This document shows positions 1-34,532 of a stretch of DNA of 34,532 bases, one piece after another. The DNA is from a virus. A program made the translations under genes and the position numbers. Within the stretch, counting starts at the first letter, position 1, and each line of letters starts with the position of its first letter. Below the pieces are notes generated by a model. It was not told the origin of the DNA, made no database searches, and saw nothing but the letters and a program-made list of their open reading frames with translations. The stretch spans positions 1-34,532 of the IMG/VR virus record IMGVR_UViG_3300030101_001813; one strand, given 5' to 3'.

Positions 1-1218
1 TTTATAGTGAACACCTTGCATCTGCATTACTTTTTCAATTCCGTTTTCTATATTAGAGATGTCAGTCTTTAATCTTTTATCAGAAAAAGCAGTCACATCA
101 TTATTAAAAATCGCCGCTCCTGCACTAGACATATCAAGTGTAAGAGCAGTTATGGAAGAACCACCATCGTTACCTTTAAAAATAATATCTTTATCACTAA
201 CTTGAGCATTAAAAATAACATCTGAATTTTCAATACCTATATTCATCATTGTAGTGCCATCATCTTTTATTGCTATATCACCACCACCTACATCTAGCGT
301 AAAGTCACCTGCTACATCTAAAGTTAAAGTACCATTAGGAGTTGCAATAGTTCCATTATCACCATCACTTGTTAGTGTCATATCTGTTCCTGCACCTAAT
401 TTTATTTGAGCATTATCCACAAAAGTAGCATCGTGGTTAAACGCCGCCGTTCCAGCATCTGACATATCAAGTCTTAAAGCAACAACATCACTTGTGTCAT
501 CAACTCCTACAAATTCCATATCTTGATTGTTAACAGCACTTTTAATTCTAAAAAAATTTGAATTATTTTTTAACTCTCCAATGGTAGTGCCACCATCTTT
601 GAATAATATATCTCCACCGTCTGCATCTAATGTAATATCTCCAGCTACATCAAGTGTTAAGTCACCAGTGCCGTTTGTAATAGTTCCATTAGAACCGTCA
701 TGTGTAATTTGTAAATCATCGTCTGCACCTATATTTAAAACAGCAGAGTCTGAATTTAAACTTAAGTCATCACCGACTTTAAGATCTACTACTGATAAAG
801 AAGCAAAAGCATCTGCAACAGCGGCTCCACTTCCTGCACCATCTAAATATACCACCTTTGCATCTCCAGGACCTATGGTTACGTTTGCACCAGACCCTTG
901 TGATATAATTATATTTTGTGAACCACTTGTGCCATTTTCAATTATGTGAACACGTTTCATCGTGTTAGGGGTTATGGTAATAGTACAAGCTGAGTCTAAT
1001 GTACCAGTATATTTAATGTACATAGCTCTTCCAGCATCAGTTGATCCATCTGCTATCGTTGTTGCATGAGTGTCAGCATTTGTTGTTATAGCTTCTGTGC
1101 CAAACCCTAATGCCTCACCAATTAGTTCTAAATTTGTATTAGTTGAAGTACCCCATGTGCCTGATTCATCACCAGTGGCTATTTCTTTCAACCTTAAATT
1201 ATTAGTATATTCTGGCAT
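1..1218 (-). CDS. Tail fibre protein with S74-type chaperone domain, 3' end cut by window
   Basis: An open frame of 406 codons runs from an ATG at 1218 (TAATG overlap with the preceding stop) to the window edge without a stop. The N-terminus resembles proteins found at the start of phage tail fibres. The middle is Gly/Asp/Thr-rich beta-type sequence with at least two related modules sharing TLDVAGD followed by GGDI and KD(G/D)GTT, around residues 185-215 and 300-330. The last 28 residues begin SDKRLKTDI and continue I-x-x-G-I-x-K-V, the start of the Peptidase_S74 intramolecular chaperone that trimerises and then cleaves itself from fibres. Role inferred: receptor-binding fibre or spike. The rest of the chaperone, with its catalytic Ser/Lys, lies outside the window. 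Confidence 0.8.
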   Translation of the reverse strand, partial: MPEYTNNLRLKEIATGDESGTWGTSTNTNLELIGEALGFGTEAITTNADTHATTIADGSTDAGRAMYIKYTGTLDSACTITITPNTMKRVHIIENGTSGSQNIIISQGSGANVTIGPGDAKVVYLDGAGSGAAVADAFASLSVVDLKVGDDLSLNSDSAVLNIGADDDLQITHDGSNGTITNGTGDLTLDVAGDITLDADGGDILFKDGGTTIGELKNNSNFFRIKSAVNNQDMEFVGVDDTSDVVALRLDMSDAGTAAFNHDATFVDNAQIKLGAGTDMTLTSDGDNGTIATPNGTLTLDVAGDFTLDVGGGDIAIKDDGTTMMNIGIENSDVIFNAQVSDKDIIFKGNDGGSSITALTLDMSSAGAAIFNNDVTAFSDKRLKTDISNIENGIEKVMQMQGVHYK

Positions 1219-1916
1219 TATGCTACCCTTTCAATCCAATTAGCTACTTGATCTGGTTCTATTAACCCATATACATTTTCTACACCAACAAAACCAGTTA
1301 CACTAACTCCCGTTAAAGATACCACAGAATTAGCTGATATTGCAAGTGTTCCTACAGAAATAGTCCCTGCGTTACCAGTAGTAGAAAAATTACAATCACC
1401 TAAAATTACTGCTGTGCCTATAGATCCAGTTCCAGCAACAGTAGTTGGAGAAACTGTAGCACCACCAGTCATTCCTAATGTGCCAACAGATCCAGTACCA
1501 ACATTCGTGGTTACGGAGGCTCCAGCTCCCGCACCAACTACAACTGTTCCCACAGCAGTAGTTCCAACATTTGTTGTTACTGATAAATTTGATGCTCCTT
1601 TTATAGTTACAGAGCCGACTGCCGTTGTTCCAACGACTGTTGTAACTGGTGCTCCAGTATTTTCTATAACTGTACTAGTGCCAATAGAACCAGTGCCAAC
1701 TACACCAGTTACAGATATTACTGCTGTTCCAGTGACTGCTTCATCACCAATATTTACTGATCCAGTAAGACCAGTTTCAGTGACTAAAGCTCCACCTCCG
1801 CCTAGAGCATCTCCTATTGCACCTGTACTTTCGAGTCCAGTAACTGCAAAAGAAACATTATCAATGCCACCCCAGCCACCAGAACCCCAAGTTCCTGCTC
1901 CCCAAGCGTTAGCCAT
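1218..1916 (-). CDS. Repeat-rich virion/tail protein (VGT-repeat)
   Basis: This 232-residue protein starts with the Gly/Trp-rich segment MANAWGAGTWGSGGWGG. It then carries about eight imperfect beta-type repeats of roughly 20 residues with core V-G-T-x-[AS]-[VI]-G-T, followed by V-x-x-x-x-x-x-S-V-T-T. It is almost free of charged residues and ends in QVANWIERVA. It sits directly upstream of the fibre gene with a TAATG junction, so a tail-associated beta-solenoid or adhesin-like structure is likely. The family is unnamed to me. The RBS is weak (AGGTAAACCC), perhaps compensated by coupling to the gene before it. Confidence 0.7.
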   Translation of the reverse strand: MANAWGAGTWGSGGWGGIDNVSFAVTGLESTGAIGDALGGGGALVTETGLTGSVNIGDEAVTGTAVISVTGVVGTGSIGTSTVIENTGAPVTTVVGTTAVGSVTIKGASNLSVTTNVGTTAVGTVVVGAGAGASVTTNVGTGSVGTLGMTGGATVSPTTVAGTGSIGTAVILGDCNFSTTGNAGTISVGTLAISANSVVSLTGVSVTGFVGVENVYGLIEPDQVANWIERVA

Positions 1917-1927
1917 AAGGGTTTACC

Positions 1928-2395
1928 TTACGCTATACGAATTATAGCATTTGAAGCGTCAGCAGTAGGGAACTGTATTGTAAAAGTTCCAGATGTAGAC
2001 GTTTTGTTAGATGTAAAATCTAATACACATACTGCTTTGTTAGAAGCAGAACTATTATAAATTAAAGCTCCCATTGCAGTAATTGTTGCAGTTGTAAAAC
2101 TTAAATCAGCAAAATCAGTAAAAGCAGTTGCAGTAGAAGTAGAAGTAGCAACAGATGGATCTACCCTTGTTAAACTAGCTCCACCAGTTGTATACGAACC
2201 ACTAGAAGTTACTTCGCCAGTTGTAACAAGTGCAGTTGTTCCAAAACCTAAAGTAGCAGTTGTAGACGATTTTGCTCCAGTTCCTTCTGCAAAAAGTGCT
2301 AATTTAAAATCATTACCACCAGAATTTTTAAAATTGTGTACCCCCTCCAACAACTCTTTTTTGAAAGAATTACACATTGCTTGTGCTATAGCCAT
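1928..2395 (-). CDS. Conserved marine-phage virion protein
   Basis: This 155-residue protein begins MAIAQAMCNSFKKELLEGVH and continues with F-K-L-A-L-F, then a long Ser/Thr/Gly-rich beta-sheet region. Proteins with this N-terminal pattern (Q-x-x-C-N-S-F-K-x-E-L-L-x-G-x-H) recur beside tail fibre genes in aquatic podoviruses and siphoviruses. A small structural component of the tail tip or head-tail region is inferred; no enzymatic motif is seen. A clear Shine-Dalgarno (AAGGAGACTCT) precedes the ATG, and the gene begins one base after the stop of its neighbour at 2397. Confidence 0.65.
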   Translation of the reverse strand: MAIAQAMCNSFKKELLEGVHNFKNSGGNDFKLALFAEGTGAKSSTTATLGFGTTALVTTGEVTSSGSYTTGGASLTRVDPSVATSTSTATAFTDFADLSFTTATITAMGALIYNSSASNKAVCVLDFTSNKTSTSGTFTIQFPTADASNAIIRIA

Positions 2396-2396
2396 A

Positions 2397-2684
2397 TTAG
2401 AGTCTCCTTATATATTCAGCCATTTCCTTTTGACCATTAGATCTTAATATGTGAACTATACTAGCTCGTTCTTCTCTCCTTGCCAAGAGTAAATAATTGT
2501 ATACTACTTTTTTAAGATGCTCCCTAAATTGTTTAGCTTGTTGTCTAATATGTGGTGGTGCTTGATCTGATATTGTAACTATCTTATCTACACATAAATC
2601 GGCTACTTGCTCATTAGTTAACCCTCCATCATGTGAAGTATGAACATTAACACTACCGACTTCAGAAACATTTACATTAAACAT
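2397..2684 (-). CDS. Conserved hypothetical phage protein (95 aa)
   Basis: The start is set at the ATG at 2684 because AGGAGAATAAAA lies just before it; a longer frame from 2699 would bury that RBS. The protein has a short beta-type N-terminus (MFNVNVSEVGSVNVHT) and then helices with T-N-E-Q-V-A-D-L-C-V-D-K-I-V and A-P-P-H-I-R-x-Q-A-x-x-F-R. Similar small proteins occur between adaptor and fibre genes in aquatic phages. Its function is unknown to me. It overlaps the preceding gene by 8 nt, implying translational coupling. Confidence 0.65.
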   Translation of the reverse strand: MFNVNVSEVGSVNVHTSHDGGLTNEQVADLCVDKIVTISDQAPPHIRQQAKQFREHLKKVVYNYLLLARREERASIVHILRSNGQKEMAEYIRRL

Positions 2685-3399
2685 TTTTATTCTCCTCATA
2701 AGTTATCCCGGGAAGATCATCTCTTCCTATAATATTAGGTGAAGCATCCAAAGGCTCTGGCGGTTCTAACTTGGATTTTCTAGTTATTAACATTTCACCT
2801 TGTGTTGTTGTTGTTACAAGAGGGTCATCAAGTCTATGGTATCCATACAATTTTTGGTCATCAGGTATGTTCATATCAAGCAAAGAGGAACTGTGAGCTA
2901 TATGTATTTTAATCTTTTTTGATATTGCTATCGCTAACCAAAATTCACAACAAGCTTTCCCAGCCTCAGCAAAATTTATAGCTTTATGTGTATAATCAAG
3001 ACCATACAAATGTAAATTTGTTACTCCTTGTGATATAGCGTAAGCAATGGCATACGGAACAGTATTATTAAAATAAGCGTATCCAGTTTTTTGTATAACT
3101 TCTTGCAATGGGTACTCAACAACGTCTGGGCATCTTTTATCTAGAGTGCAAGAAAATATAGGGACGTCTAATTTAGTAGTCAGCCTTTCAGCCATTATGT
3201 TTGTTTGTTTTCCAGCATTTGGTGTATCTAAAAACCTAGATGGTGGATCCATCATAAAACACTTATCATGAAATATTACACCCGACATAGAGTTTATAGC
3301 CCATGTTTCATCAAACTTCTCACTTCTTATAGAAGCAAGAATATATTCACTACAGGTATTGCCTAAACCGACAATAGCTACGCTCTTAATTTTACTCAT
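2677..3399 (-). CDS. Rossmann-like protein of unknown function
   Basis: The N-terminus is a clear beta-alpha-beta nucleotide-binding start (SVAIVGLGNTCSEYILAS). It is followed by W-A-I-N-S-M, a D-P-P segment, V-P-I-F-S, Y-P-L-Q-E-V and then G-V-T-N-L-H-L-Y-G-L-D-Y-T near residue 130. This architecture is common in aquatic phages and recalls DUF115/MptE-like or sugar-nucleotide-binding Rossmann proteins, but I cannot assign a reaction. The start overlaps the adaptor stop (ATGA). Location inside the tail-assembly module suggests a late role, possibly modification of a virion surface component (inference). Confidence 0.65.
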   Translation of the reverse strand: MSKIKSVAIVGLGNTCSEYILASIRSEKFDETWAINSMSGVIFHDKCFMMDPPSRFLDTPNAGKQTNIMAERLTTKLDVPIFSCTLDKRCPDVVEYPLQEVIQKTGYAYFNNTVPYAIAYAISQGVTNLHLYGLDYTHKAINFAEAGKACCEFWLAIAISKKIKIHIAHSSSLLDMNIPDDQKLYGYHRLDDPLVTTTTQGEMLITRKSKLEPPEPLDASPNIIGRDDLPGITYEENKNV

Positions 3400-4040
3400 G
3401 TTTGTCTTTGTCTAACCAAACCTTCTCGATAAGAATCAGAATAATTTCTACCTTCTGCATAGTTCTTTAATCGTGCGATAGACTCTAAATATCTACCGTT
3501 GTATAAAGTCAACAAATCTTGTTCCCCTTTCATAAAAGTGTATGCCTCTACTAATGTACCATATAGTAAAGCATCTGGGGCATTTGTACTAATCCATGTC
3601 GTTCCACTATCATCTGTAGTAAGAGAAGCTGGTCTATAATAGTAATGTAATTCTACTGCAAAATCTGCATTTGGAGTGGGTGCTAATATAAAATTGTTTA
3701 CATCAAACTGTGCATAATATTTAGGTGTGCCAGTTACTGTAGGATCTGGGTGAAACTCTTGTATAAAGTTAACATCTTTTTGTAATAGAAAAATATTACT
3801 ACCACTACTAATAAGAGATAATGAAAAAGTAGCCATGTAATCCTCTGGTTTTTGTAAAAATTTATTACCAGAAGTAGCTGTTCCTTCAACATTTTTTCTA
3901 AAATAATCAAGGTCAACCGTTTTAAAAATGCGTTCTTCTGCGTTTTTAATAAAAAAATCTAACTCATTTACAAAAGTAGACTCATCATTTTCTGTCCAGT
4001 CTTGAACAGATTGTTTTAATGTAGTTAATGTAAAGCTCAT
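3396..4040 (-). CDS. Phage adaptor protein (SU10-like head-tail adaptor)
   Basis: This 214-residue protein begins with a helical segment (MSFTLTTLKQSVQDWTENDE). It carries the pattern F-I-x-x-A-E-E-R-I-F-x-x-V-D-L-D-Y-F-R near residues 29-50, a beta-rich centre (P-K-Y-Y-A-Q-F-D, E-L-H-Y-Y-Y-R-P) and a C-terminal helical region with A-P-D-A-L-L-Y-G-x-L-V-E-A. This order is typical of SU10-type adaptor proteins that form a ring below the portal. The ATGA overlap with the upstream gene and the nearby gp4-like gene support a head-tail completion role. Confidence 0.75.
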   Translation of the reverse strand: MSFTLTTLKQSVQDWTENDESTFVNELDFFIKNAEERIFKTVDLDYFRKNVEGTATSGNKFLQKPEDYMATFSLSLISSGSNIFLLQKDVNFIQEFHPDPTVTGTPKYYAQFDVNNFILAPTPNADFAVELHYYYRPASLTTDDSGTTWISTNAPDALLYGTLVEAYTFMKGEQDLLTLYNGRYLESIARLKNYAEGRNYSDSYREGLVRQRQT

Positions 4041-4354
4041 GATACGCTCACTGTTACAGTTCCTAATGAAGCCGTAGCACTAAAACTTGAAAGTTCTGTA
4101 CCTAATATGCCTTTATCAGTATTAGTATAAACAATAAATTTTCTGTTATCATCTATTTCTTGTGGTCTAGGCTGATATAAAGCTTGTGGTTCAAAAGGTG
4201 GTTTTCTAGGTGTAAGTTGTGGATGCTTTCTTTCATATTCTGATCTATGAACTAAGTTACCATTCCACTCCATAACTCTTTCGCGATAAGGAAAAGCAAA
4301 ACCTGACCGATCTGATATAAACTTAGATTTTTTTCCTAATGCGTATCTGCTCAT
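4037..4354 (-). CDS. Conserved structural-module protein (105 aa)
   Basis: The N-terminal half follows a pattern widespread in phages: M-S-R-Y-A-x-G, then S-D-R-S-G-F-x-F-P-Y, E-W-N-G-x-L-V-H, E-x-K-H-P-Q-L. Many relatives have paired Cys here that look like a zinc knuckle. In this copy those sites are Ser/Glu (D-R-S-G and S-E-Y-E), so metal binding is probably lost. The C-terminal 40 residues are beta-type. It is joined by ATGA overlaps to both neighbours in the head-tail adaptor operon. Function unknown; virion association is inferred from context. Confidence 0.65.
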   Translation of the reverse strand: MSRYALGKKSKFISDRSGFAFPYRERVMEWNGNLVHRSEYERKHPQLTPRKPPFEPQALYQPRPQEIDDNRKFIVYTNTDKGILGTELSSFSATASLGTVTVSVS

Positions 4355-5019
4355 ACAAAACCATAATATGTACTACTTGGGGTTAATGATAAATTAGAAC
4401 GGTCGCGATCCTCCGCAGAAGCCCTTTCAAACTCTTCTTCATACATAGCTTTTAATAACTGTACTCTATCTGGTGCTTTTTTCATGGCTAAATAATATGC
4501 CAATCCAGCAGTCAGACAAGGGTAAAACCTAAAAGGTATTTCTAGAGTATCCTTTGCTGTATCTGCATCTTGTATTCTTGTTAAGGCATCGTATACAAAA
4601 ACATCTGTACTGTTTTCTGGTGTAGACCATAACTTTAATTTTGGTGTTATTTGTCTATCCAAAAAATACTGGCTTGGTCTGCCAGTTTGTGATTTAGTTG
4701 GTATGTTTAAATATTGGTCACGACCTATTCTACTTATAGTAAAATCCGTACTTCCACGCCTTACAACAGCATTTAGTACATCTATAAGATCGGTAGCCAA
4801 ATCATACTCAGCAGTACCTGAAGTTAAAGTTTGTGTGCGTTGTTCTATTGTCCATTGATTCAATCCTCTATTAGCCCAATCAGCAAGTAATATATTCATA
4901 GATCTTCGTGCTGTTTGTAGATCATAACCAGTGCGAACTTCTAAGCCACAACGCTCAAAAGCTTCTTCTATGTACTCAGCTACATCAAGCTCAAAATTTG
5001 TAGAGGATGAAGTTGTCAT
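4351..5019 (-). CDS. Head-tail completion protein (P22 gp4-like)
   Basis: This 222-residue, mostly helical protein contains E-Y-I-E-E-A-F-E-R-C-G, then T-G-Y-D-L-Q-T-A-R-R-S-M-N-I-L-L-x-D-W-A-N-R-G-L-N-x-W and T-L-x-x-G-T-A-x-Y-D-L. These patterns are characteristic of gp4-like tail accessory or connector proteins in podoviruses. It has the usual length for the group. It would form a ring between the portal and the tail knob. It begins immediately after the Lys/Gly repeat gene (TAATG) and runs into the next gene by ATGA overlap. Confidence 0.72.
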   Translation of the reverse strand: MTTSSSTNFELDVAEYIEEAFERCGLEVRTGYDLQTARRSMNILLADWANRGLNQWTIEQRTQTLTSGTAEYDLATDLIDVLNAVVRRGSTDFTISRIGRDQYLNIPTKSQTGRPSQYFLDRQITPKLKLWSTPENSTDVFVYDALTRIQDADTAKDTLEIPFRFYPCLTAGLAYYLAMKKAPDRVQLLKAMYEEEFERASAEDRDRSNLSLTPSSTYYGFV

Positions 5020-5183
5020 TAACTATATGGACCTTTAACTACTTTGCCACCGTTAGCGAAGCTTTTCTTTTTCATAGCACCACCACCTACAGCAAAACTT
5101 TTCTTTTTCATAGCACCACCACCCATCATTTTTTCTTTATCGCCAGTAGCACCACCCATAGCATAGCTTTTTTTCTTCATCAT
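5019..5183 (-). CDS. Small Lys/Gly repeat protein (54 aa)
   Basis: A short gene with a good Shine-Dalgarno (AAGGAGAATAAAGA) before ATGATG and stop/start overlaps on both sides. The protein is built from three imperfect copies of M-K-K-K-S-[YF]-A followed by one variable residue and G-G, with GGGA spacers between the later copies, then KVVKGPYS. The DNA repeats are visible as three copies of CATAGCACCACCACC-like sequence on the plus strand. It is strongly basic and likely disordered. Such Lys/Gly-rich proteins in the structural module may bind DNA or be packaged, but that is inference. The second Met at 5180 is an alternative start. Confidence 0.7.
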   Translation of the reverse strand: MMKKKSYAMGGATGDKEKMMGGGAMKKKSFAVGGGAMKKKSFANGGKVVKGPYS

Positions 5184-5857
5184 TCTTTATTCTCCTTATA
5201 AAGATTATTAAATGTTACATCAGGATCCATATATTGTTCATGTTCCTCTGCATTATGAGTCCATTGACTCGGTTTAAAATCGGGAGCTCCCTCTCCAGTT
5301 TCCCAGAGTGCAGGGGAAGTTACTCTTACCCTGTTGTTTGGCAAGGCAACTATGTTACCTGTCCAGTTGTCCGCCTTGATTAATTGAATAACATGACTCT
5401 GCTTATGCTGAGCTGGGTCATCCGATAAATCAGACTGACTGTAATCTATTGTAAATAAATATTTACCGATATGCAACTTATTATCTATTTTACATATCCA
5501 TGGACTAACACTCACATAATCTAGCTTAACTACACTATGGTAATGAGAACTACAGTCCCAAGGTTGTGCAAACCGAGGGTGCATTATATCTGGCATAGTG
5601 TCAAGTGGTATATCAGCTACTAATGATGTCAATGGCATTCTAGCCCACATAGCACCACCATGTACATTTGGCTCTTTAGTACCATCAACTTCGCAACCAG
5701 TAAAAACTACTTGAAAACCTAATGTTCTATCAGGCATTGTTGTAACAGCAAAAGCGTGAGCATGAATAAATTCACCTCTATACTTTTCATGATTATGAGT
5801 AAACTCTTTACGCACCCAACATTTAAAAAATGGGATATTACTAACTAAATAAGGCAT
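5180..5857 (-). CDS. Conserved hypothetical phage protein (225 aa)
   Basis: The protein begins MPYLVSNIPFFKCWVRKEF and includes H-E-K-Y-R-G-E-F, F-T-I-D-Y-S-Q-S-D near the middle, A-Q-H-K-Q-S-H and A-L-P-N-N-R-V-R toward the end. This arrangement is seen in many aquatic phages in the same position, between small basic proteins and adaptor genes. I know of no demonstrated function. It has no transmembrane segment and is rich in Trp/His/aromatic residues, so a structural protein is plausible. It begins with a TAATG overlap and ends in an ATGA overlap. Confidence 0.65.
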   Translation of the reverse strand: MPYLVSNIPFFKCWVRKEFTHNHEKYRGEFIHAHAFAVTTMPDRTLGFQVVFTGCEVDGTKEPNVHGGAMWARMPLTSLVADIPLDTMPDIMHPRFAQPWDCSSHYHSVVKLDYVSVSPWICKIDNKLHIGKYLFTIDYSQSDLSDDPAQHKQSHVIQLIKADNWTGNIVALPNNRVRVTSPALWETGEGAPDFKPSQWTHNAEEHEQYMDPDVTFNNLYKENKE

Positions 5858-6129
5858 TAGGATTTTTTCTTTGCAGTTGTTTTCTTTTTAGGTTTTTTAC
5901 CTTTACCAAAAATATGTGCATCTACTTTCGCCGCTTTACCTCCAGTTAGCACAGAGTTAACACGAGCCATAGCCCATTGGTTTGGGGTAGTTCCAGGACG
6001 GTGTCCCGTTTTATAAGCCGCGAGTCCTTTGTTGTAGACTTGTCTTAACTGTCCCGCTGTGACTTTTTTACCTTTAGCTCTAGCTTTTTTTGCTTTTTCA
6101 GCTAAGGTCTTACTTACGTTTGCTGACAC
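5857..6129 (-). CDS. Small basic conserved phage protein (90 aa), GTG start
   Basis: The start is GTG at 6129, preceded by a strong GAGGAGG Shine-Dalgarno 6 nt upstream. The core reads G-L-A-A-Y-K-T-G-H-R-P-G-T-T-P-N-Q-W-A-M-A-R-V-N-S-V-L-T-G-G, then K-V-D-A-H-I. This motif is common in small proteins of aquatic phage structural modules. The tail is a Lys-rich extension (KGKKPKKKTTAKKKS). The conserved R-P-G-x-T-P-x-x-W-A-x-A-R-V core suggests a real folded domain of unknown role. It overlaps the gene at 6110-6247 by 20 nt in another frame. Confidence 0.7.
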   Translation of the reverse strand: MSANVSKTLAEKAKKARAKGKKVTAGQLRQVYNKGLAAYKTGHRPGTTPNQWAMARVNSVLTGGKAAKVDAHIFGKGKKPKKKTTAKKKS

Positions 6130-6247
6130 GTTTTTTCCTCCTCTTGCTTGGCATTAGTCCTTTATTAACTGCTCTAGCTCTTTCACTAAAGCCTAGTTTT
6201 TTACCACTGTTAAGCTTTTTTCTTATTGTTTCTAGTTTTGCTACCAT
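6110..6247 (-). CDS. Very small basic protein (45 aa)
   Basis: An ATG at 6247 opens a 45-codon frame ending TAA at 6110. The protein is strongly basic, with a helical start (MVAKLETIRKKLNSGKKLG), F-S-E-R-A-R-A-V-N-K-G-L-M-P and an Arg/Lys-rich tail. It overlaps the 3' end of the preceding small gene by 38 nt and the start of the next by 20 nt, each in a different frame. Its own terminal codons contain the GAGGAGG ribosome-binding site of the next gene. Function unknown; nucleic-acid binding is plausible from charge alone. Confidence 0.55.
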   Translation of the reverse strand: MVAKLETIRKKLNSGKKLGFSERARAVNKGLMPSKRRKKRVSKRK

Positions 6248-6356
6248 TTTTCTTTTTCATAGTTGCACCTTTAATAATATCACCACGAGTAATTTTATTA
6301 AAAGGTGCTGTTAGTGAAGCTAACTTTTTTTGTTTAGGTGTTAGTTTTTTCTTCAT
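6210..6356 (-). CDS. Very small basic protein (48 aa)
   Basis: The start ATG at 6356 overlaps the preceding stop (ATGA). The 48-residue product is MKKKLTPKQKKLASL..., then T-A-P-F-N-K-I-T-R-G-D-I-I-K-G-A and a Lys/Asn-rich end. Short proteins with T-P-x-Q-x-K-L-A and A-P-x-x-x-I-T-x-x-D-[IF] patterns are frequent in aquatic phage structural modules, which supports it as real. Its function is unknown. The 3' part overlaps the next small gene for 38 nt, so the two form a compressed pair. Confidence 0.6.
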   Translation of the reverse strand: MKKKLTPKQKKLASLTAPFNKITRGDIIKGATMKKKNGSKTRNNKKKA

Positions 6357-6631
6357 TTCTTTTTACCTCCATACATTTTTCTAAATCGTTTAGTGTACAC
6401 AGACTCTTTTGTTTTTCTGCGTTTACCTTTTTTATCAAAATCTGTACTAAATTTATAAGCAGATGGATCATTATCCGCTTTGGGTGCATTACGTTGTATC
6501 TCTTTACGTCTTTTAACTTTTTCTGTAGAGGATAAACCTTTTAAATATTTTGGAGGTATTTTACGTTTAGTTTTCTTTTTGGCAGGAGGCTTACTTATTT
6601 GTTTTGACATTTGTCCTCTTGTTATAGCCAT
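6353..6631 (-). CDS. Small basic conserved phage protein (92 aa)
   Basis: The start is placed at ATG 6631, which has GGAGATATTCAA upstream; a longer frame from 6685 has no RBS and overlaps the previous gene fully. Features are K-K-K-T-K-R-K-I-P-P-K-Y-L-K-G-L-S, then D-N-D-P-S-A-Y-K-F-S-T-D and a Lys-rich C-terminus with T-K-E-S-V-Y-T-K-R-F-R-K-M-Y-G. This [KR]-Y-L-x-G-L-x ... T-K-x-S-x-Y-T-K-x-[FY] layout is a recurring family of short phage/virus proteins of unknown function (it recalls DUF5824, not verified). It overlaps the 3' end of the coiled-coil gene by 10 nt. Confidence 0.65.
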   Translation of the reverse strand: MAITRGQMSKQISKPPAKKKTKRKIPPKYLKGLSSTEKVKRRKEIQRNAPKADNDPSAYKFSTDFDKKGKRRKTKESVYTKRFRKMYGGKKK

Positions 6632-6789
6632 TTGAATATCTCCGGAACAAAGGCAGAGGCTATTATCAATACACCTAACCCCCACAGTTTTGTATCAAAC
6701 CTATCAAGTTGTTGTTCAATACGTTTGTATCTATCAGCACATTCTGACTCGTGCTTTTCAAGTAATTTTAAAACTTCATCTGCTTTCAT
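6622..6789 (-). CDS. Small coiled-coil plus single membrane-anchor protein (55 aa)
   Basis: The ATG at 6789 overlaps the preceding stop (TAATG). Residues 1-33 form an amphipathic, charged helix (V-L-K-L-L-E-K-H-E-S-E, R-Y-K-R-I-E-Q-Q-L-D-R-F-D). They are followed by a hydrophobic stretch, LWGLGVLIIASAFVPEIFKW (residues 35-54), that can span a membrane. This layout resembles XhlA/hemolysin-type or spanin-like lysis accessory proteins, but no family signature is strong enough to assign. The position in a structural module could also mean a small membrane-interacting virion protein. Confidence 0.6.
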   Translation of the reverse strand: MKADEVLKLLEKHESECADRYKRIEQQLDRFDTKLWGLGVLIIASAFVPEIFKWL

Positions 6790-7073
6790 TACCAAGCCTT
6801 ACAAGACCAATATCTAGCAGTAAATTTATCCTTTGCAGTATCACATCTATGACGTGCTCTAAAAGATTTTCTGCGTCCTGGCTGATCTTTTTTTATGGAC
6901 ATATTAGGGTCACCAAATCGGACTAATTTTATTTGTGTTCCTTTTTTTGCTAATACAGCAGATTTTTTAGGACCTCCAGGAGTTTTCTTAGGTTTATTAA
7001 ATCCAGGAAAAGTTTCCCCTCGGTAAGTAATTTTACCTGAGGGGGTTCTTTTTACGTCCTTAGTAGTAGCCAT
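6789..7073 (-). CDS. Conserved phage protein with RARHxC...YWSCKxW motif (94 aa)
   Basis: The protein starts with K-R-T-P-S-G-K-I-T-Y-R-G-E-T-F-P-G-F-N-K-P, continues with K-K-S-A-V-L-A-K-K-G-x-Q-I-K-L-V-R-F-G-D-P-N-M and ends R-R-K-S-F-R-A-R-H-R-C-D ... A-R-Y-W-S-C-K-A-W. The last motif, with two Cys and one His, is widespread in phage proteins and could form a metal site. No function is established to my knowledge. Its position among virion genes and its basic charge suggest an assembly or packaged protein (inference). Confidence 0.68.
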   Translation of the reverse strand: MATTKDVKRTPSGKITYRGETFPGFNKPKKTPGGPKKSAVLAKKGTQIKLVRFGDPNMSIKKDQPGRRKSFRARHRCDTAKDKFTARYWSCKAW

Positions 7074-7477
7074 TAACTATACTCTTTTTTGACTTGTAGT
7101 ATCACAGTGTATGTATCAGCACTAGAATGCCCTACTGTGGTAAATTGTATATCACCAGTTTTACCTGATCCTGCATTATTTGGTAATCCTCCAAATATTG
7201 AGTAATCATGATAACCACTTTGGTTTTCACCTAATTCAATACAAAACACATCACTAGTTGCGTCAAACAAAATTTTCACCTTCATACCGTTACATTGCCA
7301 CCATATTTTTTCTATAGTGGCTCCAGTACAAGCTTGACCAAGAGAATTATTAGATAAGGCACTTACATCTACCTTTGTAACAGCACTTTCACCAGTGCCG
7401 TCTGACACGTTTGTGAATTTTAATACTGCCTTGCTACTACCATCTATGATAGTTTGTGAGGTTACTGCATCTGCCAT
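7073..7477 (-). CDS. Putative virion protein (134 aa)
   Basis: This beta-rich protein has T-S-Q-T-I-I-D-G, A-V-L-K-F-T-N-V-S-D-G-T-G-E and C-T-G-A-T-I-E-K-I-W-W-Q-C-N-G-M-K-V near its middle, and ends V-I-L-Q-V-K-K-E-Y-S. It has no signal peptide, membrane segment or catalytic motif. Proteins with the I-W-W-x-x-x-G-M-x-V pattern are frequent structural proteins near the capsid genes of aquatic phages. An excellent RBS (TAGGAGGATTAT) precedes the ATG. A decoration or tail-tip protein is plausible. Confidence 0.6.
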   Translation of the reverse strand: MADAVTSQTIIDGSSKAVLKFTNVSDGTGESAVTKVDVSALSNNSLGQACTGATIEKIWWQCNGMKVKILFDATSDVFCIELGENQSGYHDYSIFGGLPNNAGSGKTGDIQFTTVGHSSADTYTVILQVKKEYS

Positions 7478-7489
7478 ATAATCCTCCTA

Positions 7490-7996
7490 TTATTGATCAG
7501 CAAAAGCTGGAGCGGTCGCTGATGTTACATTACCAAATATTTGGTAATTAGTTGTGTTCAAACCGATTATAGTAATATCAAATCCAGCAGGAACGTTTAA
7601 TTGTATACTACTGTTTGAGTTTCCATCAGAAAAAACAGAACTTACTTCATTGTCAGAATCTAAAAATGTAACACCACCAATATAAAAATTTGTATTTCCT
7701 GGAGTTACTATAATGGCATCTGTTCCATCAGCGGCTCCACCAGCATAAACAAATCTAAATATTGATCCAGCTATTGGTGCTGGAAGTGTGTATGTATTGT
7801 CTTGACTTCCATCTGGAACAAGTAAAATTCTACCACTATGAGTAGCATTTGTAAGTGTAACGTCACCATCAGATAAACTTACTGGACCGTCACCTAAAGT
7901 AATAACTTCTGTAATTGTTCCAGTTGAAGCATTCTTACTGATTGTTTTCATTGTAGTTTCAGATCTTAAGGGACCTGTAAAAGTTGTATTAGCCAT
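7490..7996 (-). CDS. Putative virion protein (168 aa), first gene after capsid terminator
   Basis: The protein begins MANTTFTGPLRSE, a start seen in many phage structural proteins. It is followed by beta-rich Ser/Thr/Gly-rich sequence with R-I-L-L-V-P, Y-T-L-P-A-P, I-F-R-F-V-Y-A-G-G-A-A and F-D-I-T-I-I-G-L-N-T-T. No enzymatic residues stand out. It is likely a capsid decoration, head-fibre or tail structural protein. It has a strong RBS (CAAGGAGATTAAT) and is the first gene downstream of the terminator that ends the capsid unit, so its expression depends on read-through or on a promoter I could not identify in the 60-bp gap. Confidence 0.6.
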   Translation of the reverse strand: MANTTFTGPLRSETTMKTISKNASTGTITEVITLGDGPVSLSDGDVTLTNATHSGRILLVPDGSQDNTYTLPAPIAGSIFRFVYAGGAADGTDAIIVTPGNTNFYIGGVTFLDSDNEVSSVFSDGNSNSSIQLNVPAGFDITIIGLNTTNYQIFGNVTSATAPAFADQ

Positions 7997-8058
7997 ATTA
8001 ATCTCCTTGTCTTGGCTTTGTCGGGTATATTCCCGTCAAGGTATTAAAACTATAACAT

Positions 8059-8085
8059 AAAAAAAGAGCGACTGTAAAGTCGCTC
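8059..8085 (-). terminator. Rho-independent terminator after the capsid gene
   Basis: On the minus strand an 8-bp stem (GAGCGACT/AGTCGCTC, 4-nt loop) is followed directly by seven T residues. It lies 26 nt beyond the major capsid stop. A second small hairpin (CAAGG/CCTTG) sits between stop and terminator at 8095-8108. It should separate high-level capsid transcription from the tail module. Confidence 0.9.
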
Positions 8086-8110
8086 CTTAGTCTCCAAGGG
8101 GATCCTTGAA

Positions 8111-9019
8111 TTAAGCTCCTGGAGAGCCAAATACACAACGAGGGTCTGATACACCAAAGCTGTATCTTTCTCTTGCTTTATATCTAACATTACCAGTATC
8201 AAAATCGCCTTCCATTGATGTTGCAATACCAGCTCTTTCAAAATGTTTAAAACCATTTGGTGAGTCTGTTTTAATGAAAAATGCGTCTGTATCTGTTAGG
8301 AAGTGGTTAACCACATAACCATCAGGTAACATACCCATATTTCTATGTGCATTGACATCATTGTCAGCAGTTCCTGGACGTAAGTTACTCGCCATTAATC
8401 TTTCAGCTACAAACTGTAAGTTTACTGGAATAATTAATTTACGACCCATCAAAGCTATTCTCATACCCCTTTCATCTGTAAATCCGGAGATATCAATTAG
8501 AGATTGCTCTAATGATGTTTCATTCAAGTCAGCCGCAGTTGATAACTCGTTTCTGAAAGTACCACCACCTGAAGTTGGATGATCTGTAGCACAAAGCTCC
8601 TTACCATCACCAAAAGTGAAACCACTATCAAAAGCGTTGTTTAAAATACTCGCCGCTTTGACTTGTTTTGTGTTGGACATAGATCTTGCTAACGCTCTTG
8701 TGTATCTACTAGAAAGTCTATCATAAAGATTATCTTCTATAGCCTCTTCAGTAATAGCAAAAGCCAAAGCTATTGTTTCATGGGTATATCTAGCAGTGAA
8801 TGATTCATTCGCAGTATCAAAGGAAACCGCCGCTCCCTCTGCTTTTTCTGGTGCAGTACCAAACCCTACTAACATTACCTCTTCTTCAAAAGCTCTGTCA
8901 GAAGTTTCTGTCTCAAATATTTCGGCATGTTCGTTTTCATACCTGTCGTACTCCATGCCAAATAGAGCGTTCAATCCTGGCTCTAATTCCTTAAGGAGTT
9001 GTGATCTTGCAATAGCCAT
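8111..9019 (-). CDS. Major capsid protein (HK97-fold, Mu gpT-like)
   Basis: The 302-residue product begins MAIARSQLLKELEPGLNALF. It carries F-E-E-E-V-M-L-V-G-F-G-x-A-P-x-K-A-E-G near residues 44-62, then Y-T-H-E-T-I-A-L-A-F-A-I-T-E-E-A-I-E-D-N-L-Y and an R-Y-T-R-A-L-A-R-S helix. The C-terminal beta region ends G-N-V-R-Y-K-A-R-E-R-Y-S-F-G-V-S-D-P-R. This order matches Mu gpT-type capsid proteins with the HK97 fold. It shows no obvious prohead protease region. A strong RBS (TAGGAGGGTATA) and a terminator just downstream fit very high expression. Confidence 0.88.
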   Translation of the reverse strand: MAIARSQLLKELEPGLNALFGMEYDRYENEHAEIFETETSDRAFEEEVMLVGFGTAPEKAEGAAVSFDTANESFTARYTHETIALAFAITEEAIEDNLYDRLSSRYTRALARSMSNTKQVKAASILNNAFDSGFTFGDGKELCATDHPTSGGGTFRNELSTAADLNETSLEQSLIDISGFTDERGMRIALMGRKLIIPVNLQFVAERLMASNLRPGTADNDVNAHRNMGMLPDGYVVNHFLTDTDAFFIKTDSPNGFKHFERAGIATSMEGDFDTGNVRYKARERYSFGVSDPRCVFGSPGA

Positions 9020-9028
9020 TATACCCTC

Positions 9029-9649
9029 CTATAAGCCAGTTGTTGCAGTATGAAATGGTAAATTAAGTTTTACCAAAAAGATAACTCCAGCTGAGGTGAC
9101 ATCAATATCTTCAAAGTCATCCTTGATGCCAATGATTCTAAAGTTGTCCGTTGCTGTAGTTGCTCCTGCACTTGCCACAGAAAGTTCACCAATAGATTTA
9201 CCAGTTGAACCATTCTCTGAACCAAAGCCAGTACCTTCTGCATTAGAATGTACTAGAGCTTGTGCAGTCGCCGCATTTGTTAAAGAAGCATCTGCTTGAA
9301 TCTCAAACACTTGGTGAGGGTTATCATAAATATGAACCGTCGCTTCTGTGCCTGATTTAATTGCAGACGTTCCAGGATAATGATTATCAAAACGAGGTTT
9401 CCCGTTTAAATCAATATATTCACATCCGTTCATAACGCCTAAGATTGCTACACTTCCACCGTCTGAAGCTGAAACATCGACTAAACCATTTGTTAATGGT
9501 ATGACCATATCACCTTGAAAAATTGAACTAGATGATCCAGCCGTCGCCGCTGTCTGTACTTTGTACTTCGTCAGCCCCATTGAGTTTGGTGCAGAACCTA
9601 ATAAGTTATGAGGACGTAAACCAAAAGGGGCATCAATATTTGTAGCCAT
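9029..9649 (-). CDS. Putative minor capsid or decoration protein
   Basis: The 206-residue product starts MATNIDAPFGLRPHNLLGSA. It carries a beta-rich core with Y-K-V-Q-T-A, I-F-Q-G-D-M-V-I-P-L-T-N-G, V-A-I-L-G-V-M-N-G-C-E-Y-I-D and a late V-Y/I-Y-D-N-P-H-Q-V-F-E-I-Q-A-D segment. This N-terminal D-A-P-F-G-L-R-P pattern is typical of small proteins encoded immediately upstream of the capsid gene in aquatic podoviruses. These are considered capsid-stabilising or decoration proteins. It shares its transcription unit with the capsid gene and has a strong RBS (GTAGGAGACAAAA). Confidence 0.7.
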   Translation of the reverse strand: MATNIDAPFGLRPHNLLGSAPNSMGLTKYKVQTAATAGSSSSIFQGDMVIPLTNGLVDVSASDGGSVAILGVMNGCEYIDLNGKPRFDNHYPGTSAIKSGTEATVHIYDNPHQVFEIQADASLTNAATAQALVHSNAEGTGFGSENGSTGKSIGELSVASAGATTATDNFRIIGIKDDFEDIDVTSAGVIFLVKLNLPFHTATTGL

Positions 9650-9675
9650 TTTTGTCTCCTACTCATAAGTTAAAG

Positions 9676-10137
9676 TTATTTGGAACTAGTTGCCTTCGCT
9701 CCAAAGGTTACACGACTTTGCCGTTCTGGTTTAAGGATCGGCATACTTGGGTGTTGCTCTCTCATCATATCATTGTCGACAGCATCCATTTGATCGGACG
9801 TTTTTTGTTGAAAATATTTTTGTCGTTCATTCTTTGTTTCAAGAGGAAATCTTGCAAGTACCAGACCACCCACACCAATAACTCCAGCGTGTTTTCCATC
9901 CTGGATTGTCGGTGCCTCAAAATCTGGATACTCATCAGCTCTTACTAAATCAAACCCTTCACGGAGTCTGGCAGAAAGATTTTTTACATCATCAAAACCC
10001 ATTACAGAAGTACGGATCCAACGATGCACAAAACCCTCTGGAGCTGGGGGTGCATCTAAAGTAGATGGTGGTTTCCAAGGTGTTCTACGAGTTGTTTTGT
10101 CTCTAGTCGCCTCGGTGCGTGTTTGACGGTTTGACAT
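9676..10137 (-). CDS. Conserved head-module protein (153 aa)
   Basis: The N-terminus is basic and disordered (R-Q-T-R-T-E-A-T-R-D-K-T-T-R-R). The core contains P-E-G-F-V-H-R-W-I-R-T-S-V-M-G, D-D-V-K-N-L-S-A-R-L-R-E-G-F and V-R-A-D-E-Y-P-D-F, then G-V-I-G-V-G-G-L-V-L-A-R-F-P. This pattern recurs between scaffold and capsid genes of aquatic phages. I know of no demonstrated function. A role in head assembly is inferred from its fixed position. The RBS is AAGGAGACAAT. Confidence 0.65.
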   Translation of the reverse strand: MSNRQTRTEATRDKTTRRTPWKPPSTLDAPPAPEGFVHRWIRTSVMGFDDVKNLSARLREGFDLVRADEYPDFEAPTIQDGKHAGVIGVGGLVLARFPLETKNERQKYFQQKTSDQMDAVDNDMMREQHPSMPILKPERQSRVTFGAKATSSK

Positions 10138-10147
10138 ATTGTCTCCT

Positions 10148-11062
10148 TCACGTTGTAGCTAAACTTTGTTTTTGTTTCTGTTTAGCATATTGTTCTAATG
10201 ATACACCAAGTTTCTTGGCGATTGCAACCTCTGATTTTGTTAAAGTCACTTTTTTAGAGTTCCTTGCACCAGAAGACCTTGTTGCAGGAGCTACTGGAGT
10301 GTTAACAGAGGTGGTTTGAGGAGCACTTTCCTCAAACTTGTGAGGGAAAGCTTCCCTTATTTTTTGATCAATGACAGTGTAATATTCATCTGTTAATGCG
10401 TATTGTTCACCATATTGTTTAATTAAATCATTATGAACACTAAAAGCAGTTAGTGTCATAGGTTCATCAGATCCAAACCATGTGTTTTTTTCAGCCCAAG
10501 CCTGAGCTTTTGGATGTACTGGTTTAGGGGCTTGTTGACCTTGTTGTGCTTGAGGTTGTTGTTCCACAACTTTGGCTTGTTCCTCACGTGTTACTTTTGC
10601 TTTGTTCAGTTCTCCAGCTTCAACAGCAAGTCTAGCCAAATCTTTATTTATATTTACCTGAGCTTCAACATCTCCAGCAGATATAGCCTCGGCTAATTTT
10701 GTTTTAAGAGTTGCTTCTTCGCTTGTAACTCGAGCATCATATTCTTTTATGTAAGAGTCATCAATGGTTTTAGAACGTTCTTGTAGAGCTTTATTTTCTT
10801 TTTGTAAGCCTTGTGCATAATCGATCGCCGCTTTTTCCCTACGTTCAGCCTCACGTATCTTCCAAGTCATTTCTTCAATACGTTTGCGTACTTTTTTACT
10901 GTAGCCGTCTAGCCCTTCTTCACTTTTTTCTTCAGCTTCAGTTTCTTTGGCATCTTCGACTTGCTCAACTTTAATTTCTTCTTTGGTTTCTTGTAAGTCA
11001 ACTTCAACTTCTTCATTGTCAACCTCTAATGGTAATTCTTCTTGTTTTTGTGCTTCTGCCAT
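10148..11062 (-). CDS. Probable capsid scaffolding protein
   Basis: This 304-residue protein has the usual scaffold layout. It has a very acidic N-terminus (residues 1-55, nearly all Glu/Asp/Val), a long coiled coil (about 56-170, with E-M-T-W-K-I-R-E-A-E-R-R-E-K and L-Q-K-E-N-K-A-L-Q-E-R) and a Gln/Pro-rich linker. A helical domain follows (A-W-A-E-K-N-T-W-F-G-S-D ... A-L-T-D-E-Y-Y), and the C-terminus is Lys-rich. The A-E-K-N-x-W-F-G pattern is common in scaffolds of podovirus heads. It is placed directly upstream of the capsid genes. Confidence 0.78.
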   Translation of the reverse strand: MAEAQKQEELPLEVDNEEVEVDLQETKEEIKVEQVEDAKETEAEEKSEEGLDGYSKKVRKRIEEMTWKIREAERREKAAIDYAQGLQKENKALQERSKTIDDSYIKEYDARVTSEEATLKTKLAEAISAGDVEAQVNINKDLARLAVEAGELNKAKVTREEQAKVVEQQPQAQQGQQAPKPVHPKAQAWAEKNTWFGSDEPMTLTAFSVHNDLIKQYGEQYALTDEYYTVIDQKIREAFPHKFEESAPQTTSVNTPVAPATRSSGARNSKKVTLTKSEVAIAKKLGVSLEQYAKQKQKQSLATT

Positions 11063-11071
11063 TTTAATCTC

Positions 11072-11509
11072 CTATGTATGCAAAATATCTTCAGGGTTAT
11101 TTATAGTAGCTAATATTTCATCATCGTTTAATAATCTAACTTCACCACCATCTATTTTAAATCTACTTCCTGCATATCGACCGAATATTACCCAGTCTTT
11201 TTCTTTGCACCATGGATTATACATATCTCCAAATTTTTCTTTGTCTTTGAATGCAAGAGGACCGATCTTCAAAACATATCCACATACGGTAGCCAAAGCT
11301 TCACGCTCTACAGCTTCGTCGGGTATAAAAACACCACCCTCAGTTTTGCCTTTACCCTTGTAAGGCAAAATTAAGACACGCCAACCAGTAGGCTGAGGCA
11401 TTTTATCTAGATTGGATTCTTGTGTTTCTGTTTGTTTTTCGGGGGTTTCTTGTTTTGTTACTTCTTGATATTTTTTAGCTAATCTTCTAGGGACTATTAG
11501 TTTACTCAT
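11072..11509 (-). CDS. GroES-like co-chaperonin
   Basis: After a 40-residue basic/polar N-terminal extension, residues 41-140 follow the Cpn10 fold: W-R-V-L-I-L-P-Y, then G-G-V-F-I-P-D-E-A-V-E-R-E, A-T-V-C-G-Y-V-L-K-I-G-P, D-W-V-I-F-G-R-Y-A-G and I-L-A-T-I. It would cap host GroEL and help fold the capsid protein, as T4 gp31 does. The T-E-G-G-V-F-I-P region corresponds to the mobile loop that binds GroEL. Its location next to scaffold and capsid supports this. It overlaps the upstream gene by 8 nt and has its own RBS (AGGTGGAAC). Confidence 0.85.
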   Translation of the reverse strand: MSKLIVPRRLAKKYQEVTKQETPEKQTETQESNLDKMPQPTGWRVLILPYKGKGKTEGGVFIPDEAVEREALATVCGYVLKIGPLAFKDKEKFGDMYNPWCKEKDWVIFGRYAGSRFKIDGGEVRLLNDDEILATINNPEDILHT

Positions 11510-11690
11510 GTTCCACCTTTTTGAGCAAGAGTTTTACCTCTTGTTGTAATGTTGCAAGTTCTGAGAGTCTAGCTCTCGCTTCCTTGTAGGCTTCAAAGTT
11601 ATCTATGTTACCATATAACAGTTGTTCTTCTAAACTTCGTTGCCTTTCTTTTAGAATATTAACTATTCTATCATAAATGTAAAGATCCAT
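11502..11690 (-). CDS. Small coiled-coil protein (62 aa)
   Basis: An all-helical, charged protein: D-R-I-V-N-I-L-K-E-R-Q-R-S-L-E-E-Q-L-L-Y-G, then E-A-Y-K-E-A-R-A-R-L-S-E-L-A-T-L-Q-Q-E-V-K-L-L-L. Short coiled-coil proteins of this shape are common in head modules of podoviruses, next to holin, portal or chaperonin genes, but no function is known to me. The gene abuts its neighbour (TAAATG) and has no clear RBS of its own, so translation is probably coupled. Confidence 0.6.
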   Translation of the reverse strand: MDLYIYDRIVNILKERQRSLEEQLLYGNIDNFEAYKEARARLSELATLQQEVKLLLKKVEHE

Positions 11691-11996
11691 TTATTTTTTT
11701 ACTTTTTTCTCTTTTTGTTTTTTAAGGGCGGTCTTCCCCTTTTTCGCAATACTGGCTTGTTGAGGCTTTCCTGCGAACTTTGCTCTCTGCTCAACGACGG
11801 TGAGTATCTGGATTTTTCTGGCGTAGGGTTTTTTAATTCTTTTAACTTTTGCCACAGTAGCTCTAGCATCTGCTGGAGTTGCATATTTAATGCTGACAGT
11901 ATCTTTGGGATTTTCATCAGTATATAATCTCCTTCCACTTCCTTTTGGTTTTTTACCAGTGCCTACTTTAGGATCTTTTGTTTTTCTTTTTGCCAT
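11691..11996 (-). CDS. Basic conserved phage protein (101 aa)
   Basis: A folded core is marked by G-S-G-R-R-L-Y-T-D-E-N-P-K-D-T-V, then Y-A-T-P-A-D-A-R-A-T-V-A-K-V-K-R-I-K-K-P-Y-A-R-K-I-Q-I-L-T-V and E-Q-R-A-K. Lys-rich ends flank it. The Y-T-D-E-N-P-x-D-T and R-K-I-Q-I motifs recur in small proteins of aquatic phage genomes, so this is a genuine family of unknown role. Its net charge is strongly positive, consistent with nucleic-acid binding. It overlaps the preceding gene by 29 nt. Confidence 0.65.
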   Translation of the reverse strand: MAKRKTKDPKVGTGKKPKGSGRRLYTDENPKDTVSIKYATPADARATVAKVKRIKKPYARKIQILTVVEQRAKFAGKPQQASIAKKGKTALKKQKEKKVKK

Positions 11997-12090
11997 TTTT
12001 TATAACACTCGCTAATGTTTTTGCTTGTCCTTGATGTGTTTTAACAGCTTTTTTCAAACCTTTTATTACACCTTTAATTTTCTTTTTCAT
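11968..12090 (-). CDS. Very small basic protein (40 aa)
   Basis: An ATG at 12090 (TAATG overlap with the gene before; RBS ACAAGGAGAACATA) opens a 40-codon frame. The product is one amphipathic basic helix (K-K-K-I-K-G-V-I-K-G-L-K-K-A-V-K-T-H) plus a Lys/Asn tail. It has no recognisable family. The good RBS and tight overlap on both sides support translation. It could interact with membrane or nucleic acid. Confidence 0.6.
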   Translation of the reverse strand: MKKKIKGVIKGLKKAVKTHQGQAKTLASVIKNGKKKNKRS

Positions 12091-12227
12091 TATGTTCTCC
12101 TTGTTTTTTTAGCTTCTTTAAAATGTTTAGCAGTTGGTCTGCCCTTTTGTCCAGCTTTACGCATTTTTTCTCCGCTTCCAGCTTTTATTCTTTTACGTTT
12201 TGCGTGTATGTTTTTATATAAACTCAT
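12090..12227 (-). CDS. Small conserved phage protein (45 aa, IHAKRKRI motif)
   Basis: The start overlaps the holin stop (ATGA). The product reads M-S-L-Y-K-N-I-H-A-K-R-K-R-I-K-A-G-S-G-E-K-M-R-K, then G-x-x-G-R-P-T-A-K-H-F-K-E-A. This I-x-A-K-R-x-R-I-x-x-G-S-G-E-x-M-R pattern is a very common tiny protein in aquatic phage genomes, usually close to lysis or head genes. Its function is unknown. Conservation of the pattern makes this a confident gene despite its size. Confidence 0.72.
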   Translation of the reverse strand: MSLYKNIHAKRKRIKAGSGEKMRKAGQKGRPTAKHFKEAKKTRRT

Positions 12228-12601
12228 TTTTTTGTATCCACTTTTTTGGTTTTGTCATATGATCGCATTCCAGCGATGCCTAGCATACCGAACAATAAAG
12301 GCATCATAACCGACATATCTGCTTGAGGTATTATAATTCCAAATCCTGCCAATATAGGACTAATCATGTAATTTATTGCTAACGATAAACCACAAATCCA
12401 ACCAATTAAGGGTCGCCAAGAACTTTGAAACCAGTTACCTTTTGCTTCTTCTTGGTTTACTTTTATCTGTGCTAACGCTAATTCCTGAGCATGTTTCTCG
12501 GACATAGTTGCTATATCATGTGCTAACTGTGCCTTTTTGTCAGCATCTGGAATAAATTTATCTAGTAATCCTGTGACTGGACCAATAAGTGCTGATAACA
12601 T
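12224..12601 (-). CDS. Holin, 3TM type
   Basis: The start is the ATG at 12601, which overlaps the previous stop (TAATG); a TTG two codons earlier is unlikely. The 125-residue protein begins MLSALIGPVTGLLDKFIPDA with an N-terminal hydrophobic segment. An E/Q-rich helix follows, then Q-S-S-W-R-P-L-I-G-W-I-C-G-L and two more hydrophobic spans up to G-M-R-S-Y-D-K. The W-R-P-x-x-G-W motif before paired membrane segments is the hallmark of the GTA/3TM holin family. It would permeabilise the inner membrane at lysis. No endolysin is seen near it. Confidence 0.85.
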   Translation of the reverse strand: MLSALIGPVTGLLDKFIPDADKKAQLAHDIATMSEKHAQELALAQIKVNQEEAKGNWFQSSWRPLIGWICGLSLAINYMISPILAGFGIIIPQADMSVMMPLLFGMLGIAGMRSYDKTKKVDTKK

Positions 12602-12798
12602 TACCAAAGCCTCACTCTGTTTTTATCTACCTTAACTAATTTACAAAAGCACGAGTATCTTTTTTCATCTTCACCAATAACAATATATTGTTCATTAAGG
12701 TTTTGTTTAAAATATTTACATGTATTAACATTTTCAAAATGCAATGTTCCCGCAGGACTTCCACTTAAATAACACATAAGCAAAAAAGCTGGACTCAC
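12601..12798 (-). CDS. Small protein with hydrophobic N-terminus, GTG start (65 aa)
   Basis: The gene begins with GTG at 12798 in a GTGA overlap with the preceding stop and is immediately followed by the holin. The N-terminus (SPAFLLMCYLSGSPAGTL) is hydrophobic enough for a short signal peptide. The mature part has four Cys (N-T-C-K-Y-F, Y-S-C-F-C) that might form disulphides in the periplasm. Its position beside the holin makes a lysis accessory role possible, but there is no spanin signature. Function unknown. Confidence 0.6.
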   Translation of the reverse strand: MSPAFLLMCYLSGSPAGTLHFENVNTCKYFKQNLNEQYIVIGEDEKRYSCFCKLVKVDKNRVRLW

Positions 12799-13091
12799 TT
12801 AACTCCTCTAAACTTAATACCCTGAGTCGCCGCTCCACCACCACGACTTACCATGCCTCTTGATTCTCTATCAGCACGATTGTCTCTAGCTCTCATTGTT
12901 ACTGAACCACCCATATTAAATTTTCGTCTGGTCATTTTCATGGTAGGCACTACACCACCTTTTGCCATACCGCTATCTGTCAACCTCCTAATGTCATCTT
13001 CTAACATTTCTTTTAAGTCGTCAAAGTTTGGGTTTGACTCATCAAGGTTTTTTAATTGTTCTTGCAGTTCTTTTAATCTATCATCACTCAT
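12795..13091 (-). CDS. Conserved phage protein with acidic helix and Gly/Arg tail (98 aa)
   Basis: Residues 1-40 form an acidic amphipathic helix (R-L-K-E-L-Q-E-Q-L-K-N-L, D-D-L-K-E-M-L-E-D-D-I-R-R-L). Residues 42-98 are Gly/Met/Arg-rich and probably disordered, with M-A-K-G-G-V-V-P and R-R-K-F-N-M-G-G-S-V, ending R-G-G-G-A-A-T-Q-G-I-K-F-R-G. The M-A-K-G-G and M-G-G patterns are frequent in aquatic phage head proteins. The function is unknown; a DNA or portal-binding role is possible. The RBS is AAGGAGAGTAAA. Confidence 0.6.
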   Translation of the reverse strand: MSDDRLKELQEQLKNLDESNPNFDDLKEMLEDDIRRLTDSGMAKGGVVPTMKMTRRKFNMGGSVTMRARDNRADRESRGMVSRGGGAATQGIKFRGVK

Positions 13092-13101
13092 TTTACTCTC
13101 C

Positions 13102-13929
13102 TTATCCTAAGTTTCTAAATAAATTACCTAAACCTAATGTATTATCCTTTATAGGTATTCTAACTTCTATGTTTTGCCTAAAATCTCCTTCGTCTGTTCT
13201 TTTTGGAGACGTGTCAATTACCGTTCCTTCCGGAAGAATTTGTTGTAATTGTGGTGAAAAATAATCTACAGCTTTGCCAAGAACGGCAGGATTAGTCAAA
13301 AAATTTCTAGCATCTCTCATATCAAAAGCTGTTTCTGTTGCTGGACCCGAAAATGGATTGTTTTCATACCCAGAAATTATAGCTTTTTGAAAATCTGACA
13401 TGTCAGCACGATCCATGTTTTCCATAATGCCAAGATCTGGTTTTTTCTCTTCTTCTTTTTCTTCAAATATTTTTTGTCCATACTTACCTAAATTTTTTAT
13501 AATGCCAGTAATACCAAAATCACTTGCTCCTTGTATTATCGATGGTAATGTTTCTTGTAAGAACCTTTCTGCCCCTGAAAAATACATGCCTTTATCGCCA
13601 CGAACTTGAGGCTGTAAATATGAAGGTCTAACTAAATCTGATTGATTAGCAAAATTTTGAGCTCCAAAATAATCTCCTGCCACACGATTTCCTGGCTGAA
13701 GTCCACGTGACATATTAAGAGCTTGTGCAAATATAGGATTGTAATTTTCACTTCCTCTAATGTTTGACCTATTACCTACGTTTGCAAGTACCTCAGCGAT
13801 TGTTTGTTCCGCTTGTTGATCGGCTGTGTTTATACCAGAGTCTGCATAACTTTGTTGTGCATCAGCTAACTCTGCTATACCTCCTATTCCGGGACCAAAA
13901 TCACTAGCTGTGCCAAATAGTTCGCTCAT
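13102..13929 (-). CDS. Hypothetical head-module protein (275 aa)
   Basis: The gene starts with an ATGA overlap with the portal stop. The sequence is low in known motifs: a Gly/Ala/Asp-rich N-terminus (F-G-P-G-I-G-G-I-A-E-L-A-D-A-Q-Q-S-Y), a helical Gln/Asn-rich middle, an acidic E-K-E-E-E-K-K segment near residue 160 and a beta-type C-terminus. I do not recognise the family. Coupling to the portal suggests a virion protein; ejection or internal head proteins often lie here and are similarly Ala/Gln-rich (inference). Confidence 0.6.
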   Translation of the reverse strand: MSELFGTASDFGPGIGGIAELADAQQSYADSGINTADQQAEQTIAEVLANVGNRSNIRGSENYNPIFAQALNMSRGLQPGNRVAGDYFGAQNFANQSDLVRPSYLQPQVRGDKGMYFSGAERFLQETLPSIIQGASDFGITGIIKNLGKYGQKIFEEKEEEKKPDLGIMENMDRADMSDFQKAIISGYENNPFSGPATETAFDMRDARNFLTNPAVLGKAVDYFSPQLQQILPEGTVIDTSPKRTDEGDFRQNIEVRIPIKDNTLGLGNLFRNLG

Positions 13930-16295
13930 CCTTGATTCCTTTGTGAAGCTATAAATCTAGCATTTTGTGCTCGCATGTTAGCTATATCTTCAGTTGTATT
14001 GATACGGTCTTTTTGTATCAAAGTATTTGCTTGAAGCTTTTGTTTATTAAGTTCTAGTTGCTCTGCATCAGTTCTAGCTTGATTCATTGCTTCTTGTTCT
14101 TTTATTTGTAACTCTTTTGCTTTTAAGTCTACTAATGGGTCGCTTTGCTGTCCGCCAAGTACTTGAGCTTCTAATTCAAAATATTGTTTTGTAAGTTCAG
14201 CTTCTATTTGTGATAATCTAGCTTGTGCCATAGCTGGATCCATCTGCTGTTGTTGTGCTTCCATTTGTATCTGCATACTAGCTTTTAAACCAATATGTTC
14301 AAATATATGTTGCTGTAATATATTTATCATAGCTGGATTACTTCTAACAGATATACTACCCATGTAAGCTAAATGAGTAGATATATGTGCATCATGGTCT
14401 TGTTCTGGAAAAGCTTTAAGTTGCATTTGTCCACCTATTACTGACATAACTTTACCATTCTCTATAACTGCGTTCATAGGTTGTGGTTGTGGTGGAGGTG
14501 GTAATAACTGCTCAATATTATCTACACCTAAACTTATATACACTCTTCTATATGCTTCATACAAATTGTGCATTTCAGGCTTACTCGTTGCCAACTTTAA
14601 TTGTTCTTGTGCCAAACTAATGCGTTGTGACATACTAAAAATATTAGGATTAGCTACTGGTACAATATCAATACGTTGGTCAAAGTCTTGTGCTTTATCA
14701 CCTTCTTCGGTATATGGGTATGCACCACCTTCTTGTGATATTAAATCAGCAATAAGTTTAAACTCTTGCTTCATACCATTATACAAACGCTTATGAACAG
14801 CACTTATAATTCTACTACCACGCTCTAACAAAGCTATAGTTGTACCTACTGGCATCTCTTGATTGTTTATATTGCCAGTACCCATATCTGTTGTGCCGAC
14901 AAATTTTTGAGCCGCCTGAACCACAAAACCGAGTAGCTGAAATAATGTGCCACTCGGTTCTTGGTAGGGGAGATTAAAAAATGAGTTTTTAAGTTGGTCA
15001 CCAACAACATCTACATCACGCCATTCTCCAGGACGTAATGGTTCATCGTCATTTTTAATTCTTAAACCCCTAGCTTTAAAACCAGATGGCATATTTGCTA
15101 GAGTACCTGAGTCTATTAACTGCCGTAAGTTTGCTGTCGCCGCTCTAGACAAGTTACCAAGTAAATGTATAAGTCCATTACCGTAAAAACCTAGTCCAGG
15201 AGTGAACATATAGTGAACAAAATACTGTTTTTTGTTTTTAAAAGCATCATTTGGGTCATAATTTCGGTAAACGGACAAAACTTCGCCATTTTCAGCACTA
15301 ACTGTAACAATATACGGTAATTTTACACCAGTTTCCTCACCATCTCCGCCAATATCAGGAAATTTTTCCAAATCTAAGTAACAATGGCACTCAAAAAGCT
15401 GAACTTCTTCATAATCGCCTTGTGCGTATACACCAGTTATTGATTCTACGGTGTCATCGGCTTCATCTCTGTCTGTTTGTCCTGATTGTATATCTATATC
15501 ACGGTAAAATTTACTTACTTGAAGCTTTCTAAGCTCATTTTCGGTCATTGTAATGACTTGTGTTACTCTATCAGCAGAATCTAAGTCCGTAGCATTAAAT
15601 GGCACGAGCATATCTTTCGCCTCAACGAACTTACTTACTTGCCTACCGAGTTGTGGGTCTACATAAATCTTTTTAAAAGCACTACCACCTAGCCCCAAAT
15701 AATATAACATCTGGTCAAACTCAGCTTCATACTCTTTCATAGTGTGCATAATTGTATAATTCATATAATCTTGCACACGTTCTGCTTGTTTTTCTAAATC
15801 TGGGGTTGTTGTTCCCATAACTTGTGTGCGTACTGGACCTTTCGCTGGAAGAAGTTCCTTATATGCTTGACTTTGGAACTGCGTAACTGCTTCATTCAAC
15901 ATAGGGTGTACTACACCAGTAGCACCATCAAAAGGTTCTGTTCTATTTTCGTAATTCAAACCAAGTAAATTTAAGCCTTCACTGTATGTATTCAACCACT
16001 CACTACGAGCATTTTTATCTTCTTCTACTTTTTCTAATACAAAGCTACTAATACCAGTTAATTCTTCATCATCTAACTGCTCAGCTAAATTAGCCATAAA
16101 ACTTGTATCTTCTGGCTCATCCTCTTGAGAGCCAAGTTCCACGGACCCATCTTCAAGTTCGGTAATTTCCATACCTTCTACTATTTCAGGTTGGTCTTCT
16201 ATATCAACATCAACTGGATCTGGGTCAAGTATTGGGTTGCCAACAAGTGTAAGCTCACGTTCAATATTATTATAAGGGTTTTTCGGTTCAGCCAT
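13926..16295 (-). CDS. Portal protein (P22-like)
   Basis: The 789-residue length fits large podovirus portals. After an acidic N-terminus there is the pattern R-S-E-W-L-N-T-Y-S-E-G-L near residue 97, then E-P-F-D-G-A-T-G-V-V-H-P-M-L-N-E-A-V (120-137) and A-Y-K-E-L-L-P-A-K-G-P-V. These are typical of P22-like portals. The stem/crown region includes V-G-T-T-I-A-L-L-E-R-G-S, and the C-terminus is a Gln-rich coiled coil (about 690-789). It forms the dodecameric DNA channel that binds TerL and the adaptors. A very good RBS (AAAGGAGGGTTAC) precedes it. Confidence 0.88.
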   Translation of the reverse strand: MAEPKNPYNNIERELTLVGNPILDPDPVDVDIEDQPEIVEGMEITELEDGSVELGSQEDEPEDTSFMANLAEQLDDEELTGISSFVLEKVEEDKNARSEWLNTYSEGLNLLGLNYENRTEPFDGATGVVHPMLNEAVTQFQSQAYKELLPAKGPVRTQVMGTTTPDLEKQAERVQDYMNYTIMHTMKEYEAEFDQMLYYLGLGGSAFKKIYVDPQLGRQVSKFVEAKDMLVPFNATDLDSADRVTQVITMTENELRKLQVSKFYRDIDIQSGQTDRDEADDTVESITGVYAQGDYEEVQLFECHCYLDLEKFPDIGGDGEETGVKLPYIVTVSAENGEVLSVYRNYDPNDAFKNKKQYFVHYMFTPGLGFYGNGLIHLLGNLSRAATANLRQLIDSGTLANMPSGFKARGLRIKNDDEPLRPGEWRDVDVVGDQLKNSFFNLPYQEPSGTLFQLLGFVVQAAQKFVGTTDMGTGNINNQEMPVGTTIALLERGSRIISAVHKRLYNGMKQEFKLIADLISQEGGAYPYTEEGDKAQDFDQRIDIVPVANPNIFSMSQRISLAQEQLKLATSKPEMHNLYEAYRRVYISLGVDNIEQLLPPPPQPQPMNAVIENGKVMSVIGGQMQLKAFPEQDHDAHISTHLAYMGSISVRSNPAMINILQQHIFEHIGLKASMQIQMEAQQQQMDPAMAQARLSQIEAELTKQYFELEAQVLGGQQSDPLVDLKAKELQIKEQEAMNQARTDAEQLELNKQKLQANTLIQKDRINTTEDIANMRAQNARFIASQRNQG

Positions 16296-16467
16296 GTAAC
16301 CCTCCTTTTATCACATAAAAGCGTTGTCTTATTAAGTGTGCCACATTTTCACGTATCTCGCTAGAAGTTAATGGTTCAAAATTTTCATCTTCTACAACCA
16401 AAGCATCTGTCAACATTTCTACCTCATGGTATAATTGCTGAGGTGTCAACTCATCCGTAGTAGGCAT
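16288..16467 (-). CDS. Small protein between terminase and portal (59 aa)
   Basis: The start is placed at ATG 16467, 17 nt inside the terminase 3' end; a longer frame from 16503 would overlap more. The product is helical and acidic in its first half (D-E-L-T-P-Q-Q-L-Y-H-E-V-E-M-L), then S-S-E-I-R-E-N-V-A-H-L-I-R-Q-R-F-Y-V-I-K-G-G. Small genes at this spot are common in podoviruses. I recognise no family; a terminase-portal accessory role is guesswork. Its end overlaps the portal start by 8 nt. Confidence 0.55.
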   Translation of the reverse strand: MPTTDELTPQQLYHEVEMLTDALVVEDENFEPLTSSEIRENVAHLIRQRFYVIKGGLHG

Positions 16468-17923
16468 TATTTCTAGGTATATATTCTGGCTCATAAACTT
16501 CATCCTCTGGGTGTGTTATAAATCCACCTTCTCTAAATCTTCGTAAAGCTTGGGTTACTGTATCAACAAAGTCATCATGCTCTCCAGCAGGAAAACTCGC
16601 ACACTCTTCAATAACTTCTTCAGCCCAACGAGTATCTGGTGACCATACTAACCCACTTTCTAGTAAAGGTGCAACTGAATTAACACGACTGAATTTATCG
16701 TTACCTCTACTTGGGCTATAATTTTGTATTGGAATGCCCATCTGCCGTAGTTCATGGGTCAATGGCATACCTGATGCTTTCGCCTCAATCAAGACACATT
16801 CTGGATCCCAGTATTGATATTCCTCCAAAGCTATTTTGCGTAACTCGGGAAAGTCCCACCTACCACGTCTAGCATCACAAAGAATTATGTTGGGAGGTCC
16901 ACCCTCCTCTGGGTAAAAAACACCCCAAGTAGTTATTGCTGAATAGTCCGCTGTTTCTTTTTTACTAAACGCAGTATCGTATGACTGCATAACATAACTC
17001 AAAGGTGGTATATCTTCTTTTTTCCAAACTTGCCACCACTCCCTTTTTAGTATGGCACTTGTTTCACTCGTCGGGTTTTGTTGCCATTGGGCTTCCCACT
17101 TACCAACTGACAATGAAGCCTTAACCTTTAACAGTTCTTCTACTTTCCAAAAGTTAGACCACATTGCCTTACCATCAGGTAAAATAGCTGGGAACTCAAT
17201 TACTTCCCACTGGTCAGCTAACACATCTCTAGCTTGTTGCTTAATTAATTTACCAGTTAAATCTATCTCACTCCACCTTGTCATTACGATTACTATAGCT
17301 CCTCCTGGCTGAAGTCTCTGGCGAGGACCTGAGGTGTACCATTCATATGCGTTCTCCAAAGCGGATGGACTTAAAGCATCTTGTTCTGAGTGGGGGTCAT
17401 CTATTATCATCAAATCTGCACCACGACCAGTTATCGCTCCACCAACTCCAGCCGCGAAGTATTCGCCACCTTTGTCTGTTTCCCAACGTCCAGCCGCGAG
17501 GCTGTCTGACCGTAACTTTACATCTGGAAATACTTGGGCGTACTCGGCTCCTGCCATAAGGTTTCTTACTTTTCTACCAAACCTCACGGCTAGTTCACCA
17601 GTATGAGTTGCTTGTATTATCTTTAACTTTGGGTTACGTCCCATCAACCAACTCGGCAATAAGTAACTTGCAAACTCTGACTTAGTATGTCTCGGGGGCA
17701 TGTTTACAATAAGTCGTTTTATTTTGCCAGTAGCCAAGTCGTTAAATTTTTTCGCCATTATCTTATGGTGCTCACCTTCTATAAAATCTTCCCATATAGC
17801 ACCAACATATGTCATAAAATCTTTACGAGCACCCTCAGCAGTCACTAACTGCTTTTGCTTTTCCATAAGTTTTAAGTAATGTCGTAATTTTTCTTCAGGA
17901 ATGTTTAAAGGGGCTTGTGTCAT
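16451..17923 (-). CDS. terL: Terminase large subunit
   Basis: The 490-residue protein is a packaging motor with both domains intact. The ATPase has Walker A P-P-R-H-T-K-S-E (76-83) and Walker B L-M-I-I-D-D-P-H-S (171-179), with coupling motif V-M-T-R-W near 213. The nuclease has S-Y-D-T-A-F-S (D316), V-L-I-E-A-K-A-S-G (E380) and H-D-D-F-V-D (about 449-454), an RNase H-like metal site. It cuts and threads DNA into the head through the portal. It is separated from terS by about 3 kb, which is unusual. It has its own candidate promoter. Confidence 0.92.
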   Translation of the reverse strand: MTQAPLNIPEEKLRHYLKLMEKQKQLVTAEGARKDFMTYVGAIWEDFIEGEHHKIMAKKFNDLATGKIKRLIVNMPPRHTKSEFASYLLPSWLMGRNPKLKIIQATHTGELAVRFGRKVRNLMAGAEYAQVFPDVKLRSDSLAAGRWETDKGGEYFAAGVGGAITGRGADLMIIDDPHSEQDALSPSALENAYEWYTSGPRQRLQPGGAIVIVMTRWSEIDLTGKLIKQQARDVLADQWEVIEFPAILPDGKAMWSNFWKVEELLKVKASLSVGKWEAQWQQNPTSETSAILKREWWQVWKKEDIPPLSYVMQSYDTAFSKKETADYSAITTWGVFYPEEGGPPNIILCDARRGRWDFPELRKIALEEYQYWDPECVLIEAKASGMPLTHELRQMGIPIQNYSPSRGNDKFSRVNSVAPLLESGLVWSPDTRWAEEVIEECASFPAGEHDDFVDTVTQALRRFREGGFITHPEDEVYEPEYIPRNNAYYG

Positions 17924-17965
17924 TTTTTTATAAAAATTTTTCCATGGACAATGAACCTGACTTCA

Positions 17966-17994
17966 TATATACACAAAAGGGGGGTCATGTACAA
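17966..17994 (-). promoter_or_regulatory. Candidate sigma70 promoter for terL and structural genes
   Basis: On the minus strand TTGTAC (-35), 17 nt, TATATA (-10), ending about 42 nt before the terL ATG. It lies after the terminator of the preceding unit, where a fresh promoter is needed. Sequence match only. Confidence 0.55.
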
Positions 17995-18030
17995 ATAATT
18001 TTCTGATATGCTGTGATTCGTGCGGAACCT

Positions 18031-18072
18031 GTATGCACTGACGCACATACATGTATATCTCCCGTCAGGGAG
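18031..18072. other. Two short inverted repeats upstream of the terL promoter
   Basis: GTATG/CATAC arms (18031-18050) and CTCCC/GGGAG arms around GTCA (18059-18072) lie between the preceding terminator and the terL promoter. They could be regulator sites, RNA hairpins, or part of a packaging site. The rest of the 225-nt gap at 17924-18148 holds the promoter and terminator described separately; I see no gene in it. Confidence 0.35.
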
Positions 18073-18101
18073 GGGACCGTTAACATGTTAACTAACTACC
18101 C

Positions 18102-18136
18102 AAAAAAATAGGGCTATGGTTGTAACGCCATAGCCC
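18102..18136 (-). terminator. Rho-independent terminator of the GA-free unit
   Basis: On the minus strand a perfect 9-bp stem GGGCTATGG/CCATAGCCC with an 8-nt loop is followed by TATTTTTTT. It begins 13 nt after the gene's stop codon. Like the gene, it contains no GA or TC. Confidence 0.92.
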
Positions 18137-18148
18137 TAGCAGTAGCCC

Positions 18149-18688
18149 CTATTTAAGGGCTACTAGCGTACCAAAGTTAGTACCGTAGGTATGCTTAGCT
18201 AAGTAGCTAAAGCTACCTATAAGCACTGCACCTAGTGCGTTTTGCCTACAACCGTTTTGGCTATTGGCATTTGCTAAAATACTGCTACCACTTAATTGGC
18301 TAATAGCTTGTATTTGGCTAAGTGGTATTATTTTAGCTTGGCTAGGTACAACCATATTAACAAGCGTTGCGTGTACTTTAGGGCATGTAGTTTTACCCTT
18401 AAGCTTTGTAATAGCTTGTTGGTTAACACCATTTACACAAGCCCATAATATAGCCCCAGCTACGCTATTTTGTGCTTGTTGTGCTTTTAGCATTGGTTGC
18501 CACAAAGTGCCTTTAGCATTAACGCCACCAAACAAAGTGCCATTAGCAGTAAAGGCATTTTTGTTTAACTGTAAGCCCCATTTATGTACGCCACCGTTAG
18601 CGTTAATAAATGCAACCATATTGGCTACTAAAGTGTGTGCGTTTTTTTGTGTTACTGCACTTGTAACATTGTTAAAAGTATTTGGCAT
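18149..18688 (-). CDS. Acid-free 179-aa protein encoded without GA or TC dinucleotides
   Basis: I do not recognise the family. The protein has no Asp, no Glu and one Arg, with about 20 Asn, 12 Lys and many Ala/Val/Gln. All Ser codons must be AGY and the stop is TAG, because GAN, NGA, TCN and NTC codons (15 sense codons) are absent. Landmarks are A-F-I-N-A-N-G-G-V (about 26-34), G-T-L-W, A-I-L-W-A-C-V-N-G near 80-88, a Gln/Ile/Ser-rich centre, and H-T-Y-G-T-N-F-G-T-L near the end. Several landmarks match the protein at 20324-20791. There is no signal peptide or clear membrane span. With no carboxylates, a metal-dependent nuclease site of the usual kind is excluded; His, Lys, Cys or Ser chemistry or nucleic-acid binding remains possible. 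It is a single-gene unit with its own promoter and terminator. Confidence 0.85.
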   Translation of the reverse strand: MPNTFNNVTSAVTQKNAHTLVANMVAFINANGGVHKWGLQLNKNAFTANGTLFGGVNAKGTLWQPMLKAQQAQNSVAGAILWACVNGVNQQAITKLKGKTTCPKVHATLVNMVVPSQAKIIPLSQIQAISQLSGSSILANANSQNGCRQNALGAVLIGSFSYLAKHTYGTNFGTLVALK

Positions 18689-18730
18689 GTTAGCCCCCTT
18701 TTAGTTAGTTAAGCCGTAGTTGGCAATTAT

Positions 18731-18759
18731 AGAATAGCAAATACAAAATAGGTTGTAAA
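18731..18759 (-). promoter_or_regulatory. Promoter of the GA-free unit (GTGTTTACA class)
   Basis: On the minus strand TTTACA (18754-18759), 17 nt, TATTCT (18731-18736). A perfect TATAAT at 18726-18731 gives an alternative -10 with poor spacing. The -35 is embedded in GTGTTTACA, the same word found before the genes at 20791 and 26449. The gap up to 18900 is AT-rich and shows no further gene. Confidence 0.65.
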
Positions 18760-18900
18760 CACTTAATTTACTTTTTTTACACTTTTTTTATTTTGTGTTG
18801 CATTTTCGCAACAACTACCTTTTTTGATTTGTGATTGTGATTTACATATATGCCACGCTGTCATCATATGATTGAGCACGCGACAATGTGTAACAATCCA

Positions 18901-18954
18901 TCAGGCAAATAATAATACAGCCATCAGGATTGCTACCACATATAACAATATCAT
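18901..18954 (-). CDS. Tiny membrane peptide (17 aa)
   Basis: An ATG at 18954 overlaps the stop of the preceding two-span membrane protein (ATGA) and opens an 18-codon frame ending TGA. The peptide MILLYVVAILMAVLLFA is one uninterrupted hydrophobic helix. Overlap coupling and the pure membrane-helix composition argue for translation, but so short a frame can occur by chance. A similar 16-residue peptide with the same overlap arrangement is encoded at 23880-23930. Confidence 0.4.
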   Translation of the reverse strand: MILLYVVAILMAVLLFA

Positions 18955-19109
18955 TTACTTAGCTCGTGATGCAAAGCAAATACCATAACAGTAGTGACTG
19001 CCATACCACATAGTATAAGTTGCCACTCAAAGGTAAATATGCACATAACTAAGAATGCTAGTGAAAGTAAAACACATACCCAAGCAAGAATAAAATTAAA
19101 TGTTTCCAT
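18951..19109 (-). CDS. Small two-span membrane protein (52 aa)
   Basis: ATG at 19109 is preceded by AAAGGAGCTAAACA, a good RBS. The protein has a first hydrophobic helix (F-N-F-I-L-A-W-V-C-V-L-L-S-L-A-F-L-V), a short W-Q linker, and a second (L-I-L-C-G-M-A-V-T-T-V-M-V-F-A-L), ending HHELSK. It overlaps the preceding regulator-like gene by 14 nt. Together with the 17-residue peptide behind it, it forms a membrane-protein pair. Superinfection exclusion or a holin-like role is possible, but nothing identifies it. Confidence 0.65.
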   Translation of the reverse strand: METFNFILAWVCVLLSLAFLVMCIFTFEWQLILCGMAVTTVMVFALHHELSK

Positions 19110-19266
19110 TGTTTAGCTCCTTTAAATATTTATGTACTACAAAATTAAGGGCTTGTTGCAACCCGACGTGCATACCATATTCTTTTAAAATATGGTCCTG
19201 AACTTGTTTAAGCCCGTCAGCATCTGAGTGACGTAGCGTAAGCATTTTTTCTTTTACTATTGACAT
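19096..19266 (-). CDS. Small helical protein, paralogue of the 23658-23822 protein (56 aa)
   Basis: The start is the ATG at 19266, which has GGAGTTAACA directly before it; the ATG at 19278 would sit inside that RBS. The C-terminal half reads G-L-K-Q-V-Q-D-H-I-L-K-E-Y-G-M-H-V-G-L-Q-Q-A-L-N-F-V-V-H-K-Y-L-K-E. It lines up without gaps with the protein encoded at 23658-23822. A short strand followed by two helices with a G-M-x-[VI] turn would suit a ribbon-helix-helix or similar dimeric DNA-binding fold, but I cannot confirm this. First gene of a three-gene unit. Confidence 0.65.
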   Translation of the reverse strand: MSIVKEKMLTLRHSDADGLKQVQDHILKEYGMHVGLQQALNFVVHKYLKELNNGNI

Positions 19267-19298
19267 TGTTAACTCCATTGGTTGTTTAAGTTATGTTT

Positions 19299-19328
19299 AT
19301 AGTATTACCTGTGATTTATATAGAGCAA
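19299..19328 (-). promoter_or_regulatory. Candidate promoter, copy 1 of a duplicated module
   Basis: On the minus strand TTGCTC (19323-19328), 18 nt, TACTAT (19299-19304). The 7 bases after TTGCTC and the segment TAAATCA match the copy at 19715-19744. ATGACA sits 9 nt upstream of TTGCTC in both copies (19338-19343 here) and, with TATAAA 17 nt further, offers an alternative -35/-10 pair. Confidence 0.55.
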
Positions 19329-19356
19329 TAAAAAGATTGTCATGTCTGAACGGGCT

Positions 19357-19371
19357 GAATCAAATTGACTC
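19357..19371. promoter_or_regulatory. Operator-like 15-mer, site 1
   Basis: GAATCAAATTGACTC, two GAWTC-like half sites separated by 5 nt. It lies 13 nt upstream of the conserved ATGACA of promoter copy 1. Related sites occur at 19781-19795 and 19834-19848. A phage regulator binding site is inferred from repetition. Confidence 0.4.
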
Positions 19372-19384
19372 TGCTCGCCCAGTC

Positions 19385-19410
19385 AAAAAGAAGGAGGGCG
19401 TGAGCCCCCC
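19385..19410 (-). terminator. Rho-independent terminator after the 87-aa gene
   Basis: On the minus strand a 7-bp stem GGGGGGC/GCCCTCC (one G-U pair) closes a TCAC loop and is followed by TTCTTTTT. It starts 8 nt after the stop of the gene at 19418. Confidence 0.85.
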
Positions 19411-19417
19411 CACTTGA

Positions 19418-19681
19418 TTAAACATTTAAAAGCTTTCCATCCATCCCAAAGTTCAATACATGCTTGAGGTGTCCATCCTCATACACATTGTAAGATAAAG
19501 GTTGCTTTTTGACAGGCTTACCATACGTTCGGTAAAAGTCAATGAAGCCTTGGACATCTTCCATTACCCACATGATAGCATCCTTTGAGTTTGTGAAACT
19601 CGCCGCACTCTTCATATATGCAAAAACATACTGTCCAGGTTTTAGTGGACCTCTACATACTAACCATTCTTGATTACTCAT
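19418..19681 (-). CDS. Hypothetical protein in its own transcription unit (87 aa)
   Basis: It has a clear RBS (TAGGAGTTAACA), a promoter upstream and a terminator downstream, so it is a complete single-gene unit. The protein reads N-Q-E-W-L-V-C-R-G-P-L-K-P-G-Q-Y-V-F-A-Y, then K-D-A-I-M-W-V-M-E-D-V-Q-G-F-I-D-F-Y. It has a beta-type end (Y-N-V-Y-E-D-G-H-L-K-H-V). I recognise no family. The isolated unit inside the terminase region suggests an accessory (moron-like) function such as host interaction, but this is inference. Confidence 0.65.
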   Translation of the reverse strand: MSNQEWLVCRGPLKPGQYVFAYMKSAASFTNSKDAIMWVMEDVQGFIDFYRTYGKPVKKQPLSYNVYEDGHLKHVLNFGMDGKLLNV

Positions 19682-19714
19682 TGTTAACTCCTAAGGTTTT
19701 ATTTAATTATTTAA

Positions 19715-19744
19715 ATAGTATGGGGCATGATTTAAATAGAGCAA
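19715..19744 (-). promoter_or_regulatory. Candidate promoter, copy 2 of a duplicated module
   Basis: On the minus strand TTGCTC (19739-19744), 18 nt, TACTAT (19715-19720), with ATGACA at 19754-19759, 9 nt further upstream. Element order and spacing from ATGACA to TACTAT are identical to the copy at 19299-19343, pointing to duplication or shared regulation. Confidence 0.55.
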
Positions 19745-19780
19745 TAGTAGAAGTGTCATACGATTTCTTCTTCCCGTCGT

Positions 19781-19795
19781 GAATCAATTGGAATC
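19781..19795. promoter_or_regulatory. Operator-like 15-mer, site 2
   Basis: GAATCAATTGGAATC lies 21 nt upstream of the ATGACA element of promoter copy 2, in the equivalent position to site 1. Confidence 0.4.
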
Positions 19796-19806
19796 AAGTA
19801 TGTTAC

Positions 19807-19836
19807 TGTATATGTGATGGTACATGTATATGTGAT
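19807..19836. repeat. Direct repeat of a 12-mer, next to operator-like site 3
   Basis: TGTATATGTGAT occurs twice, at 19807-19818 and 19825-19836. The second copy runs into GATTCAAATAGAATC (19834-19848), a palindromic variant of the operator-like 15-mers. The cluster fills the gap between the VRR-NUC stop and promoter copy 2. Confidence 0.5.
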
Positions 19837-19849
19837 TCAAATAGAATCA

Positions 19850-20275
19850 TCAATCCATCCATCCATCCTGTCCCGAGAACATTTGAGAAAATAAGAGTTG
19901 CCATGCGTTTTGATCCATGTTGATCGGTCGCTTCGCATCGTACGAAACGTCACCATCCATCAACCTCGCTCCAAGGTTCTTTCCATCAATAATTAATACG
20001 CTCTGGGAGGAAGGATGATGAACCAAGTTATAAACCCGACCTCCATGCTGAGTTCTTAAGGTCTGCCATGCAATCTGCAAGGGTCTAAATGTTGGGTAGC
20101 TCTTGTCGTTTCTTGTTGTCAAAACCTTTAATTCAAACCAAGCTTCGTTCCCCTTATAACATCCACTCAGGTCAGGTATCCCAGTCGCCGTGTAGGATTC
20201 TAACCTACTCCAATGACACATTCCCTCGGTCTGTTTTTTAATTATGTTCCAAAATTTTGTTTCAGGTTTAATCAT
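19850..20275 (-). CDS. VRR-NUC-type nuclease (PD-(D/E)XK fold)
   Basis: The 141-residue protein has the core G-I-P-D-L-S-G (D35) followed by E-A-W-F-E-L-K (E48, K50), the D...ExK metal site of the VRR-NUC family. It then has R-P-L-Q-I-A-W-Q, also typical. Small stand-alone phage members are thought to act on branched DNA, for example resolving junctions before packaging, which fits its place beside the terminase genes. The upstream terminator ends only 12 nt before its ATG and no good RBS is visible (CTAACAAA), so expression is probably low or depends on read-through. Confidence 0.82.
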   Translation of the reverse strand: MIKPETKFWNIIKKQTEGMCHWSRLESYTATGIPDLSGCYKGNEAWFELKVLTTRNDKSYPTFRPLQIAWQTLRTQHGGRVYNLVHHPSSQSVLIIDGKNLGARLMDGDVSYDAKRPINMDQNAWQLLFSQMFSGQDGWMD

Positions 20276-20287
20276 TTTGTTAGGTCT

Positions 20288-20316
20288 AAAAAAACCCCCA
20301 GTTTTACGACTGGGGG
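20288..20316 (-). terminator. Rho-independent terminator after the 155-aa gene
   Basis: On the minus strand a 7-bp stem CCCCCAG/CTGGGGG with an 8-nt loop (TCGTAAAA) is followed by TTTTTTT. It begins 8 nt after the stop codon at 20324. Confidence 0.92.
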
Positions 20317-20323
20317 CTGAATA

Positions 20324-20791
20324 TTATTGTTTTGGGATAACGTATAACTCTACGAAGTTTTTACCCCATGAAGTAGACTTGGCTGACTGCCCACCGTTAA
20401 GAGCGTCAATTAAAGCGTGGAACGAACGTGCCTTAATTGATTTATGGTATTGGTCAACCATAGCTAAGGTAAGAGGATCTTTACCTTGTTGACAATTAAT
20501 TAATTGCCAGACAACTTTGGCACGGAGGGTAGATTTAGCCGTACCATTTTCCTCATATAAGGTTTTTTGTTTTTCCCACGGAAAAGGTAATTTGTCTTTT
20601 ACGTTAACACCGTCAACAAGACGAACACCAACATTGTTGATATTACCCCCAGCATTTTGCTGAACAAAAGCAGTGATATCTGCAACGGTAACACCCTCAC
20701 GGGATTTGATACGCTCAGCTGATAAGCTAGTAATACCAGTGAATGTGATAGGCTTTTGAGGTGCCTTTACCTTTAAAGCTGATTTAGCCAT
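20324..20791 (-). CDS. Hypothetical protein, possible relative of the GA-free gene product (155 aa)
   Basis: The family is unknown to me. Landmarks in order are A-F-V-Q-Q-N-A-G-G (about 41-49), V-G-V-R-L, K-T-L-Y, A-K-V-V-W-Q-L-I-N (about 91-99) and S-W-G-K-N-F-V-E-L near the C-terminus. These line up, with small gaps, with A-F-I-N-A-N-G-G, W-G-L-Q-L, G-T-L-W, A-I-L-W-A-C-V-N and T-Y-G-T-N-F-G-T-L in the acid-free protein at 18149-18688. This copy has ordinary Asp/Glu content and normal GA/TC frequency. It is a single-gene unit with a GTGTTTACA promoter, a strong RBS (AAAGGAGTTTATT) and its own terminator. Confidence 0.72.
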   Translation of the reverse strand: MAKSALKVKAPQKPITFTGITSLSAERIKSREGVTVADITAFVQQNAGGNINNVGVRLVDGVNVKDKLPFPWEKQKTLYEENGTAKSTLRAKVVWQLINCQQGKDPLTLAMVDQYHKSIKARSFHALIDALNGGQSAKSTSWGKNFVELYVIPKQ

Positions 20792-20835
20792 AATAAACTC
20801 CTTTCTACGAGTTTTGTTGTTTAAGTTATGCTAAT

Positions 20836-20864
20836 AGAGTACTACATAACTTCGTCATTGTAAA
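20836..20864 (-). promoter_or_regulatory. Promoter of the 155-aa gene (GTGTTTACA class)
   Basis: On the minus strand TTTACA (20859-20864), 17 nt, TACTCT (20836-20841). The word GTGTTTACA and the 17-nt spacing are the same as at 18731-18759. Confidence 0.6.
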
Positions 20865-20871
20865 CACCTAA

Positions 20872-21396
20872 TTACTCATTACGATTACTTTTTTTATCTG
20901 CTGAATGTTCTATTAATTGTGGGAACTCTTCCTGAATACGTTTGATTTCGTCCATGACTTCATCACGATTCATTTGGTCAATCCGTCCGTGTAATATTTC
21001 TTTTCTATCTATATATAATCCAGCCGCCTGACCTCTTGCTTTTTCAGCGGCGACAGCAGATGCGTAATTCTGGTTAGCCATCGCATCGTCTCGTATTTGT
21101 GATAGTTTACGAACATGACTTTCAAAAGTGACCTCATACTTCTGTTGTAGTTCAATCTTAAGTTGATGTATCCTATCCAAGATTTGTGGGAAGTCCCTGC
21201 CGTTCAGCATCTTACTAGCAATCGCATGAGCATTGGACTTTGCATATCCTGCTTCAATCGCCGCCTCAGTCTGTGTTACTTCCTGAGTTGCGTAGATTTT
21301 ACAAAACTTTTCTTGTTTGGGTGTCAATCCAAAACTTACTTTAGGATTAGCGACCACTTCTAGTTTAGGTCGGTGTGTTACTTTAGCTCTAGCCAT
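20872..21396 (-). CDS. terS: Terminase small subunit (Terminase_2 family)
   Basis: The 174-residue protein carries L-T-P-K-Q-E-K-F-C-K-I-Y-A-T-Q-E-V-T-Q-T-E-A-A-I-E-A-G-Y (about 24-51), then A-I-A-S-K-M-L-N. This is the helix-turn-helix DNA-recognition region of Terminase_2 proteins. Charged helices for oligomerisation follow, with an acidic/Lys C-terminus. It would recognise the packaging site and regulate TerL. It has almost no RBS, and a good -10 lies only 6 nt before the ATG, so it may be translated from a very short leader. The neighbouring terL is 3 kb away. Confidence 0.82.
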   Translation of the reverse strand: MARAKVTHRPKLEVVANPKVSFGLTPKQEKFCKIYATQEVTQTEAAIEAGYAKSNAHAIASKMLNGRDFPQILDRIHQLKIELQQKYEVTFESHVRKLSQIRDDAMANQNYASAVAAEKARGQAAGLYIDRKEILHGRIDQMNRDEVMDEIKRIQEEFPQLIEHSADKKSNRNE

Positions 21397-21402
21397 ATCT
21401 TT

Positions 21403-21430
21403 ATTATATAACTTTGCTAAATAGAAGCAA
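21403..21430 (-). promoter_or_regulatory. Candidate promoter abutting terS
   Basis: On the minus strand TTGCTT (21425-21430), 16 nt, TATAAT (21403-21408). The predicted start would fall at or within a few bases of the terS ATG at 21396, giving a near-leaderless mRNA. Confidence 0.45.
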
Positions 21431-21470
21431 CAAGTGAAATCTTATCGTCGCCGAAGAACTCCACTTGTTG
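21428..21470. other. Inverted repeat with 9-bp arms upstream of terS
   Basis: CAACAAGTG (21428-21436) and CACTTGTTG (21462-21470) are perfect complements enclosing 25 nt. One arm overlaps the -35 of the candidate terS promoter. It could be an operator, an RNA hairpin of read-through transcripts, or a packaging-site element. Confidence 0.5.
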
Positions 21471-21488
21471 TCGCGAAACGGAAATAAT

Positions 21489-21574
21489 CGATATTAGATA
21501 TCGTATATTATAATATCTGATTTTGTATTTCACTCTAATTTCATTTTAGTACTATATAGTAAAGTCTAATTTCA
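21489..21574. repeat. Cluster of palindromes and direct repeats
   Basis: CGATAT-TAG-ATATCG (21489-21503), AGATAT...ATATCT (21496-21518), the perfect palindrome TACTATATAGTA (21550-21561) and two copies of TCTAATTTCA (21534-21543, 21565-21574) crowd an AT-rich non-coding gap. Such density suggests protein-binding sites for replication, packaging or regulation. No gene is visible in 21397-21571. Confidence 0.5.
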
Positions 21575-21772
21575 ATTAGTAATGTCTTGATGTTCAGGGT
21601 ACAAACCTCGCTTTTCATCAATGCGTTGTTGCTCTTTTTTGTACTCTTCTAACCTATTCATATGATCCGAGACTCTTTGTGCGTCGGCATACGAATTATG
21701 TTGGGTGACTGTTTTGCCATCAGCCACTACCACATATACCCCATCGGGCATGGTTCTTACTTCATATTGCAT
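21572..21772 (-). CDS. Hypothetical protein (66 aa)
   Basis: The start is ATG 21772 (TAATG overlap), with GGAGG 5 nt upstream inside the preceding gene; a GTG four codons earlier is less likely. The protein has a beta-hairpin-like start (M-Q-Y-E-V-R-T-M-P-D-G-V-Y-V-V-V-A-D-G-K-T-V). A charged helix with A-D-A-Q-R-V-S-D-H-M-N-R-L-E-E-Y-K follows. I recognise no family. It is the last gene of the early/middle block before the terS gap. Confidence 0.62.
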   Translation of the reverse strand: MQYEVRTMPDGVYVVVADGKTVTQHNSYADAQRVSDHMNRLEEYKKEQQRIDEKRGLYPEHQDITN

Positions 21773-22011
21773 TACTGCCTCCACTCTTTAGTTTTAATGA
21801 ACTTACCTTTTTCAAAGTGATAAGTTTTACCCTCACCGTTTTTGTAAGCACCGTTGATACGACCTATGTACTCAGACTTTAGATTTTTATTACTGATACT
21901 TAAAACATAAGCCATCATATCGTGAACGTCTTTTTCGTTGTCGTGTTGAAATATTTCACGAACACTACCATCTTCGTCATAAATGACACCAGTTGCATAT
22001 AATTTATCCAT
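21772..22011 (-). CDS. Hypothetical protein (79 aa)
   Basis: The ATG at 22011 has an excellent RBS (ATAGGAGGTAACA). The product is a small alpha/beta protein: Y-A-T-G-V-I-Y-D-E-D-G-S-V-R-E-I-F, an acidic helix (D-N-E-K-D-V-H-D-M-M-A-Y-V-L), and a basic end with Y-H-F-E-K-G-K-F-I-K. No motif identifies a function. It overlaps the next gene at TAATG. Confidence 0.62.
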   Translation of the reverse strand: MDKLYATGVIYDEDGSVREIFQHDNEKDVHDMMAYVLSISNKNLKSEYIGRINGAYKNGEGKTYHFEKGKFIKTKEWRQ

Positions 22012-22020
22012 TGTTACCTC

Positions 22021-22362
22021 CTATAATAAAAAATTATGCTTGATTACTTTTAAGCAGTTGTCCAAGGTCTGTGAGTCATCACAATACCAAATTTGTTTTT
22101 CTGGTGACTTGTTACCAATTTGTTTAAGAAAAAACTTTTCATAAATTACCATGATAGATTCGGCACATGGCATCGGCTGTTGTGGCATACGAACAATAGT
22201 AAGTTCTTCCACATCACTGGGTGACCAAGTCCATACATTTTCATGTTGGCATATTGCTTGAGCCTCTATAACTAAGACGCCCCCTGAAAAACACTTTGCT
22301 TTATTTTTGTATTCTGCAGAGTTGTAAAGCTCTGTAAAATATTTAGTAGCACGTTCAAACAT
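22021..22362 (-). CDS. Hypothetical protein (113 aa)
   Basis: The start is set at ATG 22362 because AAAGGAGTTAGTC precedes it; a longer frame from 22422 has no RBS. The sequence has a helical start (M-F-E-R-A-T-K-Y-F-T-E-L-Y) and V-L-V-I-E-A-Q-A-I-C-Q-H-E. W-T-W-S-P-S-D-V-E-E-L-T-I-V-R-M-P follows, then a Cys-containing C-terminus (I-W-Y-C-D-D, D-N-C-L-K-V-I-K). I recognise no family. Confidence 0.62.
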   Translation of the reverse strand: MFERATKYFTELYNSAEYKNKAKCFSGGVLVIEAQAICQHENVWTWSPSDVEELTIVRMPQQPMPCAESIMVIYEKFFLKQIGNKSPEKQIWYCDDSQTLDNCLKVIKHNFLL

Positions 22363-22431
22363 GACTAACTCCTTTGATGTTAAATTTACTTTATAATTTA
22401 ATAATAACCCATGATATACCATGAGGTACCA

Positions 22432-22929
22432 TTATTTTGTCTGTTGACGATTGGCTTTTCTCATGGAGAAATAATGAGGGTACACTTTGTAGCAAGAAGC
22501 ACACTTGTAAATGATTGTGAACATAGAATAAAAGAACTCGCCAATGTTCGGGGGCGGAGCTCCACAACAATAACATCTTGGTACTTCATCTAATGTACAA
22601 TGTAGTATTGACTCACGATGGAATGGGTCAATCCGCTCTTCAGTCGTTGCAGTAAACATTCCGTGGACACCAGATTTACCATTTGTTTCTTGCAGTCTGG
22701 CTGAGCGTATGTAAGGGTCTTGTTTCTTCTTATATTTCTTTTTACGTTTATTTCTTACTGTTCTTGCACCACTTCCATCATCAATCAAATGTTTTGCACG
22801 ATACTTGAGTGGTGGTAGGGGGATCGTGGTAAGTGTAGGAAGAGGATCAACCGTAACCTCTTCCATCTTTATACCTTGAGCTTCGGCAAATTCCCTAAGG
22901 ATATCATCAAGTTCGTCGTTTAGGGACAT
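22432..22929 (-). CDS. Hypothetical protein with C-terminal zinc-ribbon-like Cys pairs (165 aa)
   Basis: An acidic N-terminus (D-E-L-D-D-I-L-R-E-F-A-E-A-Q-G) is followed by a Pro-rich segment and a very basic stretch (N-K-R-K-K-K-Y-K-K-K-Q, about residues 59-71). Near the end C-Y-C-C-G-A-P-P-P and C-A-S-C, about 25 residues apart, could hold one zinc ion. The combination suggests a nucleic-acid-binding regulator, not proven. The start lies 10 nt inside the preceding gene with a weak RBS, implying coupling. Confidence 0.62.
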   Translation of the reverse strand: MSLNDELDDILREFAEAQGIKMEEVTVDPLPTLTTIPLPPLKYRAKHLIDDGSGARTVRNKRKKKYKKKQDPYIRSARLQETNGKSGVHGMFTATTEERIDPFHRESILHCTLDEVPRCYCCGAPPPNIGEFFYSMFTIIYKCASCYKVYPHYFSMRKANRQQTK

Positions 22930-23126
22930 TCAGTATCTACTATTTGCTCAATGTGGTCAGCAGTGCATCCACAAGCGTGAAGTTTGCTAACTAATCTTAT
23001 CTTAGCGTTTTTCACATTAGTAACGCTCCTGCTATCTTTCCAACCATAATCTAAACTAATTTCATCATGGTATTCTTCAATGGCTTGATCAATCTCGTCT
23101 TGCCATAACTGTTTTACTTTACCCAT
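22920..23126 (-). CDS. Hypothetical helical protein (68 aa)
   Basis: The ATG at 23126 has a strong RBS (GGAGGAAGCCG) located in the 3' end of the MazG-like gene, which it overlaps by 8 nt. The protein is helical: L-W-Q-D-E-I-D-Q-A-I-E-E-Y-H-D-E, then V-K-N-A-K-I-R-L-V-S-K-L-H-A-C-G-C-T-A-D-H-I-E-Q-I-V. The G-C-T-A-D-H-I-E turn is suggestive of a small helix-turn-helix but too weak to call. Confidence 0.6.
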   Translation of the reverse strand: MGKVKQLWQDEIDQAIEEYHDEISLDYGWKDSRSVTNVKNAKIRLVSKLHACGCTADHIEQIVDTECP

Positions 23127-23463
23127 CGGCTTCCTCCTTTACAAAAATGCCATCAACTAATTTACCCTTACGTTCTTTAATATCGTTGAACGCTCTGTGT
23201 AAACATGTCCGTAAGCTAAGACCATTACGAACGGCTATATTAATCAATACAACTAATATATCACCAATAGCATCAGCAGTTTGATAGTTGGCTAATGGCT
23301 TTTCATTACGCAATGCTCTTGCTAACTCACCGACTTCCTCGGTGAGCTTTGCTAGTTGTGCCTGATCGGTGCTACCATCAATCAGGTTTCTTTTGTGATG
23401 CCAATCAACAACGGCTTGATGCAGTTCTTTGAAGGTCATCCCCATATAATTAGGTATCGTCAT
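23119..23463 (-). CDS. MazG-like nucleotide pyrophosphohydrolase
   Basis: The 114-residue protein has the all-alpha NTP-PPase pattern: Q-L-A-K-L-T-E-E-V-G-E-L-A-R-A-L (E42, E43, E46), then T-A-D-A-I-G-D-I-L-V-V-L-I-N-I-A (D64, D68). It has a C-terminal N-D-I-K-E-R-K-G-K. These carboxylates bind magnesium and hydrolyse (d)NTPs to monophosphates or clear ppGpp-type signals. With the HD nucleotidase and the TS-like enzyme it would help reshape the nucleotide pool. Starts at Met7 or Met9 are possible alternatives. Confidence 0.85.
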   Translation of the reverse strand: MTIPNYMGMTFKELHQAVVDWHHKRNLIDGSTDQAQLAKLTEEVGELARALRNEKPLANYQTADAIGDILVVLINIAVRNGLSLRTCLHRAFNDIKERKGKLVDGIFVKEEADG

Positions 23464-23656
23464 ATTCTTTAATCCTTTCCCCTAACTCTTCTTTTATATA
23501 ATCAACTACTACTTCCTCGTCTATATTGTCACACATAAACTGAGTGAGGCTGTCACCTTCTATTTCATTTTTTTCATACAACTCAAGTAAATGATACATA
23601 AGGTCACGACCTTCTAACGCATCTAAATACGTTTCACCTTCTTGTGGTACACCCAT
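23450..23656 (-). CDS. Acidic hypothetical protein (68 aa)
   Basis: A very acidic small protein: E-T-Y-L-D-A-L-E-G-R-D-L-M-Y-H-L-L-E-L-Y-E, then C-D-N-I-D-E-E-V-V-V-D-Y-I-K-E-E-L-G-E-R. The RBS (AAAGGAGCGTTGAT) is inside the stop region of the preceding gene and the two are 1 nt apart. High negative charge is sometimes found in DNA-mimic inhibitors, but there is no sequence support for that here. Confidence 0.62.
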   Translation of the reverse strand: MGVPQEGETYLDALEGRDLMYHLLELYEKNEIEGDSLTQFMCDNIDEEVVVDYIKEELGERIKEYDDT

Positions 23657-23657
23657 A

Positions 23658-23822
23658 TCAACGCTCCTTTAAGTAAAAGTGAATTAAGTGGTTAACGACT
23701 TGTTGTATACTTATCTTCATACCTTGATTGTTTAGTATGAGTTCTTGTATATGTTTGAGATCGTTAATAGTTTCCTCACCCTTAATAAGAACAGAGGGTT
23801 CTGTTAGTTTTTTATCTTGCAT
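23658..23822 (-). CDS. Small helical protein, paralogue of the 19096-19266 protein (54 aa)
   Basis: ATG at 23822 has a textbook RBS (ACAAGGAGGTCGCT). Residues 21-53 read D-L-K-H-I-Q-E-L-I-L-N-N-Q-G-M-K-I-S-I-Q-Q-V-V-N-H-L-I-H-F-Y-L-K-E. They align without gaps to the protein encoded at 19096-19266 (shared L-K, Q, I-L, G-M, Q-Q, N, H, Y-L-K-E). A small dimeric DNA-binding protein is possible. It leads the MazG-containing operon and has a promoter just upstream, compatible with autoregulation (inference). Confidence 0.72.
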   Translation of the reverse strand: MQDKKLTEPSVLIKGEETINDLKHIQELILNNQGMKISIQQVVNHLIHFYLKER

Positions 23823-23851
23823 AGCGACCTCCTTGTTGTTTGCTATACTTA

Positions 23852-23860
23852 ATTATACCA
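23852..23860 (-). promoter_or_regulatory. Extended -10 promoter before the MazG operon
   Basis: On the minus strand TGGTATAAT, a perfect -10 with an extended TGn motif and no convincing -35. It lies about 30 nt before the start of the gene at 23822. Confidence 0.5.
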
Positions 23861-23879
23861 AGTGATGTTGCCTGAGGTA

Positions 23880-23930
23880 TTAAAACAATATCCAAACGAC
23901 AAATAATATTACGATAGCCCAACAAATCAT
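23880..23930 (-). CDS. Tiny membrane peptide (16 aa)
   Basis: An ATG at 23930 overlaps the stop of the preceding gene (ATGA) and encodes MICWAIVILFVVWILF, a single hydrophobic helix, then TAA. The arrangement copies that of the 17-residue peptide at 18901-18954. Chance cannot be excluded at this length; the repeated arrangement is the main support. Confidence 0.4.
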   Translation of the reverse strand: MICWAIVILFVVWILF

Positions 23931-24142
23931 AAGCCCCTCTTTGCATTTTCTTCAGCTTCAATCATAGCTAACCAATCATCATATTGTTCAGCTAAATCAT
24001 TTGGCATATCGTGGTGACTTACTTCTTCCTTAGTAGTATCATTCCATGATATTAAAATACGAGTAGATACAATACGTCTTGGTATTACATCATCCCTTTT
24101 GCGATAACCGTGTGTTTCGGTTAGTGTTAGTTTTCTTGACAT
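23927..24142 (-). CDS. Hypothetical protein (71 aa)
   Basis: The RBS is AGAAAGGAATAGAA before ATG 24142. The protein has a beta-type centre (R-I-V-S-T-R-I-L-I-S-W-N-D-T-T-K-E-E-V-S) and an acidic C-terminal helix (D-L-A-E-Q-Y-D-D-W-L-A-M-I-E-A-E-E). I recognise no family. It follows the unusual 24143-24364 spacer. Confidence 0.6.
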   Translation of the reverse strand: MSRKLTLTETHGYRKRDDVIPRRIVSTRILISWNDTTKEEVSHHDMPNDLAEQYDDWLAMIEAEENAKRGL

Positions 24143-24209
24143 TTCTATTCCTTTCTATAATAGATTAATAAAAGTGTGAGTATGGTGTGGATTCGGTTGC
24201 TAACCTTTT

Positions 24210-24359
24210 TTAACGAGGGAACGAAACCATCAGCCTATATGAGCTGTTCCAACTCATTACGTTACAAGGCGTCCACATGCAGATGCGTTTCATAACGGAG
24301 TAAAATCTGAAAAACTCCTCTGGGAGCCACTCTACATGTGCATCCACACCCTTCAACAC
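24210..24359 (-). CDS. Doubtful 49-aa frame in a compositionally distinct spacer
   Basis: The gap 24143-24364 is visibly richer in GC than its surroundings. It contains a GTG-initiated frame of 49 codons ending TAA, with product V-L-K-G-V-D-A-H-V-E-W-L-P-E-E-F-F-R-F-Y, then R-I-C-M-W-T-P-C. There is no good RBS, and the codon use differs from its neighbours. The same DNA could encode a structured RNA: GGAG/CTCC arms and related GATGCACATG and CATCTGCATGTGG words are present. I cannot decide between these. Confidence 0.25.
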   Translation of the reverse strand: MLKGVDAHVEWLPEEFFRFYSVMKRICMWTPCNVMSWNSSYRLMVSFPR

Positions 24360-24364
24360 GCTAC

Positions 24365-24589
24365 TCACCGTCGTGTTTTACGAAAGGAGCGTTCCCTCCT
24401 CCCCGAAACTTTTACAACTGGTTTATGATAACCCCATGGAGCCGATGGCATCCATGGAACTAAATCAATTTGCACTTTATCATCATGAAGCTTTTGTACA
24501 CGTTTCAGCTCAGGTATAACTTCAGCTATTGAATTATGCCAATACTCCATATCCCCATCGGGATAGGTAACTTTAAAAGTATGCCTCAT
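24365..24589 (-). CDS. Hypothetical protein (74 aa)
   Basis: It starts in an ATGA overlap with the preceding gene. The sequence reads H-T-F-K-V-T-Y-P-D-G-D-M-E-Y-W-H-N-S-I-A-E-V-I-P-E-L, then V-Q-I-D-L-V-P-W-M-P and a basic tail (R-R-E-R-S-F-R-K-T-R-R). A small beta-alpha fold with a positively charged C-terminus; no family recognised. Confidence 0.6.
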   Translation of the reverse strand: MRHTFKVTYPDGDMEYWHNSIAEVIPELKRVQKLHDDKVQIDLVPWMPSAPWGYHKPVVKVSGRRERSFRKTRR

Positions 24590-24852
24590 TGTTTTGCATC
24601 CTTCTTAAGTGTAGCCTCGGCGACTAGTTTACCTTGCTGATATAATGTTGGATCCTTCATGTTAATGTATTCCATGAACATGGTACAGAACAAGTAATCC
24701 TCTGTAAGTACTTGAATTTTAGTACTTAATTCCATACACTCTTTCGCTAACGCGAGTGGACCATGTTGTAACCGAGTAGGTAAGTGCTGACGTATTTTAA
24801 CATCACCTTCTACTAACTGGTCTTCCTTAGGTGGTAATGGTTTGATTTGCAT
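24586..24852 (-). CDS. Hypothetical protein (88 aa)
   Basis: The start is ATG 24852, with GAAAGGGGATAACA upstream; the longer frame from 24936 runs over the promoter and the previous gene's end. The protein begins M-Q-I-K-P-L-P-P-K-E-D-Q-L-V-E-G-D-V and is otherwise helical (L-A-L-A-K-E-C-M-E-L-S-T-K-I-Q-V-L-T-E-D-Y-L). I recognise no family. A promoter candidate directly upstream marks it as the first gene of a short unit. Confidence 0.62.
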   Translation of the reverse strand: MQIKPLPPKEDQLVEGDVKIRQHLPTRLQHGPLALAKECMELSTKIQVLTEDYLFCTMFMEYINMKDPTLYQQGKLVAEATLKKDAKQ

Positions 24853-24892
24853 TGTTATCCCCTTTCTACGAGATGTTGTTAATATATAATTA

Positions 24893-24920
24893 ATAGTACC
24901 AAATAGATGCGTGAGTACAA
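24893..24920 (-). promoter_or_regulatory. Candidate promoter before the 88-aa gene
   Basis: On the minus strand TTGTAC (24915-24920), 16 nt, TACTAT (24893-24898). The -10 is the same hexamer as in the duplicated module at 19299 and 19715. Confidence 0.45.
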
Positions 24921-24922
24921 GT

Positions 24923-25270
24923 TTAAAGTTGTCCATTTAATCTGTGTTGTTCCATAGTTCTTATAATGGTGTGAACACGTTGACGTGACATATTATACTC
25001 TGCACCTAACTTCGCAAGAGTCTTGTAACCCTTCCAGTAATCCTCGTATATCTGCAAATTCCTGTCTACTTTATTATGTGAGTGAACACCAGTTCTACCA
25101 TCGCGAATATACTTATGCAGTTTAAACTTATCAATCCATCTACTAATAGTATTTATACGGACGTTGTACTTTTTAGCTAACTCTATTTTACTCTTAGGGT
25201 TTTTATCCCAAGCATTTTGTAAAACAAAATCGTAAAAGTCTTGCCATACTTCATCAGTCAGTTTTGTCAT
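24923..25270 (-). CDS. Helix-turn-helix protein (sigma-region-4-like)
   Basis: Start at ATG 25270 (or 25273, in ATGATG) with GGAG 7 nt upstream. Two HTH-like segments are visible: S-K-I-E-L-A-K-K-Y-N-V-R-I-N-T-I-S-R-W-I-D (about 26-46) and K-T-L-A-K-L-G-A-E-Y-N-M-S-R-Q-R-V-H-T-I-I-R (about 82-103). The second resembles the sigma70 region 4 HTH. It is too short for a full sigma factor. A phage transcription regulator acting on middle or late promoters is the likely role (inference). Confidence 0.7.
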   Translation of the reverse strand: MTKLTDEVWQDFYDFVLQNAWDKNPKSKIELAKKYNVRINTISRWIDKFKLHKYIRDGRTGVHSHNKVDRNLQIYEDYWKGYKTLAKLGAEYNMSRQRVHTIIRTMEQHRLNGQL

Positions 25271-25556
25271 CATCTTGCTCCAATGTAAAATCATACTGGG
25301 TTTGCGTAGTCATGCCCTCTTGGTTTTCCCAGAAGTCATCATCACGATCGTAAGGGTGGCGTGGTTTATCAGCATCTGTTTTTTTAAACTGCACTACACG
25401 ATTATTAGTAGGCTTTTCATAAAACGATTGTATAAACCTCAAAGCATTTTCCATGCTGTCTGCCATGTGTTTTTGTATGTGGATACCGTGATAGTATCGC
25501 ACAAGATACTTGTTACCAAGTTCATATATTTCAAATTTAGGCTCTAAGGGCTTCAT
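25254..25556 (-). CDS. Hypothetical protein (100 aa)
   Basis: The start is ATG 25556, preceded by GGAGGAAGGATATT; a longer frame from 25622 lies wholly within the upstream gene. The N-terminal half is alpha/beta (K-F-E-I-Y-E-L-G-N-K-Y-L-V-R-Y-Y-H-G-I-H-I). The C-terminal half is very acidic (D-R-D-D-D-F-W-E-N-Q-E, L-E-Q-D-D-D-K-T-D). No family recognised. It overlaps the HTH gene by about 17 nt. Confidence 0.6.
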   Translation of the reverse strand: MKPLEPKFEIYELGNKYLVRYYHGIHIQKHMADSMENALRFIQSFYEKPTNNRVVQFKKTDADKPRHPYDRDDDFWENQEGMTTQTQYDFTLEQDDDKTD

Positions 25557-26025
25557 AATATCCTTCCTCCATAAAAAATGGTTTAGGTCGCTTTGTCCAT
25601 TTAGCAAACCGACTTTTTTCATAATAGTAGTATTTGCGATAAGCTTTTACTACATCAGGGTTTTTGTACTCATCAGGCATAGCTTGTGGTAGCTCAGTTA
25701 TTATTCCAGGAGGAATATAATCTAAACACTCATTACCAACTTGCGATAATACTTTTTCACAATCATGTGTTCTACCATATCTAAAAGTATACTCTTTACA
25801 TAAGGCAAATCCAAACATGAGCAACCAAAAGAAATTACCTTTAGTTCTGCCTCCCCATAAAGTGCATGGATGTTTGGCATGAACTGGTAGATATGGTGGA
25901 CTCATATATTTATGTGCGATTGTGCAGATCATCTGCGTTGTTTCCAACGGCATTTTGACAATGTGTTTATCACAATGATACTGAACACATTTATCCATAC
26001 TGTTATCCAGCAAAAATATATTCAT
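25537..26025 (-). CDS. Conserved phage protein with CDKHIVKM motif (162 aa)
   Basis: It begins M-N-I-F-L-L-D, then Q-Y-H-C-D-K-H-I-V-K-M-P-L-E-T-T-Q-M-I-C-T (about 15-35), H-P-C-T-L-W near residue 53, and the late motif A-M-P-D-E-Y-K-N-P-D-V-V-K-A-Y-R-K-Y-Y. This is a widespread family in cyanophages and other aquatic phages. Some database entries may give it a DNA-repair name, but I know of no proven function. Conserved His/Cys/Asp residues suggest an enzyme. It sits in the DNA metabolism block. Confidence 0.7.
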   Translation of the reverse strand: MNIFLLDNSMDKCVQYHCDKHIVKMPLETTQMICTIAHKYMSPPYLPVHAKHPCTLWGGRTKGNFFWLLMFGFALCKEYTFRYGRTHDCEKVLSQVGNECLDYIPPGIITELPQAMPDEYKNPDVVKAYRKYYYYEKSRFAKWTKRPKPFFMEEGYYEALRA

Positions 26026-26258
26026 AATGTCACCGATATTTCCAGCCTACGGTCAGGTGGAAGTGATACACCATACACCATACAACGACCACCTTGCTGA
26101 CGTATGTCATCAGCAAACTGTTGAGCTTTGTATCCTTCGTTAAGGTTGAAGTAAGTTTTTTTATATTTACCTCTACCTAAAAATTCAGTAACAGAATACT
26201 TAATAATGTGGTCACGAAGGTATTGTTCGTAAGCCTCACGTTCTTCAGCATTACTCAT
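26022..26258 (-). CDS. Hypothetical protein (78 aa)
   Basis: It starts in an ATGA overlap with the preceding gene and ends in one with the next. An acidic helical N-terminus (E-E-R-E-A-Y-E-Q-Y-L-R-D-H-I-I) is followed by F-L-G-R-G-K-Y-K-K-T-Y-F-N, a helix (A-Q-Q-F-A-D-D-I-R-Q-Q-G-G) and a strand (C-M-V-Y-G-V-S-L). Possibly a small alpha/beta fold; no family recognised. Confidence 0.6.
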   Translation of the reverse strand: MSNAEEREAYEQYLRDHIIKYSVTEFLGRGKYKKTYFNLNEGYKAQQFADDIRQQGGRCMVYGVSLPPDRRLEISVTL

Positions 26259-26449
26259 TTACTACCTCCCAGTTTAATTTCAGTAAACCTAGCAGGGACA
26301 ACAATCTCTGCATTACACTTGTTACAACATCTACCGTCGTGTATTGGCATGGCATCATTACCTTGCGTCCAATATATTTCACCACTTTCGGTACGGTCTG
26401 GTTCTATTTGCTTGTGGCAAATACAACAATCAATAATTTGTAAATCCAT
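26255..26449 (-). CDS. Small zinc-ribbon-like protein (64 aa)
   Basis: The start is ATG 26449 because a perfect AAGGAGGT lies 5 nt upstream; a longer frame from 26524 would read through the promoter. Two Cys clusters, C-C-I-C-H-K and C-C-N-K-C-N about 30 residues apart, fit a zinc ribbon. Two acidic/polar segments lie between them (D-R-T-E-S-G-E-I-Y-W). It has its own strong promoter, so it leads an operon running to the HTH gene. A regulatory or protein-binding role is inferred. Confidence 0.7.
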   Translation of the reverse strand: MDLQIIDCCICHKQIEPDRTESGEIYWTQGNDAMPIHDGRCCNKCNAEIVVPARFTEIKLGGSK

Positions 26450-26479
26450 AGTAAACCTCCTTAAATACAAATATGCTAT

Positions 26480-26509
26480 ATTATAAAGGCAGGACTTTAA
26501 AAATGTAAA
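26480..26509 (-). promoter_or_regulatory. Strong promoter (GTGTTTACA class)
   Basis: On the minus strand TTTACA (26504-26509), 18 nt, TATAAT (26480-26485). The -35 is inside GTGTTTACA. It directly follows the stop of the HD nucleotidase gene and precedes the gene at 26449. Confidence 0.7.
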
Positions 26510-26520
26510 CACATAAGTGT

Positions 26521-27042
26521 TCAAATGATTAATTTTAAATGTCGTAAGACTTGCCTGACTGGTTCAAAGTCGGAGAGCGAAGAGTAATTGTCCATAAGAT
26601 AGTTAACACCAGTCTGCATAATAAGTTTCATGCGAGGGTTACTATCATTAAGTTTATGACAGTACATGACTAACTCAAGCATATCTGCCATTTTTAATCT
26701 GTTTGTTTCACGTTCTGTTAACACAAAGTTTATACCTAGATCCTTAGCTACTTTGTCTTCTGCTTTTTTAAATGCTTTCTTTATTTCAGGGTATTCCCAC
26801 TTAGCCGTCGCTGGGATATCACCTAATACTATCTCAGGTACGTCGTGATAGAGAGCAGAGAGCAATAGACTCTTGGAGCAGTTATCCCATAGTTGGTCCA
26901 ATAAAACTACGACGGCATAAGAGTGAGCACCCACAGTTTGCCTCAATCCGCCAAGTGGTACAGTGTGATACCGATTAATAAATTGTGCATCATATATAGT
27001 TTCAATCTTATCATAATTAATTTGGTTGCTCACTGTGTCCAC
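26521..27042 (-). CDS. HD-domain 5'-deoxynucleotidase (YfbR-like)
   Basis: The 173-residue protein has the HD-hydrolase metal ligands in order: R-Q-T-V-G-A-H-S-Y (H40), L-Y-H-D-V-P-E (H66, D67, E70) and K-M-A-D-M-L-E (D120). D-I-P-A-T-A-K-W follows the HD pair as in YfbR-like dNMP phosphatases. It would dephosphorylate deoxynucleoside monophosphates, for example removing unwanted dNMPs when a phage replaces a base. Initiation is at GTG 27042 or GTG 27033, both inside the end of the polymerase gene. Confidence 0.82.
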   Translation of the reverse strand: MDTVSNQINYDKIETIYDAQFINRYHTVPLGGLRQTVGAHSYAVVVLLDQLWDNCSKSLLLSALYHDVPEIVLGDIPATAKWEYPEIKKAFKKAEDKVAKDLGINFVLTERETNRLKMADMLELVMYCHKLNDSNPRMKLIMQTGVNYLMDNYSSLSDFEPVRQVLRHLKLII

Positions 27043-28924
27043 TACTTAATCCTCTTGTCCATGGTTTATCACTGAGTGTTTGTTTTGCCTCACCCCAACT
27101 ATTACCAAGCTCAACATCTACTACACTTGGCACTTGTAGAGTTACACACTCTTCCATAATTTCTTGTATTTGTTTACATTGCTTTTCACTTGTTACACTT
27201 ATGTCAAGTTCATCATGTACTTGTATCATTGGTAATATTCCTTCTTTATGTAAAGCGACCATCGCTTGTTTGGTTTGATCTGCGGCTGAGCCTTGTATAA
27301 GTTTGTTGAGGGCTTTATAAGTAAAACACCTTTTGATAGCTGGACCATGTTCAGCGTACGCGTCTTCATATGATAGTGGTTTGAATGTTCCATACATGTT
27401 TGGTTCCCACTTATCAAACCTACACTTACGACCTAACAGTGTTCGTATTACACCTTTCTTACTTGCTTTATTCATTGCAAAGGTAGCTAACTCTTGTACG
27501 AAAGGAACTTTGGCATGGTACTCAGCGAAGAGTTCTTGTGCATCTTCATACTCCAAGCCTAACTGCTCTGCTAATTTATTCTTACCCATTCCATAAAACA
27601 GACCTAAGTTTATATCTTTTGCTTGTTTCCTAGGAACTCCAACAATATCTGCGGCGAGTTGGTGGAAGTCAGTCATTTTATCTTTTGCATATTCAGCAAC
27701 AAACTTTTCTGCCCCAGTAAACTTCATCAATCCTGCATAATGAACAACTAATCGAGGCTCTTGGCTACTGTAATCAAACGCACCCCACAAACTATCTTCC
27801 TCAGGTAGAAACAAACTACGTATCATTGGACCTATCTCAGCATTCCTTGCAGGAACTTGCTGAAGGTTAGGATTAGTATAACTAAATCTACCAGTGACAG
27901 TGCCACCACCATCACTACGCAGAGGGTGAGCTTCGGCATATATTCTACCATTATGTTGGTGTTTGAGTATTGTATCAATAAATGTAGTTCTAGCTTTATT
28001 TAGTTCCCTTGCCCTAACGACTGCACGAGGTAACTCATGTTCATGGTTAGCTAGAAAGTTTTTAGTGAAGCTTGGTGCATCTATCTTTTGCGTTCTAGGA
28101 TACTTCAGCCCAACTTCATCAAATGCTTTCGCAATGGACTGAGCCGCCCAGATATCAATATCTTGACCACCTACAGAAGCTAATACTTCTTGCTCTTGCT
28201 TTTCTAACCTATCCTTTAACACTTCTGCTTTTTCTAAATCTACTCTAACTCCTTGTTTTCGCATGGCTAATACGACTTGGAGTACATTAGTTTCTAGTGT
28301 AAATATATCGTTAATATCTTCTTTAGCCATCTCAGTCTGGAACCGTTTCCATAACTTTAATGTTAAACTTGCATCTTGTTCTGCGTAGGCTCCAACAAAG
28401 TGAGCAGGAAGTTTCCACATCTCGCTTTTAGCATTGACTCCAAAAGACTGAGCGGCTTCATTAAGTTCTGCTTCATTCTTACGTTCACCTAGATAATCAC
28501 GACCAAGTGCATTTAGAGCATAACTAAATCTATTTTCATCAAGTAATGCTCCTACTATCATAGTATCAATAATCCTACCTTTTATATCAATACCTTCTCG
28601 CCATAACCATCCAGCATCATACAAAGCATTATGCATAATATAATCACGATCAATGCTACATAAATCTTTTACCCATGCGAGTGTTTGGTTGGGGTCAAGG
28701 TTGCCACCATTCTGGTGTCGTATCGGGAAGTACCATGAGTCAGCTCCAGCAGATACTGCTACTCCTATAACTTCGCCATCACCTCTAGCCCAACCACTAC
28801 CGTGTGACAGTAAGTTAGGGTCTCTAGTTTCTAAGTCAATCGCTACTTCTTTTGCATGGGCTAAGTTAGGATAGCCATCTGGCATAACCCACTCAGTCGG
28901 TGGTGTGAACAACGGGAACTGCAT
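27017..28924 (-). CDS. polA: DNA polymerase, family A, with 3'-5' exonuclease
   Basis: The 635-residue protein has both catalytic domains. Exonuclease: A-I-D-L-E-T-R-D (D30, E32), M-H-N-A-L-Y-D-A-G (D103) and Y-A-E-Q-D-A-S (D184). Polymerase: motif A F-D-Y-S-S-Q-E-P-R (D384), motif B R-K-Q-A-K-D-I-N-L-G-L-F-Y-G (432-445) and motif C Q-V-H-D-E-L-D (D571). The residue matching E. coli Phe762 is Leu440, a variant reported mainly in temperate or slower-replicating phages. It is the replicative polymerase of the phage. The first ATG lies 32 nt inside the preceding small gene. Confidence 0.93.
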   Translation of the reverse strand: MQFPLFTPPTEWVMPDGYPNLAHAKEVAIDLETRDPNLLSHGSGWARGDGEVIGVAVSAGADSWYFPIRHQNGGNLDPNQTLAWVKDLCSIDRDYIMHNALYDAGWLWREGIDIKGRIIDTMIVGALLDENRFSYALNALGRDYLGERKNEAELNEAAQSFGVNAKSEMWKLPAHFVGAYAEQDASLTLKLWKRFQTEMAKEDINDIFTLETNVLQVVLAMRKQGVRVDLEKAEVLKDRLEKQEQEVLASVGGQDIDIWAAQSIAKAFDEVGLKYPRTQKIDAPSFTKNFLANHEHELPRAVVRARELNKARTTFIDTILKHQHNGRIYAEAHPLRSDGGGTVTGRFSYTNPNLQQVPARNAEIGPMIRSLFLPEEDSLWGAFDYSSQEPRLVVHYAGLMKFTGAEKFVAEYAKDKMTDFHQLAADIVGVPRKQAKDINLGLFYGMGKNKLAEQLGLEYEDAQELFAEYHAKVPFVQELATFAMNKASKKGVIRTLLGRKCRFDKWEPNMYGTFKPLSYEDAYAEHGPAIKRCFTYKALNKLIQGSAADQTKQAMVALHKEGILPMIQVHDELDISVTSEKQCKQIQEIMEECVTLQVPSVVDVELGNSWGEAKQTLSDKPWTRGLSSGHSEQPN

Positions 28925-29069
28925 CTTCTTTTACTCTCACTTTCATTGGTGTGCCACATCTCATACAGATGTTCCACTTGTTTTTTAATTTACGGAAAGT
29001 AGTTTCAATACGAACATTACATTCCTCACAAGAGGCTATTGCCTTTGTATCTAAGTTTACTTTGTTCAT
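28893..29069 (-). CDS. Small zinc-ribbon protein (58 aa)
   Basis: ATG at 29069 overlaps the stop of the previous gene (ATGA). The protein has C-E-E-C and C-M-R-C pairs (residues 14-17 and 35-38) separated by 17 residues, with T-T-F-R-K-L-K-N-K-W between them: a compact zinc ribbon, as in small phage transcription or replication accessory proteins. Its 3' end overlaps the polymerase start by 32 nt, so the two are probably co-translated. Confidence 0.7.
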   Translation of the reverse strand: MNKVNLDTKAIASCEECNVRIETTFRKLKNKWNICMRCGTPMKVRVKEDAVPVVHTTD

Positions 29070-29374
29070 TTACCCTTTGTTCGCATGTGTGCTTCTACTA
29101 ATAATAAATAACGTCGCAAGTCTTTAATATCATCCATAAGCCCCTCAGGTCTTTTGTCCTCCTCTAAGGCTAGAAAAATATCATATGTATAATCATGAAC
29201 TTGTTTTTCAATACGATCCCACTTACGAGCTAACATCATAAAAGCACCAATACCACCTCGTTTACGCCAACTATCGCCATAGTCTTCTTCGGCTCTGTCG
29301 AGTGAAGTCCAGTCCTCTGCACATATAATTTCTGTTTGTTTTATAATAGGGCTATATTCTTTTTGTTTTGTCAT
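29066..29374 (-). CDS. Conserved phage protein (YGDSWxKRGGxGAFMMLARKWDR) (102 aa)
   Basis: It starts in an ATGA overlap with the TS-like gene. The core reads Y-G-D-S-W-R-K-R-G-G-I-G-A-F-M-M-L-A-R-K-W-D-R-I-E (about 32-56). A helix ends D-L-R-R-Y-L-L-L-V-E-A-H-M. This core is a recurrent phage family, often close to DNA metabolism genes, and has no proven function to my knowledge. The conserved W, K-R-G-G and R-K-W-D-R suggest nucleotide or nucleic-acid contact. Confidence 0.7.
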   Translation of the reverse strand: MTKQKEYSPIIKQTEIICAEDWTSLDRAEEDYGDSWRKRGGIGAFMMLARKWDRIEKQVHDYTYDIFLALEEDKRPEGLMDDIKDLRRYLLLVEAHMRTKGK

Positions 29375-30366
29375 TTGAGTTTGTCCTTTCTACGATCAAT
29401 CCACTCTTTACATGCAATATGCCAGTCCTCCGACTTGATTTCTGACAAAGCATCCATACATTCTAAGTAGCTTTTAGTTTTCCATGATGTCCATAACTTC
29501 CACATTGGTAAAGCTACCTCAGAAAATATCTTGTTTTTAAAATCTTTACGCATTTGACCAACCATAAATATTTTTAATTCTTCATCAAATGTTTTAGGGT
29601 AAGTCATCAAAGGCGTTTGATATTCTATTTGCCTAACTGCATACGAATCATAGTCAGGTTGCATATCTTTTAGTGGAGTAAGTGTGTCTAAATAAGCATG
29701 AAGGTTATGTGTAAACTGAGTATAAAAACCTATATTCACACCACACATACTCGCTATATATTCTTGTAAATAACTCATATGAACTGCATTAGCACCACAA
29801 CAACCCCATATCAAATCATTACTTCTGTTACATACAGTCATGTCTAAAAACCCATCACGAATACTAAAATAAACATGAGTATTACAAGGTAAATCTTTAC
29901 TAGTGTTTAAGTGCGTTAAGTCTTGCTTTGCATCCCACATTGCCAACACTGCACGTCTATCATTTTTGTAAGAGGTTAAGCGTTCAATTATTATTTTAAG
30001 TTGGTCAAACTCAAAATGTTTTCTCCACCTATAACCATAAGCACCTTGCAGAGTTTTACCATCATCACTAAAGTCACTCATACGTTTGTTGTAATATTCT
30101 ACTGTTTCTAAATCACGCATACCGTTCAGCATCCAGAGTGATTCCATGAAGTGAAATATTGGGTTAGCATCACGCTGTTCGTAGAACATAACTCTTTCTT
30201 GTGGGTGATTATAAGTAATCGCAACTGGTGTAGGAAACTCAAGAGCAGTACCCACTCTAGTTTCTATCTTTCTACCCACTTGCATGATTGATTGTTTAGC
30301 TAAGTGTAAAGCTTCTGAGACGTTGCCTACTACAAAAGTTTCTACACCATACATTCTTTTATACAT
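29371..30366 (-). CDS. Thymidylate synthase-superfamily enzyme, probable dUMP hydroxymethylase
   Basis: The 331-residue protein carries the TS catalytic region: L-P-C-N-T-H-V-Y-F (C161 as nucleophile), then C-N-R-S-N-D-L-I-W-G (181-184 phosphate/base site) and G-A-N-A-V-H-M-S-Y-L-Q-E (N193), with T-H-N-L-H-A-Y near 219-225. The G-A-N-A-V-H version replaces the P-F-N-I-A-S-Y of housekeeping ThyA and is common in phage members. Asn193 (not Asp) favours a uracil over a cytosine substrate. Either dTMP or 5-hydroxymethyl-dUMP could be the product. The adjoining base-hypermodification genes favour 5-hmdUMP (inference). RBS AAAGGGGGACAT. Confidence 0.78.
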   Translation of the reverse strand: MYKRMYGVETFVVGNVSEALHLAKQSIMQVGRKIETRVGTALEFPTPVAITYNHPQERVMFYEQRDANPIFHFMESLWMLNGMRDLETVEYYNKRMSDFSDDGKTLQGAYGYRWRKHFEFDQLKIIIERLTSYKNDRRAVLAMWDAKQDLTHLNTSKDLPCNTHVYFSIRDGFLDMTVCNRSNDLIWGCCGANAVHMSYLQEYIASMCGVNIGFYTQFTHNLHAYLDTLTPLKDMQPDYDSYAVRQIEYQTPLMTYPKTFDEELKIFMVGQMRKDFKNKIFSEVALPMWKLWTSWKTKSYLECMDALSEIKSEDWHIACKEWIDRRKDKLK

Positions 30367-30393
30367 ATGTCCCCCTTTCTTTGGAGCTTTTTA

Positions 30394-30409
30394 AAGCCTC
30401 ACGAGGCTT
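30394..30409 (-). other. Short hairpin between radical SAM and TS-like genes
   Basis: AAGCCT-CGTG-AGGCTT on the minus strand, a 6-bp stem with a tetraloop, followed by TAAAAAG and not by a T-run. It is the only sizeable gap in the modification cluster and could be a weak terminator, processing site or RNA-stability element. Confidence 0.4.
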
Positions 30410-30443
30410 GGAATGTTATGTTTAGCACCTAACCTACCTAAAA

Positions 30444-31484
30444 CTAAATCAACTTATCAGAGGGCAAGTTAATAAAGTCATAAACTGGTTTGACTGCTTT
30501 AGTATAACTATTACCACCACAAGCTTGTTCAATAAAGTTATTTGTCATCGCTGTGGGCTTCGGTAGCTCGTACTTACCCATTCTGTCAGGTAACAACCCA
30601 TTACGGATTGTAGTATTATCGCAACCATTACAAGCACCGAAGTTCCGTTGTCCGTGGTACAGTTTCACTCTAGCTGAGTAAAACGCATCATTGTTCCACA
30701 GTTCATCCATGCCATTGTAGTCGTGTATATTACCACACTTATAGATGCCAGTCCAGTCATTGCAACATAGTGCTACATTACCGTCCCAACGAACACTTAG
30801 TTCACGGAAAGGTTTTGCACATCGTTTGTCTTGTTGTTTGTAGTTTAATGGGAAAGCAGATCCAGCATGGTTGCTGACCTGAGCATGTGTACCACTCGTT
30901 GCTATTGTTAAATCAGCACCGACTACAATTAATTTTTCTTTTGGTTTTCTTCTTTTATGAGGATTACCCTCTGGGTTTTGTGGATACTCTACAACTTTAT
31001 GAGGTCCATTGTAATTAGCTTTTATTTTATCAACAATACGGATACGTTCATAATTATCTAAAAACAAAATGTTAAGTCCTGCATCCATAAGATCATTAAC
31101 TTTGTTACTTACATTACCGAGTAAACCACCCCCATTACTTGTCATCATAATAGAGGCTTTTGGAAAATACTGCCTAGTTGTTTGTATGAATACACAATAC
31201 TCAGGGTGCATAGTCGGCTCACCGTGCATGGCAAACTCAAAGCGTGGATTCCAACTACTGTTTTTTATGTTCGTTAAAACCCTCAGTAGAGTATTACGTG
31301 TCATAAATTTATACTCTTTAGAGTTTTTGCCATGCGTCCAACTTGGACCATCAGCACCATTATCTCTTATTTGTTGTATGCCACAAAAAGAACAAGCGAG
31401 GTTACAACCCTCAGTTAATTCAATTTGTACTGCGTTCGGGGCATCCTGCTTTAAACGCTCGTTGCCATTGCACTCTAACGTCAT
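30444..31484 (-). CDS. Radical SAM/SPASM enzyme in a DNA-hypermodification cluster
   Basis: The 346-residue protein has the radical SAM cluster motif C-N-L-A-C-S-F-C (C27, C31, C34), a M-H-G-E-P-T-M-H-P segment (about 86-93) and a second Cys set (C222, C240, C241, C250, C285, C288) typical of SPASM-type auxiliary iron-sulphur clusters. It would generate a 5'-deoxyadenosyl radical to alter an unreactive carbon. Its reading frame begins 65 nt inside the glycosyltransferase gene. Given the neighbours, a role in building or rearranging a thymine side chain is likely, as in phages whose modified thymidine needs a radical step; the substrate is unknown. Confidence 0.82.
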   Translation of the reverse strand: MTLECNGNERLKQDAPNAVQIELTEGCNLACSFCGIQQIRDNGADGPSWTHGKNSKEYKFMTRNTLLRVLTNIKNSSWNPRFEFAMHGEPTMHPEYCVFIQTTRQYFPKASIMMTSNGGGLLGNVSNKVNDLMDAGLNILFLDNYERIRIVDKIKANYNGPHKVVEYPQNPEGNPHKRRKPKEKLIVVGADLTIATSGTHAQVSNHAGSAFPLNYKQQDKRCAKPFRELSVRWDGNVALCCNDWTGIYKCGNIHDYNGMDELWNNDAFYSARVKLYHGQRNFGACNGCDNTTIRNGLLPDRMGKYELPKPTAMTNNFIEQACGGNSYTKAVKPVYDFINLPSDKLI

Positions 31485-32214
31485 ATCTTTTTTTCATTCC
31501 TTCCCAACCAGTTTTAGTTTCTTTTTCAACGACTTTAACAAACTCTGGAAACTTGGTGGCTAATTCATAACTAGCTTTTTCTTGTAACTCAGGTGTTCTG
31601 TAATTACTACAACCTCCCTTTTGTCCGCTACCACCACGCTGATCCCATGTCCAGTCTACTATTACTGCATTTGGTTTACCTCTAGCAAATAAAGATAGAG
31701 TCATGTAATAGTCTTCCATAAGTTCTACATCATTGTATCTAATATTTAATTTACCAATGTCAAGTGGTCGTAAACCATGCACTGCATTGATACGCATACC
31801 ATGTTTGAGGGTATGGGGATAATGTTTATCATTCATTTGGCGAGGGCTAACACCGACATGCCAATACTCATTTAATAAATGTTCCATACGTTGAAACAAA
31901 TACTGCATATCATCTTCAGTTGTTTTACGCAAACTTGGTCCGTGATTGCTAATACGTTTACCAAATATTAAATCATCATCTAACATAATAATTTTATCTT
32001 GTCCATGTTCAATGGCATGATCCATTATAAATTCACGCACATTGTTTATGCCACTTACGTCGCCTCTTGACAACACATTTCTTCCATAATTTAAATGATA
32101 CTTTACTTCACTTTCAGGGCAAACTAAACAAGCCCTTTGTCTAGCCCACTCACCAATACTTCTCCAAGTTGTTTGTGTCGCAGTACGACCTCTTGTTGGT
32201 ATATATATTTTCAT
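31420..32214 (-). CDS. TET-associated-type glycosyltransferase (TAGT)
   Basis: The 264-residue enzyme begins K-I-Y-I-P-T-R-G-R, then L-V-C-P-E-S-E-V, K-I-I-M-L-D-D-D-L (D79-D81, the DxD-like metal site), W-H-V-G-V-S-P-R near 118-125, E-L-M-E-D-Y-Y-M-T-L-S-L-F (E167, D168) and G-G-C-S-N-Y-R-T (200-207). These match the TAGT family first found beside TET/JBP base oxidases and in phage DNA-modification operons. It would transfer a sugar to a hydroxymethylated base in DNA. No TET/JBP dioxygenase is present here, so the hydroxymethyl group probably comes from the TS-like enzyme (inference). Confidence 0.83.
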   Translation of the reverse strand: MKIYIPTRGRTATQTTWRSIGEWARQRACLVCPESEVKYHLNYGRNVLSRGDVSGINNVREFIMDHAIEHGQDKIIMLDDDLIFGKRISNHGPSLRKTTEDDMQYLFQRMEHLLNEYWHVGVSPRQMNDKHYPHTLKHGMRINAVHGLRPLDIGKLNIRYNDVELMEDYYMTLSLFARGKPNAVIVDWTWDQRGGSGQKGGCSNYRTPELQEKASYELATKFPEFVKVVEKETKTGWEGMKKRYDVRVQWQRAFKAGCPERSTN

Positions 32215-32215
32215 T

Positions 32216-33118
32216 TTAGTCTCCGTTTACTGGTCCCTTTGGTATGCTTTGCATAACTTCTTTAAATTTACTTCTTGGTTTACCTTGACCAAGCCTTACT
32301 CTTTCGTATTTATCCCACTCACATAAACTATGTTCAATACAACGCATGTCTACATCATCATGATCGATTATATCCCAATCGACATACTTATGTTTTTCAG
32401 CTAATATATTTTGCATGAACCTATTAGCTCGTTCTTGTGAGTGCATCTTTTTGAGGGGGTAACCATGTATCCTATTTATACCCCTCATTGCTCCTGGTCC
32501 TGCGTTCGCCCAACTAAAACGGTCTGTCGCCTTGTCCAGTACAGATGTGTAGTTGAGGTCGGAAACGACTTCGTAAGACATAAAGCCCCCTCCTCCCCAC
32601 CCTTTATAGGCAGACAACGCATTGTGTACGGCTTGTAACGACTGAGTCTCGGACGCAAGTTTTCCAAGCGAGACTTGACTCTGGTAAATCGGTACAAGGA
32701 ACTCATATACAACAACCTCCGCTTTTGGTTTTTTAATACCTTGATTAGTTATTATATACGCTCCAGTGAATGTTTTTAAACCATGTTTAATTCTATTTGA
32801 AATTAAATTTACAGTATGCTCAGGATCCCACTCTAATGCGTCAGCATGTACCCAACCATGTACTTCAGCGAACTCCATAGTGCCTACCATTCTAAACAAG
32901 CAACAGTTGAATATTATTTCACCAAAGGGGCGATTGTTGTGTGGGTCAGTCCATGCTTTTCGCATATAGACTGTGGTACGGTCGTTTTCCCTAAATGGGT
33001 TTGTAAATTTATATTCACGCAAAATAGGGTCTTCAGTCCATGGTGGACTGTCACCCCTGACTCTAGCTAAATAAATGGCATGACGTTCATTTATCCAGTT
33101 GTAAAAATTTTCTATCAT
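32216..33118 (-). CDS. DNA base hypermodification protein (HMUDK_hel/alpha-GPT-PPlase-like)
   Basis: The 300-residue protein starts with the family signature F-Y-N-W-I-N-E-R-H-A-I-Y-L, then P-W-T-E-D-P-I-L-R-E-Y-K-F-T-N-P-F-R-E-N-D-R (26-47). Later come A-G-P-G-A-M-R-G-I-N-R and a C-terminal C-E-W-D-K-Y-E-R-V-R-L-G-Q-G-K-P-R. These are hallmarks of the helical family predicted to act on 5-hydroxymethyluracil in DNA during formation of alpha-glutamyl/putrescinyl-thymine-type bases. No P-loop kinase is fused to it, so a partner kinase, if needed, lies elsewhere. The RBS is AAGGAGGACAA. Confidence 0.82.
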   Translation of the reverse strand: MIENFYNWINERHAIYLARVRGDSPPWTEDPILREYKFTNPFRENDRTTVYMRKAWTDPHNNRPFGEIIFNCCLFRMVGTMEFAEVHGWVHADALEWDPEHTVNLISNRIKHGLKTFTGAYIITNQGIKKPKAEVVVYEFLVPIYQSQVSLGKLASETQSLQAVHNALSAYKGWGGGGFMSYEVVSDLNYTSVLDKATDRFSWANAGPGAMRGINRIHGYPLKKMHSQERANRFMQNILAEKHKYVDWDIIDHDDVDMRCIEHSLCEWDKYERVRLGQGKPRSKFKEVMQSIPKGPVNGD

Positions 33119-33242
33119 TTGTCCTCCTTATTACTTTTCTTGCTAAAACTCTATAACCTTTTTTCTTATATTTTTTTGCATCTTTTTCAACATAAGTTTC
33201 TTTAATTTTAACACCGTCTTTAGATATATAGAACTTTCTCAC
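33087..33242 (-). CDS. Very small basic protein, GTG start (51 aa)
   Basis: A GTG at 33242 overlaps the previous stop (GTGA) and opens a 51-codon frame ending TGA at 33087, 32 nt inside the hypermodification gene. The product is basic: R-K-F-Y-I-S-K-D-G-V-K-I-K-E-T-Y-V-E-K-D-A-K-K-Y-K-K-K-G-Y-R-V-L. The first half could be a beta-hairpin. Its last codons carry the AAGGAGGAC Shine-Dalgarno of the next gene. It otherwise fills the gap between two coupled genes; function unknown. Confidence 0.5.
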   Translation of the reverse strand: MRKFYISKDGVKIKETYVEKDAKKYKKKGYRVLARKVIRRTNDRKFLQLDK

Positions 33243-33421
33243 TTTGTGTTTATTCCCACTAAATGTTTAAAGTTAGTGACTACAACGTAATTAGATTTGT
33301 GCATTGGTACAACAGTGTGAACAACTTGCTTTGCCTCTGCATCACCACAAGCTAAGCAAGTAGTGTATCCTAACTCTACTCGCTTAGTTGTAATAGTTTC
33401 GCTACACTTCCTGCAGAGCAT
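33239..33421 (-). CDS. Small zinc-ribbon protein (60 aa)
   Basis: The start is ATG 33421, with GGAAT 8-12 nt upstream; a longer frame from 33514 is embedded in the upstream gene. The protein begins M-L-C-R-K-C and has a second pair C-L-A-C-G-D 16 residues later, then V-P-M-H-K-S-N-Y-V-V-V-T-N and G-I-N-T-K. The V-P-x-H-K-S-x-Y pattern after the zinc ribbon is frequent in small cyanophage and aquatic phage proteins of unknown role. Confidence 0.68.
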   Translation of the reverse strand: MLCRKCSETITTKRVELGYTTCLACGDAEAKQVVHTVVPMHKSNYVVVTNFKHLVGINTK

Positions 33422-33785
33422 GGGTGTAATTCCAAATAGCTTGTGATAAAATTCTAAGTGCAGAACCTCTACCAAACTTTTCGGACGCATCTTGCTGAGC
33501 ACCATGTAAACCAAACACTCTTACCAAAGCATCAGCTATTGAAGAAGACATAACACCTTGTACATCTTTAATAACCTCACCCTCCTCATCGTATATTGTG
33601 TACTTAGGATTGCTTGTATCTGATTTATAGGTGCGAGCATAGTTCATGACAAACTCCTCGGGTAAACCTAAATCAGTAAATGCAGTGGGCTTAAATATAG
33701 TGTGAGCATCACCCATAACTTCCCAATAGTCTTTTTCATTACTATTTTTTATTGCTTCAAATAATATTTCTTTACTATCTGACAT
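33402..33785 (-). CDS. Hypothetical protein (127 aa)
   Basis: ATG at 33785 has a good RBS (GAAAGGAAAGGTT). The sequence has a helical start (K-E-I-L-F-E-A-I-K-N-S), then D-A-H-T-I-F-K-P-T-A-F-T-D-L-G-L-P. A beta segment follows (K-Y-T-I-Y-D-E-E-G-E-V-I-K-D), then a helical end with R-V-F-G-L-H-G-A-Q-Q-D-A-S-E-K-F-G. I recognise no family. It follows the DUF932 gene after a strong hairpin and could open the modification operon. Confidence 0.6.
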   Translation of the reverse strand: MSDSKEILFEAIKNSNEKDYWEVMGDAHTIFKPTAFTDLGLPEEFVMNYARTYKSDTSNPKYTIYDEEGEVIKDVQGVMSSSIADALVRVFGLHGAQQDASEKFGRGSALRILSQAIWNYTHALQEV

Positions 33786-33833
33786 AACCTTTCCTTTCTA
33801 TAAAAGTTTATTTAATTAATAATAACAAGGGAT

Positions 33834-33864
33834 TGGTAGAACACAATATGTTTGTGCTCTACCA
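33834..33864 (-). other. Long hairpin after the DUF932 gene
   Basis: On the minus strand TGGTAGAGCACAA pairs with TTGTGTTCTACCA (13 bp, one G-U) around a 5-nt loop, starting 6 nt after the stop. No T-run follows, so it is not a classical terminator. An RNA 3'-end protector or processing site is plausible. Confidence 0.55.
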
Positions 33865-33870
33865 GATGAA

Positions 33871-34532
33871 TTAAGCTTTAGCATATTCCAAAGCTTTAGT
33901 GAGTGCTTTACGCTTGGTCACTGCGGAGTTACCAAACCAAGCAGATACTAGTCTGTTGTCTTGGGAGCTAGACTTTTTCTGGTGGTCCATAACATATGTT
34001 AAACCATTCAGTGCTCCCCACCAAGTACCCTTAGCAGACTGCAAATTTGCTCCTGGACTAAGATCAATTGCTTGGCGAACTAACTCTGAAGTATTGGTAA
34101 ACTGCTCATGGAGAGGGGGTTGCTCAAGACTGTCTGCCTTTGCCCTATCAATAAGAAGTTTTGGTTGCAACATCTCAGCGATGTAGTTATCAATTTGGTC
34201 TTGCTTAGCTCGCTTACTAGCAAGGAACTCAGACTGCTCTTGGAACTGTTTCATTTGTTCGCCAGAGATACCCAACGCTTGTTCGGCTGACTGCATAATT
34301 TCTTCGTCAAACATTTGTAAATGTAAAACTCTGAACTTACCAGTCATACCTTCTTGGTTGAGGGCTAAGGTTATCGTATTGTTACAAACAACCCTGATAG
34401 GTGTGAACATAATTGTCATGGCAGAACCTACTTTGTGACTGTTAGCCATAAGTAAGTAGCCTTCTATTTCATCACCTCCTGCTAATTTAAAACCTTTTTT
34501 AATTTTAGCAAGACCCCACACACGTTCACCAT
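33871..34532 (-). CDS. DUF932 (phage/plasmid-like) protein, 5' end cut by window
   Basis: The frame is open to the window edge and reads G-E-R-V-W-G-L-A-K-I-K-K-G-F at the edge, so a GTG at 34521 is not the true start. The pattern G-[DE]-E-I-E-G-Y-L-L-M-A-N-S-H, then M-F-T-P-I-R-V-V-C-N-N-T and a C-terminal G-T-W-W-G-A-L-N-G-L-T-Y, A-W-F-G-N-S-A are typical of DUF932/TIGR03299 proteins found in phages and plasmids. The precise function of the family is unresolved; links to replication or recombination have been proposed. About 220 C-terminal residues are present. Confidence 0.85.
   Translation of the reverse strand, partial: GERVWGLAKIKKGFKLAGGDEIEGYLLMANSHKVGSAMTIMFTPIRVVCNNTITLALNQEGMTGKFRVLHLQMFDEEIMQSAEQALGISGEQMKQFQEQSEFLASKRAKQDQIDNYIAEMLQPKLLIDRAKADSLEQPPLHEQFTNTSELVRQAIDLSPGANLQSAKGTWWGALNGLTYVMDHQKKSSSQDNRLVSAWFGNSAVTKRKALTKALEYAKA

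Follow-up and report, generated by a model that had tools for sequence, protein, structure and literature searches.

A phage gene unit purged of GA and TC dinucleotides and its possible link to thymine modification

The gene unit and its dinucleotide composition

The window analyzed here, that is, the whole 34,532-bp stretch of the IMG/VR virus record IMGVR_UViG_3300030101_001813, encompasses a one-gene unit located between the genes for the small and large terminase subunits (terS, 20872-21396, and terL, the downstream neighbor, 16451-17923) and a second, ordinary copy of the same gene; the genes and signals described in this section, and the cassette genes described further on, are on the minus strand. 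The unit starts with a promoter-like site, TTTACA-17-TATTCT (18731-18759), followed by a Shine-Dalgarno-like AAGGGGG without GA (18694-18700, seen in the sequence), an ORF that encodes 179 amino acids, none of them Asp or Glu, and ends with a TAG stop (18149-18688), and a predicted terminator-like hairpin (18109-18138). Between the unit and terL lies a non-coding element (17924-18075) that is shared by distant relatives, contains GA and TC, and is a candidate cos or pac site. The ordinary paralogue, recognized with a family profile (20324-20791), encodes 155 amino acids, including 12 Asp/Glu, and contains 12 GA and 28 TC in the sense strand; it has its own predicted terminator-like hairpin (20293-20318) and, on the 5' side, a promoter-like site, GTTTACA-17-TACTCT (20836-20865), with one mismatch to a pattern for which two matches are obtained also in 14 of 100 shuffles.

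No GA or TC starts at positions 18076-18731, with the flanking sites at 18075 and 18732, which yields a GA/TC-free run of 656 bp (18076-18732), the core of the 'desert', in a window with 3496 GA/TC sites altogether. The original prediction, made from the sequence, was that neither dinucleotide occurs across 655 bp, and the recount bears this out, with none inside the tract; the remaining 14 dinucleotides are all present in it, as also claimed, and the leader, the G-run Shine-Dalgarno, the 179 codons, the TAG stop and the terminator hairpin are as described there. The other longest GA/TC-free runs in the window are 73 bp (18733-18806, directly upstream, comprising the promoter spacer, the -35 element and upstream DNA) and 46 bp, and for the other dinucleotides and complementary pairs, no run exceeds 317 bp, a length attained for CG, which is rare there. 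A single TC inside the -10 hexamer is all that separates the 656-bp and 73-bp runs. Thus, the proposed limit of the desert just past the terminator stands, but the proposed limit at the -10 region does not, given that the clean stretch resumes and continues to 18806, so that the promoter is covered.

Under random spacing, ~1e-27 such runs are expected in the window (log10 E = -26.9), so that a chance origin, already deemed not credible, is rejected. Synonymous shuffling of the ORF gives an expectation of ~10 GA and ~21 TC in the sense strand, compared with none observed. The identical GA/TC-free run is present in another record of this phage (G001; 57,719 bp, or 57.7 kb), which is 99.96% identical over the window, and among the 87 ORFs of G001, the observed/expected ratio for GA+TC is 0.00 for the desert ORF and 0.74 for the next lowest one.

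The -35 element of the desert promoter-like site, TTTACA, lacks the GA of TTGACA. The promoter scan by itself is no evidence (13 sites found, compared with 18.7 expected in shuffles), and the support for this promoter comes instead from conservation: in 26 of 36 relatives with a full desert, the best-scoring upstream site matches TTTACA exactly. The exact TTTACA is found also in 14 of the 25 ordinary paralogues listed, for which the promoter rule accepted TTGACA as well.

Relatives, maintenance and extent of the desert

The phages of the desert group were found here only in environmental sequence records: neither DNA nor protein search of 50,697 phage records detected relatives, isolate relatives included, and a search of genome contigs with the family alignment detected no cellular ones. 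In IMG/VR, relatives of the desert protein were found at 15 loci by single-protein search and at 55 loci in all by profile search, with identity down to 38% (one of these, L098, is cut by the end of its record); the most distant relatives share ~20% protein identity with the window product. Dinucleotide counts in homologues, which had been proposed together with the original prediction, reveal a complete desert in 36 of the 55 matched coding parts (14 of the 15 from the single-protein search and 22 of the 40 from the profile search). The rest retain 1-3 GA/TC (L011, L063, L084 and L087), 9-18 (L066, L068, L076-L078, L081, L086, L089-L092 and L097) or 30-31 (L060-L062), and 4 of the 15 closer relatives have one GA in the leader, within a GGAG Shine-Dalgarno. 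The price of the purge is that nearly all Asp and Glu are given up, with 0-2 of these residues per product in all 55 relatives.

The purge has persisted despite considerable divergence. In nine chosen pairs of full deserts, 23-51 synonymous nucleotide differences per pair have accumulated without making a single site, although about one-third of random synonymous changes would create GA or TC; the chance of none is 2e-4 to 7e-11 per pair. Because synonymous changes accumulate without creating sites, the desert, judged by these sequence comparisons, is an evolved and actively maintained property. The same observations bear on the possibility of a mutational artefact, whereby the sites were lost to a local mutator, for instance, a deaminase that targets TC or the misreading of a modified T, with no selection for expression involved. 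A dinucleotide-directed process could act on both strands, but the sites are absent despite many other substitutions, and dozens of relatives retain the ORF, the leader and the terminator. Moreover, the products of deamination are hardly raised in the tract (TT 13.1% and AA 8.4%, compared with 12.6% and 8.3% in the window), so that a TC-deamination signature is rejected and such an artefact appears very improbable indeed.

Deserts are common among the genomes that encode a homolog of the candidate thymine-hypermodification enzyme HMUDK_hel of this phage. The contig collection was drawn from related HMUDK_hel loci (80 of the 106 found), with 49 contigs searched and L068 added as the fiftieth (contig G065), which was picked through the desert gene rather than HMUDK_hel. 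Among the 38 of these 50 contigs that were read whole or nearly so, with 12 left out, a GA/TC-type run (lacking both dinucleotides or either one alone) passes the 1e-5 threshold in 28 and is missing from 10 (27 of 37 have one without G065), several contigs being near-duplicates, so that these counts are not independent. Six contigs were read to 60,000 bases (G028, G032, G038, G042, G049 and G064), four to 40,000 (G021, G041, G057 and G060) and two to 20,000 (G022 and G037). Runs past 1e-5 that lack other dinucleotides, among the runs listed (at most six per contig), are AA in G020 (266) and G061 (328), and TT in G027 (245) and G038 (212). At 79 further loci around the ordinary paralogue (from 80 of 234 relatives), a GA/TC-free run of at least 400 bp is present in 48 and a sense-GA-free run of at least 450 bp alone in 13, whereas the 18 with neither include loci cut by the record end and loosened deserts such as L363-L365.

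Some deserts take in a small upstream ORF as well and then reach ~1 kb. Deserts of about this length are found at L396:1209-2227, L394:4844-5868, L411:3042-4067 and L203:6-1005, and those of G017, G018 and G020 extend into a small upstream ORF of ~62-66 amino acids. A separate case is L279:18357-19022 (G062 38357-39022), a 221-amino-acid ORF without a match to the family model that overlaps a 642-bp sense-TC-free run and contains 8 GA and 2 TC.

The extent of the depletion was measured in 33 of the 38 distinct full deserts, namely, those with a recognizable promoter. The coding part contains no GA or TC in 17,416 nt; between the predicted transcription start and the ATG, GA drops to 0.20% and TC to 0.07%; from -35 to the transcription start, to 0.08% and 0.50%, respectively; and in the 60 nt upstream of -35, GA/TC is at 0.30-0.91%. 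The next 60 nt upstream are at 1.8% GA and 4.8% TC, and the promoter zones of 33 ordinary paralogues are at 4-9% GA/TC. On the downstream side, GA is back at +60 to +120 after the stop, the first GA in individual genomes being 61-111 nt away, mostly 77-99. Hence, in these alignments, putative promoter DNA that is not transcribed from the desert promoter is also purged.

The location of the desert raises the possibility that the unit stays unmodified because it lies beside a likely cos or pac element, where unmodified DNA would be needed for the terminase or for the end that enters the cell first, the match to the transcript limits being a by-product. The candidate element at 17924-18075 is directly downstream of the desert, the unit has terS on one side and terL on the other in the window, and 10 of the 38 record ends fall 5-51 nt beyond the edge of the desert, near-duplicate records being among them; the unit, accordingly, may be at the genome end and enter first. 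However, the conserved element itself holds GA and TC, the desert tracks a single gene, from its promoter to its terminator, and the template-strand bias described below suggests transcription, so that a packaging or entry requirement seems quite unlikely.

The paralogous genes and the thymine-modification-like cassette

By profile comparison, the desert products and the ordinary gene at 20324-20791 are paralogues that belong to one family. Direct comparison of the two groups gives a pairwise BLASTP E-value of 3e-4 (one comparison), and a profile comparison of two shallow alignments, one per group, gives 0.5% probability. Deeper models connect them. A model of 45 copies that have at least 12 sense GA (the threshold of this analysis; the model was seeded from the ordinary copy of the window and includes the second copy of G029) matches the desert copies of G043, G061, G064, G052, G053 and G047 with E-values of 1e-52 to 7e-47, those of G025, G028, G032, G049, G055 and G057 with 8e-40 to 3e-31, those of G042, G056, G038 and G039 with 3e-19 to 9e-6, and those of G017, G018 and G020 with ~1.5e-3, and it does not reach the window desert product, P0001. 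A model of 68 members that leaves out the 20 P0001-type ones matches all 20 (2e-13 to 5e-4; 1e-4 for P0001 itself), and no unrelated ORF scores better than 0.97. Once G017, G018, G020 and G039 are omitted from this model, P0001 falls to 0.66 compared with 0.55 for unrelated ORFs; thus, the link of P0001 to the family runs through these four intermediates.

Four genomes (G029, G054, G059 and G041) have a semi-ordinary second copy, in which the sense strand contains 9-17 GA and 19-26 TC. The purge constraint, evidently, can be lost while the gene is retained. Relatives with normal GA/TC content in intact genes, which were foreseen as evidence against the original prediction, are confined to this minority.

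AlphaFold2 predicts both the desert product and the ordinary paralogue with high mean pLDDT (87.9, from an alignment that contains both paralogue groups, and 91.9, respectively). P0001 has no match in PHROGs, Pfam or PADLOC at E up to 1, no Foldseek match to PDB or BFVD at E <= 0.001 among the matches listed and no VIA structural match with Z >= 2 (the best Z for the ordinary paralogue is 3.2); the family profile matches no PDB sequence. The search of PHROGs with one of the desert copies (L269) gives a match at E 0.51, and Rfam gives a single match at E 0.5, under its gathering score.

The window also contains a cassette that resembles thymine modification loci, with genes for a thymidylate-synthase-like protein (29371-30366; PF00303, phrog_5131), a radical SAM/SPASM protein (30444-31484; domain search), a TET-associated glycosyltransferase (TAGT; 31420-32214; PF20691, phrog_842) and the HMUDK_hel protein (32216-33118; PF18723, 168.1 bits). 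The order of the thymidylate-synthase-like gene, a variable glycosyltransferase slot and HMUDK_hel is the same in 21 of the 22 genomes compared, the exception being G038, where the cassette is spread over the ends of the record. The slot is occupied, in a mutually exclusive manner, by TAGT with the radical SAM protein, by a GT1/GT4-type glycosyltransferase (27.4 bits, barely above the Pfam cut-off of 27) or by a third family, which has no significant Pfam match and, on visual inspection, resembles GT-B. Exactly one type is present in 39 of the 41 large contigs (the window and G001 counted apart); the two with none, G011 and G065, are probably partial, having fewer core families. PF00303 is represented in all 27 relatives searched, and HMUDK_hel in 39 of the 41 large contigs, most of which were selected by that very gene. 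The composition of the slot suggests that a sugar or a similar group is placed on 5-hydroxymethyl-dU. A Walker A scan of the families present in at least 5 of the 41 contigs revealed no P-loop 5hmdU kinase family, a scan that a diverged or rarer kinase could escape.

The cassette is present without a desert in the four genomes with the semi-ordinary second copy. All genomes classed as cassette-positive and desert-less have the GT1/GT4-type slot (6/14 vs 0/21, p = 0.0019, kinship ignored), in a test where G016, G019, G021 and G026 were left out as incomplete and G040 and G060 were kept as desert-less, although no family member is present within the sequence read of these two, the same being the case for G019 and G021; with equal treatment of incomplete genomes, the values are 4/12 vs 0/21 (p = 0.012) or 6/14 vs 2/23 (p = 0.035), kinship again ignored. 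No gene family separates the genomes with deserts from those without, the closest three being present in 11-13 of 20 and 0 of 6, respectively. Across the genomes of the desert group, GA/TC is mildly low (mean odds ratio 0.86, range 0.79-0.94), compared with 1.10-1.29 in six other phages and 0.87 in CAjan.

The desert has no counterpart in the other phage records examined here. In M6, ViI and phiW-14, hypermodified T at TG/TC was deduced by the authors from restriction data (PMC6449724), and HMUDK_hel is present in all three as it is here; unlike the present group, they have no GA/TC desert, whereas here the glycosyltransferase slot is variable and the P-loop kinase family was not seen. Such a desert is absent from all eight of these records, namely, six HMUDK_hel-positive ones (M6, ViI, phiW-14, phiW8-1 over its first 40 kb, Sonora and SH-Ab 15599) along with RDJL Phi 1 and CAjan, so that the desert as a general trait of HMUDK_hel phages is rejected. 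In the same set, AA-free runs exceed 1e-5 in RDJL Phi 1 (526 bp), CAjan (333) and phiW-14 (422), and the start of SH-Ab 15599 has a 105-bp stretch without CA, GA, TC and TG that is also past 1e-5.

These comparisons are relevant for the possibility that the unit escapes some other DNA-level mark or binder, either a modification of the G or A of GA (methylation or deazaguanine) or a silencer that reads GA/TC. The strand-symmetric rule in the full deserts and the coverage of promoter DNA are compatible with it, and there are phages with 7-deazaguanine at GA motifs: CAjan reportedly has 7-deazaguanine DNA with the modification motif GA and so resembles the present case in having a dinucleotide-scale motif that includes GA. 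Nevertheless, CAjan has no GA/TC desert and is rejected as a parallel; a TGT/DpdA-type transglycosylase (PF01702) was found in 0 of 27 genomes, with the control ringing in 14 of 14, so that 7-deazaguanine at GA is rejected as well; an N6/N4 methylase was found in 2 of 27; and the conserved cassette is of the thymine type. On balance, a mark or binder of this kind is improbable.

Template-strand bias and a possible link to transcription

Where the rule loosens, TC returns to the sense strand, but GA remains almost absent from it. L060 has 30 sense TC (23.6 expected) and a single sense GA (12.8 expected), and L089 has 17 sense TC (19.0 expected) and no sense GA (12.7 expected). Although single synonymous changes offer about equal numbers of GA and TC, the new GA and TC in four chosen pairs of a full and a loosened desert are at 1:11 (G057/G055), 1:30 (L012/L060), 0:17 (L088/L089) and 1:8 (L067/L068), with binomial p, in this order, of 1e-3, 2e-8, 1e-6 and 0.013 for all changes, and 5e-3, 1e-6, 9e-5 and 0.11 for transitions only. 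The reverse pattern, with 2-3 sense GA and no TC, is seen in G043, G047, G061 and G064, where the GA count equals the number of retained Asp/Glu codons; indeed, leftover GA equals the Asp/Glu codon count in all tested desert copies except L063 and G055 (the decayed G029, G041, G054 and G059 apart). Given that a sense GA reads as a template TC and stays forbidden, TC on the template strand seems to be the worst case. The original prediction noted a tension between the match to transcript limits, which favored an RNA- or expression-linked cause, and the strand symmetry, which favored a DNA-level one. This tension is eased by the template-strand bias: together with the depletion of the promoter, it points to a DNA-level cause that would act through transcription.

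A strict rule for sense GA, which holds even where TC is free, could also be expected if a phage or host endoribonuclease cut RNA at GA (and, for most lineages, at UC as well) such that only the desert transcript survived, and the 3' edge of the desert, with the first GA mostly 77-99 nt past the stop, tracks the terminator. In the MazF-type escape, an 'ACA-less' mRNA, stripped of a short motif, outlasts a global attack on transcripts, and the desert transcript is likewise purged of a short motif; here, however, the stripping affects the two DNA strands and extends to the promoter, which is unneeded against an mRNA-cutting enzyme. The depletion spans the promoter together with ~60 nt on the far side of -35, DNA that is not transcribed from the desert promoter, and an RNA-only cause, including the RNase at GA or UC that was put forward originally, leaves this depletion unexplained and is hard to reconcile with it unless read-through from upstream, which is possible, is general. 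In addition, both GA and TC are avoided in 36 of 55 members, the avoidance being nearly sense-only in the coding part of the loosened members and not so limited in the full deserts, and the GGAG Shine-Dalgarno is tolerated in 4 of 15. We therefore regard RNA-level escape as unlikely.

The explanation we favor, albeit with about as much doubt as confidence, is that the T of TC is bulkily modified in these phages, hindering the host RNA polymerase, and that the desert unit stays unmodified and expressible. Among the earlier proposals, thymine hypermodification in the TpC context, with this unit left unmodified, appears to fit best the both-strand rule, the inclusion of promoter DNA and the thymine-modification-like cassette. 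As for the suggestion that the product itself might attack GA/TC, both dinucleotides are abundant in the ordinary paralogue, which belongs to the same family. Under the favored scenario, a bulky thymine modification, in the simplest case a glycosylated or otherwise extended 5-hydroxymethyl-dU, would be placed on the T of 5'-TC-3' in both strands, would weaken host sigma-70 promoters and would impede RNA polymerase, most of all when it is on the template strand, where TC corresponds to GA in the mRNA. Of the two copies of one small gene, the ordinary one would bear the modification sites, whereas the other, purged of sites along with its promoter, leader and terminator, would be readable by the host polymerase from fully modified DNA, for example, early on, in the newly entered genome, or late in infection, in mature DNA.

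The template bias and the depletion of the promoter would both be compatible with a bulky group. Pyrimidines with a bulky substituent at position 5 are reported, as a rule, to block transcription by bacterial RNA polymerase through the promoter, and with T7 polymerase, bulky or charged groups inhibit when in the template strand, whereas the non-template strand tolerates most (PMC11550810). According to the same report, small 5-substituents, including 5-hydroxymethyl-U, can raise transcription by the E. coli polymerase, and the model, therefore, needs a group larger than 5-hydroxymethyl. Base J, the glucosylated 5-hydroxymethyluracil of kinetoplastids, is involved in RNA polymerase II termination (PMC7055916); similarly, a glycosyltransferase slot here adjoins thymine-modification-like genes, but base J acts at termination sites in protists, whereas here a gene would be kept free of a putative mark.

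Several observations count against bulky modification of the T in TC. All the other genes of the phage carry TC/GA and yet must be expressed somehow; there are genomes with the cassette but without a desert, as well as desert-less HMUDK_hel-positive records; no gene family tracks the presence of the desert; the Walker A scan showed no P-loop 5hmdU kinase family; GGAG is tolerated in 4 of 15 leaders; and the genome-wide depletion of GA/TC is mild. A tentative and rather doubtful extension is a modification-gated gene pair, in which, on the fully modified infecting genome, the purged copy alone would be readable by the host polymerase, and its product would make the remainder accessible, for example, by helping the polymerase past modified bases or by disarming a defence. 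The ordinary copy would then be read only from new, unmodified DNA, and the modification would serve the phage as a clock for distinguishing parental DNA from new DNA.

Should modification of TC be the cause, the unit would serve as a natural reporter of a DNA modification and of the way it affects transcription, the modified step would have been named from sequence alone, and such a modification would be a cost that the phage must work around; the two paralogues would provide a ready pair of marked and unmarked genes for testing. No earlier report of such a both-strand dinucleotide-purged unit was found in the parts of the open-access PMC literature covered here.

Apart from the cassette, the window encodes a DNA polymerase nearest to DpoZ, the aminoadenine-incorporating polymerase (27017-28924; 338 bits, below the cut-off of 500), together with a YfbR-like HD protein (26521-27042) and a MazG-like protein (23119-23463). 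A Pyr_excise-like protein is encoded at 25537-26025 (PF03013, 25.6 bits; phrog_624), and this family is represented in 39 of the 41 large contigs.
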